A stretch of 64,000 bases of DNA from Pseudomonadota bacterium (GTDB lineage: Bacteria; Pseudomonadota; Alphaproteobacteria; Acetobacterales; Acetobacteraceae): positions 31,048 to 95,047 of the forward strand of contig JAJZVV010000011.1 in assembly GCA_021845595.1 (NCBI GenBank). The letters run 5' to 3'. Positions 1 to 64,000 of this stretch are shown piece by piece. The position numbers were made by a program, and so were the translations under genes. Numbering within the stretch: the stretch's first letter is position 1; every line of letters begins with the position of its first letter. The notes beneath the pieces were generated by a model. That model did no database searches. It was not told the DNA's origin and worked only from the letters and a program-made list of their open reading frames with translations.

Positions 1-126
1 GAGCACGGTCCGATCTGATGGAATCATCCGGTCGGACGGTCGTGCTCTAGAAACCTATGAGTCTAGAGCAACTTATCTCCGATCTGATCGAGCCGGAACG
101 GCTCAATCAGATCGGAGGTTGCTCTA
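1..126. repeat. 126-bp double-hairpin repeat, copy 1
   Basis: First of two apparently identical tandem 126-bp units. It holds two long inverted repeats. Hairpin A (1-47) pairs 1-7 (GAGCACG) with 41-47, 8-13 with 32-37, and 17-20 with 25-28 around a GAAT loop. Hairpin B (62-128) pairs 62-72 (TCTAGAGCAAC) with 118-128, 77-88 with 106-117, and 90-95 with 99-104 around a GAA loop, with one mismatch and a 4-nt bulge. No coding is seen. The window edge cuts the left side, so more copies may precede it. It looks like the alphaproteobacterial intergenic palindromes bounded by TCTAGAGCA that I recall from rhizobia and relatives; that link is from memory. Confidence 0.85.
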
Positions 127-252
127 GAGCACGGTCCGATCTGATGGAATCATCCGGTCGGACGGTCGTGCTCTAGAAACCTATGAGTCTAGAGCAACTT
201 ATCTCCGATCTGATCGAGCCGGAACGGCTCAATCAGATCGGAGGTTGCTCTA
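127..252. repeat. 126-bp double-hairpin repeat, copy 2
   Basis: Second tandem copy; base-by-base reading shows the same sequence as 1-126 with a period of exactly 126. Its last three bases (CTA, 250-252) are the reverse complement of TAG and form the stop codon of accC, so the repeat abuts or has replaced the end of that gene. Transcripts leaving accC would read straight into hairpin B, which could act as a terminator or RNA 3'-end stabiliser (inference). Confidence 0.85.
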
Positions 253-1590
253 GTGGCCGGCGACGAACCGCTCCAGCCAGTGGATCGTGTAGTCGCCACG
301 CTGGAACCCGACATCTTCGACGATGCGCTGGTGCAGCGGCAAGGTGGTTTTGATGCCGACGACGACGAACTCCGCCAGCGCCCGGCGCAGCCGCGCGATC
401 GCCTGGTCGCGGGTCGGCGCGTGCACGATCAGCTTGGCGACCAGGCTGTCATAGTGCGGCGGCACGCGGTAGCCGGCGTAGAGCGCCGAATCGACCCGCA
501 CGCCCAGCCCGCCGGGCGGGTGGAAGGCGGTGACGCGGCCCGGCGTCGGCATGAAGGTCTCGGGGTCTTCCGCGGTGACGCGGCATTCGATGGCGTGGCC
601 GGAAAACCGGATGTCGGACTGGCCGTAGCCCAGCTCCTGGCCGGCGGCGAGGCGGATCTGCTCGCGCACGAGATCGATGCCGCAGACCATCTCCGTCACC
701 GGATGCTCGACCTGCAGGCGGGTGTTCATTTCGATGAAGGCGAACTGCCCGTCCTGGTAGAGGAATTCCAGCGTTCCGGCGTTGCGGTAGCCGAGCTTCG
801 CCAGCGCCGAGGTGGCGCGCGCGCCGAGCGCGTCGCGTTCGGCGGCGCTGAGCGCGGGCGAGCCGGCCTCCTCGACGAGCTTCTGATGGCGGCGCTGAAG
901 GCTGCAGTCGCGCTCGCCGAAATGCACCACCTGGCCGCGCCCGTCGGCGAGCACCTGCAGTTCGACGTGGCGCGGGCGATCGAGATATTTCTCCAGATAG
1001 ACGGCATCGTTGCCGAACGCGGCGCGCGCCTCGGTGCGCGCGGTGCGCCAGGCTTCCTCGATTTCGTCGGCGTCGTTGGCCACCTTCATGCCGCGCCCGC
1101 CGCCGCCGGCAGCAGCCTTGACCAGAACCGGATAGCCGATCGCGGCGGCGATGCGCCGCGCCGCGTCGAGGTCGGTCACCGCGCCGTCCGACCCCGGCAC
1201 CAGCGGCACGCCGAGCGCGGCCATCGCCGACTTGGCCTCGATCTTGTCGCCCATCATGCGGATATGGGCCGGCGAGGGGCCGATGAAGGCGAGGCCGTGG
1301 GCTTCGACCATTTCGGCGAAATCGGCGTTCTCGGACAGGAACCCGTAGCCGGGATGGATCGCGTCGGCCCCGGTGATGGTGGCCGCCGACAGGATCGAGG
1401 CGGCGTTGAGGTAGCTCTCGCGCGCCGACGGCGGGCCGATGCAGACGCTCTCATCGGCGAGACGGACATGCATCGCATCGGCATCGGCGGTGGAATGGAC
1501 GGCGACGGTCGGGATGCCGAGCTCGCGGCAGGCGCGCTGGATGCGCAGCGCGATCTCGCCACGATTGGCGATGAGGATTTTCTGGAACAC
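250..1590 (-). CDS. accC: Acetyl-CoA carboxylase, biotin carboxylase subunit
   Basis: ATP-grasp enzyme that carboxylates the biotin on AccB with bicarbonate and ATP, the first half-reaction of malonyl-CoA synthesis in the cytoplasm. The 446-aa protein has the usual family length. Visible are the N-terminal KILIANRGEIA motif, the glycine-rich ATP loop KAAAGGGGRGMKV, the FIEMNTRLQVEHPVTE metal/bicarbonate segment, and a C-terminal biotin-carboxylase domain. The start codon is GTG at 1590, only 4 nt after the accB stop, so the two are co-transcribed and probably translationally coupled. The TAG stop lies inside the 126-bp repeat. Identity is very secure. Confidence 0.97.
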   Translation of the reverse strand: MFQKILIANRGEIALRIQRACRELGIPTVAVHSTADADAMHVRLADESVCIGPPSARESYLNAASILSAATITGADAIHPGYGFLSENADFAEMVEAHGLAFIGPSPAHIRMMGDKIEAKSAMAALGVPLVPGSDGAVTDLDAARRIAAAIGYPVLVKAAAGGGGRGMKVANDADEIEEAWRTARTEARAAFGNDAVYLEKYLDRPRHVELQVLADGRGQVVHFGERDCSLQRRHQKLVEEAGSPALSAAERDALGARATSALAKLGYRNAGTLEFLYQDGQFAFIEMNTRLQVEHPVTEMVCGIDLVREQIRLAAGQELGYGQSDIRFSGHAIECRVTAEDPETFMPTPGRVTAFHPPGGLGVRVDSALYAGYRVPPHYDSLVAKLIVHAPTRDQAIARLRRALAEFVVVGIKTTLPLHQRIVEDVGFQRGDYTIHWLERFVAGH

Positions 1591-1594
1591 GCCG

Positions 1595-2050
1595 CTATTC
1601 CAGGATCAGGAGCGGCTCGCCGTATTCCACCGGCGCTCCGGAACTGACCAGAATGCGGGTGACGGTGCCGGCGCGCGGCGCCTTGATCTGGTTGAAGGTC
1701 TTCATCGCCTCGATGAGCAGCAGGGTCTGCCCGGCGGCAACCGTCTGGCCGACGGTGATGAAGGGCGCGGTCCCGGGTTCCGGGCTGAGATAGACGACGC
1801 CGACCATCGGGCTCGGCACCGCGCCCGGATCCGGCGCGGCCGGCTCGGCGGCGGCCGGGGCGATCGCGGCCGGCGCCGCCACCGCGGCGACCGGCGCGGC
1901 GGGGACGAGCGCGGCGGCCGGCGCGGCGAGCGCGCGGACGACGCGGATGCGGCTGTCCTTCTCGGCGATCTCGATTTCCGTCAGGCCGGTTTCGGTCAGG
2001 ATCGCGGCGAGCTGACGGATGGCGGCGGGATCGAACGGTACCTGGCTCAT
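1595..2050 (-). CDS. accB: Biotin carboxyl carrier protein of acetyl-CoA carboxylase
   Basis: Carries the biotin that shuttles carboxyl groups from AccC to the carboxyltransferase. It has 151 aa: an N-terminal helical part (1-40), a long Ala/Pro linker (about 42-78), and a C-terminal biotinyl/lipoyl domain. The biotinylated lysine is K117 in EAMKTFNQI; the residues after the lysine differ from the common EAMKMMN but the AMK core is intact. ATG start at 2050. It lies between aroQ and accC on the same strand, the usual alphaproteobacterial arrangement. Confidence 0.96.
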   Translation of the reverse strand: MSQVPFDPAAIRQLAAILTETGLTEIEIAEKDSRIRVVRALAAPAAALVPAAPVAAVAAPAAIAPAAAEPAAPDPGAVPSPMVGVVYLSPEPGTAPFITVGQTVAAGQTLLLIEAMKTFNQIKAPRAGTVTRILVSSGAPVEYGEPLLILE

Positions 2051-2071
2051 CGCGGGCCTGTCACTTTCCTG

Positions 2072-2536
2072 TCAATCGGCATCCAGCACCCCGGCCTGAT
2101 CGAGCAGCCCGGCCATCGCGGTCAGCGCCAGCGCGTAGCCGCGCACGCCGAGACCGCAGATCACGCCCGTCGCCGCGCGCGAGACGAAGGAATGGTGCCG
2201 GAATTCCTCACGGCGATGGATGTTGCTGATATGGACTTCGACCACGGGCAATTCGACGGCGAGCAGCGCGTCCATCAGCGCGACCGAACTGTGGGTGTAG
2301 CCGGCGGGGTTGATGACGATGCCCTGGGCCCGGCCGCGGCACTCCTGCACCCAGGAGATCAGCTCGCCCTCGCCGTTGGTTTGCCGGAAGTCGATGGCCA
2401 GGCCGAGCGCCTCGGCGGCCTCGGCGCACAGCGCCTCGACGTCGTCCAGCGTCGCCGACCCGTAGATCTCCGGCTGGCGCAGCCCGAGCATGTTGAGGTT
2501 GGGCCCGTTGAGGATGGCGATCAGCGGTTCTGGCAT
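2072..2536 (-). CDS. aroQ: Type II 3-dehydroquinate dehydratase
   Basis: Third step of the shikimate pathway: 3-dehydroquinate to 3-dehydroshikimate. The 154-aa length fits the small dodecameric type II enzymes. Visible motifs are NGPNLNMLG near the N-terminus, the flexible loop with the active-site tyrosine (RQPEIYG), [12 protein letters not shown] with the catalytic His, and [19 protein letters not shown], which binds substrate. ATG start at 2536. The stop is 21 nt before accB, giving an aroQ-accB-accC operon. Confidence 0.96.
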
Positions 2537-2588
2537 GGCCGCGCCAGTAGCACGCGCGGGCGCGCGGGTCCAATCGGTTCCGCGCCGG

Positions 2589-3413
2589 TCAGTGTTCCGG
2601 GAGCGCGGGCTCGCCGTTCGCCACGCCGCCGACGTTGGGCGGCAGGCCGGTGACCGAGTCCAGCCCGCGGGCGCCGGCGAACATCGCGTGATCGACCTGG
2701 GCGCCGGAGAAATCCGCCCCGGCGAGGTCGGCGCCGGAGAAATCCGCCATGAAGAGGTCGGCGCCGAGGAAGCGCGCGCCCTGGAGATGGGCGAAGGCGA
2801 ACGAGGCGCGGCCGAGCTCGGCGTGGCTGAAATCCGCGCCCTCCATGTGCGCGCCGGCGAAATCGGCGTGGATCAGCCCCATCGACTGGTTGTGCATGTC
2901 GGCCGCCGCGTGGGTGCCGATGAATTTCGCGCCGCGGAAATCGAACCCGGCGAAATGGCCCTGGACGCGGGCGGCGGAGAAATCGGCGCCGGCGAAGATC
3001 GGCGCTTCGGCCGGGTTCGTCTCCAGCCCCGAGGCGACGACCATGGCGCTGACCATGGCGCCCTGGAGGTTGGCGCCGGTGAAATTGGCGCGGATCACCC
3101 AGGCCAGTGCCAGGTTGGCGCCGGCGAGGTTGGCGCCGCGCAGATCGGCGCCCTCCAGCTTGGTGGCGTAGAGGTCCGTGCCGGCGAGATCGGCGCCGGC
3201 GAAATTCAGATGGCTGAGATCGAGCCGGGCGAGGGAGCGGTGGGAGAAATCGGCCGGATGGCCGGGCGTGGCGGCGGCAAGCGCGGCGCGCACCTCAGCG
3301 GCATCGAGATCGGCGGCGGAGCCCGGCGCGGCGAGGGCGAGGACCAGGCCGGCCGCCAGCGCACCCAACCGAACCGCCCGCGCCAGCCGCGGGCTTGCTT
3401 GTCGTGCCGTCAT
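2589..3413 (-). CDS. Secreted pentapeptide-repeat protein
   Basis: A 274-aa protein with a Sec-type signal peptide (basic n-region, hydrophobic stretch near 16-30, cleavage likely around APGSA-A). It is followed by two blocks of A(D/N)LXX pentapeptides at about residues 61-123 and 139-259, such as [24 protein letters not shown]. Such repeats fold as a right-handed square beta-helix. The block between about 124 and 138 and another near 165-172 break the pattern. The exact function is unknown; pentapeptide proteins range from gyrase mimics to structural proteins, and export argues against a gyrase role. ATG at 3413, 52 nt upstream of aroQ, possibly the same transcript. Confidence 0.85.
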
Positions 3414-3434
3414 CGCGCGCCCATAATTTGCATC

Positions 3435-3650
3435 ATGAAGGATACGACGTTGTCGCTCACCGTGAATGGCGAGGCAAGGACGCTCGCCGGGCCGACCAGT
3501 GTCGCGGCGCTGCTGGCCGGGCTCGGGTTCGATGCGCGCAAGGTCGCGGTCGAGCGCAACGAGGCGATCGTGCCGCGCTCGGTCTATGGCGAGACCTGGC
3601 TCGCGCCCGGCGACGCGCTCGAAATCGTGCATTTCATCGGCGGAGGCTGA
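3435..3650 (+). CDS. thiS: Sulfur carrier protein ThiS
   Basis: Ubiquitin-fold sulfur carrier for thiazole synthesis; the C-terminal glycine becomes a thiocarboxylate. The 71-aa protein ends in VHFIGGG, with the required di-glycine tail, and contains the VAVERNEAIVPRS strand typical of ThiS. It begins 21 nt from the divergent pentapeptide gene, which leaves no room for a THI-box riboswitch. The stop is 3 nt before thiG. Confidence 0.95.
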   Translation: MKDTTLSLTVNGEARTLAGPTSVAALLAGLGFDARKVAVERNEAIVPRSVYGETWLAPGDALEIVHFIGGG

Positions 3651-3653
3651 GCC

Positions 3654-4460
3654 ATGGACCCGCGCATCGAGCCCACCGCCGCGGACGAGGACGGCTGGAC
3701 GGTGGCCGGCCGCCGCTTCCGCTCGCGCCTCATCGTCGGCACGGGCAAATACAAGGACCTCGAGCAGACGGCGGCGGCGATCGAGGCCTCGGGGGCGGAG
3801 ATCGTCACCGTCGCGGTGCGGCGGGTGAACCTCGCCGACCCCGGCGCGCCGATGCTGCAGGACTATGTCGATCCCAAGCGGGTGATGTACCTGCCCAACA
3901 CGGCCGGCTGCCACACCGCGCAGGAGGCGGTACGCACGCTGCGCCTGGCGCGCGAGGCCGGCGGCTGGAACCTCGTGAAGCTCGAAGTGCTCGGGCCGCC
4001 GCCGACGCTCTATCCGGACATGGCGGCGACCGTCGAGGCGGCGGCGGCGCTGATCCAGGACGGGTTCGAGGTGATGGTCTATTGCGCCGACGATCCGGTG
4101 GCGGCGAAGCGGCTGGAGGCGATGGGCTGCGTCGCCATCATGCCGCTCGGCGCGCCGATCGGCTCCGGGCTCGGGATTCAGAACCCGGCCATGCTGTCGA
4201 TGCTGATCGAACAGACCGCGGTGCCGCTGCTGGTCGATGCCGGCGTCGGCACCGCCTCGGACGCGGCGATCGCCATGGAACTGGGCTGCGACGCGGTGCT
4301 GCTGAATTCGGCCATCGCCATGGCCAAGGATCCGATCCGCATGGCCCGCGCCATGCGCCTGGCGGTCGAGGCCGGGCGCGAGGCGTTTCTCGCCGGGCGC
4401 ATGGCGCGGCGCATGGGCGCGGATCCGTCGAGCCCGCTGACCGGGCTGATCCGGCGCTGA
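3654..4460 (+). CDS. thiG: Thiazole synthase
   Basis: Makes the thiazole phosphate of thiamine from DXP, dehydroglycine/iminoglycine and ThiS thiocarboxylate. The 268-aa protein has a TIM-barrel pattern: [14 protein letters not shown] start, Schiff-base lysine K109 in NLVKLEVLG, and the phosphate-binding segment [33 protein letters not shown] at 3654 directly after thiS. No thiO, thiC, thiE or thiF is in the window, so those functions must be elsewhere. Confidence 0.96.
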
Positions 4461-4527
4461 GCGGGCGGCGCTCGGCGCCCGGCGCCCGGCGTCTCGCCCG
4501 GGGTGGGCCGATGAGCGGGGCGGGCCG

Positions 4528-5316
4528 ATGATGCCGAGCGCGGTCCTCGCGCTGGCGCCCGGCGCGATGGCGGCACTTCTGGCCGTCGCGCTGGCGGCGG
4601 GCATCGGCATCACCGCCGTGGGGCCGGGCGGCGTGCTGCTGACCATCGGCCTCTATGCTCTCACCGCGCTGCCGCCGGCGAGTGTCGCCGGGACCGGCAT
4701 CGTCACCAACGTCGCCACCGGCCTGCTCGGCGCCGCGGCCTATCTGCGATCCGGCCATCTGCGTGCGCGCCATACGCGGCGGACCGCGATCCTGCTCAGC
4801 CTCGCCGCGCTGCCGGGAACGCCGCTGGGCATCTGGCTGAACGGCCACACCTCGCGCGCCAGTTTCGGCTTGCTGCTCGGCGGGCTGACGCTGGCGACCG
4901 GGATCATGGTCGCGCTGCGGCTGCGCCGGACCATGCCGCACGCGGATGCCCATCCCCGGTTGGGCGACGCCGGCGCGACGCTGCTCGGTTTTCTCGTCGC
5001 CTCCGTCAGCGGGCTGTTCGGTCTCGGCGGTCCGATGCTCGCCGTGCCGCTGCTGCTCGCCGCGGGCGTGCCGATCCTGCCGGCGATCGCGGCGTCACAG
5101 GTTCAATCGGTGGCGATCTCGGGCATCGGCGCCATTGGCTATGCCGCCCATGGCGCCATCGACTGGCCGATGGCGGTGCTCGTCGGCGTGCCGGAAATGG
5201 TCGGCGTGGTGCTCGGCTGGCAGCTCGCCCGCCGGCTGCCCGCGCCTGTCCTCGCCGCCGCGCTTGCTGCCGGGCTGATCGCGCTGGCGCCCTACCTGGT
5301 CTGGCGCAGTTCCTGA
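4528..5316 (+). CDS. TauE/SafE-family sulfite/organosulfonate exporter-like permease
   Basis: A 262-aa inner-membrane protein with about eight hydrophobic segments arranged as two similar halves. Each half carries the family's G-rich signature (GIGITAVGPGGVLLT and SVSGLFGLGGPMLAVPLLLAAGVP). The TauE/SafE family exports sulfite, sulfonates or other small anions, or is uncharacterised. Two tandem ATGs (4528, 4531) follow a short duplicated GGGCCGATGA element. It sits 67 nt after thiG and may be read through from thiSG, but a functional link to thiamine is not implied. Confidence 0.85.
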   Translation: MMPSAVLALAPGAMAALLAVALAAGIGITAVGPGGVLLTIGLYALTALPPASVAGTGIVTNVATGLLGAAAYLRSGHLRARHTRRTAILLSLAALPGTPLGIWLNGHTSRASFGLLLGGLTLATGIMVALRLRRTMPHADAHPRLGDAGATLLGFLVASVSGLFGLGGPMLAVPLLLAAGVPILPAIAASQVQSVAISGIGAIGYAAHGAIDWPMAVLVGVPEMVGVVLGWQLARRLPAPVLAAALAAGLIALAPYLVWRSS

Positions 5317-5329
5317 CCGAACATCACGC

Positions 5330-6787
5330 TCAGGCCGCCGTGCCGCCGACGGTGAGACCGGCGAGCTTCAGCGTCGGCTGGCCGACGCCGACGGGAACGC
5401 CTTGCCCGTTCTTGCCGCAGGTGCCGATGCCCGGATCGAGCGCCATGTCCGCGCCGACCATCTCGACCTTGGTCAGCACGTCCGGTCCGTTGCCGATCAG
5501 CGTTGCGCCTTTCACCGGCGCGGTCACCTTGCCGTCCTCGATGAGATAGGCCTCCGAGGCCGAGAAGACGAACTTGCCCGAGGTGATGTCCACCTGGCCG
5601 CCGCCGAAATTCACCGCGTAGAGGCCGCGCGGGACGGAGCGGATCATCTCCTCCGCGCTCGCCGTGCCGCCCATCATGACGGTGTTGGTCATCCGCGGCA
5701 TCGGCGCGTGGGCGTAGGATTGCCGGCGCCCGTTGCCGGTCGGCGCCATGCCCATCAGCCGCGCGTTCAGCCGGTCCTGCATGTAGCCGACCAGAACGCC
5801 GTCCTCGATCAGCACGGTGCGGCCGGAGGGGGTGCCTTCGTCGTCCACCGTCAGGCTGCCCCGCCGGTCGGGAATCGTGCCGTCATCGACGACGGTGACC
5901 CCGGGCGACGCGACGCGCCGCCCGAGCAGGCCGGCGAAGGCGGAGGTGCGCTTGCGGTTGAAATCGCCTTCCAGCCCGTGGCCGATCGCCTCGTGCAGCA
6001 GGATGCCGGGCCAGCCGGGCCCGAGCACCACCGGCATTTCGCCGGCCGGGGCCGGGCGGCTGTCGAGATTGACCAGCGCCTGGCGCAGCGCCTCATCCAC
6101 CGCCGCCTGCCATTGCTCGACGCCGATCAGCCGCTCGAACCCGAAGCGGCCGCCGGTGCCGAAGCTGCCGGTTTCGCGCCGCCCGTTCCGCTCGACCACG
6201 ACCGAGACGTTGAGCCGGACCAGCGGGCGCAGATCGGCCACCCGCGTGCCGTCGGCGCGGATGATCTGCACCGCCTGCCACTCGGCGGCGATCGAGGCCA
6301 TGACCTGGCGCACGCGCTCGTCCTTGCCGCGGGCGTAGGTATCGAGCGCGGCCAGCACCCCGGCGCGCTCGGCGAAGGGCAGGGCGGCGAGGGGGTTGGC
6401 GGGGGAATAGAGGCGCGTGTTGGTGGCGCGCGGCGGCTCGGCCTTGCGCGCGGGCGGTTCCCCGGCCAGGGCGGCGACGCTCGCGCCGGCCCGGCGCAGC
6501 GCCTCCTCGGACAGTTCGCCGGCATGGGCGTAGCCGGTGCTCTCGCCGGCCACCGCGCGCAGCCCGAAGCCGAGGGCGGTATCGAACCCGGCGCTGCGGA
6601 TGCGGCCGTCCTCCAGGGAGAGCTGTTCGCTCTCGCGGTATTCGAGGAAGAGCTCGCCGTCATCGGCCCGCGCCAGCGTCGCCGCCAGCACGCGCTCGGC
6701 CTCGTCGCGGCCCAGCGCGGTATCGGCGCGCTCGAAGAAGAGACGGTCGGTGACGGCCAGCGGCGTGTCGGCGATGGGGATGGACAT
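5330..6787 (-). CDS. tldD: Metalloprotease TldD
   Basis: TldD forms a heterodimeric zinc protease with TldE/PmbA; the pair matures peptides such as microcin B17 and degrades CcdA in E. coli. The 485-aa length is typical. The zinc motif HEAIGH is at residues 265-270 in GILLHEAIGHGLEGD, and the C-terminal domain has PRMTNTVMMGG and TLIGNGPDVLTKVEMVG. ATG at 6787. TldE/PmbA is not in the window, as is common. It is convergent with the TauE-like gene, with a 13-nt gap. Confidence 0.95.
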   Translation of the reverse strand: MSIPIADTPLAVTDRLFFERADTALGRDEAERVLAATLARADDGELFLEYRESEQLSLEDGRIRSAGFDTALGFGLRAVAGESTGYAHAGELSEEALRRAGASVAALAGEPPARKAEPPRATNTRLYSPANPLAALPFAERAGVLAALDTYARGKDERVRQVMASIAAEWQAVQIIRADGTRVADLRPLVRLNVSVVVERNGRRETGSFGTGGRFGFERLIGVEQWQAAVDEALRQALVNLDSRPAPAGEMPVVLGPGWPGILLHEAIGHGLEGDFNRKRTSAFAGLLGRRVASPGVTVVDDGTIPDRRGSLTVDDEGTPSGRTVLIEDGVLVGYMQDRLNARLMGMAPTGNGRRQSYAHAPMPRMTNTVMMGGTASAEEMIRSVPRGLYAVNFGGGQVDITSGKFVFSASEAYLIEDGKVTAPVKGATLIGNGPDVLTKVEMVGADMALDPGIGTCGKNGQGVPVGVGQPTLKLAGLTVGGTAA

Positions 6788-6816
6788 GGACGCTCCTGCG
6801 GCGCGGAGAAAACGGG

Positions 6817-7950
6817 TCAGGTCGAAACGGTGGCGGGCCGCCCTGGGGCCGGCCCGTGATGCGGCCGGCCGGCGCCGCGCAAGCCATGCAGGGACACCAG
6901 GGCGGCGGTGAGCAGCAGCACCGCACCGGCCTGATGGGCGAGGGCGGGGGCCAGTTGCACGACGGACAGCAAGGTCGCCACGCCGAGCGCATACTGCGCG
7001 ATCGCGATCAGGCCGAGGGCAAGCAGCGCGCGGCGGGCCCGCCGCGGGCCGACGCCGCCGAGGCCGACCCAGGCCGTGAGCAGCGCCGCGGTGGCGCTGG
7101 CGGTGGCCAGCAGCCGGTGGTCGAACTGCACCGCGGCGATGTTCTCGGTCAGGTTGCGCACGAACGGGTGGAGTCGGGCATACCCGGGTGGGATCAGGTG
7201 CCCGTCCATCAGCGGGAAGCTGTTATAGTCGAGCCCGGCGTGCAGGCCGGCGGTGAGGCCGCCGGCGAGGATGGTCAGCGCGATCAGCGACGTCGCTGCC
7301 ATCGCCAAGGCCCGCGCGGTGCGGGGGCGCGCGCCGGCCAGCCGGGGTGCGGCCGGATGCAGCACGCCCAGCCCGGTCCAGAGCAGGGCGGCGTAGAGCG
7401 CCAGCGCGAACCCGAGATGGATGGTCAGGCGATAGGGCGAGACCGCGGTCGCGTCCGCGAACCAGCCCGAGGCGACCATGAACCATCCGACCGCGCCCTG
7501 CAGCCCGCCGAGCACGAACAGCGCGGCCAGCCGCGGCCACAGCCCGCGCGGCAGCATCCCAGCGGCGGCGAAGCCGGCCAGCGGCAGCAGCAGCGCCGCG
7601 CCGATCAACCGGCCCCAGAGCCGATGGATCCATTCCAGCCAGAAAATCTGGCGGAACCCGTCCAGGCCGAAGCCGGCATGCTGCAACTGATATTGCGGAA
7701 TCTGCTGGTAGAGGGCGAACAGCCGCTGCCATTCGGCCTCCGTGCGCGGCGGCAGGATACCGGAGAGCGGGGCCCACTCCATGATCGAGAGCCCCGACCC
7801 GGTCAGCCGCGTGGCGCCGCCGAGCACGACCATCACCAGGATCATGCCGCAGAGGCCGAACAGCCACAGCGCGACGAGGCGGCGGTTGCGCCGCTCGGCA
7901 CTGGTTTCGGTGGGCAGGCCGATGGCGCTGCCGGGCAGGTCGAAGGGCAT
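6817..7950 (-). CDS. ctaA: Heme A synthase (COX15/CtaA type)
   Basis: Integral membrane enzyme that oxidises the C8 methyl of heme O to the formyl of heme A for aa3-type oxidases. It has 377 aa with about eight predicted TM helices. Key segments are VLGGATRLTGSGLSIMEW, FWLEWIHRLWGRLIG (heme-ligand His), LTIHLGFALALYAALLW, and QFDHRLLATASA in the second half. ATG at 7950. It lies 29 nt upstream of tldD on the same strand. It implies that an A-type heme-copper oxidase is present in the genome. Confidence 0.95.
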   Translation of the reverse strand: MPFDLPGSAIGLPTETSAERRNRRLVALWLFGLCGMILVMVVLGGATRLTGSGLSIMEWAPLSGILPPRTEAEWQRLFALYQQIPQYQLQHAGFGLDGFRQIFWLEWIHRLWGRLIGAALLLPLAGFAAAGMLPRGLWPRLAALFVLGGLQGAVGWFMVASGWFADATAVSPYRLTIHLGFALALYAALLWTGLGVLHPAAPRLAGARPRTARALAMAATSLIALTILAGGLTAGLHAGLDYNSFPLMDGHLIPPGYARLHPFVRNLTENIAAVQFDHRLLATASATAALLTAWVGLGGVGPRRARRALLALGLIAIAQYALGVATLLSVVQLAPALAHQAGAVLLLTAALVSLHGLRGAGRPHHGPAPGRPATVST

Positions 7951-8012
7951 GGGTCTGATTACAGGATGTAGGCACGCGGCGCGAGATTGCAGCGGCAGCC
8001 GGTGCCGCGGGG

Positions 8013-11000
8013 TCAGCCCGGCCGCATGCGCCGCGGCATACCCTGCTCGATTGCCGCGAGAATGGCCTCGCCGACATGTCCGGGATTGTAGAGCGCCGCG
8101 ATCCGCGCCTGCCCGGCGCGGCCGATCGCGCGTGCGGCCGCCTTGTCCTCGTGGACGTGGCGCATATGCGCCGCCGCCTGCTCCACGTCGGCCTCCGCCC
8201 AGCTCTGCCCTTCCGCCCCCGGATACTCGCCCGGCGCCACCGGCACGAGGTGGTAATCGACGACATAGGCGCAGTCCTGGGTGGCGAAGTCGGCGGTGCC
8301 GGAATAGCCGGTGACGATGACCGGCCGGCCGAGCAGCATCGCCTCAGCCGGTCCGCGGCCGAAGCCCTCGGAGCGGTGCAGCGAGACGAAAGCGTCGGCG
8401 GCGGCGATCAGGTCGAACACCGCGGCGCGGTCGAGCACGACGTCGCGCAGCGCGATGCGCGGATCGTCGCAGAGATCGGCGAGCGCCCGCCAGGCCAGCG
8501 GCGTGCTCGCGCCGCCCTGGGTCTTGATCAGGAGCTGCACCGGCTCTTCGCCGGTCGGGAACGCGGTGCGGAAGGCCTGCACCACCGCTTCGGGGTTCTT
8601 GCGGCTGGCGTAGGAGCGGAAATCGAACATGAACAGGAAGACGGTGGCGTCCTCGGGCAGGCCGAGCACCGTGCGGTCGGCACGCGGCTCGTGCGCGGGC
8701 GGCAGCACCGGCATCGGCACCCGGCGCACCGGCCGCAGCCCGGCGTGGGCGAAGGCGTCGCGGGCGAATTCCGTCGCCGCCCAGATTTCGTCGAAAAACG
8801 AGTAGGCGTGGCGCCAGCTCCGTGGCAGCCACTCCAGCTCCCACGCCCAGTAGCCGATGCTGCGCGCCGCGGTGACGCCGTGCTGGCGCAGGAACAGCAC
8901 GTCCTCGACCGCGGTGATGGCGTTGAGGTGGAGGATGTTGGCCTCGAACTCGACCCGCACGCCGGCGGGCAGCGCGGTGCCGTCCGGGCGCAGGATGCTG
9001 CCATCGGCGCGGTCGACCCCGAGCCAGTCGGTGAACGCCACCGCCTCCAGGGCGCGGGCGGTGGCGCGCACATCCTCGCCCCGTCCGGTGCTCTCGCGCC
9101 ACCAGCCGGTGAGCCCGATCCTGGCGCGGTGCACCGGCGCGATCACCGCCGGTTGTGCCAGATCGCGGGCGAACAGCGTGCCGAGCGGGTAGTCCGCGTA
9201 GCTGGAGGCGAAATTCTGCTTGGCCCAAGCCGCCAGCTCGGTCCGCCCGGTTTCGGTGGCGACGTCGAACAGGGCGCGGAGATCCGGGCGCGTATTCCGC
9301 ACCATCTCCAGCGCCACCGGCAGGCCTTCCAGCCGCGGCGAGGGGCCGGCGAGGAACTCGGCCAGGCGCGGATCGAACGCGTCGAGCGTGAGGCCGAGTT
9401 CGCTGAGGCCGCTGGTCACGAGCCAGTGCAGATAGCCGAGCCGCTGGTCCTCGTCGGCGAGCGGAAATGCGCTCTGCACGTCGGCGCGCGTCTCCCACAG
9501 CGCCATCTCCGCGCGGTTGAAGCGGAATCCGAGTACGCTGATATCGGTGAGTTCGGCAAAGTAGCGCCGCAACTCGGCCACCATCGGTGACGGCCAGCGA
9601 TAGGCGCGGGCGGCAAGGAACGCGTACCAGAGCCCATGCGAGAGCCGCGCCGAGCGATCGGTCGGGAAATCCTGCCAGCGGGCGAGATTGGCGCGGTGGG
9701 CCTGCACCTCGCGCGTCAGCAGCATGCCCTCGTTCAGCGGCATGTCGCCATACTGCGCGGCGATGTAGCTGCCCCGGCTGATCTGGGCGACGAAGGCGTC
9801 GGTGAACAGGGCCGGGTCGACGCTGCCCTCGTCGATCGCGGCGGTGATGACCCAGCCGAGGAAGGCGCGCGCCCGCTCCGATCGCGTGAGGTCGAAATGC
9901 GCCTGCAGATCGGGGCGCCGCTCCCAGCTCAGCGCCGCCTGCCGCGGCAGCAGCAGCGCCAACTCGCCCAGCGGCAAGCTGACATCGCCGTGCAGGAGCT
10001 GCAGCGCGTCGCTGGCCGCCCCGGGCCACATCTCCACGGCGAGCGACGGCCATGGCGGTGGGCGGGCGGTGATCAGCGCCGGCGCGCCGGGATCGGCCCC
10101 GCCGCGCAGCGCCCGGGCGGCCGCGATGCTGCGTCCGTCCACGCCCTCGGCCGCCGCATCGCCGCCGAGGAACCAGGTGTAATAGGCGTCGAGCCCGGGT
10201 TCGGTATGGATGTCGAAGACGGTGCGCAGGTCGGCCCGGTCCAGCCAGGTCTGATACATGAACCGGGTCAGCGCGATGCCGCGGGCTGCGGCGGTCTCGT
10301 CCGGCGCGTCGAAAAACCCGGAGGGAACATCGAGCCCGGTCGCCGGGTCCAGCCTTCCCTCGTCGACGGCGCGGACCAGCCAGCGCCGCATCGCCGGCTC
10401 GATCGGCCGGCCATCGGCGAAGCTGCCGAACCCATAGGTCAGGCTTCGCGTCCGCCGCCAGCCGTTGGCGTGCAGCAGGTCACGATAGCGCCGGGCCAGC
10501 GCGGCGGCAGGGGCGGGAACGGCATCGCGGAAGCGGCTCTCGTGGCGCGAGAGCAGTCGCTCGTCGTCGGGCACCAGCCCGCTGAAATGGAAGAAGATCA
10601 GCGGCTCGCCGTTGACCCGCCAGGCGCCGTCTGCGCCGGTTTCCACCATGCGGTGGGCGAGGTTCCAGTAGGCGACGTTGCAGCCGGGGTGGTGCAGTAT
10701 GGCGAGCCGCGGCACGAACGACGGGGCGAGGTCCATCCAGCGCTGGTCGGTGAACATGTGCCGCGCCAGATCGACGCGGCAGTGCAGCCGGCAGCGTTCG
10801 CCCCACCAGAGGAGCAGGCGCCTGGCATCGGCGTCGTCGCGCATCGCCGCGAAGCCCAGATTGTACACGCCCGACTGCAGGATGGTGAGATCGGAGGGTT
10901 CCAGCCCGTCATCGAGCGGCGCGGAGAGGTGCGGGGTGAGCACGACGCTGTGCTGGGCGAGCGGATCGAGCGCGGGAGCGAGCGGGGCCAGTACCAGGAT

Positions 11001-11393
11001 GTCCGGGTCGAGATAGCAGGCCTCGGCGAAGCCGAGGGTCTCGAACATGTGGCGGAAGGCGAACGGCTTGAGCGCGGTGTTGAACTCCAGCACGCTGTAG
11101 AGCCGCTGCATGGCGGGCAGCGTCGCGATGCCGAGCGTCTCGCAGCCGATCACCGTCGCGGCGAGGTCGAGCCCGGCGAAACTGCGCGGCGTGTCGGCGA
11201 GAATGATGAAGCGCGCGGCGTCCGGCTCGGCGGCGCGGACCGACTGCATCAGCGTCGCCGCGTAGGCGATGTAGTTGGCCGACGCGATGGTGAAGATGGC
11301 CCGGCGGGGCGCTGCCCGGCTGCTCCGGCGCCGAGCGCCCGCCGGGCGAACGGCGCCCCGCTTCTCCGCCGTGCTCGCCCTGACGTTCGCCAT
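8013..11393 (-). CDS. Large two-domain glycosyltransferase (GT-A N-terminal, GT4 C-terminal)
   Basis: About 1126 aa from the ATG at 11393; an upstream in-frame TTG at 11438 would add 15 Arg-rich residues. The N-terminal domain (about 30-290) looks like a GT-A fold with a DxD site in ACYLDPDILVL (D129/D131). The C-terminal domain (about 820-1115) is a group-1/GT4 transferase with a nucleotide-binding motif HRSEGFGRGPAEAM. The middle (about 375-725) carries four degenerate copies of a WxxRxDLxxxFD...W module. It probably builds a cell-surface or exopolysaccharide glycan in the cytoplasm. The adjacent, divergent exporter genes could share that role (inference). Acceptor and sugar donor cannot be read from the sequence. 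Confidence 0.85.
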   Translation of the reverse strand: MANVRASTAEKRGAVRPAGARRRSSRAAPRRAIFTIASANYIAYAATLMQSVRAAEPDAARFIILADTPRSFAGLDLAATVIGCETLGIATLPAMQRLYSVLEFNTALKPFAFRHMFETLGFAEACYLDPDILVLAPLAPALDPLAQHSVVLTPHLSAPLDDGLEPSDLTILQSGVYNLGFAAMRDDADARRLLLWWGERCRLHCRVDLARHMFTDQRWMDLAPSFVPRLAILHHPGCNVAYWNLAHRMVETGADGAWRVNGEPLIFFHFSGLVPDDERLLSRHESRFRDAVPAPAAALARRYRDLLHANGWRRTRSLTYGFGSFADGRPIEPAMRRWLVRAVDEGRLDPATGLDVPSGFFDAPDETAAARGIALTRFMYQTWLDRADLRTVFDIHTEPGLDAYYTWFLGGDAAAEGVDGRSIAAARALRGGADPGAPALITARPPPWPSLAVEMWPGAASDALQLLHGDVSLPLGELALLLPRQAALSWERRPDLQAHFDLTRSERARAFLGWVITAAIDEGSVDPALFTDAFVAQISRGSYIAAQYGDMPLNEGMLLTREVQAHRANLARWQDFPTDRSARLSHGLWYAFLAARAYRWPSPMVAELRRYFAELTDISVLGFRFNRAEMALWETRADVQSAFPLADEDQRLGYLHWLVTSGLSELGLTLDAFDPRLAEFLAGPSPRLEGLPVALEMVRNTRPDLRALFDVATETGRTELAAWAKQNFASSYADYPLGTLFARDLAQPAVIAPVHRARIGLTGWWRESTGRGEDVRATARALEAVAFTDWLGVDRADGSILRPDGTALPAGVRVEFEANILHLNAITAVEDVLFLRQHGVTAARSIGYWAWELEWLPRSWRHAYSFFDEIWAATEFARDAFAHAGLRPVRRVPMPVLPPAHEPRADRTVLGLPEDATVFLFMFDFRSYASRKNPEAVVQAFRTAFPTGEEPVQLLIKTQGGASTPLAWRALADLCDDPRIALRDVVLDRAAVFDLIAAADAFVSLHRSEGFGRGPAEAMLLGRPVIVTGYSGTADFATQDCAYVVDYHLVPVAPGEYPGAEGQSWAEADVEQAAAHMRHVHEDKAAARAIGRAGQARIAALYNPGHVGEAILAAIEQGMPRRMRPG

Positions 11394-11695
11394 GCCGCCG
11401 CGCCCTCGCCGGTTCGACCCCGCGGATGTGACCGGCAAGGCCCCCTAAGAGAGGCCCCCAAGAGAGCCCCCAAAAGGGCCCCCAGGCGATGCCACCACGT
11501 GTATTCACGCGGTTCAACCATACCCCGGCAGTCATTTCAACGCCCAAGCGGCGGCCGGGCCCGTCTCCACCCCTCGCCACCGGTCGGTGCGGCCCCATGT
11601 TAGGATAGGAGCGGCAGGGCGCGTATAGGCCCGTGCGCGCGGGCGCCTGATCTGGGTCATGGCGTGCCGGCGCCGCTGTGGCGAGAGAGCAGGGC
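11394..11695. other. Divergent intergenic region with a C-rich short repeat
   Basis: Separates the minus-strand glycosyltransferase from the plus-strand exporter operon and should hold both promoters. I could not assign a convincing -35/-10 pair. At 11440-11488 there are four imperfect copies of a roughly 13-nt unit close to GGCCCCCAAGAGA. No ORF with family resemblance is seen here. Confidence 0.5.
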
Positions 11696-12769
11696 ATGGA
11701 TGTTCGCGTGCAGACATGGCCGGCGACGCGCCAGCGGCGGCGGACCGGCCTGCGGGTGGCGGCGCTGCTCGCCGTGGCGCTGTCCGCCGGTGCTGGCGCT
11801 TGGCAGCTCTGGGGCCGGAGCCCGGCGGTGGCGACGCTGCACCCGGTGCGCGGCCCGGCCATCGAGGCGGTCTATGCCGCCGGCGTGGTCGAGGCGATCG
11901 ACACCGCGCGCGTCGGCACCAAGGTCGCCGGGCGGATCACCGACCTTCTCGTCGATGACGGCGATACGGTGAAGCAGGGCGAGCTGCTCGCCGTGATCGA
12001 CGATCGGGAGGCGCGCCGGCGGGTGGACGATGCCCGCGCCCGTCTCGAGCTCGCCGACCAGGAGCTGGCGCGCGACCGCGCCCTGCTGGCCCAGCATGTC
12101 CGCCCCGAGCAAGCGGTGCAGCGCTCCCAGGCGGAGCGCGACCGGGCCGCCGCGGGGCTCAAGATGGCCGCCGACCAGCTCGCCGATACGCGCATCCTCG
12201 CCCCATTCGACGGGGTGGTGATGAAGCGGGAGGTGGACAAGGGCGACATGCTGGCGGCCAATGCCACGCTGTTCACCATCGCCGTGCCCGGCCGGCTGCG
12301 CGTCGCCGCCGATGTCGACGAGCGCGACATCGCCCTGGTGCGGCTCGGCGCGCGGGTCGCGATCCGCGCCGATGCGCTGCCGGACCGGCCGGTGAGCGCG
12401 ACGGTGACGAACATCCGCCCGCTCGGCGATCCGGCGACGCGCAGCTTCCGGGTCGAAGCCAATCTGCCGCCCGATTCGGGGCTGATGGTGGGCATGACGG
12501 TGGACGTGAACATCGTCACCGGCGAACGCGCCGACGCGCTGCTGGTGCCGGCCACCGCCGTTCATCACGACGCGCCGCAGGGCGGACGCGCCGGGCCGGC
12601 CTATGTGTTCCGCGTCGTCGACGGCAAGGCCCGCCGCACCGCGGTCCAGACCGGCGCCGTCGGCGAGACGCGCGTCGAGATCCGCGCGGGGCTCGGCGCC
12701 GCCGACCGCGTCATCGCCGACCCGCCGGACGGGCTGGCGGACGGGCGCTCGGTGCGGGTCGAGCGCTGA
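11696..12769 (+). CDS. Membrane-fusion (HlyD/MacA-type) adaptor of an ABC exporter
   Basis: Periplasmic adaptor subunit. It has 357 aa with an N-terminal membrane anchor (about 17-36) and a split biotinyl-lipoyl-like domain (RVGTKVAGRITDLLVDDGDTVKQGELLAVID and DTRILAPFDGVVMKREVDKGDML). A short coiled-coil hairpin (about 105-160) and beta-barrel and membrane-proximal domains follow. ATG 11696 is preferred because AGCAGGG precedes it; an in-frame GTG at 11678 would add six residues. The stop overlaps the permease start (TGATG), showing an operon. The adaptor-permease-ATPase order resembles DevBCA/MacAB exporters; no outer-membrane partner is adjacent. Confidence 0.9.
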   Translation: MDVRVQTWPATRQRRRTGLRVAALLAVALSAGAGAWQLWGRSPAVATLHPVRGPAIEAVYAAGVVEAIDTARVGTKVAGRITDLLVDDGDTVKQGELLAVIDDREARRRVDDARARLELADQELARDRALLAQHVRPEQAVQRSQAERDRAAAGLKMAADQLADTRILAPFDGVVMKREVDKGDMLAANATLFTIAVPGRLRVAADVDERDIALVRLGARVAIRADALPDRPVSATVTNIRPLGDPATRSFRVEANLPPDSGLMVGMTVDVNIVTGERADALLVPATAVHHDAPQGGRAGPAYVFRVVDGKARRTAVQTGAVGETRVEIRAGLGAADRVIADPPDGLADGRSVRVER

Positions 12770-14010
12770 TGCCGCTCGCGCTCGATATCGCGCGCGCCCA
12801 TCTGCTCGGCCGCCGCCGCCAGAGCCTGGTCGCGGTCCTCGGCGTCACCCTCGGCGTCGCCTTCTTCATCGCCATGTCGGCGATGATGCACGGATTCCAG
12901 AATTATTTTCGCACCCAGATCGTCGATTCCAATCCCCACATCATGATCACCGACGAGATCCGCCGCCCGGCGCGCCAGCCGCTGGCGCTGCTGCATCCCG
13001 AGGCGGCGGTCGCGGTGACGCGGGTGCTGCCGCGCGATCCGGTGCGCGGCATCGCCAATGCGGGGGCGATTCTCGACGCGCTCGGGCGGATGGCGGGGCT
13101 GGCGGCGGCGCCGACCTTGCGCGGCCAGCTCATCCTGCGGCGCGCCGGGCGTGACTACGCCGTCGCCGCGCTCGGCATCGACCCGGTGCGCGAGGCGCGC
13201 GTCACCCAGCTCGCCGGCAACCTCGTCGCCGGCAGCCTGGACGCGCTCACACGCCAGTCGAACGGCGTCATCCTCGGCCGGGCGCTGGCGGTGAAGATGG
13301 GCGCCGGGCTGGGCGACACGATCACCGGCGTGGCCACGACCGGCGCGAGTGCCGCGCTGCGCGTCGTCGGGCTGTTCAGCACCGGCATCGAGACCCAGGA
13401 TCTGGGCCAGGTCTATCTCCAGCTCGCGCGCGAGCAGGCGCTGGAGAACCGGCCGCTGGTGGTCAACGAGATCGATATCCGCCTCGACGACATCACCCGC
13501 TCGGTGGCGATGGCGAAGGAGATCGAGGGGCGGTTCGGCTTCAAGGCGGCGCCGTGGGAGGAGACCTACAGCCGCATCCTGGCGGTGTTTCTGCTGCAGA
13601 ACATCATCATGACCACCGTCACCGGCGCGATTCTCGTCGTCGCCGGGTTCGGCATTTTCAACGTCATCTCGACGGTGGTGCTGGAGAAGGCGCGCGACAT
13701 CGCGATCATGCGCTCGATCGGCCTGTCGCGGCGCGTGATCGTGCGGATCTTCGTCATCGAGGGGGCGCTGGTCGGCAGCGTCGGCACCATGCTCGGCTGG
13801 CTGGTGGCGATGGCGATGGCGGCTGGCATCGCCCGCATCCCCGCGCCCGGCGCGACCGATCCGAACGAGACCATGCGCGTCGCCCAGTCCGTGGACCTCT
13901 ATGTCGTCGCCAGCCTGATCGCCATGGCCGCCGCCATCGGCGCGGCCTGGCTGCCGGCGCGGCGCGCGGCACGGACGGACCCGCTGGCGGTGATCCGGGG
14001 CGCGACGTGA
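12769..14010 (+). CDS. ABC transporter permease (FtsX/MacB/DevC type)
   Basis: A 413-aa permease with one N-terminal TM helix (about 17-40), a large periplasmic domain (about 45-270), and three C-terminal TM helices (about 285-400). This is the topology of FtsX-domain exporters such as LolC/E, MacB and DevC. The conserved segment ILVVAGFGIFNVISTVVLEKARDIAIMRSIGLSRR is the coupling region to the ATPase. The start overlaps the adaptor stop and the stop overlaps the ATPase start. Substrate unknown; lipid, glycolipid or peptide export are possible. Confidence 0.9.
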   Translation: MPLALDIARAHLLGRRRQSLVAVLGVTLGVAFFIAMSAMMHGFQNYFRTQIVDSNPHIMITDEIRRPARQPLALLHPEAAVAVTRVLPRDPVRGIANAGAILDALGRMAGLAAAPTLRGQLILRRAGRDYAVAALGIDPVREARVTQLAGNLVAGSLDALTRQSNGVILGRALAVKMGAGLGDTITGVATTGASAALRVVGLFSTGIETQDLGQVYLQLAREQALENRPLVVNEIDIRLDDITRSVAMAKEIEGRFGFKAAPWEETYSRILAVFLLQNIIMTTVTGAILVVAGFGIFNVISTVVLEKARDIAIMRSIGLSRRVIVRIFVIEGALVGSVGTMLGWLVAMAMAAGIARIPAPGATDPNETMRVAQSVDLYVVASLIAMAAAIGAAWLPARRAARTDPLAVIRGAT

Positions 14011-14699
14011 TCGCCGCCATCGCCGCGCGCGGCCTGACGCGCATCCTGCCGGGACCGGTGCCGACCGTGCTGGTGGAGGAGATCGACCTCGATTTCGCCC
14101 CCGGCAGCTTCACCGCCATCACCGGCCCGTCGGGTTCGGGCAAATCGTCGCTGCTCTATCTGCTCGGCCTGCTCGACCGGCCGAGCGCGGGCGAGGTGCT
14201 CGTCGAGGGCGCGCCGACAGCGGAGCTCGACGACGATACGCGCGGCGACCTCCGGCTGGAGCGCTTCGGCTTCGTCTTCCAGTTCCACTTCCTGCTGCCC
14301 GAGTTCACCGTGCTGGACAATGTGATCCTGCCGATGCGCGAGCTTGGGCAGCTGTCCGCGGCGGCGATGCGCGCACGCGGCGAGGCGCTGCTCGCCTCGC
14401 TCGACATGGCGGAGCTGGCGCGCAAGCTGCCGGGCCAGCTCTCCGGCGGCCAGCGTCAGCGCACCGCCATCGCCCGCGCGCTGGCCAACGACCCGCGCTT
14501 CATCCTCGCCGACGAGCCGACCGGCGCGCTCGACACGCGCAACGGCCGCGCCGTCTTCGCCATTCTCCGCCGGCTGGCCGAGGAGGGGCGGACGGTGATC
14601 GTCGTCACCCACGACGAAACGCTCGCCGCGCTGACCGACCGGCGCGTGCAGCTCATCGACGGCCGTCTCGCCGTCGATGCGCCGGTTCAGGACCGGTAG
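14007..14699 (+). CDS. ABC transporter ATP-binding protein (MacB/LolD type)
   Basis: A 230-aa ATPase starting at GTG 14007, overlapping the permease TGA. All motor motifs are intact: Walker A GPSGSGKSS, Q-loop FVFQFHFLLPEFTV, signature LSGGQRQRTAIARAL, Walker B RFILADEPTGALD and switch VTHDE. The short length and LPEFTVLDNVILPM resemble the LolD/MacB ATPase class. It powers the exporter encoded at 11696-14010. The 3' end overlaps the convergent aldolase gene by 13 nt. Confidence 0.93.
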   Translation: MIAAIAARGLTRILPGPVPTVLVEEIDLDFAPGSFTAITGPSGSGKSSLLYLLGLLDRPSAGEVLVEGAPTAELDDDTRGDLRLERFGFVFQFHFLLPEFTVLDNVILPMRELGQLSAAAMRARGEALLASLDMAELARKLPGQLSGGQRQRTAIARALANDPRFILADEPTGALDTRNGRAVFAILRRLAEEGRTVIVVTHDETLAALTDRRVQLIDGRLAVDAPVQDR

Positions 14700-15463
14700 T
14701 CGGGCCGGTCGGTTTCGATCAGCCGCAGCGCCGCGCCCCAGGCCAGCCCCTCGGCGCCGGCGCGGGCGGGGCCGTGGAACTGCGCGGCGGTGTGCGCGGC
14801 GACGGCCTCGGAGGGAATGATCAGCTCGGCGCCGCCGGCCAGCGCCTGGATCTGCGCCTGGCAGGCGCGCTCCAGATAATAGATCAGCAGGAACGCCTCG
14901 GCGATCGACCGTCCCGCCACCAGCAGCCCGTGATTGCGCAGGATCATCGCCTGGTGCTGGCCGAGATCCGCCACCAGCCGCGCGCGCTCGTCGAGCTCGA
15001 GCGCGATGCCCTCATAGTCGTGATAGGCGAGATGGCCATGAAACATCATCGCGTGCTGGGAGATCGGCAGCAGCCCGTGCTTCTGGGCCGAGACGGCGAT
15101 GCCGGCGGCGGTGTGGGTGTGCACGACGCAGCTCAGATCCGGCCGTGCCGCGTGGATGGCGGAATGGATGGTGAAGCCGGCGGCGTTGACGCGGCGGCTC
15201 ATCTGCTCGTCCTGGCCGATGATGCGGCCTTCGAGATCGATCTTCACCAGGTCCGAGGCGCGCATTTCGTGGAACAGCACGCCGTACTGGTTGATCAGGA
15301 AATGATGCTCGGGGCCCGGCAGGCGGGCGCTTATATGGGTGTAGATGAAGTCGGTCATGCGGAAATGCGCGACCAGCCGATAGAGCGCGGCGAGGTCGCA
15401 GCGCACCTGCCATTCCTCGGCGCCGATCCCGGCCGGGATCGCGGTCTCGGTGACGATGTTCAT
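14687..15463 (-). CDS. Class II aldolase/adducin family protein
   Basis: Zinc-dependent aldolase-fold protein, 258 aa. Metal ligands are visible in SCVVHTHTAAG (HxH) and probably MILRNHGLLVAG. The N-terminal TDFIYTHISARLPG and FLINQYGVLFHEM are typical of the adducin-like subfamily that includes fuculose-phosphate aldolase relatives. The subfamily is often annotated only as class II aldolase, so the substrate is unknown. ATG 15463 is supported by GGGGGAGA upstream. It is convergent with the exporter ATPase and monocistronic as far as can be seen. Confidence 0.9.
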   Translation of the reverse strand: MNIVTETAIPAGIGAEEWQVRCDLAALYRLVAHFRMTDFIYTHISARLPGPEHHFLINQYGVLFHEMRASDLVKIDLEGRIIGQDEQMSRRVNAAGFTIHSAIHAARPDLSCVVHTHTAAGIAVSAQKHGLLPISQHAMMFHGHLAYHDYEGIALELDERARLVADLGQHQAMILRNHGLLVAGRSIAEAFLLIYYLERACQAQIQALAGGAELIIPSEAVAAHTAAQFHGPARAGAEGLAWGAALRLIETDRPDYRS

Positions 15464-15528
15464 GGTTTTCTCCCCCGTATGGCTGCCCCCGTATCGGCGC
15501 GGAGTGTCGGACCGCGCGCCTTGGCGCG

Positions 15529-17895
15529 TCAAGCGGCGTCCGGGCCGTGGGTCAGAACCCAGCCGGCGGGGCGCTCGAGCAGGCAGAGCTCGAGCAGCGC
15601 CGGCGTTGCCGCGGCCCAGCCGGGCAGACGCAGCAGGCCGCGGCCGTCGCTCCAGCGCCAGCGCTTCGCGCCGTCGTGCTCGGGTGCATGGAACCCCGGC
15701 CCGAACACGACACTGTCCAGGTCGAGCGCGCGGCCGTTGACGACGAGGCCGCGGACGCCGACGCCGAGGGCGCGGACATCCTCCTCCGCCGCATCGAGCC
15801 CGGCGGGCACGAAGTCGGCCGAACCCAGCGTCACCTGCGCGGTGCCGGCCGGGAGCAGGAAGCTGCGCACCGCCGCGCGCACCCGCGCCGGGCGGAGCCG
15901 GCGCGCCGAGCCGGGCCATTCGAGCCACGGCTCCGCGCCAGGCGCCGGCCGATAGCCGAGCGCCGGCAGCCGCGCCAGCAGCGCCCGCTTGACCGCGGCC
16001 AGCGCCGGCCCGGTCGTGACCAGCGGCGCGCACGCATCGCGCGCCCACGAACGGCGCGGGCGCCGCGCCAGCGTCGCGAACGGCCGCGGCGCCGTGGCCG
16101 CGTTGCCGAAGCTGGCGCGGTTGCCGGTATCGAGATAGCTCTCGACCGCGAGCCCCTCGGCGAGAATGACGTCGTGGCTGGCGAGTTCGACGTGGAAATA
16201 CTCGACGGCGGCCCGCCGCACCGTGGCGATCGAAGCCCCGTTCGCCAGGTAGCGGACAGGGACCAGCGCGCCGGCCGCGAACACGGCGTGGTCGGGCGAG
16301 AGGAACAGATCGCGCTCCGGCAGCGCGGCGCCGAACGCGCCGGCGCGCACCCGCACCGGCCAGACGGTGGCGGGCTGCGGATGGCCCGCGCAGTCCACCT
16401 GGCGCCGGCCGATCCAGACCACCTCGCGCAGGTCGCCGTGTGCGGTGCGCACGCGCATGCCCGGCCGCAGCATCTCGACGGCGAGCGGCCCGTCCGCGGT
16501 GGCGATGCGCGTGCCGCGGGCGAAGCAGGCGGTGATGTCGGTGCCGCCGCCGGGCGCGGCGCTGAGGAGGAAATCGCCGCTGTGGTACGGGCCGGCGATG
16601 CGCAGCTGCGCCTGCACCACGCCGGCCTCGCTCAGCGTCAGCGTGCCAGCGGCATAGGCCTGCTGCTCGGCCGCGCCGCCTGCGACAGTGACGAGACGGA
16701 TCGTGTCGCCGACGGTGAAATTCTCGATCAGACCGTTCGTCGCCAGCGCCTGCGAGACATCGAGCCGGCCGCCGAAACCCGGGCCGAACAGGATGGTCTG
16801 CGACGCGCCCACGCTCTCGCGCAGCGCCAGCGTCGCGCCGGCGTCGACCAGCAGCCGGCCGGTTCCGGCGACCGGGCTGCCGATGATGAGGTCGTGCCGG
16901 CTCTCGATCAGCCCGTCATTGCCGAGGGTCGGGCCGGCGGCGCCGCCGAGATCGATCGTCGACGGTGCGAGGCCGGTGGCATCGATCTGCCCGGCGGCCT
17001 CATTGGTGAGGGCGAGCGGGGCGCCGTTGCCGCCGATGGTGAAGACGCCGTCGATGATGTTGCTGACGTTGAGCAGCGCGGCCGGCGCGGTGCCGGTGGG
17101 ATCCGTCTCGATCATGCCGCCGGCGCCGAGGCCGATGATGCCGCCGCCGGTGAGCGTCACGCTGTCGCCGGCCGCGATCTCGATCAGCCCGCCCGACGGG
17201 CCGCCGGCCGAGAGCACCCCGGCATTGTCGATGCGGCCATTCAGTTCGAGGTTGAATGCGCCGGCGCCGCCGATGGTCGTGCCGGCGGTGATCGTCACCG
17301 GCATGGCGCTGCCGTCGAGCGTCGTCGCGGCGACGGGTGCGATGATCGCGCCGCCAAGAGCAGTTTCGAGTGTGCCGCCGCTGACATCGACCAGATCAAG
17401 CGTGACGACCGCGCCCGGGCCGATCGCGGCGATCGTTCCGACCGCGGCGCCGATGAAATTCTCGATGCTGGAATTGTCGATCAGCAGCCCGCCGCTGCCG
17501 GTCGCCTCGATCAGTCCGGCATTGTCGACGATCTCCGGAAATGTGAGCCCGAGCACGAGGGGCCCGGCGCCGTTGCCATCGATGATGCCGCCCGACTGGT
17601 TGACGATCGCGGACAGCGGCGCCTGCTGCGAAAGGGAGATGATCCCGGCGCCCTCGATGGTTCCGTTGACGTTAGCCAGTGTCACGGCGCCGTGGTCCGG
17701 GCGGCCGTTCCCGATCGTGCTGTGGAGGAAATAGGATCCGTCGAGCAGAATCGTGCCGCCATTGTCGAGCGTGGCGTTCCCCGTCAGTGCCAGGCTGGCG
17801 GGCTGGCGCTGGGTGCCATCGATCTCGATGGTCTCGTAGGCGATGACCCCTGCGAGGTCGAGCGTTGATCCGGCCGCGACGATCGTCGAGGACAT
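15529..17895 (-). CDS. Hint-domain protein with beta-helix N-terminal region
   Basis: A 788-aa protein. Residues 1-450 are Gly/Ala/Ile-rich repeats of the form I(D/E)NAGLIEATG or GTIEGAGIISL, as in right-handed beta-helices of autotransporter-like proteins. A Hint (hedgehog/intein-type) domain starts at C457 in TDITACFARGTRIATADGPLAVEMLRPGM and runs to about 595, with the LSPDHAVF block. A C-terminal region (600-788) has no motif I recognise. Hint domains of this type (Hint_2) probably self-cleave at the Cys; the catalytic Cys and the SPDH histidine are present. No classical signal peptide is seen. ATG 17895 follows an AGGAGA site. Surface or extracellular location is inference. Confidence 0.85.
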   Translation of the reverse strand: MSSTIVAAGSTLDLAGVIAYETIEIDGTQRQPASLALTGNATLDNGGTILLDGSYFLHSTIGNGRPDHGAVTLANVNGTIEGAGIISLSQQAPLSAIVNQSGGIIDGNGAGPLVLGLTFPEIVDNAGLIEATGSGGLLIDNSSIENFIGAAVGTIAAIGPGAVVTLDLVDVSGGTLETALGGAIIAPVAATTLDGSAMPVTITAGTTIGGAGAFNLELNGRIDNAGVLSAGGPSGGLIEIAAGDSVTLTGGGIIGLGAGGMIETDPTGTAPAALLNVSNIIDGVFTIGGNGAPLALTNEAAGQIDATGLAPSTIDLGGAAGPTLGNDGLIESRHDLIIGSPVAGTGRLLVDAGATLALRESVGASQTILFGPGFGGRLDVSQALATNGLIENFTVGDTIRLVTVAGGAAEQQAYAAGTLTLSEAGVVQAQLRIAGPYHSGDFLLSAAPGGGTDITACFARGTRIATADGPLAVEMLRPGMRVRTAHGDLREVVWIGRRQVDCAGHPQPATVWPVRVRAGAFGAALPERDLFLSPDHAVFAAGALVPVRYLANGASIATVRRAAVEYFHVELASHDVILAEGLAVESYLDTGNRASFGNAATAPRPFATLARRPRRSWARDACAPLVTTGPALAAVKRALLARLPALGYRPAPGAEPWLEWPGSARRLRPARVRAAVRSFLLPAGTAQVTLGSADFVPAGLDAAEEDVRALGVGVRGLVVNGRALDLDSVVFGPGFHAPEHDGAKRWRWSDGRGLLRLPGWAAATPALLELCLLERPAGWVLTHGPDAA

Positions 17896-18029
17896 GGCGG
17901 GTCTCCTGGCAGACGGCGCGGCAGGTTCTGTCGGGAAGCCCGGCGTGCGACCGTTTCCTTGCCGTGGAGATACCATTCCGCCCCGACGCACGCACGCGTA
18001 TTCTGTTTCGCCACCGCGCAGGAGCCCCG
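17896..18029. promoter_or_regulatory. Divergent promoter region, Hint protein / VIT transporter
   Basis: 134 bp between two divergently transcribed genes, so both promoters must lie here or overlap the gene starts. The ribosome-binding sites are clear on each side (AGGAGA for the Hint gene, CAGGAG for the VIT gene). No operator palindrome stood out. Confidence 0.5.
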
Positions 18030-18725
18030 ATGCCCACCGTTCCCCACATGGAAAAGCACTTCACCGCCACCGCGACGGTTCGCGATGTCGTCATCGGCAT
18101 GGCGGACGGGCTTACCGTGCCGTTCGCGCTCGCCGCCGGCCTCTCGGCTGCGGTCTCGTCGAGCCGGGTCATCGTCACCGCCGGGCTGGCCGAGATCGCC
18201 GCCGGGGCCATCGCCATGGGGCTCGGCGGCTATCTTGCAGCCCGCACCGATGCCGAGCACTACGCCGCCGAGGAACGGCGCGAGCAAACCGAGATCGAAA
18301 CCCTGCGCGCGCGCGAGGTCCGCGAGGTCGAGGAGATTCTCGGCGGTTTCGGGCTGACCGGCGTGCCGTTGCAGACCGTCGTCGATGCGATCACGGCGGA
18401 TCCGCGGCGCTGGACCGACTTCATGATGCGGTTCGAGCTCGGGCTGGAACGGCCCGACCCGCAGCGCGCGCCGGTGAGCGCAGCGACGATCGCCGGCGCC
18501 TACCTGCTGGGCGGACTGATCCCGCTCGCACCCTATATCGCCGGGGCCAGCATCGCCCGCGCGCTGCCGATCTCGATCGCCTGCACCGGTGCGGCCCTGC
18601 TCGTGTTCGGCGCCGTGAAGGGCCACTTCACCGGCCTGAACCGGATCCGCTCGGCATTGCAGACGTTGCTGGTCGGCGGCCTGGCGGCGGGTGCGGCCTA
18701 TCTCCTGGCCGGATTGTTCGCCTGA
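18030..18725 (+). CDS. VIT1/CCC1-family iron/manganese transporter
   Basis: A 231-aa membrane protein of the VIT family, which moves Fe2+ or Mn2+ out of the cytosol. The N-terminal EKHFTATATVRDVVIGMADGLTVPFALAAGLSAAV is the family signature. It is followed by an acidic cytoplasmic helical insert (about 75-125; EERREQTEIETLRAREVREVEEIL) like the metal-binding domain of plant VIT1, then three more hydrophobic helices. ATG 18030 is preceded by AGGAG at good spacing. It stands alone between divergent and convergent neighbours. Confidence 0.9.
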   Translation: MPTVPHMEKHFTATATVRDVVIGMADGLTVPFALAAGLSAAVSSSRVIVTAGLAEIAAGAIAMGLGGYLAARTDAEHYAAEERREQTEIETLRAREVREVEEILGGFGLTGVPLQTVVDAITADPRRWTDFMMRFELGLERPDPQRAPVSAATIAGAYLLGGLIPLAPYIAGASIARALPISIACTGAALLVFGAVKGHFTGLNRIRSALQTLLVGGLAAGAAYLLAGLFA

Positions 18726-18735
18726 CGCGGCGTGC

Positions 18736-19266
18736 TTACCCGTCGGCGCGCGGCACCCAGGGGATGCGGGCGACCTCGATCCCTTCCTCGGCGAGGCGCT
18801 CGGCCTGTTCCTCGGAGGCGTCGCCATAGATGCCGCGCCGCTCGCGTTCGCCGCTGTGGATGCGGCGTGCTTCATCGGCGAAGTCGGCGCCGACATATTC
18901 GCACGAACGCTCGATCTCCGCGCGCAGCCGTTGCAGCGCGGCGCGCGTCGCCGCCGGCAGGCCACCGCCGGCCGCAACCGTCGGACCGGGCCCGGGCGTG
19001 GAACCCCGGGATGCGGCGGGCGCGGGGTGCGGGGCAGCGTCGCCGGGCGCCTCGGCCGGCGGCTGGGCGCCGGGCTGCGGCGAGGGCGGACGGGTTGAGG
19101 GCAGGCGCGCCACCGCGGGTGCCATCAGCGCCCGCTCGATGGCGTGATCGCCGCAGACCGGGCACTCCAGCAACCCGCGCCCGGCCTGTTCGTCGAAGGC
19201 GGCGCTGTCGCGGAACCAGCCGTCGAAGCCGTGGTCCTGGGTGCAGCGCAATTGGTAATGGATCAT
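18736..19266 (-). CDS. DUF1178 family protein
   Basis: A 176-aa protein with the DUF1178 N-terminus MIHYQLRCTQDHGFDGWFRDSAAFDEQ and a single C-x2-C pair (ECPVCG), so it may bind zinc. The middle (about 55-100) is an Ala/Pro-rich linker longer than I expect. The C-terminal EYVGADFADEARRIHSGERERRGIYGDAS is also diagnostic. Function unknown. It is the last gene of comF-grxC-DUF1178. In many alphaproteobacteria I recall a carbon-nitrogen hydrolase gene between grxC and this one; here only 22 nt separate them. Confidence 0.9.
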   Translation of the reverse strand: MIHYQLRCTQDHGFDGWFRDSAAFDEQAGRGLLECPVCGDHAIERALMAPAVARLPSTRPPSPQPGAQPPAEAPGDAAPHPAPAASRGSTPGPGPTVAAGGGLPAATRAALQRLRAEIERSCEYVGADFADEARRIHSGERERRGIYGDASEEQAERLAEEGIEVARIPWVPRADG

Positions 19267-19288
19267 GGTGGCGGGAACGCTTTGACGG

Positions 19289-19549
19289 TCAGGCGGCGCC
19301 AAGCAGCGCGTCGAGGCGCCCGGCCGCATCGAGGGCGAGAAGGTCGTCGCAGCCGCCGACGGACGCGCCGTCGATGAAAATCTGCGGCACCGTGGTCTGG
19401 CCGCCGGATCGGCGCCGGGCTTCCTCGCGCGCGGCCGTGCCGTTCGGCGCGTCGATCTCGCGGAATGCGACGCCCTTCGCCTGCAGCAGATTCAGCGCGC
19501 GGGCGCAGTACGGGCACCAGGGCTGGGTATAGATTTCGACGTCGGCCAT
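19289..19549 (-). CDS. grxC: Glutaredoxin 3
   Basis: A small glutathione-dependent disulfide reductase of 86 aa. The dithiol active site CPYC is at residues 12-15, followed by the TVPQIFIDGASVGGCDDL glutathione-binding block. Two ATGs are possible: 19555 (MPMADVE) and 19549 (MADVE). The AAGGAG site touches the first ATG but lies 6 nt from the second, so 19549 is chosen. It sits between comF and the DUF1178 gene on the same strand. Confidence 0.95.
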   Translation of the reverse strand: MADVEIYTQPWCPYCARALNLLQAKGVAFREIDAPNGTAAREEARRRSGGQTTVPQIFIDGASVGGCDDLLALDAAGRLDALLGAA

Positions 19550-19626
19550 AGGCATCTCCTTCAATGGAGGAAATTGCACCGCCGCCGGCGTTGCGCAAGG
19601 GAGCGCCGACGCACCGCGATCCGCGC

Positions 19627-20424
19627 TCAGTCCAGCCGCGGGTCCGGCACCCTCGCCGCCGCGAGCACGTCCACGGCGCGCACGCCGGCGCCGCGAAGTG
19701 CCGCGACGCAGGCATTGGCGGTGGCACCGGAGGTGAGCACGTCGTCGATCAGCAACACCCGCGCGCCAGCGAGGCGCGCGGCTCGGCGGGGCCGCACCGC
19801 GATCGCCTCGGCCATGATCCGCTCCCGCTCGGCGGCCGAGTGCCGACCGCCCGCGAGCGTTGCCGTCGCGTGGCGGCGCACCAGCGCATCGACGAGCACC
19901 GGGCGCCCTGTCAGTCGCCCCAGCGCCAGCGTCAGCAGTGCCGACTGGTTGTAGCGGCGCGCGAGCCGTCGGCGCCAATGCAGCGGCACCGGCACCAGCA
20001 GATCCGCTTCCGTAAGCAGCGCCGCGCCGGCGCGGGCCATGAACGGCGCTAGTGCCGCCGCCGTTTCGGTGCGGTCCGCGTGCTTGAACGGCAGGATCAG
20101 CCGCCGCGCCTGGGCGTCGTAGCGCAGCGCCGCGCGGGCGCGATCGTAGAGCGGCGGCGCCGTTCGGCAGGGCTGGCACAGCGCATCCCGCCCCCCTTGC
20201 GCGGTGTGGGTGAAGGGCACGCCGCAGCGCTGGCACAGCGGGTGGGTGATGAACGAGGTGCGGCCGAAGCAGGCGGCGCAGAGCTGGCCGACCCGCTGCA
20301 CCGGCTCGTCGCAGGTCAGGCACGACGGCGGCAGCAGCGCGTCGAGCAGCCCGAGGCCACCGCGGGCGGCGCCGCGCGCCAGCAGGAGCAGCACCGACGG
20401 GGCAGCCGGGCGCGCTGGGTCCAT
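19627..20424 (-). CDS. comF: ComF family phosphoribosyltransferase-like protein
   Basis: About 265 aa from ATG 20424. A Cys-rich zinc region (CLTCDEPV, CAACFG, CQRCGVPF, CQPC; about 32-90) precedes a type I phosphoribosyltransferase domain with the PRPP loop VLLIDDVLTSGAT. ComF proteins support DNA uptake in naturally competent bacteria, but most homologues have no tested role. It is upstream of grxC, with a 77-nt gap, and divergent from the methyltransferase gene. Confidence 0.9.
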   Translation of the reverse strand: MDPARPAAPSVLLLLARGAARGGLGLLDALLPPSCLTCDEPVQRVGQLCAACFGRTSFITHPLCQRCGVPFTHTAQGGRDALCQPCRTAPPLYDRARAALRYDAQARRLILPFKHADRTETAAALAPFMARAGAALLTEADLLVPVPLHWRRRLARRYNQSALLTLALGRLTGRPVLVDALVRRHATATLAGGRHSAAERERIMAEAIAVRPRRAARLAGARVLLIDDVLTSGATANACVAALRGAGVRAVDVLAAARVPDPRLD

Positions 20425-20489
20425 CGCGCAACGATACTGTCCTGCGCGCGCCGGTTGCAACGGCGGCGTCGCGGGCGCACATGCGCGCC

Positions 20490-21272
20490 ATGTCCGACCC
20501 GTTCGTGTTCGACCGACCGGCGCTGCGCCTGCGCCGGGACCGTGCCGCCGCCAGCCTGCCGCGCGTGGCCGGCCTGCTGGGCGAGGTCGCCGAGCGGCTG
20601 ACCGAGACGCTGGACGCGATTCGCCGCCCGTTCACCCGCGCGCTGGATCTCGGCGGCCGCGGCGTCGTCGCCCCACGGCTGCGCGCGCGCGGGATCGAGG
20701 TCGTGGAAGCCGCGCTCTCGCCGGGCCAGGCCATCGCCGCCGGCGCGCCGGCGCTGGTGGCCGACGAGGAGTTGCTTCCCTTCGCCCCCGCCAGCTTCGA
20801 TCTCATCGTCGCCAACCTGTCGCTGCACTGGGCCAACGATCTTCCCGGCGCGCTGATCCAGCTGCGCCGCAGCCTGCGCCCGGACGGGCTGTTCCTGGCC
20901 AGCCTGCCCATCATCGGCACGCTCGCCGAGTTGCGGGCGGCGCTGACGGCGGCGGAGGCGGACCTCACCGGCGGCGCCTCGCCGCGCGTCGCGCCGTTCC
21001 CGGATCTGCGCGACTGCGCCGGGCTGCTGCAGCGCGCCGGCTTCGCCATGCCGGTCGCCGAGCGCGACGAAATCCGCCTGCGCTACGCCGACCCGCTGGC
21101 CCTGCTGCGCGATCTCCGCGATGCCGGGGAGACGAACGCGCTGCGCCTGCGCGAGCGCCGCTTCGTCTCGCGCGCGCTGTTCCCCATGGCGCTGAGCCGG
21201 TTGCCGGCCGAGGACGGGCGGATCACGGCGACGCTTCGGCTGGCGCTGCTGACGGGCTGGGCACCGGGCTGA
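20490..21272 (+). CDS. SAM-dependent methyltransferase, NDUFAF5/BioC-like
   Basis: A 260-aa class I methyltransferase; an ATG at 20481 would add three residues. The start SDPFVFDRPALRLRRDRAAASLP and the block DLIVANLSLHWANDLPGALIQLRRSLRPDGLFLAS match the alphaproteobacterial relatives of human NDUFAF5, a complex I assembly factor. The SAM motif I is weakened to LDLGGRGVV. BioC is a relative, but no biotin genes are nearby. The 3' end overlaps the convergent ATP-grasp gene by 50 nt. Confidence 0.85.
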   Translation: MSDPFVFDRPALRLRRDRAAASLPRVAGLLGEVAERLTETLDAIRRPFTRALDLGGRGVVAPRLRARGIEVVEAALSPGQAIAAGAPALVADEELLPFAPASFDLIVANLSLHWANDLPGALIQLRRSLRPDGLFLASLPIIGTLAELRAALTAAEADLTGGASPRVAPFPDLRDCAGLLQRAGFAMPVAERDEIRLRYADPLALLRDLRDAGETNALRLRERRFVSRALFPMALSRLPAEDGRITATLRLALLTGWAPG

Positions 21273-22506
21273 GCCCGTCGCGGGCGTGCGCGATCCGCGC
21301 GTCGAGCATCGCTTCCACGGCGCGGAAAATCCGCGGCACGAAGCGCTTCTTGTAGGGGTACAGATCGGCCGGATCGGCGTCGTGCACGATCATGCCGGTC
21401 TCGACCTCGAACACGAGCAGCCGCCCGTCCGGCATCAGCGCGCAATCGAGGCCGAAATAGTCGAGCCCGACCCGCTCGGCGAGCGTGGCGAGCGCGGCCA
21501 TGGCGCGCGGTGGGAAGCTGGCGGTGATGTCTTCGAGGAATCGTGCTTCCTCGGCGCGCTTGCCGGCGTCGCGGTCCATGCCGGCGTTGTAGTACCAGAT
21601 CGCCCAGTCGTCGTGGACGGCGAGGTGGAACGGAAACGGCCGGCCATCGACGAAGATCACCCGGTATTTGCGCCACTGGCCGTCGGCGCTGCGGAAATCG
21701 ACGAACGGGGCGACGTAGAAAAGATCGTCGGGGCCGCCGTCGGCGAGGTAGGCGGCGAGTTCGGCCGTGTCGGCGACCCGCGCCAGACCCTGGCCGGCAT
21801 GCGTGCCGCGCGGGCGGACCAGCAGGGGAAACGCGAGGCCGGCCGGAAGGGCGCGGGTGCACAGCGCGGCGCGGGTGAGCAGGTGCTGGGCGGGTACGAC
21901 CGCTTCCGGCACGTCGGCCAGAAGCCGCGCCGCCCCGTCGCGCGACACGGCGGCGATGCGCGCGCCGGAATTGATCACCGGCGCGCCGAGGCACGCCGCC
22001 CAGGCATCCGCCGCCGCCAGCGCGCTCGCGTGGCGGACATCCTCGGCGATGGCGATGAAGACGCAGTCGAACGGTGGCAGATAGCGCGGCAGCGTGCCGG
22101 CCGGATCCGCCAGCACCGCCTCGGGGTCGGCGATCCACAGCGTTGCCAGCCCGGTCCGTTCGGCGTCGAGCAGGCAGCCCAGCGGCAGGTTGGCCTGGAA
22201 ATCCCCGACCACCGCCAGCGCCAGCACCCGCCGCGCCGGCGCGCCCGAGGGGCCTATGATGGGGGCGGTGATAGGGCGGATGATGACCGGGGTGCCGGTG
22301 ACCGCCTGGCGCAGATGGGCCACGCCGGCGGCGGCATCGCCCTGGGCCTGGCAGATTTCCCACAGCAGCAGCCGCGCCTGCAGCGCGTGCTCCGGGGCCG
22401 CCAGCAGGGCTTCGAGCAGGGCGCGCGCCGCCGCCCAGTCGCCGCGTTCGGCGGCCCGCATCGCTGCCTCGAATGGCGCCGCGTCGGCCGCCTGGAAACC
22501 GTCCAT
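21223..22506 (-). CDS. TPR-like plus ATP-grasp ligase domain protein, function unknown
   Basis: A 427-aa protein. Residues 8-70 form a TPR-like helical hairpin region (RGDWAAARALLEALL...ALQARLLLWEICQAQGD). Residues about 92-190 resemble a pre-ATP-grasp domain, and 205-400 an ATP-grasp fold. Within the fold are the ATP loop RPRGTHAGQG (231-240), WRKYRVIFVDG, and the metal site DCALMPDGRLLVFEVET. The canonical N of the E-x-N metal pair is replaced (E367/E369). The family is related to RimK/glutathione-synthetase-type peptide ligases. Substrate unknown. ATG 22506; it is downstream of moaA by 88 nt. Confidence 0.75.
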   Translation of the reverse strand: MDGFQAADAAPFEAAMRAAERGDWAAARALLEALLAAPEHALQARLLLWEICQAQGDAAAGVAHLRQAVTGTPVIIRPITAPIIGPSGAPARRVLALAVVGDFQANLPLGCLLDAERTGLATLWIADPEAVLADPAGTLPRYLPPFDCVFIAIAEDVRHASALAAADAWAACLGAPVINSGARIAAVSRDGAARLLADVPEAVVPAQHLLTRAALCTRALPAGLAFPLLVRPRGTHAGQGLARVADTAELAAYLADGGPDDLFYVAPFVDFRSADGQWRKYRVIFVDGRPFPFHLAVHDDWAIWYYNAGMDRDAGKRAEEARFLEDITASFPPRAMAALATLAERVGLDYFGLDCALMPDGRLLVFEVETGMIVHDADPADLYPYKKRFVPRIFRAVEAMLDARIAHARDGLSPVPSPSAAPAEASP

Positions 22507-22594
22507 GCCACACCCCTGACCGGCCAGGTTGGAATCCTGCCCCTGCCAGCGTATGGCGGCGGATTGAAGAAAGCTTGAAGCGCGGCGGCGCCGG

Positions 22595-23590
22595 TCAGCC
22601 GCCGGTGACGCTCATGTGCCGCGCGACCGCGGGGCGATTGTGGTGGCGGTCGATAACGAAATCATGGCCCTTCGGCTTGCGCCCGATCGCTTCCTCGATC
22701 GCCTCGCGGAGGTCGGCGTCGGTGCCGCCGGCGCGCAGGACGCGGCGCAGATCGGCCTGGTCGTCCTGGCCGAGGCACATATAGAGCATGCCGGTGCAGG
22801 TCAGCCGCACGCGGTTGCAGCTTTCGCAGAAATTATGCGTCATCGGGGTGATGAACCCGATCCGCCGGCCGGTCTCGGCGACGGTGTAGTAGCGCGCCGG
22901 CCCGCCGGTGCGGTAGTCGGTCTCGGTCAGCGTCCAGCGCTGCTTCAGCCGCGCGCGCACGAGCGAGAGCGGGAGATACTGGTCCGTGCGGTCCTCGCCG
23001 ATCTCGCCCATCGGCATGGTCTCGATGAGACACAGGTCGAACCCGTGCTCGCCGCACCAGGCGAGCATGGTGTCGAGTTCGTGCTCGTTGATGTCCTTGA
23101 GCGCGACGGCGTTGATTTTCACCGCCAGCCCGGCGGCCTTGGCGGCGAAAATCCCGTCCAGCGTCTTCTCGATCCTGCCCCAGCGGGTGATGGCGGCGAA
23201 TTTCTCCGCCGAGAGCGTGTCCAGGCTGACATTCACCCGGCGCACGCCGGCGGCGGCGAGTTCCTCGGCAAAGCGCGCGAGCTGGGTGCCGTTGGTGGTC
23301 AGGGTCAGTTCGTCGAGCCGGCCATCGCCGGGCCCGATGCGCTGGCCGAGGGCGCGGAACAGGGTCATCACCTCGCGCCGGACCAGCGGCTCGCCGCCGG
23401 TGAGGCGGATTTTGCGGGTGCCGAGCGCGATGAAGGCGCCGGCGACGCGCTCGAGTTCCTCCAGCGAGAGGATCTGCGCCTTCGGCAGGAAGGTCATGTC
23501 CTCGGCCATGCAGTAGGCGCAGCGAAGGTCGCAGCGGTCGGTGACCGAAATGCGCAGATAGGTGATGCTGCGGCCGAACGGGTCGATCAT
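22595..23590 (-). CDS. moaA: GTP 3',8-cyclase (molybdopterin synthesis)
   Basis: Radical SAM enzyme that rearranges GTP in the first step of molybdenum cofactor synthesis. It has 331 aa from ATG 23590. The SAM [4Fe-4S] cluster is held by C20, C24 and C27 (CDLRCAYC); the second cluster, which binds GTP, is in [15 protein letters not shown]. The protein ends in TGG, the Gly-Gly tail needed for function in this family. No other moa genes are in the window. The upstream 76 nt contain a duplicated TTAGCCACCAAG 12-mer. Confidence 0.96.
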
Positions 23591-23666
23591 GCGCGGTCTG
23601 GTCTCCGTTTCCTCTCCCTGGGCCTTAGCCACCAAGGGGGCATTAGCCACCAAGCGCAAGCTGGGA

Positions 23667-23858
23667 TCAAGGGGCGGGATCCTCGATGGGTTCGAGCGCC
23701 ACAGACGCCAGGTTCACCAATACTTTGCCGACATCCTCGAAATTCACCGTCGCACGGCCGGCGATCACCGACTGGACCTGCCCGATCCCCCAGTCCGGAC
23801 GGCCCGGATGGCGGACGAACTGGCCGGGCAGGATGTCGGTGAAGCCGGAATGAGACAT
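23667..23858 (-). CDS. DUF3553 family small protein
   Basis: A 63-aa protein with the DUF3553 core [20 protein letters not shown], a small SH3-like beta-barrel also found fused to UvrD/CarD-type helicase or RNA-polymerase-binding proteins. ATG 23858 gives the compact domain; an upstream in-frame start at 23894 would add 12 residues with no clear RBS either way. Function unknown. It is upstream of moaA, possibly co-transcribed, and divergent from the ChpT-like gene. Confidence 0.8.
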
Positions 23859-23942
23859 GGCGGCGCCGTTCGTCGTTTCCAAGACGCTCGGCACATGGTG
23901 CTATGCACCGCTGCCGACAACCTCCGCCTCGGGTAGGGCCAG

Positions 23943-24614
23943 ATGACCGATCCGGACCGCATGCGCGACGACCAAGCTGCCTCGCTGCGCCTCGCCGAGC
24001 TGTTGGCGACGCGGATCAGCCACGACCTCGCCGGCATGAGCGGTTCGCTCGTCGGCACGCTGGAGCTGATCAGCGAGGATGCCTCGGCTGCCGCCGAGGC
24101 GCTGCCGCTCGCCATCGAGACGGCGCAGGGGCTGGCCCGGCGGCTGCGCCTGCTGCGCGCGGCCTGGGGCCCGCCCGGCGCTCCGATGGGGCTCGGGGAC
24201 TTGCAGGGACTGGCGACGGGCCTCTCGCTCGGGCGGCGGATGCGGCTCCATCTGCTCGACCTGGAGGATGTCGCCTATCCCGCCCCGGCGGCGCGGCTGC
24301 TGCTGAACCTGATGATGCTGGCGGTGGAAAGCCTCGCCGGGGAAGGTGAGGCGGCGCTCGCGGGCGGGCCGGAGCAGGGCGTGCTCGTCACCATCGTGGG
24401 CCCCCGCGCTGCCTGGCCCACCGGCTTCGCCGGTCTGCTCGCCGATCCGTCCTCCGCCTGGTCCGCATTCGCCGCGCCGCGGACGCTGCTGGCGCCGCTC
24501 ACGGTGCTGATCGCCGCTTCCAGCGGCCTTGGTCTGTCGCTGCTGCTGGCCGGCGGGCCGGCCGCCGCCGCGGAGCCGCCACCGCTCCTGATGCGCCCGT
24601 TCCCGGCGGCCTGA
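23943..24614 (+). CDS. Histidine phosphotransferase, ChpT-like
   Basis: A 223-aa protein with the DHp-like helix ATRISHDLAGMSGSLVGTLELI; H27 matches the phosphorylated His of ChpT, which has a CHD motif at this place. The second half should form the degenerate, non-ATP-binding CA-like domain. In Caulobacter, ChpT passes phosphate from CckA to CtrA and CpdR. This copy lies 77 nt upstream of cheA on the same strand, so a link to the chemotaxis-type kinase is plausible but unproven. Sequence divergence from ChpT suggests a paralogue. Confidence 0.75.
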   Translation: MTDPDRMRDDQAASLRLAELLATRISHDLAGMSGSLVGTLELISEDASAAAEALPLAIETAQGLARRLRLLRAAWGPPGAPMGLGDLQGLATGLSLGRRMRLHLLDLEDVAYPAPAARLLLNLMMLAVESLAGEGEAALAGGPEQGVLVTIVGPRAAWPTGFAGLLADPSSAWSAFAAPRTLLAPLTVLIAASSGLGLSLLLAGGPAAAAEPPPLLMRPFPAA

Positions 24615-24691
24615 GCAGCCCGCCGCTGCCGCTTTACCGAATCTTCGCACGTACGGCCGAAACTGCGTGATCGACGTATCGGAGATCGCGC

Positions 24692-27277
24692 ATGGACGAT
24701 TTGCTCGCCGACTTCCTCACGGAAACCAGCGAGAGTCTCGCTGAGTTGGACGTGGCTCTGGTCAAGCTCGAGCAGACTCCCGATGACCATGCGACGCTGT
24801 CGCAGATTTTCCGCCTCGTGCACACGATCAAGGGGACCTGCGGCTTCCTCGGCCTGCCGCGGCTCGAGCGTGTCGCCCATGCTGGCGAGAACGTGCTCGG
24901 CAAGCTGCGCGACCGGCAGCTCAGCGCAACGCCGGGGATCATCACCGCGATCCTCGCCGGGCTGGATCGGATCAAGGCGATCGTCGGCGGCCTGGCCGAG
25001 ACCGGCGAGGAGCCGGCCGGCGACGATACGGCGCTGATCGCGGCGCTCAACGAGGCTGCCGCCGGGCGCGCCCATGCGCCCGCCGCGGCCACCCCGGAGC
25101 CACCGGCGGCGCCCGAGCCGCCGGCCGTGGAGGAGAGCCCGAAGCCGGCGCCCGCTGCTGCGCCGGCCGCTCTACCGGCCGCTGCGCCGGCCGCGTCCGC
25201 CGCCCCGGCGGAGGCCGCCGAGCCCGCCGTCGCCGGGCAGACCATCCGCGTCGGCGTCGATGTCCTCGAACATCTCATGACGCTGGTGAGCGAACTGGTG
25301 CTGACCCGCAACCAGCTGCTCCAGCTCGCCCGCTCGCAGGAGAATGCCGCGCTCGCCGTGCCGCTGCAGCGCCTGTCGCACATCACCTCGGACCTGCAGG
25401 AAGGGGTGATGAAAACGCGGATGCAGCCGATCAGCAACGCGTGGAACAAGCTGCCGCGCCTGGTGCGCGACCTCTCACACGAACTTTCCAAGAAGATCGA
25501 GCTGGTGATGATCGGTGCGGACACCGAGCTCGACCGCCAGGTGCTGGAGCTGATCAAGGATCCGCTCACCCACATGGTGCGCAACTCGGGCGATCACGGG
25601 CTGGAGACCCCGGCCGAGCGCCAGGCCGCGGGCAAATCCGAGACCGGCCGCATCACACTGAACGCCTTCCACGAGGGCGGCCACATCATCATCGAGATCG
25701 CCGACGACGGCCGCGGCCTGCCGCTCGATCGCATCCGCGCGAAAATCCTCAAGCAGGGGCTGGCCAGCGAGGCGGAACTCGCGGCGATGTCCGAGAACGA
25801 GGTGCAGCGGTTCATCTTCCATGCCGGCTTCTCCACCGCGAGCGTGGTGACCGCGGTCTCCGGCCGCGGCGTCGGTATGGATGTCGTCAAGACCAATATC
25901 GAGCGCATCGGCGGCACCATCGAGCTGAAGAGTGTCGCCGGCCAGGGGACCACCTTCACCATCAAGATCCCGCTGACACTGGCCATCGTCTCGGCGCTGA
26001 TCGTGCAGTCCGGCGGGGAGCGCTTCGCCATTCCGCAGATCAGCGTCGTCGAGCTGGTCCACGCCCAGGCCGGCGCCGCGGACGGGCAGTCGGCGATCGA
26101 GCGGATCAACGAAACGCCGGTGCTGCGCCTGCGCGACCGCCTGCTGCCGCTGGTCGCGCTCAACGATCTGCTGCGCCTGAACGGGGAGACGGCGAGCGTG
26201 AGCGCGGAGGCGCCGCGCTACATCGTCGTCGTCCAGGTCGGCGCCAACACGCTCGGCATCATCGTCGACCGCGTCTTCGACACCGAGGAGATCGTGGTCA
26301 AGCCGGTGGCGCCGATCCTGCGCCATCTGACGCTGTTCTCCGGCAACACGATCCTCGGTGACGGCTCGGTGATCATGATCCTCGATCCCAACGGCATTGC
26401 CCGCGCCGCCGGTATCGGCGCCGTCGGCGAGAGCCGTCAGATCGCCGGTGCCGCCGTCGAGGCGGCGAGTTCGGGTGAGAAGACGGCGATGCTGTTGTTC
26501 CGCGCCGGCGGCAGCGAGCCGAAGGCGGTACCGCTCGGCCTCGTCGCGCGTCTCGAGGATATTCCGCGCGATCGCATCGAGCTGGCGTCGGGCGGGCTTG
26601 TCACGCAGTATCGTGGCAAATTGATGCCGCTGGTGGCTATGGATGGCGGCGCCAGCGACTCCGAGCGCCAGTCGGTGCTGGTGTTCAGCGATCGCGGCCG
26701 CGCCATGGGGCTGATGGTCGAAGAGATCGTCGATGTCGTCGACGCCGAGCTGTCGATCCAGCTCTCCGCCACCCGTCCCGGTGTGCTCGGCACCGCCGTG
26801 GTCGCCGGGCGCGCCACCGATGTGATCGATATCGGCTTCTGGCTGACGCAGGCGTTCGAGGACTGGTTCCGCGGCGCCGAAGATGGCGCGTCGGTGGCGG
26901 CGGCACGCGTGCTGGTCGTCGAGGACAGCGCCTTTTTCCGCCAGCTCCTGGTGCCGACGCTGACGGCGGCCGGCTATCGGGCCACCGCGGTGGGGTCGGC
27001 GGCAGCGGCGTTGAAACTGCGCGATGCCGGGCAGAGGTTCGAAGCCATCGTCTCCGACATCGAGATGCCGGACATGGACGGGTTCGCCTTCGTCCGCACG
27101 CTGCGCGCCGGCGGCATCTGGTCGGCGCTGCCGATGATCGCGCTCTCCGGCCGTGCCGGCGCGGAGGATGTGGAGGCCGGGCGCGATGCCGGCTTCACGG
27201 ATTATGTGGTCAAGTTCGAACGCGATGCGCTGTTGACCAGTCTGCGCCAATGCCTGGCGCAGCCGGTCGCGGCGTGA
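24692..27277 (+). CDS. cheA: Hybrid chemotaxis histidine kinase CheA with C-terminal receiver
   Basis: An 861-aa CheA. Domains in order: Hpt (1-110) with phospho-His H44 in RLVHTIKGTCGFLG; Ala/Pro linker (about 115-180); dimerisation helices; HATPase (VRNSGDHGLETPAERQ, GRGVGMDVVKTNIE); CheW-like domains; and a receiver (738-861) with phospho-acceptor D789 in IVSDIEMPDMDG. A second CheW-like stretch seems present (about 590-720), making a tandem regulatory region. CheA-REC hybrids are common in gliding/pili or alternative-function Che systems. ATG 24692 has GGAG 8 nt upstream. First of cheA-W-Y-B-R. Confidence 0.95.
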   Translation: MDDLLADFLTETSESLAELDVALVKLEQTPDDHATLSQIFRLVHTIKGTCGFLGLPRLERVAHAGENVLGKLRDRQLSATPGIITAILAGLDRIKAIVGGLAETGEEPAGDDTALIAALNEAAAGRAHAPAAATPEPPAAPEPPAVEESPKPAPAAAPAALPAAAPAASAAPAEAAEPAVAGQTIRVGVDVLEHLMTLVSELVLTRNQLLQLARSQENAALAVPLQRLSHITSDLQEGVMKTRMQPISNAWNKLPRLVRDLSHELSKKIELVMIGADTELDRQVLELIKDPLTHMVRNSGDHGLETPAERQAAGKSETGRITLNAFHEGGHIIIEIADDGRGLPLDRIRAKILKQGLASEAELAAMSENEVQRFIFHAGFSTASVVTAVSGRGVGMDVVKTNIERIGGTIELKSVAGQGTTFTIKIPLTLAIVSALIVQSGGERFAIPQISVVELVHAQAGAADGQSAIERINETPVLRLRDRLLPLVALNDLLRLNGETASVSAEAPRYIVVVQVGANTLGIIVDRVFDTEEIVVKPVAPILRHLTLFSGNTILGDGSVIMILDPNGIARAAGIGAVGESRQIAGAAVEAASSGEKTAMLLFRAGGSEPKAVPLGLVARLEDIPRDRIELASGGLVTQYRGKLMPLVAMDGGASDSERQSVLVFSDRGRAMGLMVEEIVDVVDAELSIQLSATRPGVLGTAVVAGRATDVIDIGFWLTQAFEDWFRGAEDGASVAAARVLVVEDSAFFRQLLVPTLTAAGYRATAVGSAAAALKLRDAGQRFEAIVSDIEMPDMDGFAFVRTLRAGGIWSALPMIALSGRAGAEDVEAGRDAGFTDYVVKFERDALLTSLRQCLAQPVAA

Positions 27278-27293
27278 ACCGGGAGTGGAGACG

Positions 27294-27803
27294 ATGACAC
27301 AAGCGGTTCTGGAGCGCCCGACCCATGCGGCCGGCGGCGTGGCACGCCCGGCCGAGACGGCCGGCGAGGAGGAAGCGGTTTTCGTCACGCTGACCCTCGC
27401 CGATCAGCTCTGCGGCGTGCCAGTGCTCTCGGTGCGCGACATTCTCGGCCAGCAGAGCATCACCCGCATCCCCCTCGCGCCGCCAGAGATCGCGGGCAGC
27501 CTCAATTTGCGCGGCCGTATCGTCACCGCGATCGACCTGCGCCAGCGGCTGCGTCTGCCGCCGGCGCCACCGGACACGGTGCCGATGTCGGTGGTCGCGG
27601 AACAACGCGGCGAACTCTATGCCTTGCTGGTCGATCAGGTGAGCGAAGTGTTGAGCCTTCCGGCATCGTCCTTCGAGCGCAACCCGCCCACCCTGCCGCC
27701 GGTATGGGCGGCGCACAGCGCCGGCATCTATCGGCTGAAGGAGCGGCTGATGGTCGTGCTCGATGTCGCACGGCTGCTCGCGATCACGGCGGATCGTCCA
27801 TGA
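27294..27803 (+). CDS. cheW: CheW coupling protein
   Basis: A 169-aa adaptor linking CheA to receptors. After a 35-residue flexible N-terminus comes the CheW fold: VFVTLTLADQLCGVPVLSVRDIL, then LNLRGRIVTAIDLRQRLRL and VAEQRGELYALLVDQVSEVLSL. ATG 27294 is preferred over an in-frame GTG at 27285 because GGGAG lies 8 nt before it. It starts 16 nt after cheA. Confidence 0.94.
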   Translation: MTQAVLERPTHAAGGVARPAETAGEEEAVFVTLTLADQLCGVPVLSVRDILGQQSITRIPLAPPEIAGSLNLRGRIVTAIDLRQRLRLPPAPPDTVPMSVVAEQRGELYALLVDQVSEVLSLPASSFERNPPTLPPVWAAHSAGIYRLKERLMVVLDVARLLAITADRP

Positions 27804-27849
27804 GGCACAAATCGCCGAGGATCGAGGCCCGGTATCGCGGAGCGATGAC

Positions 27850-28221
27850 ATGAGCGATCGAAGCTGTCTGGTGGTCGATGACAGCCGCGTGGTGCGCAAG
27901 GTGGCGCGGCGGATCCTGGAGGAGCACGGGTTTGCCGTCGAGGAGGCGGCGGACGGGCAGCAGGCGCTCGATTCCTGCCACCAGCGCATGCCCGACTGCA
28001 TTCTGCTCGACTGGAACATGCCGGTGATGAACGGACTCGAATTCCTCCAGGCCCTGCGCAAGGAGTACGGACCCGACAACCCGACGGTGCTGTTCTGCAC
28101 CACCGAGACGGAGATGAGCTTCATCGAGCAGGCGATCGAGAACGGCGCTCAGGAGTTCATCATGAAGCCGTTCAACGAGGAGATTCTTCTCGGCAAGTTC
28201 GCGCAGGTCGGGCTGCTGTGA
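27850..28221 (+). CDS. cheY: CheY-type response regulator
   Basis: A single-domain receiver of 123 aa. Acidic pair D10/D11, phospho-acceptor D54 in CILLDWNMPVMNG, T at the end of beta-4 (LFCTTETEM) and K106 (FIMKPF) are all present. It would take phosphate from CheA and either act on a motor/effector or serve as a phosphate sink. Its stop overlaps the GTG start of cheB. Confidence 0.94.
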   Translation: MSDRSCLVVDDSRVVRKVARRILEEHGFAVEEAADGQQALDSCHQRMPDCILLDWNMPVMNGLEFLQALRKEYGPDNPTVLFCTTETEMSFIEQAIENGAQEFIMKPFNEEILLGKFAQVGLL

Positions 28222-29321
28222 GTCTGTCCCTGCAGCGGCCGGCGCCGGAGGCGGAGCCGCCGATCCGGGTGATGCTCTGCGACGATTCCCTCGTCATCCG
28301 CGGGGCGATCGGGCGCATGCTGGAGCAGGAGGCCGGGATCGTCGTCGCCGCGCGCGTCTCGAACGGACAGCTGGCGATCGACGAGGTGCGCCGCGCCGTG
28401 GCGACCCAGCCGTTCGATGTGCTGGTGCTGGACATCGAAATGCCGGTGATGGACGGGCTGGCGGCGTTGCCGGCGCTGCTGCGGGCGGATCCGCAGCTGC
28501 GCGTGATCATGGCCTCCACCCTGACGACGCGTGGGGCCGATGTCGCGCTGCGCGCGCTCCGCCTCGGTGCCGCCGACTATATTCCGAAGCCCGGCGCTGC
28601 GGAGATCGCCAACGACAGTTTCCGGCGCGAGCTGGTGGCGAAGATCCGCGGTCTGGCGCGGCTGCGCCGCCGTCCCGCCGGCGCCTCGGCCCTGGTCCGG
28701 CGGACGCCGGCCGCACCGGTGGCGGCGCTGCGCCCGCGTCCGGCGCGCCGGCCACGGCTGCTCGCCGTCGGCAGTTCGACCGGCGGGCCGCAGGCGCTGT
28801 TCGCGCTGGTGCAGGGGCTCGGCTCGGGGATCCGCCTGCCGGTGGTGATCACCCAGCACATGCCCCCGACCTTCACGAAAATTCTGGCCGAGCATATCGG
28901 CAAGCTCGGGATCAGGCCGTGCACCGAGGCGCGCGATGGCGAGGTCCTGGAAGCCGGGCACATCTATCTGGCGCCCGGGGATCATCACCTTCTCGTCACC
29001 GCGGCCGGTCAGACGCTGCGTGCCAAGCTGACGCGGGATCCGCCGGAGAATTTCTGCCGCCCGTCCGTCGATCCGATGCTGCGCAGCGCCGCCGCCGCCT
29101 GCGACGGGCATGTGCTGGTGGTGATGCTCACCGGCATGGGCCATGACGGCTTGGCCGGAACGCGCCAGGTCGTCGAAGCCGGCGGCGCCGCGATCGCCCA
29201 GGACGAGGCGACCAGCGTCGTCTGGGGCATGCCCGGCGCAATCGCCCAGGCGGGGCTTTGCCACGCGGTGCTGCCGCTGCCCGAAATCGCTCCCAAGGTG
29301 CTTGAGATGGTGCGCGCATGA
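28218..29321 (+). CDS. cheB: Chemotaxis protein-glutamate methylesterase CheB
   Basis: A 367-aa enzyme with a receiver domain (16-135; D72 in LVLDIEMPVMDG) and a C-terminal methylesterase/deamidase domain (about 178-367). The catalytic Ser is in VGSSTGGPQ (S187), His in TQHMPPTFT (H214), and Asp in VVMLTGMGHDG. It removes methyl groups from chemoreceptors when phosphorylated. It starts at GTG 28218, overlapping the cheY stop, and its stop overlaps cheR (ATGA), so translation is coupled. Confidence 0.95.
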   Translation: MSLSLQRPAPEAEPPIRVMLCDDSLVIRGAIGRMLEQEAGIVVAARVSNGQLAIDEVRRAVATQPFDVLVLDIEMPVMDGLAALPALLRADPQLRVIMASTLTTRGADVALRALRLGAADYIPKPGAAEIANDSFRRELVAKIRGLARLRRRPAGASALVRRTPAAPVAALRPRPARRPRLLAVGSSTGGPQALFALVQGLGSGIRLPVVITQHMPPTFTKILAEHIGKLGIRPCTEARDGEVLEAGHIYLAPGDHHLLVTAAGQTLRAKLTRDPPENFCRPSVDPMLRSAAAACDGHVLVVMLTGMGHDGLAGTRQVVEAGGAAIAQDEATSVVWGMPGAIAQAGLCHAVLPLPEIAPKVLEMVRA

Positions 29322-30166
29322 CGCCGACGACACTCGAGACCTTCGCCGGGCTGTTGCGCACGCGTTCAGGCCTCGTCGTCGGGGCCGACAAGGATTACCT
29401 GCTGCAGAGCCGATTGGCGCCGATTCTCAAGGAGCACGGTCTGCGCGATCTCGATGCCCTGGCGGCGCGGCTGCGCGCCCCGGGCAGCGAGAAGATCGCC
29501 GACGCCATCGTCGAGGCGATGACGACCAACGAGACGCTGTTCTTTCGCGACGGCACGCCGTTCGCGCATCTGCGCTCCCATGCCCTGCCCCGGCTGCATG
29601 CGGCGCGCGCGCCGGGAGCGGCGCTGCGCATCTGGTCGGCCGCCGCCTCATCGGGGCAGGAAGCGTACTCGATCGGGATCACCACGCTCGAGCTCGCGGA
29701 GTTGCGCAACCGCGCGGTCGAGATCGTCGGCACCGATATCGCGCGCGAGCCGCTCGCCCGCGCCCGCGAGGGCCTGTATTCCCAGTTCGAGATGCAGCGC
29801 GGCGTGCCGATGCAGATGCTGGTGAAATATTTCCGCAAGGACGCTGTGGGCTGGCGGATCGACCAGAAGCTGCGCGCGATGGTGCAGTTCCGAGAGTGGA
29901 ATCTGCTCGGCGATCTGCGCCCGCTCGGGCAGTTCGATATCGTCTTCTGCCGCAACGTTCTGATCTATTTCGACCAGCCGACCAAGGCGCGCGTGCTCGC
30001 CGCGATCGCCCGGCAGATCGCGCCGGATGGGGTGCTCTATCTCGGGGGTGCCGAGACCGTGCTCGGCGTCAGTGACCGTTTCGTTGCCGTTCCGGGCGAA
30101 CGCGGCGCCTACGCGCCGACCGCGGCCGACACGCAGCCGGCCCGCGCGCCCGCCCTGGCGCGCTGA
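29318..30166 (+). CDS. cheR: Chemotaxis receptor methyltransferase CheR
   Basis: A 282-aa SAM-dependent methyltransferase. N-terminal helical domain (1-80) ends in MTTNETLFFRD; the SAM site is LRIWSAAASSGQEAYSIGI; FDIVFCRNVLIYFD is the family-specific motif. It methylates receptor glutamates, opposing CheB. Last gene of the operon. No methyl-accepting receptor or flagellar/pilus gene is in the window, so the sensed signal and output are unknown. Confidence 0.95.
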   Translation: MTPTTLETFAGLLRTRSGLVVGADKDYLLQSRLAPILKEHGLRDLDALAARLRAPGSEKIADAIVEAMTTNETLFFRDGTPFAHLRSHALPRLHAARAPGAALRIWSAAASSGQEAYSIGITTLELAELRNRAVEIVGTDIAREPLARAREGLYSQFEMQRGVPMQMLVKYFRKDAVGWRIDQKLRAMVQFREWNLLGDLRPLGQFDIVFCRNVLIYFDQPTKARVLAAIARQIAPDGVLYLGGAETVLGVSDRFVAVPGERGAYAPTAADTQPARAPALAR

Positions 30167-30195
30167 CCCCGCGCGCCGCGCGGGGTGCGTGAAGA

Positions 30196-30217
30196 GGCGG
30201 CTTGAGCCGAAGCCGCC
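30196..30217. terminator. Possible terminator hairpin after cheR
   Basis: GGCGGCTT (30196-30203) pairs perfectly with AAGCCGCC (30210-30217) across a 6-nt loop, 30 nt after the cheR stop. There is no T-run, so it is at best a weak or Rho-assisted stop. Two more hairpins follow: GGCGCGCG/CGCGCGCC (30242-30260, AAA loop) and CCCCCCG/CGGGGGG (30266-30287). Confidence 0.45.
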
Positions 30218-30304
30218 GCCCGCGTAGCCTCTTTCCCAATCGGCGCGCGAAACGCGCGCCCAATACCCCCCGCGTTGCACCGGGGGGATGGGAAGGAGAC
30301 CGCC

Positions 30305-31942
30305 ATGTGGGCACAGGGATATAATCCGCTGGGCAGTGCCGTCGCGTCCACCGCGATCGCGTCATTGCCGATTCTGGTCATGCTCGGAGCGCTCGGCGTG
30401 TTGCGCATCCGCGCGCACTATGCCGCGATGGCGGGCCTCACGGCGGCGCTGTTCGTCGCCATCGCCGTGTTCGGCATGCCCGCCGGCATGGCCGCCCGTG
30501 CCGCGGCTTATGGCGCCAGCTTCGGCATGCTCAACATCTGCTGGATCATTCTCAACGTCATTTTTCTCTACCAGATGACGATCGAAAAAGGGCAGTTCGC
30601 GGTGCTGCAGGACAGCATCTCCGGGTTGACGCGTGACCGGCGGCTGCAGTTGCTGCTCATCGCCTTCTGCTTCGGTGCCTTCTTCGAGGGTGCGGCCGGC
30701 GGCGGGACGCCGGTGGCCGTCAGCGGCGCGCTGCTCATCGGTCTCGGGTTTTCGCCGCTCTCCGCCTCGGCGCTGTCGCTGATCGCCAACACCGCGCCGG
30801 TGGCCTTCGGCGGTCTCGGCACGCCGATCTTCACGCTGCAGGGCGTCACCGGCATGGACCTGATGGCGCTCTCCGGCATGGTCGGACGGCAGCTGCCGTT
30901 CTTTTCGTTGCTGGTCCCGTTCTGGCTGGTCTGGGCCTTCGCCGGGTTTCGCGGCATGATCGAGGTCTGGCCGGCGATCCTGGTCGCCGGTGGCGTTTTC
31001 GCCACCTGCCAGTTCCTGGTGTCGAATTTCCATGGGCCATGGCTGGTGGATATCGTCGCCGGACTGGCCTCCACCGGCGCGCTGGCGCTGTTCCTGCGCG
31101 CCTGGAAACCGCGGCGGATCTGGCAGGAGGATGCGGCCGACGCGCCGAGCGCCGCCCCGGCGCCGCTTGACCGTGCCACCGCCTGGCGCGCCTGGCTGCC
31201 CTGGATCATTCTCACCGCCGTCGTGTTCCTGTGGGGCATCCCGCCGGTCAAGCGCTTGCTCGACGGCATCTCGCTGGTCCAGATCCACGTGCCCGGACTG
31301 CACGGGCTGGTGCAGCGCGTGCCACCGGTGGTCGCCCAGCCGACCGGGGAGCCGGCGGTGTTCAATTTCAACTGGCTCTCGGTCGCCGGCAGCGGCGTGT
31401 TCATCGCCGCCATCATCGGCGGCCTGGCGATGGGCTACCGGCCGGGGCAGATGGTGGTGATGTACGGGCGAACGATGAAGCTGGTGCGCTTCTCGCTGCT
31501 CACCATCGTCTGCATGCTCGGGCTCGGCTTCGTCACCCGCTACTCCGGCACCGATGCCACGCTCGGCCTGGCCTTTGCCCAGACCGGGGTGCTCTATCCG
31601 TTCTTCGGCACGCTGCTGGGCTGGCTCGGCACTGCGCTCACCGGCACCGATGCGGCATCGAATGCGCTGTTCGGCAGCCTGCAGCGCATCACCGCCCAGC
31701 AGGTCGGGTTGAATCCGCTGCTGATGGCCGCGGCCAACAGTTCGGGCGGGGTGATGGGCAAGATGATCGATGCGCAGAGCATCGTCGTCGCCACCACGGC
31801 AACGCGCTGGTACGGCCATGAGGGCGATATCCTGCGCTACGTCTTCGTGCACAGCCTTGCACTGGCCGCGCTGGTCGGAGTGCTGGTGATGCTGCAGGCC
31901 TATGTGCCGCCATTCACCTACCTGGTGTCGGTAGGCTGGTAG
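30305..31942 (+). CDS. L-lactate permease (LctP family)
   Basis: A 545-aa inner-membrane transporter with about 12-14 hydrophobic helices, importing lactate or glycolate with protons. Typical segments are the N-terminal WAQGYNPLG, LIAFCFGAFFEGAAGGGTPVAVSGALLIGLGF, LGTALTGTDAASNALFGSLQ and AAANSSGGVMGKMIDAQSIVVA. ATG 30305 follows GGAAGGAG. It starts 138 nt after cheR in a hairpin-rich gap. No lactate dehydrogenase is adjacent. Lactate and glycolate permeases of this family are not distinguishable by eye. Confidence 0.93.
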   Translation: MWAQGYNPLGSAVASTAIASLPILVMLGALGVLRIRAHYAAMAGLTAALFVAIAVFGMPAGMAARAAAYGASFGMLNICWIILNVIFLYQMTIEKGQFAVLQDSISGLTRDRRLQLLLIAFCFGAFFEGAAGGGTPVAVSGALLIGLGFSPLSASALSLIANTAPVAFGGLGTPIFTLQGVTGMDLMALSGMVGRQLPFFSLLVPFWLVWAFAGFRGMIEVWPAILVAGGVFATCQFLVSNFHGPWLVDIVAGLASTGALALFLRAWKPRRIWQEDAADAPSAAPAPLDRATAWRAWLPWIILTAVVFLWGIPPVKRLLDGISLVQIHVPGLHGLVQRVPPVVAQPTGEPAVFNFNWLSVAGSGVFIAAIIGGLAMGYRPGQMVVMYGRTMKLVRFSLLTIVCMLGLGFVTRYSGTDATLGLAFAQTGVLYPFFGTLLGWLGTALTGTDAASNALFGSLQRITAQQVGLNPLLMAAANSSGGVMGKMIDAQSIVVATTATRWYGHEGDILRYVFVHSLALAALVGVLVMLQAYVPPFTYLVSVGW

Positions 31943-31967
31943 CGGGAGGCGCCGGCGCGGGGACCGG

Positions 31968-33590
31968 TCAGGCGAGGCCGCCCGGCAGTACGCCGGGCCG
32001 GCCGAACAGCCAGCCCTGACCTTCGTCGACGCCGAGAGAGAGCATCAGCGCCGCCTGTTCCTCGGTCTCGATGGTCTCGGCGATGACGGTGGCGCTGACC
32101 GAGCCGGCCAGTGCCACCATGGCGGCGACGAGTTCACGCGCCCGTCCGCCCTTGCCCGCACCCTGGACGTAGCTGCCATCGATCTTGACGCCGTCGACGC
32201 GGAAATCCCGCAGATAGCGGAATCCGGCGGCGCCGGCGCCGAAATCGTCGATGCAGACGGCGACGCCCGCGGCGCGCAGCTCGCCGATGAACGAGGCCGC
32301 GGCGGCGACATCCTCGATCTCGGCGGTCTCGGTCAGTTCCACGAGCAGGCGCCGGCGTGGCGCGCGATCGGCCGTGATGCGTTTGAGCATCGCCGTCCGG
32401 AAGCTCGCCGACTGCATCGAAAGGGCGGAGACATTGACCGCGATCGCGGCGGGCGGGGTGGCGACCAGGGTCCGCAGCGCGCGATCGAGCACGGCGAGGT
32501 CGAATTCCTCGGCGAGACCGATCGCCTCGACGCTGGTGACGAATTCCTGGGAGTCGGTGCTGGCCTGGTTCGGCGTCGGGATGGGGCGGACCAGCGCCTC
32601 GTAATGGGCCAGTCGGCGGTCCGCGAGGCGGACGATGGGCTGGAACAGCAGGTTGAAATGGCCGCTGGCAATGGCGCCGCGCAACCCCGTGCCGCGCGCC
32701 TGCACCCGCTTGATCCATCCGGTCAGCCCGTTGACGAAGCCTTCCTGCTCCAGCCCCGCGCGCCCGCTTTGGGCGAAGCTCACCAGCGCGTGGCGCAGCG
32801 CCCGCGCCGCCTGCGCCTGGGTCAGGCCCTTCGCCGCCAGCGGCAGCACCGCGCCGTCCACGGTCAGGGCCGGCCCGTCATGGGTCTCGCTCAGCACTTC
32901 CTGGAGTGCCTGGCGCAGCTCCGGCAGATCGAGTTCGGCGCCGCCGAGCACGCCATACTGTCCGCCCTCCAGTTCGCCGAGCGTGGCCGATGCGCCGAGC
33001 CTTGCCTGCAGCCCCTGGGTCACTTCGCCCTGAAGCCGGCGCCGCTCCTCGGCCGGCAGGCGGGCGGCGGCCTCGGCCCAGCCCTTGACCTCCAGCAGGC
33101 CGAGCGTGCCGCTGCCGGCGCGGGCGCGCGCCTCCGCCAGCCGCCCGAACCCGGTCGCATCCTGCGCTTCGGTTTCCTGGGCGCCGGCCGGCGGGCGCGC
33201 CGGCAGCGGGCCGAGGGTGACGCAGAGGCGCGGCGTCGGGCCGGCAATGGTGATGGCAGACAGGGCGCAGGGCGTGCGGGCACCATCATCGAGCCGGAAC
33301 GCCTGGGCCGGCAACCGGCCGCGGATCAGCACCAGCCCGAGCGTGGCGGCGAGTGCGGCATGGTCTTCCGGCGCGATCAGCGTCGCCAGCGGCCGGCCGA
33401 CGAAATGCTCCGGCGAGGCCCCGAAATGGCTCTTGAACATGCCCTCGGCGTAGCGGATCACCCCCTCCGGGGTCACCTCGAGGAGCATATCGGCGGCGGC
33501 GAAGGCGAACGCGAGCAGCCGCTGGCGCGCGTGCTTCGCCTCGGCGGCGTCGTCGCACAGGGATTCGACGAGGGACGAGGGGGGCGGCAT
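31968..33590 (-). CDS. PAS - degenerate GGDEF - EAL protein (cyclic-di-GMP phosphodiesterase)
   Basis: A 540-aa protein. Residues about 22-128 look like a PAS sensor. Residues about 145-280 look like a decayed GGDEF domain, whose signature reads GGQYG (209-213), so it should not make c-di-GMP. The EAL domain (about 300-535) keeps the catalytic set: E331 (EAL), N386, E418, D448/D449 (DDFGAG), K469 (VKIDGS), E505 and Q525. It should therefore hydrolyse c-di-GMP in the cytoplasm. ATG 33590 with GGAGAG upstream. It is convergent with the lactate permease. Confidence 0.88.
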   Translation of the reverse strand: MPPPSSLVESLCDDAAEAKHARQRLLAFAFAAADMLLEVTPEGVIRYAEGMFKSHFGASPEHFVGRPLATLIAPEDHAALAATLGLVLIRGRLPAQAFRLDDGARTPCALSAITIAGPTPRLCVTLGPLPARPPAGAQETEAQDATGFGRLAEARARAGSGTLGLLEVKGWAEAAARLPAEERRRLQGEVTQGLQARLGASATLGELEGGQYGVLGGAELDLPELRQALQEVLSETHDGPALTVDGAVLPLAAKGLTQAQAARALRHALVSFAQSGRAGLEQEGFVNGLTGWIKRVQARGTGLRGAIASGHFNLLFQPIVRLADRRLAHYEALVRPIPTPNQASTDSQEFVTSVEAIGLAEEFDLAVLDRALRTLVATPPAAIAVNVSALSMQSASFRTAMLKRITADRAPRRRLLVELTETAEIEDVAAAASFIGELRAAGVAVCIDDFGAGAAGFRYLRDFRVDGVKIDGSYVQGAGKGGRARELVAAMVALAGSVSATVIAETIETEEQAALMLSLGVDEGQGWLFGRPGVLPGGLA

Positions 33591-33679
33591 CAGGGTCTCT
33601 CCAGCGGCCAGCGCACTCTCGCACGGCGGCTGCTAACGCCGCGTAACCGACGGACCTCGCCGCCCCCTCAACCCGCCAA

Positions 33680-34231
33680 CTACGCGGCGTCGTCCATCGC
33701 CAGGCCTGTCAGCGCCTGCTGGGCCGCGATCGTGCGTGCCACCGCATGGACCACGGCGGCGATGCGCACCGCGCTCTGCACCTGCTCCTGCGTCAGCCCC
33801 GCTTCGCGCACCACGTGCTCGTGGCTGGCCATGCAGGTGCCGCAGCCATGGACCGCCGAAACGGCGAGGCACCAGAGCTCGAAATCCGCCTTCTCCACAC
33901 CGGGCCGGCCAATGACATGCATGCGCAGCTTCGCCGGCAGCTGCGGATAGTCGCCGCCGACCAGATGGGTGAAACGGTAGTAGACATTGTTCATGCCCAT
34001 GATGGCGGCGGCGCTCTTGGCCGCCGCCAGTGCCGCCGGCGCGAGGAGCGGGCCGAACTCGGCGACGATGGCGCGGATCACCACGCCGTCGCCGGCGGCG
34101 AGGGCGGCGGCGATAAAGGTGCCGGCCCGCTGCTGCGTGGTCAGGGTCGGCTCGGTCGCCAGCGACCCAAGATTGAGCCTCAGGTCCTTGGCATAGTCGG
34201 GCAGTTGCGCCTTCAGGTCTTCGATTGACAT
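33680..34231 (-). CDS. ahpD: Alkyl hydroperoxide reductase AhpD
   Basis: A 183-aa CMD/AhpD-fold thiol reductase that recharges AhpC. The catalytic CxxC and His are C130, C133 and H137 in [14 protein letters not shown], the same numbers as in Mycobacterium AhpD. ATG 34231 has GGAG upstream. It lies 63 nt downstream of ahpC on the same strand, so the two form an ahpC-ahpD peroxide-defence operon. Confidence 0.95.
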
Positions 34232-34294
34232 GCGCGGTCTCCGAACGGAGGGATGGGCCGGCCGGGACCGCCGGCAGACGGTCCCGGCCGAGGG

Positions 34295-34849
34295 TCAGGC
34301 GGCCGGCTTCAGCACGGCTTCACCCTTGTTCCAGTTGCACGGGCACAGCTCGTCGCTCTGCAGCGCATCGAGCACGCGCATGACCTCGTTGGGGTTGCGC
34401 CCGACCGAGAGGTCGTTCACCGAGGCGAAGCGGATGATGCCATCGGGATCAACGACGAAGGTCGCGCGCAGGGCGACGCCCTCGGTCCTGTCGAGTACAC
34501 CGCAGGCGCCGGCGAGCTCGCGCTTGATGTCGGCGAGCATGGGGATCGGCAGGCTGCGCAGCTCGTCGTGGTGCAGGCGCCAATTGAGATGGACGAACTC
34601 GCTGTCGGTGGAGACGCCGTACACGACGGCGTCGCGGTCGGCGAAGTCGCCGGCGAGCTTGCCGAAGGCGACGATCTCGGTCGGGCAGACGAAGGTGAAG
34701 TCCTTCGGCCAGAAGAACACGATCTTCCACTTGCCGGCATCGGTCTCGGGGCCGATCTCGGTGAAGGCGGAGGCCAATGCCAGGCCTTCGGGGCCGGGCC
34801 TGACGGCCTTGAGGTGGAAGTCGGGAAAGCGGTCGCCAACGGTCAGCAT
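34295..34849 (-). CDS. ahpC: Peroxiredoxin AhpC (AhpE/C-type, AhpD-linked)
   Basis: A 184-aa 2-Cys peroxiredoxin reducing H2O2 and organic peroxides. The peroxidatic Cys is C55 in FTFVCPTEI and the resolving cysteines are at the C-terminus (C169 and C171, LCPCNW), a double-Cys end as in AhpD-dependent AhpC. ATG 34849 with GAGGAG about 10 nt upstream. Transcription likely starts in the AT-rich segment around 35031-35072. No AhpF or OxyR gene is adjacent. Confidence 0.95.
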   Translation of the reverse strand: MLTVGDRFPDFHLKAVRPGPEGLALASAFTEIGPETDAGKWKIVFFWPKDFTFVCPTEIVAFGKLAGDFADRDAVVYGVSTDSEFVHLNWRLHHDELRSLPIPMLADIKRELAGACGVLDRTEGVALRATFVVDPDGIIRFASVNDLSVGRNPNEVMRVLDALQSDELCPCNWNKGEAVLKPAA

Positions 34850-35237
34850 CGGTTGCGGCTCCTCTGGTGCTCCGACGCATCCGAACGGGCCGGGATGCAG
34901 CGGGGCGTTGCTTGATCGTGTGGCCCGACGTCGGCTCCCGCAGCGTGCGTCGGCATCGGACCACCGGGGTTCGGCGCTGCCGGCAACGCTGGGCGCGACC
35001 GGCAGGCATCGATGTGAAGCCGGTCGGGATGTTTATCAAATTGATTGTTTCAGAATTTATGATCGAATTGAACGATGACTCCGGCGCCACCCTGAGGCCC
35101 GGGGACCGCGTTCGATCGCGCGGCTTTGCGCCTCCGCCGGCCTCTGGCACACTGGTCCCATGCCCGCCCCGACATCCGCCCGTCCGGCGCCGACGCGCGT
35201 CCTCCAGCGCGCCGCCGGCGGCGCCCGGTAGACCCGC
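34850..35237. promoter_or_regulatory. Divergent regulatory region, ahpC / DUF1467 gene
   Basis: 388 bp without a believable gene. Most is as GC-rich as the rest, but 35031-35072 is a strikingly AT-rich island. It contains two direct copies of ATCRAATTGA (35035-35044 and 35062-35071, 27 bp apart), the first forming a near palindrome ATCAA-A-TTGAT. This is the best candidate for the ahpC promoter/operator (minus strand), perhaps a peroxide-responsive regulator site. I do not recognise a standard OxyR, Fur or Irr box. Confidence 0.5.
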
Positions 35238-35498
35238 ATGGACTGGTTCACCGGCGCCGTTCTCTACGCCCTGATCTGGTGGGTCGTGCTGTTCGCGGTG
35301 CTGCCCTTCGGCGTCCGCCCGGATGCGGCGCCGGACGCCGCCAGCGGCTGGCGCGGCGCGCCCGCGCGCCCGCGCATGGGGCGCAAGCTGCTGTGGACGA
35401 CCCTGGTCGCCACCTTGGTCTGGGCCGCCTGCGTCGGGCTGATCGAGAGCGGCTGGATCAGCTTCCGCAGCGGCTTCTTCGCGCTGCAGGAGCCGTGA
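35238..35498 (+). CDS. DUF1467 family membrane protein
   Basis: An 86-aa protein with two hydrophobic helices (about 5-25 and 49-68). The first contains the diagnostic YALIWWVVLFAVLPFGVRP of DUF1467, a small protein confined largely to Alphaproteobacteria. Function unknown. ATG 35238. It is 70 nt upstream of the NDUFA9-like gene on the same strand and may be co-transcribed. Confidence 0.88.
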   Translation: MDWFTGAVLYALIWWVVLFAVLPFGVRPDAAPDAASGWRGAPARPRMGRKLLWTTLVATLVWAACVGLIESGWISFRSGFFALQEP

Positions 35499-35568
35499 TC
35501 GGTTGAGGACGGCTGGCGGCGGGGCTAAACGGACGCGCGACACAGACGGAACATTAGAGAGCAGAGCG

Positions 35569-36519
35569 ATGGCAACGCGAACGGTGGCAACGGTTTTCGG
35601 CGGCGCCGGCTTCATCGGCCGCTATGTGGTCAAGCGTCTGGCCCGGCAGGGCCACATCGTCCGCATCGCCGGGCGGGACCCGGAGGCGGCGCGTGCCCTG
35701 AAGCCCATGGGGGCGGTGGGTCAGATCGTGCCGCTGGCGTGCCCGATCACCGATGAGGCCGCGGTCGCGCGGGCGCTGGAGGGGGCCGACCTGGCCGTCA
35801 ACCTGGTCGGGCTCCTCGCGGAGCAGCGGGCGGGCGATTTCACGCGCGTCCATGCCGAGGGAGCCGGCCGCATCGCGCGGCTGGCCGCGGCGGCCGGCGC
35901 GCGCCGGCTGGTGCATGTCTCCGCGATCGGCGCCGATGCGGCGAGCCCGAGCCGCTACGCCGCGACCAAGGGCGAGGGCGAGGCGGCCGTGCGCGCGGCG
36001 TTCCCGGCCGCGACGATCCTGCGCCCCTCCATCGTCTTCGGTGCCGAGGACGGGTTCTTCAATCGGTTCGGGCAGCTCGCGATGCTGTCCCCGGTGATGC
36101 CGGTGATCGCCGGTGAGACGAAGTTCCAGCCGGTCTACGTCGCCGACGTCGCCGACGCGGTGGCCGCCGCGCTCGCCCGCGGCGAGGCGGCCGGCCAGAC
36201 CTATGAGCTGGGCGGCCCGCGCGTGTGGTCGTTCCGCGAGCTGCTGGCCTACATCCTCAAGGAGACGCACCGGAAGCGGCTGCTGCTGGACGTGCCGATG
36301 CCGCTCGCCCAGCTGCAGGCGCGCGTGCTGGAGCGGCTGCCGGGCAAGCTGTTGACCTGCGACCAGCTCCTGCTGCTGGCGCGTGACAATATCGTCCATC
36401 CGGGCATGCCGGGCCTGGCCGAGCTGGGCGTGGCGCCGACGCCGGTCGAGCTGGTGGTGCCGGCCTATCTGCGCCGGTTCCGGCCAGGCGGGAGCCGGCG
36501 GGACTTGGTCGCCGCCTAG
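35569..36519 (+). CDS. NAD(P)-binding SDR-type protein, NDUFA9-like
   Basis: A 316-aa atypical short-chain dehydrogenase. The Rossmann motif VFGGAGFIGRYVV is at the N-terminus, with HVSAIGADAASPSRYAATKGEGEAAVR and ILRPSIVFGAEDGFFNRF further on. This pattern is shared with the NDUFA9 subunit of mitochondrial complex I and its alphaproteobacterial homologues, usually annotated complex I NDUFA9 subunit family. It may bind NADPH structurally rather than catalyse a reaction. ATG 35569; upstream GTG/ATG choices would add unrelated residues. Confidence 0.88.
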   Translation: MATRTVATVFGGAGFIGRYVVKRLARQGHIVRIAGRDPEAARALKPMGAVGQIVPLACPITDEAAVARALEGADLAVNLVGLLAEQRAGDFTRVHAEGAGRIARLAAAAGARRLVHVSAIGADAASPSRYAATKGEGEAAVRAAFPAATILRPSIVFGAEDGFFNRFGQLAMLSPVMPVIAGETKFQPVYVADVADAVAAALARGEAAGQTYELGGPRVWSFRELLAYILKETHRKRLLLDVPMPLAQLQARVLERLPGKLLTCDQLLLLARDNIVHPGMPGLAELGVAPTPVELVVPAYLRRFRPGGSRRDLVAA

Positions 36520-36773
36520 ATAGGTCCGATCCGGCCCTTTGTCGCGACGGGTTCGTCATCGTGACGCCGACCCCGATGAGTAGTGTGCCGGTATAGGGCA
36601 GCATCACTGCCATTTGGTCGCGAAATCGGCTGGCACGCGCGGACGCCGCGCGCTATTGATCATCCAACGCTCGCTCCGATCGGACCCTGCGGTGCCGCCC
36701 GGCCCCGCCCGGGTCGGAGCGTGCGTCGATCGCCGAGTTGGATTGCCGCGTTGGATGGAAGGGAGACGTGACG
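36520..36773. promoter_or_regulatory. gltD-gltB upstream region
   Basis: 254 bp between the NDUFA9-like gene and gltD; presumably holds the gltDB promoter. Small inverted repeats are visible: CGTCA/TGACG (36554-36566) and GGCAG/CTGCC (36597-36611). A TGGCAC at 36631 recalls the -24 box of sigma-54 promoters but lacks the -12 half. No gene is seen. Confidence 0.4.
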
Positions 36774-38210
36774 GTGCCGGAGCGCATGCTGAAGTTCGTT
36801 CATCTGCCTCAGCGGATGCCGGAGAAGCGCGATGTCGCCACGCGCCGCGTCGACTTCGACGAGATCTATCGCCGCTTCAGTGCCGATGAGGCGGCGAAAC
36901 AGTCCAGCCGCTGCAGCCAGTGCGGCGTGCCGTTCTGTTCGATCCACTGCCCGCTGAACAACAATATTCCCGACTGGCTCAAGCTGACCGCCGAGGGCCG
37001 GCTCGAGGAAGCCTACGAAGCCTCCAGTGCGACCAACAATTTCCCCGAGATCTGCGGCCGCATCTGCCCGCAGGATCGGCTCTGCGAGGGCAACTGCGTC
37101 ATCGAGAAGGGCTACGAGGCGGTCACCATCGGCGCGGTCGAGCGCTATGTCACCGATACCGCGTTCGAGCGCGGCTGGGTGAAGCCGATCCGTCCGCGCC
37201 GCGAGCTTGGCTTCTCCGTCGGCATCATCGGCGCCGGGCCGGGCGGCCTCGCTGCAGCCGAAGAACTGCGCCGGCGTGGCTACGAGGTCCATGTCTACGA
37301 CCGATACGATCGTGTCGGCGGGCTGATGATCTATGGCATCCCCGGCTTCAAGCTGGAAAAGGATGTCGTGCTGCGCCGGCACGCCCTGTGCGAGCAGAGC
37401 GGCATCCAGTTCCACCTTGGCGTCTCGGTCGGTCCGGACCTGCCGCTGGCAGCGCTGCGCGAGCGGCATGCGGCGGTGCTCATCGCCACTGGTGTCTACA
37501 AGCCGCGCGAGATCGGCGGCCCCGGTGCCGGGCTGGCCGGGATCGTGCCGGCGCTCGAGTTCCTCACCGCCGCCAACCGCAAGGGGCTCGGCGACGAGGT
37601 GCCGGCATTCGATGACGGCACGCTCGACGCCGCCGGCCGCGATGTCGTCGTCATCGGTGGCGGCGACACGGCGATGGATTGCGTGCGCACCGCGGTGCGG
37701 CAGGGGGCCACCTCGGTGAAGTGCCTCTATCGCCGCGACCGCGCCAACATGCCCGGCTCGATGCGCGAGGTGAAGAATGCGGAGGAGGAGGGCGTCGAGT
37801 TCGTCTGGCTCGCCGCGCCGGAGGCGTTCCTCGGCGAGGGCAGCGTGCGCGGTGTGCGCGCGCAGCGCATGCGTCTCGGCCTGCCTGACGCAACCGGCCG
37901 GCAGACCGTCGAGCCGATGCAGGGCTCGCACTTCACCCTGCCAGCGAGTCTGGTGATAAAGGCGCTGGGCTTCGATCCCGAGGACCTGCCGCATGCGTTC
38001 GGCGAGCACGGGCTCGAGGTGACGCGCCACGGCACGCTGAAGATCAACCATCGCAGCTTCATGACCAGCCTGCCCGGCGTCTTCGCCGCCGGCGACATCG
38101 TGCGCGGCGCCAGCCTCGTCGTCTGGGCTATCCGCGACGGGCGCGACGCTGCGGCGCAGATGCACGAATACATCCAGAAGGGTCACCGCCTCGCCGAGGC
38201 GGCGGACTGA
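36774..38210 (+). CDS. gltD: Glutamate synthase small (beta) subunit
   Basis: Supplies electrons from NADPH to GltB for glutamine to 2-oxoglutarate conversion. About 478 aa from GTG 36774, chosen because GGGAG lies 8 nt upstream; ATG 36786 (MLKFVHLP) is also possible. Cysteine clusters CSQCGVPFC and CGRICPQDRLCEGNC bind the [4Fe-4S] centres. FAD and NADPH folds follow (VGIIGAGPGGLAAAEEL and VVVIGGGDTAMDCVRTA), with the C-terminal GVFAAGDIVRGASLVVWAI. It precedes gltB by 21 nt. Confidence 0.96.
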   Translation: MPERMLKFVHLPQRMPEKRDVATRRVDFDEIYRRFSADEAAKQSSRCSQCGVPFCSIHCPLNNNIPDWLKLTAEGRLEEAYEASSATNNFPEICGRICPQDRLCEGNCVIEKGYEAVTIGAVERYVTDTAFERGWVKPIRPRRELGFSVGIIGAGPGGLAAAEELRRRGYEVHVYDRYDRVGGLMIYGIPGFKLEKDVVLRRHALCEQSGIQFHLGVSVGPDLPLAALRERHAAVLIATGVYKPREIGGPGAGLAGIVPALEFLTAANRKGLGDEVPAFDDGTLDAAGRDVVVIGGGDTAMDCVRTAVRQGATSVKCLYRRDRANMPGSMREVKNAEEEGVEFVWLAAPEAFLGEGSVRGVRAQRMRLGLPDATGRQTVEPMQGSHFTLPASLVIKALGFDPEDLPHAFGEHGLEVTRHGTLKINHRSFMTSLPGVFAAGDIVRGASLVVWAIRDGRDAAAQMHEYIQKGHRLAEAAD

Positions 38211-38231
38211 GCCGGCGGAAGGACACGCGCC

Positions 38232-41200
38232 ATGGCCATCCAGAACGATATCGAAACGGGCGCCGATTTCGTCGCCAGCTGGCAGGAGAACGCGCGCCGG
38301 CTGGCGGGCAGCTACGATGCGGCGCAGGAGCATGATGCCTGCGGTGTCGGCCTTGTCGCCGCGCTCGACGGCGTACCCCGCCGCGACGTCGTCGAGGCCG
38401 GCATCGACGCGCTGAAGGCGCTCTGGCACCGCGGTGCCGTGGACGCCGATGGCAAGACCGGCGACGGCGCTGGCATCCATGTCGAGATTCCGCAGGATTT
38501 CTTCGCCGACGTTGTCGAACGTGGCGGCGACAAGCTGCGCCCGGGCCCGATCGCGGTCGGCATGGTGTTCCTGCCGAAGACGGATTTTTCGGCGCAGGAG
38601 CGCTGCCGGCAGATCGTGGAAAGCGAGATTCTCGCCTTCGGTTATGCCATCTATGGCTGGCGCCAGGTGCCGATCAATGTCGAGTGCATCGGCGAAAAGG
38701 CGAACGCGACGCGCCCCGAGATCGAGCAGATCATGATCTGGAACGCGCGCGGCGCCGACGAGGCGGCGTTCGAGCGCGATCTCTACGTCATCCGCCGCCG
38801 AATCGAGAAGCAGGCGCTGGCGGATGGAATCCCCGAGCTGTATCTGTGCTCGCTGTCGGCCCGCTCGATCATCTACAAGGGCATGTTCCTGGCCGAGCAT
38901 GTCACGGAATTCTATCCCGACCTGCTGGACCAGCGCTTCATCTCGCGCTTCGCGATCTATCATCAGCGCTATTCGACAAATACGTTCCCGACCTGGCGGC
39001 TGGCGCAGCCGTTCCGCATGCTCGCCCATAACGGCGAGATCAACACCCTGACCGGCAACGTCAACTGGATGAAGAGCCACGAGACGCGGCTCTCCGATCC
39101 CGCACTCGATCCGTATCTGGACGACATCAAGCCTGTCGTGCAGGCGGGTGGGTCGGACACGGCGATCCTCGACAATGTGTTCGAGCTTCTCGTCCGCTCG
39201 GGGCGCGATGCGCCGATGGCAAAGGCGCTGATGATTCCGGCGAGCCTCGGCCAGAACGCGACGATGAAGCCGGCGCACCGGGACATGTTCCTCTATTGCA
39301 ACGCGGTGATGGAGCCCTGGGACGGGCCGGCGGCGATCGCCGCGACCGATGGGCGCTGGGTGGTCGCGGGGATGGACCGCAACGGGCTGCGGCCGTTGCG
39401 TTACACTATCACCCGCCACGGCATGCTCATCGTCGGCTCAGAAACCGGGATGGTGAAGCTCGATGAGCAGGAGATCGTCGAGAAGGGACGCGTCGGGCCC
39501 GGCCAGACCATCGCGGTCGACCTCGCCGGGCCACGATTCTATCGCGACGAGGAGCTGAAGGACGCGCTCGCCGCGCGCCACGCCTATGGCGCCTGGGTGC
39601 GGCGGGTGCGCGAGATCGACCACATCGTCAAAACCGATGCTCCGGAACCGGTGCGCTTCGAGGGTGAGGCGCTGCGGCGCCGACAGGTCGCCGTCGGCGT
39701 CACGATGGAAGATCTCGAGATGATCCTCCATCCGATGGTCGAGGACGCCAACGAGCCGGTCGGCAGCATGGGCGACGATACGCCCATCGCCGTGCTTTCC
39801 GAACGCCATCGCGGGCTGCATCATTATTTCCGACAGGCTTTCAGCCAGGTAACCAATCCGCCGATCGACAGTCTGCGCGAGACGCGGGTGATGTCGCTGA
39901 AGACGCGGCTTGGCAATCTCGGCAACGTGCTGGACGAGGACGCCAGCCAGTGCGACCTGCTGCAGCTGGAGAGCCCGGTCCTCTCTACCGCCGAGTTCGA
40001 GGCGATGCGCGCCTACATGGGTGCCTCTGCCTGCGTGGTGGATTGTACCTTCCCGCTCGACGAGCACGAAGGCGGCCTCCGCACGGCGATCGAGCGGATT
40101 CAGCGCGAGGCTGAGGAGGGTGTGCGCGCCGGCTGCACCCATGTCATCCTGACCGATGAGGCGATGAGCGGGGCGCGTGTTGCCGTGCCGATGATCCTCG
40201 CCACCGGCGCGGTGCACACCCATCTCGTGCGCCAGAGCCTGCGCACCTTCACCAGCCTGAACGTGCGCGTTGGCGAGTGTCTGGACGTGCATTATTTCGC
40301 GGTGCTGATCGGCGTCGGAGCGACGACGGTGAACGCCTATCTGGCGCAGGAGGCGATCGCCGAACGGCACCGTCGCGGGCTTCTCGGTGATCTCAGCCTC
40401 AAGGGCGCCGTGCAGCGCTACAAGAAGGCCGTGGACAAAGGATTGCTGAAGGTGATGTCCAAGATGGGCATCGCCGTCGTCTCCTCCTATCGCGGTGGCT
40501 ACAATTTCGAGGTTATCGGGCTGTCGCGCGCGCTCGTTGCCGAGTTCTTTCCCGGCATGCCGTCCCGCATTTCGGGCATCGGCCTCTCGGGCATCGCGCG
40601 GAAGCTGCTGGCGCTGCATCGCGAGGCCTGGCAGGAGGATGTGGTGACGCTGCCGGTGGGCGGCCTCTACAAGCTGCGCCGGCGGGGCGGCGAGGCGCAC
40701 GGGTTCGATGCGCCGCTGATCCACATGCTGCAAACCGCGGTGGCGACCGACAGCTACACCGCCTATCGCCGCTACGCGGACGCAGTGCGTCGCGGACCGC
40801 CGATCAGCCTGCGAGACCTGCTCGATTTCCGTACCGAGGGGCGCAAGCCGATTCCGATCGACGAGGTCGAGAGCATCACCGAGATCCGCAAGCGGCTCGT
40901 TGCGCCCGGCATCTCGCTCGGTGCGCTGAGCCCCGAGGCGCACGAGACGCTGTCGATCGCGATGAACCGCATCGGCGCACGCTCCGATTCCGGCGAGGGT
41001 GGCGAGGATCCCGCTCGCGCCAAGCCGCGGGCCAATGGCGACAATGCGTCCTCTGCGATCAAGCAGATCGCGTCCGGCCGGTTCGGCGTTACCGCCGAAT
41101 ATCTCAACAATTGCCGGGAGATCGAGATCAAGGTCGCGCAGGGCGCCAAGCCGGGCGAGGGCGGACAGCTTCCCGGCTTCAAGGTAACCGAGCTGATCGC

Positions 41201-42779
41201 GCGGCTGCGCCACTCCACGCCGGGAGTGATGCTGATAAGCCCGCCGCCGCACCATGACATCTATTCGATCGAGGACCTCGCCCAGCTCATCTACGATCTC
41301 AAGCAGATCAACCCGACGGCAACAGTGTGCGTCAAGCTCGTCGCCCGCTCCGGGATCGGCACCATCGCGGCGGGCGTCGCCAAGGCGAAGGCGGATGCGA
41401 TCCTGATTTCGGGCCATTCCGGTGGCACCGGCGCGAGCCCCCAGAGCTCGATCAAATATGCCGGCCTGCCGTGGGAGATGGGCCTCTCCGAGACGCACCA
41501 GGTGCTGATGCTGAACCGGCTGCGTCATCGCGTGCGGCTGCGCACCGACGGTGGCATCAAGACCGGGCGGGACGTGGTGATCGCGGCCATGCTCGGTGCC
41601 GAGGAGTTCGGCATCGGCACGACCTCGCTGATCGCCATGGGCTGCATCATGGTTCGCCAGTGCCACTCGAATACCTGCCCGGTCGGCGTGTGCACGCAGG
41701 ACGAGGCGCTGCGGGCCAAGTTCGAGGGTACGCCGGAGAAGGTGATCAACCTGTTCTCCTTCATTGCCGAGGATGTGCGCGGCATCCTCGCCTCGCTGGG
41801 CGTGCGCACGCTGGCCGAGGTGATCGGGCGCACGGACCTTCTGCACCAGGTCAGCCGCGGGTCCGAGATGCTCGACGATCTCGATCTCAACCCGCTGCTG
41901 GTGCAGGCGGATCCGGGGCCGCATGCGCGTTACTGCACGGTGGAGGGCCGCAACGAGGTGCCTGAGACGCTGGATGCACGGATGATCGCCGACGCCGCGG
42001 CGCTCTTCGAGCGCGGCGAGAAGATGCAGCTGCAATACAGCATCCGCAACACTCATCGTGCGATTGGGACGAAGTTCTCGTCGCAGATCGTGCGGCGCTT
42101 CGGGATGGCCGGGCTGCAGCCGGGACATGTCACCGTGCGGCTGCGCGGATCGGCCGGCCAGTCCCTGGGGGCGTTCGCGGTGCAGGGCGTGAAGCTGGAA
42201 GTGTTCGGCGATGCCAACGACTATGTCGGGAAGGGGCTGTCGGGCGCAACCATCGTTGTTCGCCCCGCGCCGTCCTCACTGCTGCTGTCGCAGGAGAACA
42301 CCATCGTCGGGAACACCGTGCTGTATGGGGCGACGTCGGGCGCGCTGTTCGCGGCCGGCCAGGCCGGCGAGCGGTTCGCGGTCCGCAATTCCGGTGCGGA
42401 GGCGGTGGTCGAAGGCTGCGGCTGCAATGGCTGCGAATATATGACCGGCGGCACGGTGGTCATACTCGGCGAAGTTGGCGACAATTTCGGCGCTGGCTTC
42501 ACCGGCGGCATGGCGTTTCTCTATGACTCGGCCGGTCTGTTCGAGAAGCGCGTCAACCCGGAGTCTCTCACCTGGCAGCGGGTTGCCTCCAGCCATTGGG
42601 AAGGCGTGCTGCGCGATCTCATCGCGCGCCATGTCGCGGAGACGAACAGCCGGTTCGCCGCGCTTCTGTTGCACGACTGGGCGCGCGTGCTGGCAAATTT
42701 CTGGCAGGTTGTGCCGAAGGATTTCGTGAAATATCTCCCTGTGCCGCTGATCGAGGCCGAGGCAGCGCGGCGAGCCTGA
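38232..42779 (+). CDS. gltB: Glutamate synthase large (alpha) subunit
   Basis: A 1515-aa ferredoxin/NADPH-GOGAT large subunit. An N-terminal propeptide of 36 residues ends before the Ntn-type catalytic C37 in EHDACGVGLVAA, the same propeptide length as in Azospirillum. The glutaminase domain (37 to about 430), central domain, FMN domain (ISGHSGGTGASPQSSIKYAG) and a beta-helix GXGXG domain are all present. The [3Fe-4S] ligands are C1138, C1144 and C1149 (CIMVRQCHSNTC). ATG 38232 with GGAAGGA upstream. Together with GltD it assimilates ammonia in the cytoplasm. Confidence 0.98.
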   Translation: MAIQNDIETGADFVASWQENARRLAGSYDAAQEHDACGVGLVAALDGVPRRDVVEAGIDALKALWHRGAVDADGKTGDGAGIHVEIPQDFFADVVERGGDKLRPGPIAVGMVFLPKTDFSAQERCRQIVESEILAFGYAIYGWRQVPINVECIGEKANATRPEIEQIMIWNARGADEAAFERDLYVIRRRIEKQALADGIPELYLCSLSARSIIYKGMFLAEHVTEFYPDLLDQRFISRFAIYHQRYSTNTFPTWRLAQPFRMLAHNGEINTLTGNVNWMKSHETRLSDPALDPYLDDIKPVVQAGGSDTAILDNVFELLVRSGRDAPMAKALMIPASLGQNATMKPAHRDMFLYCNAVMEPWDGPAAIAATDGRWVVAGMDRNGLRPLRYTITRHGMLIVGSETGMVKLDEQEIVEKGRVGPGQTIAVDLAGPRFYRDEELKDALAARHAYGAWVRRVREIDHIVKTDAPEPVRFEGEALRRRQVAVGVTMEDLEMILHPMVEDANEPVGSMGDDTPIAVLSERHRGLHHYFRQAFSQVTNPPIDSLRETRVMSLKTRLGNLGNVLDEDASQCDLLQLESPVLSTAEFEAMRAYMGASACVVDCTFPLDEHEGGLRTAIERIQREAEEGVRAGCTHVILTDEAMSGARVAVPMILATGAVHTHLVRQSLRTFTSLNVRVGECLDVHYFAVLIGVGATTVNAYLAQEAIAERHRRGLLGDLSLKGAVQRYKKAVDKGLLKVMSKMGIAVVSSYRGGYNFEVIGLSRALVAEFFPGMPSRISGIGLSGIARKLLALHREAWQEDVVTLPVGGLYKLRRRGGEAHGFDAPLIHMLQTAVATDSYTAYRRYADAVRRGPPISLRDLLDFRTEGRKPIPIDEVESITEIRKRLVAPGISLGALSPEAHETLSIAMNRIGARSDSGEGGEDPARAKPRANGDNASSAIKQIASGRFGVTAEYLNNCREIEIKVAQGAKPGEGGQLPGFKVTELIARLRHSTPGVMLISPPPHHDIYSIEDLAQLIYDLKQINPTATVCVKLVARSGIGTIAAGVAKAKADAILISGHSGGTGASPQSSIKYAGLPWEMGLSETHQVLMLNRLRHRVRLRTDGGIKTGRDVVIAAMLGAEEFGIGTTSLIAMGCIMVRQCHSNTCPVGVCTQDEALRAKFEGTPEKVINLFSFIAEDVRGILASLGVRTLAEVIGRTDLLHQVSRGSEMLDDLDLNPLLVQADPGPHARYCTVEGRNEVPETLDARMIADAAALFERGEKMQLQYSIRNTHRAIGTKFSSQIVRRFGMAGLQPGHVTVRLRGSAGQSLGAFAVQGVKLEVFGDANDYVGKGLSGATIVVRPAPSSLLLSQENTIVGNTVLYGATSGALFAAGQAGERFAVRNSGAEAVVEGCGCNGCEYMTGGTVVILGEVGDNFGAGFTGGMAFLYDSAGLFEKRVNPESLTWQRVASSHWEGVLRDLIARHVAETNSRFAALLLHDWARVLANFWQVVPKDFVKYLPVPLIEAEAARRA

Positions 42780-42791
42780 CGCCGTGGTCGT

Positions 42792-42825
42792 CCACCGCCC
42801 CTCGCCGGCGGGCGAGGGGCGGTGG
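42792..42825. terminator. Strong hairpin between gltB and acyl-CoA dehydrogenase
   Basis: A perfect 15-bp stem (42792-42806 with 42811-42825) and a GGCG loop fill the 48-nt gap between two convergent genes. There is no T-run on either side, but the stem is strong enough to act in both directions, probably with Rho. Confidence 0.7.
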
Positions 42826-42827
42826 CG

Positions 42828-44042
42828 TCACCGTGGGGCGTAGGGATAGTAGCTCTGGGCGACGTCCAGCCGAGCGAGTTGCGGGCCGCCGAGCCACAGT
42901 TGAATGATCTTGCTGTCGCGCAGATATTTTTCCACGTGATAGTCGTGCGCGTAACCGTATGACCCCATCAACTCCATCGCGCGGTTGCACACCATCTCGG
43001 TGACATCGCAGGCGTGGATCTTGGCGGCGCTGGCTTGGCCGAGCAGGAAATCGTCCGACAGCTTGCCGAAGCGCTCGCGGTCGTTGAACATGGCGGCGAC
43101 ATGGAGGTAATGCGCCCGGGCGGCCTGGATCGCCGTCGCCATGTCGCCGATCATCGCGGCCTGCAGTGAGTGGTTGCGCACCGGCTTGCCGCCATAGGAC
43201 CGTGTTCCCGTATACTCGATGACGATCTCGAGAACCGCCTGGGCGTTGCCGAGGCTCAGCGGCGCGCTGGTGAGGCGGCCCCAGCTCAGATTGTTGCGAA
43301 ATAGCTGCCAATCCAGGCCGGGTCCGCCGGCGCGGTAGTGCCTGGGGACGCGCACGTCGTTGAAATGGATCGCCGCGTTCACGTCGGTGACCCGCATGCC
43401 CATCTTGCTTTCGGGCTTGCCGAAGGAGAGGCCGGGCGTGCCGCTCGGCACGTAGATCAGCGCGACCCCCTCGCTCTTGAGTCTGGGATCCGTGGTGCAC
43501 ACGACGCAGTAGAGGTCCGCGGTTCCGGCGCCGCTGGGCCACATTTTCTCGCCGTTGATGACCCATTCATCACCCTCCAGCCGCGCGGTCGTGCGGATGG
43601 TGCGTCCCTGCTCGGCGCCATCCTCCACATTGCAGCCGCCGGCCGGTTCCGTGATGGCGAGGCACGCGGATCGTGGTTCGTCCGAGCAATACATCGGAAT
43701 GAACTGATCCATGAGGGGCTTGTTGCGCGCGCCGATGGCCGCGGCCATCGCCCAGGGCACCAGCAGCGCGTGCAGCGAGACGCCGCTGTCGCCGCGCGAG
43801 ATTTCCTCGGTGATGGCGCAGACCATGGGCGCGGAGCGGATGCCGAGGCCGCCATAGGCGGTGGAGAAACCCCGCCGCTGGATGCCGAGCTTCACGAGCC
43901 CCGCATAGATGCGCTCGAAGGCGGCATGATCCTCGTCGAGCTGCACACGGGCGGGCATGATCTCCCGGTCCACATAGGCGCGGATGGTTTCGAGAATCGC
44001 GATCTCTTCCGCCGAAGTGATGAAGGCGCCGTAGCGTTTCAT
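42828..44042 (-). CDS. Acyl-CoA dehydrogenase family protein lacking the usual catalytic Glu
   Basis: A 404-aa flavoprotein of the acyl-CoA dehydrogenase fold: CLAITEPAGGCNVEDG near the FAD site, INGEKMWPSGAGTADLYCV, and the C-terminal MELMGSYGYAHDYHVEKYLRDSKIIQLW. Where most members have the catalytic Glu (the YEGT motif), this one reads LWLGG, with L384 at the Glu position. The alternative helix-G site also lacks Glu. It may use another base or carry out a different oxidation. ATG 44042 with AGGAGG upstream; 77 nt after the aldehyde dehydrogenase gene, same strand. Confidence 0.88.
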   Translation of the reverse strand: MKRYGAFITSAEEIAILETIRAYVDREIMPARVQLDEDHAAFERIYAGLVKLGIQRRGFSTAYGGLGIRSAPMVCAITEEISRGDSGVSLHALLVPWAMAAAIGARNKPLMDQFIPMYCSDEPRSACLAITEPAGGCNVEDGAEQGRTIRTTARLEGDEWVINGEKMWPSGAGTADLYCVVCTTDPRLKSEGVALIYVPSGTPGLSFGKPESKMGMRVTDVNAAIHFNDVRVPRHYRAGGPGLDWQLFRNNLSWGRLTSAPLSLGNAQAVLEIVIEYTGTRSYGGKPVRNHSLQAAMIGDMATAIQAARAHYLHVAAMFNDRERFGKLSDDFLLGQASAAKIHACDVTEMVCNRAMELMGSYGYAHDYHVEKYLRDSKIIQLWLGGPQLARLDVAQSYYPYAPR

Positions 44043-44119
44043 CGCCGCTTCCTCCTCGCGTCATGGCGCATGTTGGGCCGGGCCGCGTGCGACCCGGCCG
44101 TCGTCGCAGGCGAGCGCGA

Positions 44120-45631
44120 TCAGCCGTAATTCACCATGATCGTCTTCTTGTGCGTGAAGTGCTCCAGCATCGCCTCGAGGCTCGCTTCCTTGCCGAGGCC
44201 GGAGCTCTTCACGCCGCCGTAGGAAAGATTGGCCTGCACGACGAGGTTCTGATTGATCTGCACCAGTCCGGCTTCGATCCGGTGGGCGAGCGAGAGGCCG
44301 CGCTTGAGATCGTTCGTCCACACCGAAGCGGCCAGCCCGTATTCGCTGTCATTGGCCGCCGCGAGCACGGACTCGGCATCGTCGAAGGGAAAGACCGTGG
44401 TGACGGGGCCGAAAATCTCCTCCCGCACCAGGCGGCTGTCGTCGGGCAGGCCGGTGAAGATGTGCGGCTGGATGAAGAGCCCCTTGCGCAGGGCGGCATC
44501 CTCGGGCAGCCGCGAGCAGGCGAGCGCGGTCGCCCCCTTGGTGGCACGGCCCTCCTCGATGAAGCCCCGCACCTTCTCGAACTGCCCGGCGCTGATGATG
44601 GTGCCGATGTCCGTTTTCTCGTCGAGCGGGTCGCCCATCACCATCGCGTCCACCTTGGCCGCGAGGGCCGCGACGAACCGATCGAAGATCGGGCGCTCCA
44701 CATAGATGCGGCTGGCCGCGGTGCAGCTCTGGCCCTGGCGCGTGAAGCGCATCGAGGTGATGGCGCCCATCACCGTCTTTTCGAAGTCGCAATCCGCGAA
44801 GACGATCATCGGGCTCTTGCCGCCGAGCTCCAGCGTCACCGGGATGATCTTCGCCGCCGCTGTCTGATAGACGATGCGACCGACCTCGACGCTGCCGGTG
44901 AAGGTCACCTTGCGCACTTTGGGGTGCGCGACGAGCGGCGCGCCGCACTCGGGGCCGAAGCCGGAGAGCATGTTGAAGGTGCCGGGCGGCAGCACGCGGT
45001 TCATCAGCTCGCACACCCGCAGCACGGCGAGCGGTGCCTCCTCGGCCGATTTCACCACCACCGTGTTGCCCGCCACCAGTGCCGGGGCGATTTTCAGTGC
45101 CATCAGCAGCATCGGCACGTTCCACGGGATGATCGCGCCGACGACCCCGAGCGGCTCGCGCACCGTCACCGAGAGCGTGTCGGGCGCGAACGGCACGCTC
45201 TCGCCCTTCAGCTCGCTGCCGAGCCCGCCGAAGAACTCGAAAATATCGGCGACGACGTTGGCCTCCACGCGGCTCTCGGTGCGCAGCGCCTTGCCGGTTT
45301 CGAGCGCGATCAGCCGGGCGAGTTCCTCGGCGTGCGCGCTGATCAGGGCGCCGCACTTGGCCACCAGCGCGCCGCGCTTGCGCGCCGGCAGCTTCGCCCA
45401 CGCGCGCTGAGCGGTGGCCGCGCTCTCGACCGCGGTGGCGACATCCGTTCCATCGCCGTCGGCGGCGCGGCCGATTTCCTCGCCCGTCGCCGGATTGTGG
45501 ACGGCGAAGCTCCGCCCCGAGCCGGCCGGGACGAACGCTCCATCGATGAAGTGCGCGCCGGACAGGGCGCGTGCGAGGGCGCGCTCATCGAGGGTGGGGG
45601 CGTCGGGCGGGGTGAGGGGACGGTCGAGCAT
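44120..45631 (-). CDS. NAD(P)-dependent aldehyde dehydrogenase
   Basis: A 503-aa ALDH-superfamily enzyme oxidising an aldehyde to an acid. Catalytic C303 in RQGQSCTAASRI, general-base E268 in VTLELGGKSPM, the cofactor-site segment IIPWNVPMLLMALKIAPALVAGNTVVVK, and the C-terminal GGVKSSGLGKEAS are visible. ATG 45631 with GGGAGGAA upstream. First gene of a minus-strand pair with the acyl-CoA dehydrogenase. It is divergent from the CoA-transferase gene, so all four genes 42828-47779 probably serve one catabolic route (inference). Substrate unknown. Confidence 0.93.
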   Translation of the reverse strand: MLDRPLTPPDAPTLDERALARALSGAHFIDGAFVPAGSGRSFAVHNPATGEEIGRAADGDGTDVATAVESAATAQRAWAKLPARKRGALVAKCGALISAHAEELARLIALETGKALRTESRVEANVVADIFEFFGGLGSELKGESVPFAPDTLSVTVREPLGVVGAIIPWNVPMLLMALKIAPALVAGNTVVVKSAEEAPLAVLRVCELMNRVLPPGTFNMLSGFGPECGAPLVAHPKVRKVTFTGSVEVGRIVYQTAAAKIIPVTLELGGKSPMIVFADCDFEKTVMGAITSMRFTRQGQSCTAASRIYVERPIFDRFVAALAAKVDAMVMGDPLDEKTDIGTIISAGQFEKVRGFIEEGRATKGATALACSRLPEDAALRKGLFIQPHIFTGLPDDSRLVREEIFGPVTTVFPFDDAESVLAAANDSEYGLAASVWTNDLKRGLSLAHRIEAGLVQINQNLVVQANLSYGGVKSSGLGKEASLEAMLEHFTHKKTIMVNYG

Positions 45632-45722
45632 CGGGTTTTCCTCCCGGGCTGGGGCACCTATAAGCGGCGGGCAAGATGAACCGGCCACCCGGGCAGGGCA
45701 AGCCAGGCAGCGGAGCAACAGG

Positions 45723-46937
45723 ATGAGCAGCCAATCGACAGGGCCCCTCAGCGGGCTGCGCGTGTTCGACCTCACCCGTGTCCTCGCCGGCCCGACCTGC
45801 GTGCAGATGCTGGGCGATCTCGGCGCCGAGGTGATCAAGATCGAAAAGCCTGGCGCCGGGGACGATACCCGCGGGTTTGCCCCGCCGTTCATGCCGGGCA
45901 CTCAGGAGAGCGCCTATTTCGTCGGCGTGAACCGCAACAAGCACTCCGTCACGCTCGACATCGCCACCGCGGAGGGCCAGGCGCTGGCGCTGGAGCTGAT
46001 CGCGCGCAGCGACATTCTGGTGGAGAATTTCAAGGTCGGTGCGCTGGCCAAGTACGGCCTGGCCTTCGACCAGATCAAGGACCGTTTCCCCGGCCTGATC
46101 TACTGCTCCATCACCGGGTTCGGCCAGACCGGCCCCTACGCCAAGCGCCCCGGCTATGACAGCCTGATCCAGGCGATGGGCGGGGTGATGAGCCTCACCG
46201 GCGAGCCGGAGGGAATGCCGCAGAAGGTCGGCATCCCGGTCGCCGACTTGTTCGCCGGCCTCTACGCCACCATCGGCGTGCTCGCCGCGCTGCGCCACCG
46301 CGAGCGCACCGGCGCCGGCCAGTTCATCGATGTCGGCATGCTGGATACGCACGTCGCCTGGCTCGCCAACCAGGGCATGAACTACCTCGCCACCGGAGAG
46401 AACCCGCCCCGGCTCGGCAATCAGCACCCGAACATCGTGCCCTACCAGGTGTTCGCCACCGCCGACGGGCACATCGTCCTCTCGATCGGCAATGACCCCA
46501 CGTTTACCCGTTTCTGCGAGAATTTCGGTCTCGCCGCCCTGTTGGAGGACGACCGATTCCGCACCAATGCCGCGCGCGTGGCGAACCGGCAGCTCGTCAC
46601 CGACACGCTGAGCCCGGTTCTGGCACAGCAGACGACCTCGTGGTGGATCGCCCAGCTCGAGGCGCTGTCGATCGGCTGCGGCCCGATCAACCGGCTCTCG
46701 GAGGTGTTCGCGGACCCGCAGGTGCAGGCACGGGGCATGGTGGTCGAGGTGCCGCACTCGCCCTCGCCGGCGGGCGTGGCGAAGGTGATCGCCAACCCGA
46801 TCCGCCTCTCGGCGACGCCGGCGGCCTACCGGCTCGGCCCCCCGACACTGGGCGAGCACACGGAGGCGGTCCTCTCCGCGCTGCTCGGGATGGGCCCGGA
46901 GGCGATCGCTGCGTTGCGGGCGAAGGGCGTCGTCTGA
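45723..46937 (+). CDS. CaiB/BaiF family (class III) CoA-transferase
   Basis: A 404-aa family III CoA-transferase moving CoA between carboxylic acids via an aspartyl-CoA intermediate. GLRVFDLTRVLAGPTCVQMLGDLGAEVIKIEKPG is the N-terminal signature, and the catalytic Asp is D146 in KRPGYDSLIQAMGG. ATG 45723 with AGGA just upstream. It likely activates the acid used by the divergent acyl-CoA dehydrogenase. Its stop overlaps the hydrolase start (TGATG). Confidence 0.93.
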   Translation: MSSQSTGPLSGLRVFDLTRVLAGPTCVQMLGDLGAEVIKIEKPGAGDDTRGFAPPFMPGTQESAYFVGVNRNKHSVTLDIATAEGQALALELIARSDILVENFKVGALAKYGLAFDQIKDRFPGLIYCSITGFGQTGPYAKRPGYDSLIQAMGGVMSLTGEPEGMPQKVGIPVADLFAGLYATIGVLAALRHRERTGAGQFIDVGMLDTHVAWLANQGMNYLATGENPPRLGNQHPNIVPYQVFATADGHIVLSIGNDPTFTRFCENFGLAALLEDDRFRTNAARVANRQLVTDTLSPVLAQQTTSWWIAQLEALSIGCGPINRLSEVFADPQVQARGMVVEVPHSPSPAGVAKVIANPIRLSATPAAYRLGPPTLGEHTEAVLSALLGMGPEAIAALRAKGVV

Positions 46938-47779
46938 TGGCGCCCCGCGAGGGGGAAGTCCGCTACCTGCTCGCCGGCGCCTTCTACCGCATGGCCTATA
47001 CCGAGTTCGGGCACGCCGGCGCGCCCGTCGTCGTCTGCGTTCACGGCCTGACGCGGACCGGGCGCGATTTCGACACGCTCGCCACCGGGCTGGCCGACAA
47101 ATTCCGTGTCGTCTGCCCCGATCTGCCCGGGCGGGGCGGGTCGGACTGGCTGCCGGACGCCAATCTCTACGAGCCACCCGCCTATGTGCAGGCGCTGGGT
47201 CATCTGTTGGCCGCCATCGGCGGTCCGGTGGACTGGGTCGGCACCTCCCTCGGCGGGCTCTGCGGCATGATGGTGGCGAGCGCCCTCGGCCACCCGATCC
47301 GGCGGCTGGTGCTCAACGATATCGGCCCGTTCATCCCCGCGGCGGCGATCCGCGCCATCCGCGACTATATCAGCGCGGTGCGGCCGGAATTCCCGGACAT
47401 CCTGGCGCTGGAAGCCTATCTGCGCCGCGTCCATGCCGGGTTCGGCCCGCTCAGCGACCGGCAATGGGAGCATCTGGCCAAGACCTCCTCGCGGCCGCTG
47501 CCGGACGGGCGCGTGGCGCTGCACTACGACCCCGGCATCGCCAAGCCGATCCGCTCCACGCTGGCGATTGACGTCGATCTCTGGTCGCTGTGGGATAAGA
47601 TCCATATTCCGGTGCTGGCGGTGCGCGGCGCGGCGAGCGAACTGCTGCTGCCGCGCACGCTCGCGCGCATGCAGACCTCCGGCGCGCAGGCGATCGAGGT
47701 GGCGAACAGCGCCCACGCCCCGGCACTGATGGACAGCCCGACCATCCGCACCATCCGCGCCTTCCTGCTCGCATCCTGA
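46937..47779 (+). CDS. Alpha/beta hydrolase
   Basis: A 280-aa alpha/beta-fold hydrolase. The oxyanion region is VVVCVHGLTRTGRDFD, the nucleophile elbow is WVGTSLGGLCG (S104), and the catalytic His is H260 in ANSAHAPALMD. It could cleave an ester, thioester or a C-C bond; family membership does not decide. ATG 46937 overlaps the CoA-transferase stop, so the two are translationally coupled. Confidence 0.9.
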   Translation: MAPREGEVRYLLAGAFYRMAYTEFGHAGAPVVVCVHGLTRTGRDFDTLATGLADKFRVVCPDLPGRGGSDWLPDANLYEPPAYVQALGHLLAAIGGPVDWVGTSLGGLCGMMVASALGHPIRRLVLNDIGPFIPAAAIRAIRDYISAVRPEFPDILALEAYLRRVHAGFGPLSDRQWEHLAKTSSRPLPDGRVALHYDPGIAKPIRSTLAIDVDLWSLWDKIHIPVLAVRGAASELLLPRTLARMQTSGAQAIEVANSAHAPALMDSPTIRTIRAFLLAS

Positions 47780-47781
47780 TG

Positions 47782-47805
47782 CGGAAATTCGCCGGCGAAT
47801 TTCCG
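47782..47805. repeat. 24-bp perfect palindrome
   Basis: CGGAAATTCGCC followed directly by its reverse complement, starting 2 nt after the hydrolase stop codon. With no loop, it could be a dyad operator, a REP-like element, or a terminator stem whose centre opens into a loop. Confidence 0.8.
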
Positions 47806-47844
47806 GGACACGCGCCTTCTGTTTTCAGTGGCCTGCCGATCCCA

Positions 47845-47862
47845 GAAATGCAGGCGCATTTC
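47845..47862. repeat. Short hairpin related to the upstream palindrome
   Basis: GAAATGC (47845-47851), loop AGGC, GCATTTC (47856-47862). It shares the GAAAT...GGCG-ATTTC pattern with the 24-bp palindrome 40 nt upstream, so the two look like variants of one palindromic family. Confidence 0.65.
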
Positions 47863-47915
47863 AGGGGCAGGACACTGGCGCCCGGCTGACAGTTGAGGCA
47901 GGCTCCGCGCCGGCG

Positions 47916-48698
47916 ATGGCGGATCCGCTCGAACCGAAGGACGTCAAGCTGCTGGCGGATATCCTGGCGCTGGTCCTGGAGGACCAGCCGGGCGCGTCGG
48001 AAGCTGCGCTGGCGATCCTGCGCCGGCGCGCGCGCGAGCAGGGGACGAGCGGCGGGGCGATCAAGAACCTGTTTCTCCGCCTGACCAAACCGCCGGAGGC
48101 AGCGACGGTGAGCCCCGATCTGGCGGCGGCGCGGGCGGCGATCCGCGAGCTGGAGACGGTCGCCGCGGCCCAGCGGGCCGAGCTTTCCAGGTTGCGCGCG
48201 CAGGTCGAGGCGGCCGCAAGCCGGCCGCAGACCCGGTTGCGCCTCGGCATGCCGCGCGCCTGGATCGCCGCCGCGGTGGCGGGGGTGGCCCTGGTCGCGG
48301 CCATGCTCGCCGCACGGAGCCCCGTGCCGCCGCCGGCCGAGCCGGCTCCAGACCCAATGAAGGTGCCGCGGGCGGCCGAGAGCACCTTGCCGCTCTCGCC
48401 GGCCCAGCGGGTCTTCATCGCCGACCACGTCCACGCCTGCTGGGACGGGCGCGCGGTGCCGGGGATGGGGCCGGGGGCGGGCGAGGGCGTGGTGCTGGTG
48501 GTGCGGACCGATCAGGCCGGCGTCGCCCGCGCCGCCTGGGTGGACGCGTTCGATCGCGACCAGCTCGCCAATCCCGGCTTCGCCGCGCTGGCGGCCGGCG
48601 CGGTGCGCGCGGTGCTGGACCCGCGCTGCGCGCATCTGCCGCTGCCGGCCGCCGCCGCGGGGCAGGCGCACACGCTGAGCTTCCGGTTCATTCCATAG
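47916..48698 (+). CDS. Single-TM protein with TolA/TonB-like C-terminal domain
   Basis: A 260-aa protein not recognised as a named family. A cytoplasmic N-terminus (1-60; helical), a predicted coiled coil (about 67-102), one TM helix (about 115-133) and a Pro-rich stretch lead to a C-terminal domain (160-260). That domain reads QRVFIADHVHACWDG...VVLVVRTDQAGVARAAWV, then FAALAAGAVRAVLDPRC. This closely resembles the C-terminal domain of alphaproteobacterial TolA, with two cysteines (C175, C238) that may form a disulfide. The N-terminus inside the cell is large for TolA. No tol or pal genes are near. Confidence 0.65.
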   Translation: MADPLEPKDVKLLADILALVLEDQPGASEAALAILRRRAREQGTSGGAIKNLFLRLTKPPEAATVSPDLAAARAAIRELETVAAAQRAELSRLRAQVEAAASRPQTRLRLGMPRAWIAAAVAGVALVAAMLAARSPVPPPAEPAPDPMKVPRAAESTLPLSPAQRVFIADHVHACWDGRAVPGMGPGAGEGVVLVVRTDQAGVARAAWVDAFDRDQLANPGFAALAAGAVRAVLDPRCAHLPLPAAAAGQAHTLSFRFIP

Positions 48699-49542
48699 CG
48701 GTGCCGAGCCGGCCGGCGAGGTCCTGGATGAACTGCCAGGCCACGCGCCCGGAGCGGGCGCCGCGTGTCACCGACCATTCCACCGCCTCGGCCCGCAGCG
48801 CGGCGTCGCCAATGGGCAGCGCCAGCGCCAGGGCATAGCCCTCGACCATGGCGAAGAACGTGTCCTGATCGCAATTATGGAACCCGATCCACAGCCCGAA
48901 CCGGTCGGATAGCGAGACTTTCTCCTCCGTCGCCTCGGAGGGGTTGATGGCGGTGGCGCGCTCGTTCTCGATCATGTCGCGCGGCATCAGATGGCGGCGG
49001 TTCGACGTGGCATAGAACAGCACGTTCGCCGGCCGCCCCTCGATGCCGCCATCGAGAACGGATTTCAATGCCTTGTAGTCGGCGTCCTCACGCTCGAACG
49101 AAAGATCGTCGCAGAAGATCAGCGTCCGCCGCGTCTGTCCGCGGATCAGGCGCAGCAGATCGGGCAGGGAGGCGATGTCCTCGCGGTGGATTTCCACCAG
49201 CGCCAGCGCGCCCGGGGCGTCCTCATTGGCCGCCGCGTGCACCGCCTTGACCAGGGAGGATTTGCCCATGCCGCGCGCGCCCCAGAGCATGGCGTTGTTG
49301 GCGGGCAGGCCGTGGGCGAAGCGCAGCGTGTTGGCGAGCAGAATCTCCTTCTGGCGTTCGACGCCCTTGAGCAGCCCGATATCGACCCGGGCGACGCGCG
49401 CCACCGGGGCGAGCGTGCCGCGCTCCGGCTGCCAGACGAACCCGTCGGCGCTGGCGAGATCGATCGGGGCGGGCGGCGGCGGCGCGATCCGCTCCAGGGC
49501 ATCAGCGATACGCGTGGCGAGTTCGATCAGGCGCGGGTCCAT
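48688..49542 (-). CDS. DUF815 family AAA+ ATPase
   Basis: A 284-aa ATPase with Walker A GARGMGKSSL (88-97) and Walker B TLIFCDDLSFE, then the sensor-like LFYATSNRRHLMP. DUF815 proteins are widespread and uncharacterised. ATG 49542. It overlaps the convergent TolA-like gene by 11 nt and is divergent from yajC. Confidence 0.9.
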   Translation of the reverse strand: MDPRLIELATRIADALERIAPPPPAPIDLASADGFVWQPERGTLAPVARVARVDIGLLKGVERQKEILLANTLRFAHGLPANNAMLWGARGMGKSSLVKAVHAAANEDAPGALALVEIHREDIASLPDLLRLIRGQTRRTLIFCDDLSFEREDADYKALKSVLDGGIEGRPANVLFYATSNRRHLMPRDMIENERATAINPSEATEEKVSLSDRFGLWIGFHNCDQDTFFAMVEGYALALALPIGDAALRAEAVEWSVTRGARSGRVAWQFIQDLAGRLGTAME

Positions 49543-49637
49543 CGGCGGCGGAGACCTATTCTCGGCGGAGGGTGTTGACGGGCGGGGGGCGCACAGTATG
49601 GTCCCGACCGACCCGCGGCAACCCGGAAAGAACCCCC

Positions 49638-50000
49638 ATGCTGCTCACACTGATCGCTCCCGCCTATGCGCAGGGGCTCGATTCCCGCTCGCTCGCCGGC
49701 GCCATGCAGTTCGCGCCGCTGGTGCTGATTTTCGTGGTTTTCTATTTCCTGCTCATCCGCCCGCAGCAGCAGCGCCAGAAGGAGCTGAAGCGGGCGCTCG
49801 GCGAACTCAAGCGTGGCGACCGCGTCGTCACGGCCGGCGGCATCGTCGCGACGGTGCAGAAAGTGCGCGAGGGCAGCAACGAGATCGAGCTGGAGATCGC
49901 GCCCAATGTGCGCGTGACGGCGCTGCGCGAGACGATCTCCACAGTGCTGAAGCCGGCGGCGGCGAACGACGCCAAGCCGCCGGCCAAAGCCGCCGGCTGA
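49638..50000 (+). CDS. yajC: Preprotein translocase subunit YajC
   Basis: A 120-aa single-TM protein (about 22-41, FAPLVLIFVVFYFLLIRPQQQRQKE) with the cytoplasmic SH3-like domain LKRGDRVVTAGGIVATV. It associates with SecDF. In most bacteria secD follows; here sodB is next on the opposite strand, so secDF lies elsewhere. ATG 49638. Confidence 0.94.
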   Translation: MLLTLIAPAYAQGLDSRSLAGAMQFAPLVLIFVVFYFLLIRPQQQRQKELKRALGELKRGDRVVTAGGIVATVQKVREGSNEIELEIAPNVRVTALRETISTVLKPAAANDAKPPAKAAG

Positions 50001-50002
50001 AC

Positions 50003-50027
50003 GCCGGCGCGGGGTTGCCGCGCCGGC
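50003..50027. terminator. Hairpin between yajC and sodB
   Basis: A perfect 10-bp stem GCCGGCGCGG/CCGCGCCGGC (50003-50012 with 50018-50027), GGTTG loop, in the 36-nt gap between convergent genes. It has no T-run and could serve both directions. Confidence 0.65.
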
Positions 50028-50036
50028 AGAGGGGCA

Positions 50037-50642
50037 TCAGCCGAGCCGGGACGCGGCGAACTCGTAATTGGCGATCTTGTCGAGCCAGTTCTGCACGTAG
50101 TCCGGACGGCGGTTGCGGAAATCCAGATAGTAGCTGTGCTCCCACACGTCGCAGGCGAGCAGCACCTTGCCCTCGCCGGTGGCGAGCGGGTTGGACCCGT
50201 TCGGCGTCTTGGTCACCTTGAGCTTGCCGTCCGCGGCCAGCACGAGCCAGGCCCAGCCGGAGCCGAACTGGCTGACGGCGGCGGCTTTGAAGGCATCCTT
50301 GAACTGGGTCACGCTGCCGAAATCGGCGGTGATCTTCTGCTCCAGCTTGCCGGGGATGCGCCCGCCCTCGGCCGGGGACATCGCCTGCCAGAACAGGATG
50401 TGGTTCCAGTGCTGGCCGGCATTGTTGAACACCGGCGCCATCTCGGCGTTGTTGTGGCTGAGGTGGACGATGTCCTCGAGCGACTTGCCGGCGAGCGCAG
50501 CGTTCTTCTCGACGAAGCCGTTCAGCGCCGTCACATAGGCCTGGTGGTGCTTGCCGTGGTGCAGCTCCAACGTTTCCTGGCACATGCCGAGCGCGGCGAG
50601 CGCGTTCGTGCTGTAGGGAAGGGCGGGTAGGTCGAAAGCCAT
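50037..50642 (-). CDS. sodB: Iron (Fe/Mn family) superoxide dismutase
   Basis: A 201-aa Fe/Mn-type SOD. Metal ligands are H28 (ETLELHHGKHH), the His in NNAGQHWNHILFW, and the Asp and His in LACDVWEHSYYLDF. FGSGWAWLV and the position of Gln/His residues favour the iron form, but metal use cannot be settled by eye. ATG 50642 with GGAGAA upstream. Cytosolic; no signal peptide. Confidence 0.95.
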   Translation of the reverse strand: MAFDLPALPYSTNALAALGMCQETLELHHGKHHQAYVTALNGFVEKNAALAGKSLEDIVHLSHNNAEMAPVFNNAGQHWNHILFWQAMSPAEGGRIPGKLEQKITADFGSVTQFKDAFKAAAVSQFGSGWAWLVLAADGKLKVTKTPNGSNPLATGEGKVLLACDVWEHSYYLDFRNRRPDYVQNWLDKIANYEFAASRLG

Positions 50643-50777
50643 GACAGGTTTCTCCGCGCTGTTCTGGTTGATGGGCGCTGGCGGGCGCGCGCCGCGCCGA
50701 CCCGCGAGCGTGGACGAGCCCGGGTTAGCTATGACCCCGGCCGGGACGCGTCAAGCGCGCCGCCGCGGTTCGCGCCG
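50643..50777. promoter_or_regulatory. Divergent promoter region, sodB / squalene-synthase-like gene
   Basis: 135 bp separate two divergent starts and must hold the sodB promoter. No clear Fur, Irr or OxyR-type palindrome is visible and no hexamer pair is convincing. Confidence 0.4.
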
Positions 50778-51587
50778 ATGCTGAGCCGCGCCCCGCTGCC
50801 GCCGCTGGCGGCGCTGGTCCGCCGGCACGACCCCGACCGGTTTCTCGCCAGCCTGTTCGCGCCGCCGGCCGCGCGCGAGACGCTGTTCGTGCTCTACGCC
50901 TTCGATCGCGAACTGGCTCGGGCGCGGGTCGTGACCTCGGAGCCGATGCTGGCGCTGATCCGGCTGCAATGGTGGCGCGAGGTGGTCGAGGGGGCGGCGC
51001 GGCGGCACGAGATCGCGACGGCGCTGCGGATCGCGCTCGATCGTGGCGCGCTGCGCCCGGAGTCGCTGCTCGGCCTGATCACCGCGCGCGAGGCGGAAAT
51101 CGAGGCCGGCCTGCCGGACCTCGCGGCCTGGCGCGCCTTCGCCGCCGGCACCGCCGGGGCGCTCGCCGTCGCCGCCGGTCAGGTGCTCGGCCACGCCGAC
51201 CGGGCGGCGGAGGAGACGCTGCGCGCCGCCGGGACGGCCTATGGCGCCGCCCGCCTGATCGGCGACGTGACGCGCGAGGCGCGGGCACGGCGATGCCGGC
51301 TTCCCGCCGATCTCCTCGCCGCCGCCGGGCTGACGCCCGAAGACGTGATCGCCGCGCCCGGCGATGCCCGGCTTGGCCCTGTCCTGGAGCGGCTGCGCCA
51401 GGAGGCCGCCGGACTGCTCGCCCGCGCCCAGACGCGGTTGCCGCGGGCGCTGCTGCCGGCGGCATTGCCGGCCGTGCTCGCCGCGCGCGATCTGCGCCGC
51501 CGAGCCGACTCGCCAGCGCGCGTCGGCCGGCCGCTCGGCGACCGGCTGGCGGTGATCCTGGCCGGGTTGCGCGGGCGGCTGGCCTGA
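50778..51587 (+). CDS. Squalene/phytoene synthase family protein, NDUFAF6-like
   Basis: A 269-aa protein with the prenyl-synthase fold: LFVLYAFDRELARARVVTSEPMLALIRLQWWREVVE. The Asp-rich metal motifs of true squalene or phytoene synthases are not present at the first site. This matches NDUFAF6, a non-catalytic complex I assembly factor with many alphaproteobacterial homologues. No carotenoid or hopanoid genes are nearby, which supports the assembly role. ATG 50778. Confidence 0.8.
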   Translation: MLSRAPLPPLAALVRRHDPDRFLASLFAPPAARETLFVLYAFDRELARARVVTSEPMLALIRLQWWREVVEGAARRHEIATALRIALDRGALRPESLLGLITAREAEIEAGLPDLAAWRAFAAGTAGALAVAAGQVLGHADRAAEETLRAAGTAYGAARLIGDVTREARARRCRLPADLLAAAGLTPEDVIAAPGDARLGPVLERLRQEAAGLLARAQTRLPRALLPAALPAVLAARDLRRRADSPARVGRPLGDRLAVILAGLRGRLA

Positions 51588-51609
51588 GCCGCGCCCTCAG
51601 GCTGCCCCC

Positions 51610-52863
51610 TCAGGCTGCGGCCGTCTGAGCCGGGGCGGCCTCCCAGACGATGCGCCCGGCGGCGCCGCAGCCGCTGCAGACCGGTTGCCAGTGCGCATGC
51701 TCCAGGCCGCAGGCGGCGCAGCGCCAGGCCGGGTCGGGCTCGGCCGTCGCGGCGTGGCGCAGCGCGTCGCGCACCGCCGGGCTGGGCCCGTGCTCGGCCT
51801 CCTCGATATCGGCGATCAGCATCCAGACCCGGCGCTGATTGAGCGTCTGGCGTGCGGCCTCGGCGTGGCGCCGCGCCTCGCCGGTGAGCCCCGCCGCCAG
51901 GGCCGCGCGGGCGAGCAGCAGATGGCTCTCCGGCTCGGCGCTGGTTTCGGCGAGGAAAGTCTCGGCCGCGCGCAGCCGGGCCAGCCCGGTGCCGGTGCCG
52001 GCGAGCGCGGCCTCGGCGATGTCCGGGTGGGGCGCCAGGCGCCAGGCCTGGCGCAGCACGCGCCGTGCGCGCCGCGGGTGGGAAGCGGCTTCGAGCCGGG
52101 TGGCGTACGCCAGCGCCGCCGCGGTCAGCTTGGGATCGGCCTCCCAGGCACGTCGGGCGAGCCGGAGCGCCTCTGCCGGGTCCGGCTCGGCGGCGGCGGC
52201 GGCGGCGGCGAAGGCGGCGCGCGGCGTCTCCGGGCCGGCCAGGAGCAGCGCCTCCTTCCAGTTGCCGGTGCGCACCGCCAGCCGCGCACGCTCCTCCCGC
52301 AGCCAGGCGGCGCCGGGATGGGCGGCCTCGGCGCGCCGGGCGAGCGCGGCGGCTTCGCTCCAGTCCCGCCTTGCCATCGCCATCTGCAGCAGCCCGCGCA
52401 GGCCGAGCAGAGGCGCGTCGCGATGCGCGGCGAGGAGGCGGAAAATCGCGTCGGCCTCGTCCTCCCGTCCGGCGAGCCGGCCGGCCTGGGCGGCGAGCAG
52501 CAGGGTCTGCGGCGTGTCGCCCAGCGCGCGGCGCGCCCGTGCGCTCTCCCGGCGGGCGCCAGCCGCTTCGCCGGCAGCGAGCGCCACCAGGGCGCGGGTC
52601 ACCGCCACGTCGCCCTGCCGCCGCCGCACCCCGGCGCGCCAGCGCCGCAGCCGTCGCGGCAGGGTGAGCAGGATGCCGGTCAGGCGCAGCACCCCGTAGC
52701 TGACGCCGATCAACAGCAGCAGTGCCAGCGCCGCCACGGCGGTCGGTGCTTCGATGCCGAGCCCGCCGAACTCGATGGCCACGTGCCCGGGCAGGGTCGC
52801 GACCTTCCAGGCCAGCCCGACCGCCAGCACGGCGGCGAGCAAGGCGAGCAGAACCCGCCGCAT
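51610..52863 (-). CDS. hemY: HemY-like TPR membrane protein
   Basis: A 417-aa protein of the HemY family. Two N-terminal TM helices (about 3-20 and 42-62) are followed by TPR-like repeats (about 90-360) and a C-terminal zinc ribbon with C382, C385, C396 and C399 (WRCAACGLEH...CSGCG). It is not the protoporphyrinogen oxidase that shares the name; its role in heme biosynthesis or envelope assembly is unclear. The start overlaps the mic60 stop (TGATG). Confidence 0.9.
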   Translation of the reverse strand: MRRVLLALLAAVLAVGLAWKVATLPGHVAIEFGGLGIEAPTAVAALALLLLIGVSYGVLRLTGILLTLPRRLRRWRAGVRRRQGDVAVTRALVALAAGEAAGARRESARARRALGDTPQTLLLAAQAGRLAGREDEADAIFRLLAAHRDAPLLGLRGLLQMAMARRDWSEAAALARRAEAAHPGAAWLREERARLAVRTGNWKEALLLAGPETPRAAFAAAAAAAEPDPAEALRLARRAWEADPKLTAAALAYATRLEAASHPRRARRVLRQAWRLAPHPDIAEAALAGTGTGLARLRAAETFLAETSAEPESHLLLARAALAAGLTGEARRHAEAARQTLNQRRVWMLIADIEEAEHGPSPAVRDALRHAATAEPDPAWRCAACGLEHAHWQPVCSGCGAAGRIVWEAAPAQTAAA

Positions 52864-53939
52864 CAGGCCCTCGGCGCCAGGTTGGTCAGCGCGGCGCGGG
52901 CGGCCAGCAGGGCCTCCGCGTCGGCGCGCCAGGCCGCGAAAGCCTGGACCGGCTTGCCGTCCAGATGGGCGATCGTCGCCACCGCGCCGGCCACATCGCC
53001 GGCGGCCAGCGTCACCCGGGCGCGGGCGATCACCGCCTCGGTGCTGTCCCCCAGGATCACCTCGTCGCCGCGGCGAACCGTGACCAGCGCCTTCAAGCGC
53101 GTCAGCATCGCCTGCCAGAACGAAAGCCCAGCCGTTTCCGGCGTGCTTACCGCCTCGGCCGCGCGCGCCGCGGCGGCGAAGCCGAGCCGCAGCGCCGCCT
53201 CGGTCGGCGGCCGCGTGCTGGCGAACCGGGCCAGCGCGGGCGGCGCGCCTTCGATCTCGCCGAGCGGTTCGCCCGCTTGCAGCGCGATGCCGGCGATGGC
53301 AAGGCGGGCCAGGCGCAGCGCGCGCTCCGCCGCGGCCGGGGCCGGGTGTGGCTCGGCGGCCTGCGCGGCCAGGTGTTCGGCCGCGCCGACGCGCGTCTCC
53401 GTTGCGTCCAGCCGCCGGTTGATCGCCGTTCCGAGCGCTTCGAGGCGCGCGGCGAGATCATTCTCCGATGTTTCGATCTGGCCCGTCTGATGGGCGAGGG
53501 TCTCGATCCGCTTGCCGAGTTCCGCGGTCTCACCGCCGCCGGTGGGCGCGGCATGCGCCTGCTGTTCGAGTGCATCGAGCCGGGTCTGCAGCGGTCCCAG
53601 GTCCGGCGCTGCACGCTGCTCGAGCGTGGCCAGCCGCTGGTCCAGCGACCGGACGGCGCGCGTCAACTCGACGAGGCGGGGGTCCTCAGCCGGCGCCGGA
53701 GCGCGCCCGGCCAGCAGGCCGCCGAGCGGGTGCAGCCAGACATAGACCACGGCGACGAGGAGGATGATGACGCCGAGGCCGAACAGCAGCGGCAGTGGAT
53801 CGAACCGGCGCGCCGCCGGCGGCTGCGGCTCATGCGAGTCTCGTGGCGCCGTGGCCGTCGAGTCCGCGGGCGGAGGCGGCAGCGCCATCGGGCCAAGGGG
53901 CGTCGTCTTGGGCGTCGTCGGGTCTTCGGGGTCGGTCAT
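52863..53939 (-). CDS. mic60: Mic60 (mitofilin) homologue
   Basis: A 358-aa inner-membrane protein: Pro-rich N-terminus, one TM helix (about 49-69), coiled coil (about 85-190) and a C-terminal mitofilin-like domain (about 200-358; AALRLGFAAAARAAEAV...FWQAMLTRLKALVTVRRGDE). Alphaproteobacterial Mic60 lies between hemD and hemY and can bend membranes as its mitochondrial descendant does at cristae. ATG 53939 overlaps the hemD stop by four bases and its stop overlaps hemY. Confidence 0.88.
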   Translation of the reverse strand: MTDPEDPTTPKTTPLGPMALPPPPADSTATAPRDSHEPQPPAARRFDPLPLLFGLGVIILLVAVVYVWLHPLGGLLAGRAPAPAEDPRLVELTRAVRSLDQRLATLEQRAAPDLGPLQTRLDALEQQAHAAPTGGGETAELGKRIETLAHQTGQIETSENDLAARLEALGTAINRRLDATETRVGAAEHLAAQAAEPHPAPAAAERALRLARLAIAGIALQAGEPLGEIEGAPPALARFASTRPPTEAALRLGFAAAARAAEAVSTPETAGLSFWQAMLTRLKALVTVRRGDEVILGDSTEAVIARARVTLAAGDVAGAVATIAHLDGKPVQAFAAWRADAEALLAARAALTNLAPRA

Positions 53940-54664
53940 GCGAGGAGGGCCAATAACTCGTCGTGGTTTGGGTGCAGTGCGACACGGACGCGCCGGAAGG
54001 GCAAGGGGGCAAGCGCTGCGGCAGTTCGCGCACTGATCGCAAGTGCTTCTGTGGCCTTCAACCGGAAGGAGAGCTCAGAGTCGGCGCACAGACGGACGAA
54101 GCCCTCGGCAGTGGCGGCGGAGAAGAACATCGCCGCGCGCACACGCTCCTCAGCCAGCGCCAGGCGTGCCGCGTCGGGCAGCGCGGCCACGGCGAGGGCG
54201 GCGTAGACCTCCCGGCGGAGGACCGTGAAGCCGCGCCGGGCGAGATCGGCGGCGAGATCCGTGCCCTGACCCTGCCCGACGGCCAGCAGCAGCGGTCCGC
54301 CGCCGGGCGTGCAGGTGCGCTCGGCGAGTGCGGCCAGCGCGGCGGCGTCGGCGGCGGCGCTAAGCACGTGCGCATGGCCGGCCCTGCGCGCGCGCGCCGC
54401 GGTGGCATCGCCCACGGCGAGCAGGGGCACGGCGTGACAGGCCTGCGCGAGGGTGGCGATCGCGTGACCGCTGGTGACGAGTATCGCCTGCAACCCGTCC
54501 ACGGGCGGCAGCGCCGCCGGCACGGCGCGGATCTCGAGCAGCGGGGCGATGATCGGCCGGAACCCGCGTGCGGCGACCCGCGCTGCGGTCTCCTCGGCCG
54601 CCTTCTGTGGCCGCGTGATCAGCACGCCATCGGCCTTGGTCTCGCTGCCAGCGCCGCCAGCCAT
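53936..54664 (-). CDS. hemD: Uroporphyrinogen-III synthase
   Basis: Cyclises hydroxymethylbilane to uroporphyrinogen III. About 242 aa from ATG 54664; an in-frame TTG at 54679 would overlap the hemC end. Sequence is poorly conserved in this family, but [32 protein letters not shown], the cleft residues [13 protein letters not shown] and the C-terminal [18 protein letters not shown] fit. It is the gene after hemC in the operon hemC-hemD-mic60-hemY. Confidence 0.88.
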
Positions 54665-54671
54665 GGCGGCC

Positions 54672-55664
54672 TCAGGCAAAGATGTCGCCGGGGCTGTCGG
54701 CGCGCAGGCTGGCGCCCAGCTCGGCCCCGATGCGCGCCGCGTCGGCGGCCGGTCCGCGCAGGCTGCGCCGGAGCAGGAAGGACCCGTCGGCGCGGGCGAC
54801 CAGGCCGATCAGGTCGAGCGTGCCGTCCGCCAGCAGGCGCGCATAGCCGCCGATCGGGGTGCGGCAGGAGCCGTCGAGGCTGCCGAGCAGCGCCCGCTCG
54901 GCGGCGGCGACGGCACGCGCCTCGGTATCCTCGATCCCCGCGAGCAGTTCGCGCAGCTCGATATCATCCGCGCGCACGGTGACACCGACGATGCCCTGGC
55001 CGGCGGCCGGCACCATGGTCTCCGGCCCCAGGACGACGCTCGCGCGTTCCGCCAGGCCGAGCCGGCGCAGCCCGGCCAGCGCCAGCAGCGTCGCCGCGCA
55101 CTGACCCTCGCCGAGCCGGTCGAGCCGGGTCTGGACGTTGCCGCGCAGCATGGTGATGGCGAGGTCCGGCCGCCGGTGCAGCAGCTGCGCCTGCCGGCGC
55201 ACCGAGGCGGTGCCGATCCGTGCCCCGGGCGGCAGCGCGGCGAACGGATCCGCCGGGTCCGGCGCGGCGGCGTCGGCGGGCAGGATCAGCGCGTCCCGCG
55301 CATCCTCGCGGGTGAGGGTGCAGGCCAGCACGATGCCGTCGGGCAGTTCGGTCTCGAGGTCCTTGAGGCTGTGCACCGCGAAATCGATGCGGCCATCGGC
55401 CAGCGCCTCGTGGATCTCCTTGGCGAACAGCCCCTTGCCGCCGATGTCGGCGAGCCGCCGGTCCTGCACCGCATCGCCGGTGGTGCGGATCGCGTGCTCC
55501 TCGAACACGTCGAGGCTGCGCAGCACCGGGCAGAACCCGCGCAGCACGGCGAGGAAGGCACTGGTCTGCGTTCGCGCCAGGGGCGAGCCGCGGGTGCCGA
55601 CGCGCAGCGGCAGTTCGCGTGCGTGCGGCTTGACCGAACCGGGATGGGGGGGCGCGCGTTCCAT
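54672..55664 (-). CDS. hemC: Hydroxymethylbilane synthase (porphobilinogen deaminase)
   Basis: Links four porphobilinogens into hydroxymethylbilane on a dipyrromethane cofactor attached to Cys (C267 in [15 protein letters not shown]). The 330-aa protein shows [13 protein letters not shown] at the N-terminus, [18 protein letters not shown] with the catalytic Asp region, and [15 protein letters not shown] 55664. It is the first gene of the heme operon and divergent from tsaD, 45 nt away, a common alphaproteobacterial arrangement. Confidence 0.96.
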
Positions 55665-56793
55665 CGCCGCGTCGTAGTATCGCCGGCACGGAAAGGAAAG
55701 ACGCCGCCCATGCACGAACGCCCCCGCGATCCGTCCGGCCCGGTGCTGGGCATCGAAACCTCGTGCGACGAGACCGCCGCGGCGGTGCTCGATGCGGACG
55801 GGCGGATTCTGGCCGAAGCGGTGCTGAGCCAGCTCGCCGAGCACGCCCGCTTCGGCGGCGTCGTGCCCGAGATCGCCGCCCGGGCCCATCTCGCCCATCT
55901 GCCCGCTATGGTCGGCTCGGTCCTGCGCGCGGCCGGGCTCAGCTGGGGCGATCTGGCGGCCGTCGCGGCCAGCGCCGGGCCGGGGCTGATCGGCGGGCTG
56001 ATCGTCGGCAGCGGCTTCGCCAAGGGCGCGGCGCTGGCGCGCGGCCTGCCCTTCGTCGCCGTCAACCATCTCGAGGCCCATGCGCTGACCGCGCGGCTGC
56101 CCGGCCTGCTCGGCGAGGCTTCGCCGGCGCCGGTCGCCTTTCCCTATCTGCTGCTGCTGATTTCTGGCGGCCACTGCCAGTGCGTCGCGGTCGAAGGGGT
56201 CGGACGCTATCACCGGCTCGGCGGCACGGTGGACGATGCGGTCGGCGAGGCGTTCGACAAGGCGGCGAAGCTGCTCGGCCTGCCCTGGCCCGGCGGGCCG
56301 GCGCTGGAGCGGCTGGCGGCGGCGGGCGACGCCACGCGCTTCGCCTTGCCGCGGCCGATGCTGGGGCGGGCGGGCTGCGATTTCAGCTTTTCGGGCCTGA
56401 AGACGGCGGTGGCCCAGCGCGTCGCCGCCTTCCCGCCCGGACCGCTGCCGCGCGCCGCCGCCGCCGACCTCGCCGCCGCGTTTCAGGCCGCGGTCGTGGC
56501 CGTGCTCGCCGACCGCCTGCGCAACGCGCTCGCCGCCTTCGCCGCGCGCTATCCTTCGCTGCCGCCCGGCCGGCGCCTTGCCGTGGCGGCCGGCGGCGTG
56601 GCGGCGAACGGCGCGATCCGCGCCGCGCTCGCCGGCGCGGCCGAGGCGGCGGGGTTCACGCTGGCGGTGCCGCCGGTGCGGCTCTGCACCGACAACGCGG
56701 TGATGGTCGCCTGGGCCGGGATCGAGCGGCTGCGCCTCGGCCTCGTCGACCCGCTCGATACCGCGCCGCGCCCGCGCTGGCCGCTGGAGGCGC

Positions 56794-59646
<2,853 letters not shown>

Positions 59647-59681
59647 GTGGGACACCCTGGACTGCGGTCGGTGGACATACT

Positions 59682-59696
59682 GTTCTGCACCTGTTC
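59682..59696. promoter_or_regulatory. LexA (SOS) box between uvrA and ssb
   Basis: GTTCTGCACCTGTTC is an exact match to the alphaproteobacterial LexA operator GTTC-N7-GTTC. It lies 36 nt before the uvrA ATG and 159 nt before ssb, in the only intergenic region for either gene. Confidence 0.85.
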
Positions 59697-59781
59697 CTGC
59701 AAGCCGGCACCCCCGGCGCTCGCGCCGGTCGTCGCCCACCCGGCCGTTGCCCGCCCGGTCGCGCCCCCCTGAAGCGGCAGC

Positions 59782-59811
59782 TTGGCGCGGCGGCGGGCAA
59801 AGTTCTAGGAT
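59782..59811 (+). promoter_or_regulatory. Possible sigma-70 promoter of ssb
   Basis: TTGGCG (59782-59787) and TAGGAT (59806-59811) are separated by 18 nt and lie 44 nt upstream of the ssb ATG. Each hexamer is only a fair match to TTGACA/TATAAT. Confidence 0.45.
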
Positions 59812-59854
59812 GATCGTCCAGCGCAATCAGGACGAGCAAACAGGTGGGCAGGCC

Positions 59855-60364
59855 ATGGCCGGAAGCGTGAACAAGGTGATTCTGATCGGGAATCTGGGTC
59901 GCGATCCGGAAGTGCGCAACACGCAGGACGGGACCAAGATCGTCCAGCTGTCCCTGGCCACGAGCGAGACCTGGAACGATCGGGCGAGCGGCGAGCGCAA
60001 GGAGCGCACCGAGTGGCACCGGGTCGTGATTTTCAACGACCGCATCGCCGAGGTCGCCGAGCGCTATCTGCGCAAGGGCAGCAAGGTCTATGCCGAGGGC
60101 GCGCTGCAGACGCGGAAATGGACCGACCAGTCCGGGCAGGAGAAATACACCACCGAAATCGTCATCGGCCGCTTCCGCGGTGAGCTGGTTCTGCTCGATC
60201 GCGCCGGGGAAGGCGGTGCCGAAGGCGCCCCGCCCCGCGAGCGGAGCGCGGGGGGGCGGCCGGCGGATCGCGGTGCCGCCGATCGCGCGTCGCCGGGCCG
60301 CGCCGGGGGACAGAGCTGGGAGCCGCCGGCCGGCGGCGATCTCGACGACGATATCCCGTTCTGA
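59855..60364 (+). CDS. ssb: Single-stranded DNA-binding protein
   Basis: A 169-aa SSB with OB fold ([47 protein letters not shown]), a Gly/Arg/Ala-rich linker and the acidic tip DLDDDIPF that binds replication and repair partners. Start ATG 59855. It is divergent from uvrA and shares its upstream region with the LexA box, so SOS control of ssb is possible. Confidence 0.97.
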
Positions 60365-60369
60365 ACGGG

Positions 60370-61464
60370 TCAGACGTTGAATCGGAACAGCATCACGTCG
60401 CCGTCGCGGACGACGTAATCGCGGCCCTCGATGCGCAGCTTGCCGGCCTCGCGCGCGCCCGCCTCGCCCTTGCCGGCGATGTAGTCGTCATAGCCGATGG
60501 TCTCGGCGGCGATGAAGCCGCGCTCGAAATCGCCGTGGATCGCGCCGGCGGCCTGTGGCGCGCGCGTGCCGGCGGTGATCGTCCAGGCGCGGGTTTCCTT
60601 GGGCCCGACGGTGAAGAACGTGATCAGGCCGAGCAGCCCGTAGCCGGCCCGGATCACCCGGTCCAGGCCGGAATCGGTGAGGCCGAGCCCGTCGAGGAAC
60701 TCGCGCCGGTCGGCTTCGGGCAGCTGGCTCACCTCGGCCTCGATCGCAGCCGAAACGACGACGGCCCGGGCCCCTTCGGCGGCTGCGCGGGCGGTGACGG
60801 CGGCGGTGGCGTCATTGCCGGTGGCGGCATCGGCTTCGGCGACGTTGCAGACGTAGAGAACCGGCTTGGCGGTGAGCAGGTCGAGCCGGCGGGCGGCCTC
60901 CGCCTCCGCCGGCGGGATCGCCGTGCGCGCCGGCCGGCCCTCCTGCAGGGCGGCGATGATCGGTTCGATCAGCGCCGCCTGCGCCGCCGCCTCGCGGTCG
61001 CCACCGCGCCCGCGCTTGACCAGCGCCGGCAGCCGCTTCTCCAGGCTGTCGAGGTCGGCGAGCATCAACTCGGTCTCGACGATTTCCGCATCGCGCAGCG
61101 GATCGATGCCGCCCTCGACATGGGTGATGTCGGCATCCTCGAAGCAGCGCAGGACATGGATGATGGCGTCGACCTCGCGGATATGGGCGAGGAACTGGTT
61201 GCCGAGCCCCTCGCCGCGCGAGGCGCCGCGCACCAGGCCGGCGATATCGACGAACTCGAGGCTGGTCGGCAGGATTTTCGCCGATTTGCCGATCGCCGCC
61301 AGCGCCGCCAGGCGCGGGTCGGGCACCGCGACGCGGCCGACATTCGGCTCGATGGTGCAGAACGGGTAGTTCGCCGCCTGCGCCGCGGCGGTCGCGGTCA
61401 GTGCGTTGAACAGCGTCGATTTGCCGACATTGGGCAGGCCGACGATGCCGCAATTGAAGCCCAT
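60370..61464 (-). CDS. ychF: Ribosome-binding ATPase YchF
   Basis: A 364-aa Obg-family P-loop NTPase that prefers ATP and binds ribosomes. G1 is [15 protein letters not shown] and G3 [21 protein letters not shown] coiled-coil region follows and a TGS domain closes the protein ([15 protein letters not shown]...[10 protein letters not shown]). ATG 61464. Third gene of rplY-pth-ychF, 12 nt after pth. Confidence 0.97.
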
Positions 61465-61476
61465 CTCGCGGGAGTC

Positions 61477-62043
61477 CTATGTCAGGAGGGCGATTTTCGT
61501 CATGCACGCCTCGTGCTGGCCGGCGGCGAGCAAGGGCGCGGCCTCGGCGAGGGCGTCGAGCAGCGGCAGCAGCCAGTCCAGATCCACCTTGGCGAAGTCG
61601 CCGAGCACGTGTCCGAGGACGCGCTCCTTGACGCCGGGATGGCCGATGCCGAGGCGCACGCGCCAATAGTCCGGCGTGCCGAGATGGCGGTCCATGCTGC
61701 GCAGCCCGTTATGCCCGGCGGCGCCGCCGCCGCGCTTGATGCGCAGCTTGCCGGGCGCGAGGTCCAACTCGTCATGGAAGGCGGTGATGGAATCGGGCGG
61801 GATGCGGTAGAACGCCGCCGCCGGCTGCACGCTCTCGCCCGAATCGTTCATGTAGGTCGCCGGCTTCAGCGCCAGGACCCGGTGCCCGTCGATGACGCCC
61901 TCGGCGACGCTGCCCTTGAAGCGGCTCCGCCACGGCGAGAAGCGGTGGCGGAGCGCGATGGTGTCCAGCGCCATGAACCCGATATTGTGCCGCTGGCGAG
62001 CGTGGTTGGGCCCGGGATTGCCGAGCCCGACCCAGAGCTGCAT
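61477..62043 (-). CDS. pth: Peptidyl-tRNA hydrolase
   Basis: Releases tRNA from drop-off peptidyl-tRNA. The 188-aa protein shows WVGLGNPGPNHARQRHNIGF with catalytic H19 and N9, FHDELDLAPGKLRIKRGGGAAGHNG, and RLGIGHPG. ATG 62043; a GTG directly before it is also in frame. The gap to rplY is 23 nt. Confidence 0.96.
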   Translation of the reverse strand: MQLWVGLGNPGPNHARQRHNIGFMALDTIALRHRFSPWRSRFKGSVAEGVIDGHRVLALKPATYMNDSGESVQPAAAFYRIPPDSITAFHDELDLAPGKLRIKRGGGAAGHNGLRSMDRHLGTPDYWRVRLGIGHPGVKERVLGHVLGDFAKVDLDWLLPLLDALAEAAPLLAAGQHEACMTKIALLT

Positions 62044-62066
62044 CACACCGCCTCCGGAACGAAGGC

Positions 62067-62780
62067 TCAGCCCTTCTTGCCAGCCGCCTTGGCGGGAGCG
62101 GGTTTCGCGGCAGGGGCCTTGGCCGGAGCGGCTCCCTTCGCCGGTGCGGCGCCCTTGGCCGGCGCCGCCGCAACCGCGGAGGGCGCCGCCGTCTCGGCCG
62201 CGGCTTCGGCCATCTTGGTCGGAGCGGCGACGGAGCCGATGACGAAGTCGCGATCGACGATGGTCGGGCGGAGCCCCTCGGTGCCCTTGAGATCCGACCA
62301 GCGGATGTTGTCGTTGATGTCGAGCGGGCCGAGATCGGCGGTGAAGAATTCCGGCACGTGGTCGGGATCGGCGAGGACCTCGACGGCGTGGCGGACGACG
62401 TTCAGCACGCCGCCACGCTTCAGGCCCGGGCTCGTCCCCTCATTGATGAAATGCACGGCCACCGCGATCCGGACCGGCTCGCCCGGGGCGAGGCGCTGGA
62501 AATCGACATGCTCCGGTGCGTCGGTGACGGGGTGGAACTGGACGGCGCGGATCAGCGCCCGCGTCGATTCGCCGCCCACGGCGATCTCATACAGGCGCGA
62601 CCGCCAGCCGGGGCGATGGATCTCGCGGAGGATGCTGCGCGGATCGAGCGCGATCAGGCTGGGGGCGGCCTTCGCCCCATAAATGACGGCGGGAACCAGC
62701 CCCGCTCGCCGCGTCGCACGCGCCGCCCCCTTACCGGCCCGCTCGCGCGCCGCGGCCTCGATGTTCACGAAATTGGCCAT
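62067..62780 (-). CDS. rplY: 50S ribosomal protein bL25 (Ctc type)
   Basis: A 237-aa bL25/Ctc protein that binds 5S rRNA. The bL25 domain (1-95; [24 protein letters not shown]) is followed by the TL5/Ctc C-terminal domain (96-190) and an Ala/Lys/Pro-rich tail of about 45 residues with repeated AAPAKG units, unusually long. ATG 62780 with AGGAG upstream. First gene of rplY-pth-ychF. Confidence 0.95.
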
Positions 62781-62806
62781 GGTGTGCTCCTGCAGGAAAA
62801 TGCAAA

Positions 62807-62830
62807 CGCCGGCCTCCAGGGGTGCCGGCG
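62807..62830 (-). terminator. Hairpin with T-rich tail in the rplY leader
   Basis: On the minus strand CGCCGGC and GCCGGCG pair over a 10-nt loop, followed by TTTGCATTTT. It lies between the NUDIX gene and rplY. It could end the NUDIX transcript or act in the rplY 5' leader as an attenuator; the sequence does not decide. Confidence 0.5.
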
Positions 62831-62896
62831 CAGCGGCGGCTTTAGCCGATCGGCGGCGAAAGGGCAATGTCCCGCGCGGCTGGCGCGGCTGGCCAT

Positions 62897-63355
62897 TCAG
62901 GGCGGCGCCGCAGCGCCGATCACGGTGCGTGCTGCGGCGATGACGCGGCGTGTTTCGCTCCAGAGCGCGTAGGTCTCGAGCTGCTCGAAGGGCGCCCACG
63001 CGGTCGCGCCCGCGTCGGCGCCGGCGACCGGCTCGCCGCCCTGCCAGCGGGCGGCGAAATCGAGGATGGTGTAGTGGTATTCGATGCGGCCTTCGGTGTC
63101 GCGGTGGATGCTGTCGGCGTGGGCGACGAGGGTGAGATCGCCCACGGTGAGGCCGGTCTCCTCGAGCAATTCCCGTCGCGCCGCGTCGATCGCGGTCTCG
63201 CCGAGTTCCTGTGCCCCGCCGGGAAGGCTCCACGAGCCCATCGCCGGCGGCCGGCCGCGCCGGATCAGCAGGACCGCGTCCTGGCGCAGCACGACGATGC
63301 CGATCCCGACCATCGGCCGCGCGGGATAGCTCCGCTCGGGCGATGGTTCGCTCAT
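62897..63355 (-). CDS. NUDIX hydrolase
   Basis: A 152-aa NUDIX-fold protein with the complete Nudix box GX5EX7REUXEEXGU, here G...E...[10 protein letters not shown] in the segment [18 protein letters not shown]. It hydrolyses some nucleoside diphosphate derivative; the N-terminal [22 protein letters not shown] is like the MutT/ADP-ribose group but substrate is not decidable. ATG 63355 overlaps the DUF4340 stop. Confidence 0.9.
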
Positions 63356-64000
63356 CGGCTACGGCCGGCCGGCGGCGGCATCGGCGGCGGCGCGGGGGCG
63401 GCGGGCGGCGGACCATGGGGGGCGGCGCGCGCTTTGAGGTCGTCGAGCGTCGGGGCAAAGCCGCTCTCCTTCCATGCCCCGATCTGATAGGCCCACTGGC
63501 TGAGAACCCGGTTCAGCCGCTCGGCCTCGGCGGTGTTGCTGCCGCTCGCGGTGGCGCTGATCCAGAGCGCGGCCGAGGGCGGCGGGGCGTCCTCGGCGCG
63601 CTTCTCGCCCGGCGCGGGCTTCGGCGGCGGCACCGTGTTCAGGGCCAGGGTCAGGGTGACCCCGTCGGTCGTCGTCACCACGGTTGTGGCGAGCGCCTCG
63701 CCCGGCATCTGCGCGCGCGGCCGGACATCCGAGAAGCTGACGAATTCCAGCGCCCGGCCGACCTGCTCCAGGGCGCCCTGTTCGAGCGGCGGATGCTCGG
63801 CCGGCTCGGTGAGGGTCATCGCGTCGCCCTTGCGGGCGAAGGCGAGATGCTGGTCGCCGCGGGTCACGGCGACGGTGGCGATCCGGTCATGGGTGATGTT
63901 GAACAGGTCGTGATCGATCCAGGATTGCGGGTCGGCGTCCGCGTCCAGCCGCCCTTCGGCCAGCCAGGACTGCGCTTCGCCCGGGCGGCGGACATAGATC
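63352..64000 (-). CDS. DUF4340 domain protein, C-terminal part (cut by window edge)
   Basis: The reading frame is open to the right end of the window, so only the last 215 residues are seen and the start is missing. [34 protein letters not shown] fits the DUF4340 pattern, found in proteins that partner GldG-type ABC export components. A Pro/Ala-rich tail ends the protein. The stop overlaps the NUDIX start, so they share an operon. Confidence 0.75.

Follow-up and report, generated by a model that had tools for sequence, protein, structure and literature searches.

The stretch of DNA that we analyzed (64,000 nucleotides of an Acetobacteraceae contig, here called the window) carries on its minus strand a gene for a 1126-residue glycosyltransferase with two catalytic domains joined by a linker. 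The genome measures 3.6 Mb in 50 contigs; the gene is on contig C11 and has no second copy elsewhere in it. The nearest named relatives are Acetobacteraceae metagenome assemblies, and no membrane segment was found in the protein. Its gene is isolated: cox15 lies on one side and an HlyD/FtsX/ABC efflux operon on the other, and the window shows no glycan cluster. Gene order is conserved solely within the genus; beyond it, the orthologues share no neighbor gene and are surrounded by unrelated genes and one GT2, and for this reason we rejected the neighborhood as a clue to function. Elsewhere in the window (15529-17991, minus strand), an 820-residue protein begins with a long repetitive region, which is followed by a Hint_2 domain (PF13403, E 3.4e-44), and, at 77-81% within the genus, is more divergent than most neighboring genes. 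The features of the glycosyltransferase are listed below by window position, with bit scores from the independent profile described further on.

8013..11393, minus strand: gene of the two-domain giant glycosyltransferase (1126 residues by translation, ATG at 11393)
10467..11306, minus strand: N-terminal GT-A type domain, GT8-like, residues 30-309 (PDB profile matches and PF01501 matches of homologues)
10146..10280, minus strand: module 1, residues 372-416 (33.7 bits; AlphaFold2 helices 377-385, 387-392, 398-409; single-copy counterpart in relatives)
9945..9986, minus strand: beta-hairpin before module 2, residues 470-483 (AlphaFold2 secondary structure)
9804..9944, minus strand: module 2, residues 484-530 (30.1 bits; AlphaFold2 helices 484-492, 494-499, 505-515)
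9552..9743, minus strand: segment X between modules 2 and 3, residues 551-614 (in-register alignment without statistical support)
9516..9551, minus strand: beta-hairpin before module 3, residues 615-626 (AlphaFold2 secondary structure)
9342..9515, minus strand: module 3 with tail, residues 627-684 (38.1 bits; AlphaFold2 helices 627-635, 637-642, 648-666)
9198..9332, minus strand: module 4, residues 688-732 (22.1 bits; AlphaFold2 helices 693-701, 703-708, 714-731)
8049..9125, minus strand: C-terminal GT4 (GT-B) domain, residues 757-1115 (Pfam and Foldseek)
10259-10167, 9935-9852, 9503-9423 and 9314-9225, minus strand: pattern sites named by an earlier sequence-only reading (R-x-D-[LV]-x3-F matches)

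The top PDB matches of a profile of the N-terminal domain (30 homologues) were GT8 structures (3tzt and LgtC 1g9r, E 0.012-0.04), and 6 of the 30 homologues weakly matched PF01501 (Glyco_transf_8, best E 1.1e-4). Its D-x-D metal-binding motif is an invariant D-P-D in the 30 homologues. By these profile matches, the domain is probably a remote relative of the GT8 family (LgtC, PF01501), from which it differs in that the window protein's own domain lies below Pfam detection, with no match, and in having as C-terminal cap a module without a PDB sequence relative. The C-terminal domain belongs to GT4 (GT-B) by both profile and fold: it passes the Pfam cut-off for PF20706, PF13692 and PF00534, and the top Foldseek match of the full-length model was 3oy2 (E 1e-11), alongside many GT4/GT-B structures. 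OGT and SPINDLY also appear among the GT-B matches of the full model, but their rmsd of 20-31 limits any match to the GT-B part, and we discarded the resemblance.

The sequence-only reading had proposed that a pattern of about 30 residues recurs four times in the linker. The motif R-x-D-[LV]-x3-F occurs exactly four times in the protein (residues 386, 493, 636 and 702); 20,000 composition-preserving shuffles of the linker never gave four matches (mean 0.03). Because this motif was picked after seeing the sequence, we added two independent tests. Profile-profile comparison of orthologue sub-alignments linked all six module pairs over 63-68 columns (E 1.5e-15 to 2.1e-5), against E >= 0.011 and probability <2% for the controls (the GT-A and GT4 domains, the hinge that precedes module 1, and segment X). 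An independent profile, restricted to modules from proteins that do not belong to the window's orthologue group, matched the window protein at exactly four places (375-410, 488-527, 625-669 and 697-723) with the scores listed above, the best of 5,000 shuffles reaching 8.3 bits. All three lines of evidence bear out the four copies at the four named places. The proposed unit length was too short: the core spans about 45-50 residues, or about 68 with its tail, and modules 2 and 3 add a preceding beta-hairpin. Steps between copies are irregular (107, 143 and 66 residues). Segment X was considered as a fifth copy and rejected, since residues 565-598 align in register but score -4.2 bits and its profile-profile comparison was negative; this conserved segment (9552-9743, minus strand) is possibly an eroded copy. 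A PsV_CP_C Pfam match there covers about 15 residues below cut-off and is due to chance.

The modules share the consensus [LVI]-[TP]-R-x-M-x2-[LV]-W-x2-R-P-D-L-Q-x2-F-[DP]-L, followed by G-R-x2-F-x2-W on a long helix. In each, AlphaFold2 predicts a helix of 9 residues, a one-residue break, a helix of 6, a short loop and a helix of 11-18. These models come from small alignments of 10-11 sequences: the full protein (10 sequences) reached pLDDT 70.8 overall (about 80-93 over most of the module region) and pTM 0.45, and the linker alone (residues 350-748, 11 sequences) pLDDT 86.0 and pTM 0.72, with five models at 83-86. The linker is thus modeled with a repeated fold, the outcome on which the sequence-only reading had staked its module; the low pTM of the full protein means that the relative placement of the two glycosyltransferase domains is not given by the model. 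Conserved positions are W12, R15, D17, L18, F22, F33 and W36, the last present in all 83 modules having a residue at that position. On the predicted helices, W12, W36, L18, F22 and F33 would share single faces with other hydrophobic residues. From this spacing, as of a buried core with helix caps, we infer structural residues, probably buried, rather than an exposed sugar-binding platform. Conservation among orthologues is 62-85% in the core and 31-48% outside it, a comparison that is partly circular as core positions were chosen from the same alignment.

Searches for known relatives of the module returned nothing above the Pfam/NCBIfam cut-off (TPR, HEAT and carbohydrate-binding families included), the remaining Pfam matches being at chance level. 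No PDB-sequence relative of the module profile was found; its matches to 4ztx (E 0.17, 27 residues) and tubulins (E>1) are chance. Foldseek of the linker, another check that had been proposed, gave nothing significant against the PDB (best E 0.92, probability 0.05) or a viral model library, with many generic alpha-solenoids among the weak, non-significant matches. We found no paper on the module in the open literature, a coverage that omits most subscription journals.

The module is nonetheless found in other proteins. An iterated search within the fetched loci yielded 86 modules in 39 open frames, and each tested module-bearing frame also has a GT8-like and/or GT4 domain. The architectures, with locus labels, are as follows.

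GT8-like domain, one module: L043, L045, L047, L049, L050, L030
GT8-like domain, one module, GT4: L015-L023, L026, L029, L044, L051, L053, L060
GT8-like domain, two modules, GT4: L104, L105
GT8-like domain, four modules, GT4: the window protein and its orthologues
GT8-like domain, six modules, GT4: L038, seen again as L107
Two to four modules, GT4, without a GT8-like domain: L103, L102, L057, L059, L048, L041, L058

Tandem sets of two to four copies ahead of GT4 occur in other Acetobacteraceae, in Azospirillaceae and in one Methylococcaceae protein, and Citrobacter and Pandoraea plasmid glycosyltransferases carry a weak single copy at the equivalent position after the GT8-like domain. The two-module frames of L104 and L105 (1117 and 1228 residues) are diverged, come from other Acetobacteraceae and have an intermediate copy number. 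The module was present in at least 38 of 200 sampled Acetobacteraceae genomes and at least 11 of 398 Pseudomonadota, lower bounds because the initial pass scored a limited number of candidates. The distance from the GT8-like domain to the first module is 56-71 residues in nearly all architectures, and 36-47 in three short, diverged proteins (L030, L049 and L050). Of 16 shorter relatives that we sampled (L015-L030), 14 have a single module, the exceptions being L024 and L028. Its place after the GT8-like domain there indicates that module 1 is the family's ordinary C-terminal cap and modules 2-4 an expansion. The earlier statement that neither glycosyltransferase domain explains the repeat accordingly fails for module 1. 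One locus, L033, is titled Terriglobia bacterium, probably wrongly, as L004, of identical sequence, belongs to a genome assigned to the same family as the window.

All 9 full-length orthologues keep tandem copies, one of them six, and orthologues down to 49% identity keep four copies at equivalent places with core residues retained, so the pattern persists in close and distant homologues alike. In a further orthologue (L040:7012-10191), the GT-A, linker and GT4 pieces lie in different frames, through a broken gene or assembly errors. Modules at the same position in different orthologues are 44-62% identical, and those at different positions 19-34%; positional counterparts being closer than neighbors, the array is old and its copies have been maintained individually. 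A further duplication in L038 covers a block corresponding to modules 3-4; at 47% and 56% identity to its sources, the new block is too diverged for an assembly artefact. Conservation among orthologues is 60% in module 1, 61% in the catalytic domains, 43-50% in modules 2-4 and 32-45% in loops and tails. Evolutionary rates follow suit: module 1 is as slow as the catalytic domains, modules 2-4 are faster, and loops and tails are mostly fastest.

Most plausibly, and with slightly better than even confidence, the helical repeat is a structural connector that fixes how far apart the two catalytic domains lie and how they are oriented. Under this proposal, an all-helical module that usually occurs once, capping a GT8-like GT-A domain at its C-terminal end, would have been duplicated to four copies in the window lineage and later to six in one relative. 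The array would then act as a rigid helical connector between the GT8-like and GT4 active sites, both in one cytoplasmic polypeptide making a surface glycan. A connector is favored by the confidently predicted linker fold, whose helix pattern recurs from copy to copy, by core-focused conservation with buried-face spacing, and by a copy number that ranges from one to six, in each case alongside a GT8-like and/or GT4 domain. On Azospirillum plasmids, module-bearing glycosyltransferases adjoin gmd, rfbABCD and mannose-1-phosphate guanylyltransferase genes, which point to a surface polysaccharide. Against the proposal stand the 43-50% identity in modules 2-4, more than a mere spacer needs; the single module with which most related two-domain glycosyltransferases manage; and the lack of a glycan cluster near the window gene.

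The sequence-only reading had offered spacing and binding as alternatives, and sequence by itself does not separate the two; of these, the buried-face helical spacing of conserved residues and the variable copy number better support a spacer. We consider it unlikely that the modules build a synthase complex by docking onto a membrane surface or onto partners such as other transferases, a flippase or ABC transporter, or a chain-length regulator. Protein binding is common among helical repeats, modules 2-4 show position-specific conservation, and the alpha-solenoids among the Foldseek matches would fit, but those matches are not significant and the orthologues lack a conserved neighbor gene. LgtC and other GT8 enzymes use their C-terminal parts for membrane attachment, which favors membrane docking; against it, the net charge per module is -6 to -1, acidic and not basic, and, as noted, the protein has no membrane segment. 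A little less likely again is that each module binds carbohydrate, holding the growing glycan or acceptor so that tandem copies pass the chain between active sites. The two tryptophans and the R-x-D pair conserved in the module, better conservation than in most loops, and association with glycosyltransferase domains in every tested frame would suit such a role, but the conserved side chains appear core-like, copies share only 13-30% with each other outside the core, and the missing Pfam and PDB relatives mean that no known carbohydrate-binding family is involved. That copies 2-4 expanded neutrally from the GT8-like cap and do nothing themselves seems very improbable: copy number does differ between relatives (1, 2, 3, 4 and 6) and modules 2-4 do outpace the catalytic domains, but the four retained positions in the full-length orthologues, and the arrays that other bacterial families have ahead of GT4 in proteins lacking a GT8-like domain, argue against it.

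The closest functional parallel to the favored connector is found in the O-antigen synthases WbdD and Klebsiella O12 WbbB, which have coiled-coil molecular rulers (PMC11231755). In both cases, a helical region lies between catalytic modules of a glycan-assembling enzyme, and here too it would set their distance. The window linker differs in being a tandem array of compact three-helix modules, in which AlphaFold2 gives helices of 6-18 residues and no extended coiled coil; WbdD and WbbB join a terminator and a polymerase, whereas the window array joins GT8-like and GT4 domains, with any length control putative. Helical repeats attached to a glycosyltransferase are also known from Klebsiella ORF7-O4, with its TPR-like helical bundle (PMC11231755), and from TPR-GT41 O-GlcNAc transferases. 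Unlike those, the module is a three-helix unit built around a W/RxDL/F/W core, and it was matched by no TPR model.

Tentatively, the modules may constitute an undescribed helical repeat family that arose from the GT8-like cap, of which bacteria add or remove whole units (1 to 6); such changes might adjust how far apart two glycosyltransferase active sites lie, making the array a ruler of compact modules, unlike coiled-coil rulers and TPRs. With the module, a stretch of many bacterial glycosyltransferases that had no annotation gains a definable, testable domain, with a clear expansion series of 1, 2, 3, 4 and 6. If copy number sets active-site distance, the series would provide a natural set of linker lengths for studying coordination in two-site glycan synthases and a rigid connector for enzyme engineering.

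Beside a module-bearing glycosyltransferase on Azospirillum sp. B510 plasmid pAB510f lies a 1698-residue GT4-annotated protein (L100:11781-16877), most of which is a long array of about 40-residue HPLFDPxxY...NPLLHYL repeats. It is likewise a glycosyltransferase with a long array of short repeats, its HPLFD..Y unit being unrelated in sequence to the window module.

Follow-up and report, generated by a model that had tools for sequence, protein, structure and literature searches.

Among the Hint domains described in the portions of the literature searched, that of Hedgehog is alone in being said to link its passenger with a small molecule; those of bacteria cut or splice. The superfamily is set out in two accounts, each consulted in part (PMC7664689, PMC5874633). 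As described in the available parts of the sources, cholesterol is engaged in Hedgehog by the sterol recognition region (SRR), a helix-loop-helix motif (PMC7242414), and the term "adduct recognition region" is used for the nematode equivalents (PMC2362128). Type B bacterial intein-like domains (BILs) have no block G and cleave without splicing, according to the excerpt consulted (PMC4031507). Passages on Hint domains in toxins are found in PMC4524018 and PMC3482391. In the accessible text of a paper on cellulose producers, a "Hint domain-containing" gene is listed as being of unknown function (PMC11999647), and PF13403 appears, in the portion seen of another paper, among the functions enriched in fast-growing marine bacteria (PMC12487129).

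The gene examined here lies within the window, the whole 64,000-nucleotide stretch of DNA that was analysed. Like the Hint-SRR part of Hedgehog (Hog), its product follows a passenger with a Cys-containing Hint domain that lacks the terminal Asn, and then with an extra C-terminal region predicted to stay with Hint. Unlike Hedgehog, this extra region is mostly beta and is related to domains on glycan enzymes, and the protein has no signal-like N-terminus. The likeness to a type B BIL lies in the missing block G similarity and in the best solved match, which is the BIL 2lwy (Z 14.2); the protein differs from BILs, as far as the searched excerpts describe them, in carrying the C-terminal domain (CTD) and in its Pfam class, Hint_2. 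From the Hint_2 proteins annotated as "Hint domain-containing protein" it shows no difference in kind, being of the same Pfam family, and its CTD has no Pfam family. It shares with HINT-bearing polymorphic toxins such as MafB the combination of a repeat or variable region and a Hint domain in a secreted protein. In contrast to the MafB type, the passenger varies more than the tail in this family, the host genome has no PT-HINT, and an aldolase gene comes next.

The window gene itself is unremarkable within its large and little-studied family; the interest lies in the family. No account of a Hint plus CTD family was recognised in the literature searched, in which few subscription journals were covered. 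With a bacterial Hint family that has the three-part plan of Hedgehog and shares its third part with glycan enzymes, it can be tested whether bacteria, too, attach exported proteins to something through a Hint thioester. The passengers, which include proteases, a lipase and adhesin-like repeats, suggest a general device that is widespread in Acetobacteraceae, a family that includes the cultivable acetic acid bacteria.

The gene and its passenger region

Translation confirmed the position and strand given by the sequence-only reading. The gene occupies 15529-17895 on the minus strand, and its 788 codons run without an internal stop from the ATG at 17893-17895, which is preceded by AGGAG, to the stop at 15529-15531. 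The start MS(S/A)TI was kept in both same-genus orthologues, which were 83% and 79% identical to the protein. Locus L102, of the same genus, was 77% identical to the window gene. Just downstream on the minus strand is a class II aldolase gene (14687-15475; PF00596, E 7.9e-52). It also adjoins the Hint gene in both same-genus orthologues, and is probably a neighbour and not part of the module.

Residues 1-456 (16528-17895, minus strand) make up the passenger, which appeared beta-repeat-like from its composition, its orthologues and a repeat motif. It contains no Cys and no Lys, and matched no Pfam or NCBIfam family. The motif [VIL]xN(x1-3)Gx[VIL], picked after the sequence had been read, occurred 7 times against a shuffle mean of 0.7, and none of 2000 shuffles reached 7. 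Hydrophobic periodicity, in a simple test, did not rise above that of the shuffles. A beta-helix is the likely fold, judging from the sequence. The proposal of an autotransporter-type beta-helix without a barrel agrees with the repeat motif and the missing barrel family; the periodicity lent it nothing. In the Pfam and NCBIfam scan of the whole protein, with E up to 1, there was no match beyond Hint_2; Pfam showed no beta-barrel family and no RTX repeats. A crude hydropathy rule found no signal-like N-terminus. A classical autotransporter (T5a) was rejected on the missing barrel family, the small all-beta C-terminal model and the absence of a signal-like N-terminus by this crude rule. Immediately before Hint lies a GDxI-type segment (residues about 393-455; 16531-16719, minus strand) that is present in some relatives; of 187 Hint ORFs with a passenger, f23 loci included, 26 had its motif.

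The Hint domain and its predicted reaction

The Hint_2 profile PF13403 spanned residues 457-590, scoring 151.3 bits (cut-off 28.4) with an E value of 3.2e-44. Together with the AF2 model and the PDB matches, this places the domain at residues 457-593 (16117-16527, minus strand). Cys457 (16525-16527, minus strand), the predicted nucleophile, is its first residue and takes the position of residue 1 in inteins and of residue 258 in the Hedgehog structure 1at0. The B-block motif SPDH, which holds the B-block His, His536, is at residues 533-536 (16288-16299, minus strand). A sequence search of solved structures with Hint gave a weak BIL match. The AF2 model of residues 446-788, built from an alignment of 76 sequences, had a pLDDT of 91.8 and a pTM of 0.89. 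The best solved fold match of the modelled Hint domain was the bacterial intein-like 2lwy (Z 14.2, rmsd 2.1, 116 residues). The Hedgehog autoprocessing domain 1at0 matched the model with Z 12.0 and rmsd 2.6 over 115 residues, its residue 258 pairing with model Cys12, which is Cys457; many inteins matched the fold as well. The protein, as modelled, is a member of the Hint superfamily with an N-terminal Cys457 and a B-block His536, and the Hint domain recognised earlier from C457 and SPDH was borne out in profile, motif and fold. Across the rows with a CTD match, Cys1, the B-block His and the F-block His were almost invariant, the B-block His being kept in 146 of 148 distinct rows.

The end of the domain differs from that of an intein. 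In many intein alignments the last paired model residue was 141, corresponding to Ser586; in 6rix its partner was residue 145, the Asn that the title of the variant 6riy names. By structural alignment and row counts, Glu585-Ser586 (16138-16143, minus strand) occupies the site where inteins have their terminal His-Asn. Among the 148 distinct CTD-matching rows, the first of these two positions held Glu in 145 and the second Ser or Thr in 145; at the second, that of the terminal Asn, there were 135 Ser, 10 Thr, 1 Ala and 2 gaps, and not a single Asn. A splicing intein or type A BIL was rejected because the terminal His-Asn (block G) is replaced by ES at 585-586.

Since Ser586 stands where the intein terminal Asn would be, only N-terminal cleavage is expected. 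A beta-repeat passenger would presumably be exported without a cleaved signal peptide, and the folded Hint domain would then shift the peptide bond between Ala456 and Cys457 to a thioester. Water or another nucleophile would resolve the thioester and detach the passenger with a new C-terminus. With cleavage confined to the bond before Cys457, Hint and CTD (332 aa) would remain joined, as in Hedgehog, because the terminal Asn for C-terminal cleavage is absent. The sequence-only reading had a cleavage free a C-terminal piece of 190 residues, and this part of it was not supported. We consider it likely that the cassette cuts off the passenger before Cys457, and very likely that a second cut freeing the CTD does not occur. 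Self-processing of the 788-residue protein is plausible from these residues, and a surface or released location is likewise plausible.

Relatives of the gene provided a natural control for the role of Cys1. Where 100 or more residues precede it, all 174 distinct copies had retained Cys1; of the 19 copies with a shorter upstream part, 6 had lost it (Fisher p 4e-7, relatedness ignored). The sample is a non-random one: the long-passenger copies were mostly the best-scoring matches, plus 20 further stretches that were mostly weaker, and the short-upstream copies were sought deliberately. The count excludes five Hint frames whose profile match started after position 12, 5'-open frames with fewer than 100 residues upstream, duplicates and the f23 loci. 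In the six copies, Cys1 was replaced by S, G, S, A, G and R. They came from five genomes in five genera (G148, G089, G010, G143, and G004 with two copies); three of them were also without the B-block and F-block His, one was without the F-block His only, and two kept both. Thirteen of the 19 short-upstream copies keep Cys1, several with about five residues before it, so the residue is not strictly tied to a passenger. In this sample Cys1 is missing solely from copies with a short passenger or none, as expected if it processes the passenger. The copies that have lost Cys1 are ready natural mutants, and those with other tails or short tails are ready controls for the CTD.

The C-terminal domain and the variety of tails

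The CTD covers approximately residues 594-788 (15532-16116, minus strand), as delimited by the profile A1 and the AF2 model, in which two short helices are followed by an all-beta part. Its signature, WRWSDG at 746-751 (15643-15660, minus strand), is conserved in the 76 rows of the alignment A5: R747 and G751 are invariant and W748 is kept in at least 90%. The alignments A1 and A5 establish the CTD as a real conserved domain, and when it was modelled alone by AF2 (residues 606-788), the pLDDT was 90.1. A Hedgehog-type sterol recognition region was rejected, as the modelled CTD consists mostly of strands after two short helices. In a Pfam scan of 32 CTD members, no family matched more than one member and the best E value was 0.0043, in line with the earlier view of a C-terminal region without a Pfam name. 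The same view took the domain to be an unknown one. This holds as regards Pfam, but the domain is not peculiar to this gene: in the host genome, each of the seven Hint_2 copies is followed by it.

Structure comparison gave weak likenesses. A sequence search of solved structures with the CTD found no relative, and Foldseek with the CTD model returned no match at E 0.001 or better. A second look gave a dextranase domain as the best match, a weak one (Z 5.5, rmsd 3.7, 83 residues), and a weak match to the chitin-binding 2cwr (Z 4.1). The absence of a confident fold match is no demonstration of a new fold.

In the host genome no CTD was found outside Hint proteins, all seven matches lying behind a Hint domain. 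Other carriers were sought in eight genomes, most of them chosen for having more CTD than Hint matches, and their enzyme labels were taken from Pfam. The CTD was present on a polysaccharide pyruvyl transferase (L282, E 6.6e-22) and on two GT4-like proteins (L091, E 3.3e-22; L094, E 6.7e-10), for which Pfam support for GT4 was weak or lacking. In L087, a degenerate Hint, the CTD (E 3.2e-25) and GT4 formed a single frame. Three carriers have an unnamed second domain (L075, L076, L254), and two proteins consist of the CTD standing alone (L182, L183). Weak CTD matches were seen on a GT2 (L083, E 2.3e-5), a membrane protein without a Pfam match (L088, E 5.7e-5), a methyltransferase (L078, E 2.0e-4) and a sulfotransferase (L283, E 6.4e-4). 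The weak match on L079 was absent on a repeat search, and this protein was dropped. The spread of the CTD over glycan enzymes suggests a predicted role at surface glycans.

The tail behind Hint was not always the CTD. Among 193 distinct Hint frames outside f23, the CTD was full in 164 (at least 120 of 190 profile positions), partial in 19, some of these cut by a contig end, and absent in 10; this share of CTD is too high, because many loci had been fetched with CTD or whole-module queries. For 13 short-frame loci from a list made with Hint_2 alone, two of them cut by a contig end, the corresponding numbers were 2, 4 and 7. One type of CTD-less tail is some 50 residues long and frequently includes a "CAPL..G..L..(V/I)R.RL" stretch. 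The other CTD-less tails have about 150-180 residues (L205, L263, L265, L266) and look alike by eye. Many Hint_2 copies were present in three genomes of the family f23; in the eleven f23 loci examined, the tail was about 50 residues and the CTD was absent. One f23 frame (L235) matched the Hint profile without Cys1. We read the tail of the Hint cassette as exchangeable. The catalytic residues are unchanged in Hint copies that end in other tails, so the first cleavage step probably does not require the CTD. The CTD would be an exchangeable all-beta docking tail, most likely holding the precursor on a surface glycan or presenting such a glycan.

Passengers, export and rival explanations

Hint_2 matched at seven places in the host genome, and the seven CTD matches coincided with them. 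Five of the other six passengers were beta-rich repeats by eye, and the sixth was an M10 metalloprotease (E 1.7e-18); two paralogues gave weak adhesin- or haemagglutinin-like matches below the cut-off. Across relatives, Pfam was run on 68 N-termini from frames closed at the 5' end. It recognised Beta_helix in four, AIDA in two and matrixin in two. Subtilase, trypsin, GDSL lipase, phosphoesterase, Hcp-like, cadherin-like and other families were matched once each, and at least 46 of the 68 had no Pfam family at E 0.001. As the cassettes stand behind many different presumed exported proteins, they are probably a general cutting, perhaps anchoring, device for such proteins in Acetobacteraceae.

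As in type I substrates, the 788-residue protein has no N-terminal signal peptide by the crude rule; the RTX repeats of such substrates were not found in it. The same hydropathy rule found signal-like N-termini in none of the 68 relatives, whose starts were taken as the earliest ATG or GTG, some clearly too early and able to mask a signal peptide, and in none of the seven host paralogues, whose starts were picked by eye; all five positive controls were recognised. Secretion genes, a search for which the sequence-only reading had proposed, were found in the host genome as an ABC transporter gene and an HlyD-type gene adjoining each other, and none dedicated to the task lay beside the Hint genes. 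A dedicated secretion operon was rejected: across 80 loci, in which 488 ORFs were crudely called, nothing related to the host HlyD-type protein was near a Hint gene. ABC ORFs were near Hint genes in 9 of these loci, and no gene neighbourhood was common to more than 9 of the 80. The window itself contains an HlyD/MacB/ABC set at 11678-14699, of the MacAB kind by Pfam, for which no link with the Hint gene was seen. The PrtD profile matched in all 150 Acetobacteraceae genomes and in all 14 controls, and therefore says nothing on a type I (T1SS) route; T1SS presence was dropped as an uninformative discriminator. Only 36 of the 150 genomes were above the cut-off of 510.15 bits, and the best match of the host genome, at 310.6 bits, was under it.

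Our tentative best explanation, which we put at a little short of an even chance, is a Hedgehog-like cassette with predicted N-terminal cleavage and a docking tail. The tail would probably be directed at a surface glycan, and direct glycan contact by the CTD is possible, if on the doubtful side. Standing against this explanation are that the literature consulted reports no cleavage, that Cys1 persists in 13 of the 19 short-upstream copies, that the CTD is replaceable, that its likeness to glycan-binding domains is weak, that it never occurs outside Hint proteins in the host, and that no dedicated secretion genes adjoin. Somewhat less likely than this explanation, and yet a serious possibility, is plain autocleavage with release, where hydrolysis of the thioester would shed the passenger and the CTD would serve as a type I export signal or folding tail with no glycan role. 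The lack of signal-like N-termini agrees with it, as does the span between Cys1 and the stop codon, which in most CTD-bearing copies is about 310-350 aa regardless of the passenger, and so do the paired ABC transporter and HlyD-type genes and the CTD-less copies in the same family and in f23. However, under plain release the copies without CTD would have no export signal, and the PrtD profile is no help to it. The CTD also sits on a pyruvyltransferase, on a GT4 with a degenerate Hint, and alone; given these proteins of other function, a binding domain fits better than an export signal. An extension of the cassette-and-docking-tail explanation would have the CTD hold a surface glycan, a hydroxyl or amine of which attacks the Cys457 thioester, so that diverse exported proteins become covalently fixed to the cell's own polysaccharide. 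We regard such one-gene fixing, which would be a bacterial counterpart of Hedgehog ligation, as a long shot.

Little better than this extension is the explanation in which Hint is a catalytically silent folding scaffold and nothing is cleaved. In its favour, copies that have lost Cys1 persist with a CTD; but Cys1 and the two block histidines are almost invariant, and the sampled losses of Cys1 occurred only where the passenger was short or absent, which makes a silent domain unlikely. The layout of repeat, Hint and C-terminal region also recalls the HINT-bearing polymorphic toxins of PMC3482391, so far as the consulted part describes them, and a minority of copies do carry other tails. A polymorphic or contact-dependent toxin, with a filamentous repeat and a C-terminal toxin released by Hint cleavage, would be variable at its C-terminus. 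Instead, the mean column identity was 8% in the N-terminal part (A6), a value partly due to unalignable lengths, against 32% in the tail (A5), the reverse of polymorphic toxins, and the CTD was full in 164 of 193 copies of a sample partly fetched with the CTD. A search of the host genome with PT-HINT (PF07591) gave no match; the window protein is Hint_2 only. Pfam gave neither a TPS nor a beta-barrel domain for the protein, and the next gene is an aldolase. The most variable N-terminal part and the absence of PF07591 from the host genome in effect rule out the toxin, which we consider barely credible.

The cassette is common in the family of the host. Hint_2 was found in 119 of 150 Acetobacteraceae genomes and the CTD in 113, with totals of at least 753 and at least 642 matches. 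Among the matches listed, ten genomes had Hint_2 without a CTD match and four had the CTD without Hint_2. In the class-wide set of 289 genomes, Hint_2 was found in 14 (10 above the cut-off) and the CTD in 4. CTD-bearing relatives also occurred in Methylobacterium (L173, L174, L177, L180) and Cupriavidus (L300). Phage records gave no match to the module. Plasmid records gave 214 matches, of which only 2 extended over at least 80% of Hint plus CTD. Those in Acetobacter pomorum and Gluconobacter oxydans spanned roughly half of it, and many of the listed plasmid matches, from Acetobacter, Cupriavidus and others, were labelled "Hint domain-containing protein".

Partners of the C-terminal domain and the alternative tail

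At locus L087 (292-2424, minus strand; G010:C162), a single open frame combined a degenerate Hint, in which the predicted nucleophile Cys1 was changed to Ala, with the C-terminal domain that is found behind Hint (CTD) and a GT4 glycosyltransferase. At L282 (1082-2581, plus strand; G089:C108), the CTD belonged to a pyruvyltransferase-like protein and was preceded by an apparent permuted half copy, seen by eye only, which suggests circular permutation of the CTD. In L075, L076 and L254, an unnamed domain came after the CTD; it contains the motif (F)xSLG(D/E)(D/N)CE(L/F)GxVQ(R/K) and had no Pfam match at E 0.01.

In the Hint_2 proteins of L205, L263, L265 and L266, the CTD was replaced by a different tail of ~150-180 residues, with the motif GW..D....PV.....G..V.R..AN..R.D...AG...G read by eye. 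This is a second tail type.

Passengers and a plasmid-borne relative

The host genome encodes a paralogue (L192:6429-8033; G000:C41) in which an M10 metalloprotease with the zinc-binding motif HExxHxxGxxH (by eye) lies upstream of a Hint and a CTD like those of the window gene. In three other Hint and CTD proteins (L097, L246 and L247), an intact Cys1 had just ~5 residues ahead of it.

A full Hint plus CTD protein (L300) was also found in a betaproteobacterium, on the mobilizable plasmid NZ_CP017750.1 of Cupriavidus sp. USMAA2-4. Its gene adjoins type II secretion genes, and a filamentous haemagglutinin gene is close by.

Other genes in the window

A 1141-aa frame (8013-11438, minus strand) has a glycosyltransferase group 1 domain close to its C-terminal end, and its long N-terminal part gave no Pfam match above cut-off. 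Consecutive genes for an HlyD-type adaptor, a MacB/FtsX permease and an ABC ATPase (11678-14699, plus strand) form a MacAB-like set close to the class II aldolase gene. A VIT-family gene (17865-18725, plus strand) adjoins the Hint gene and is divergent from it, and this neighbour was kept in both same-genus genomes with orthologues of the Hint gene.
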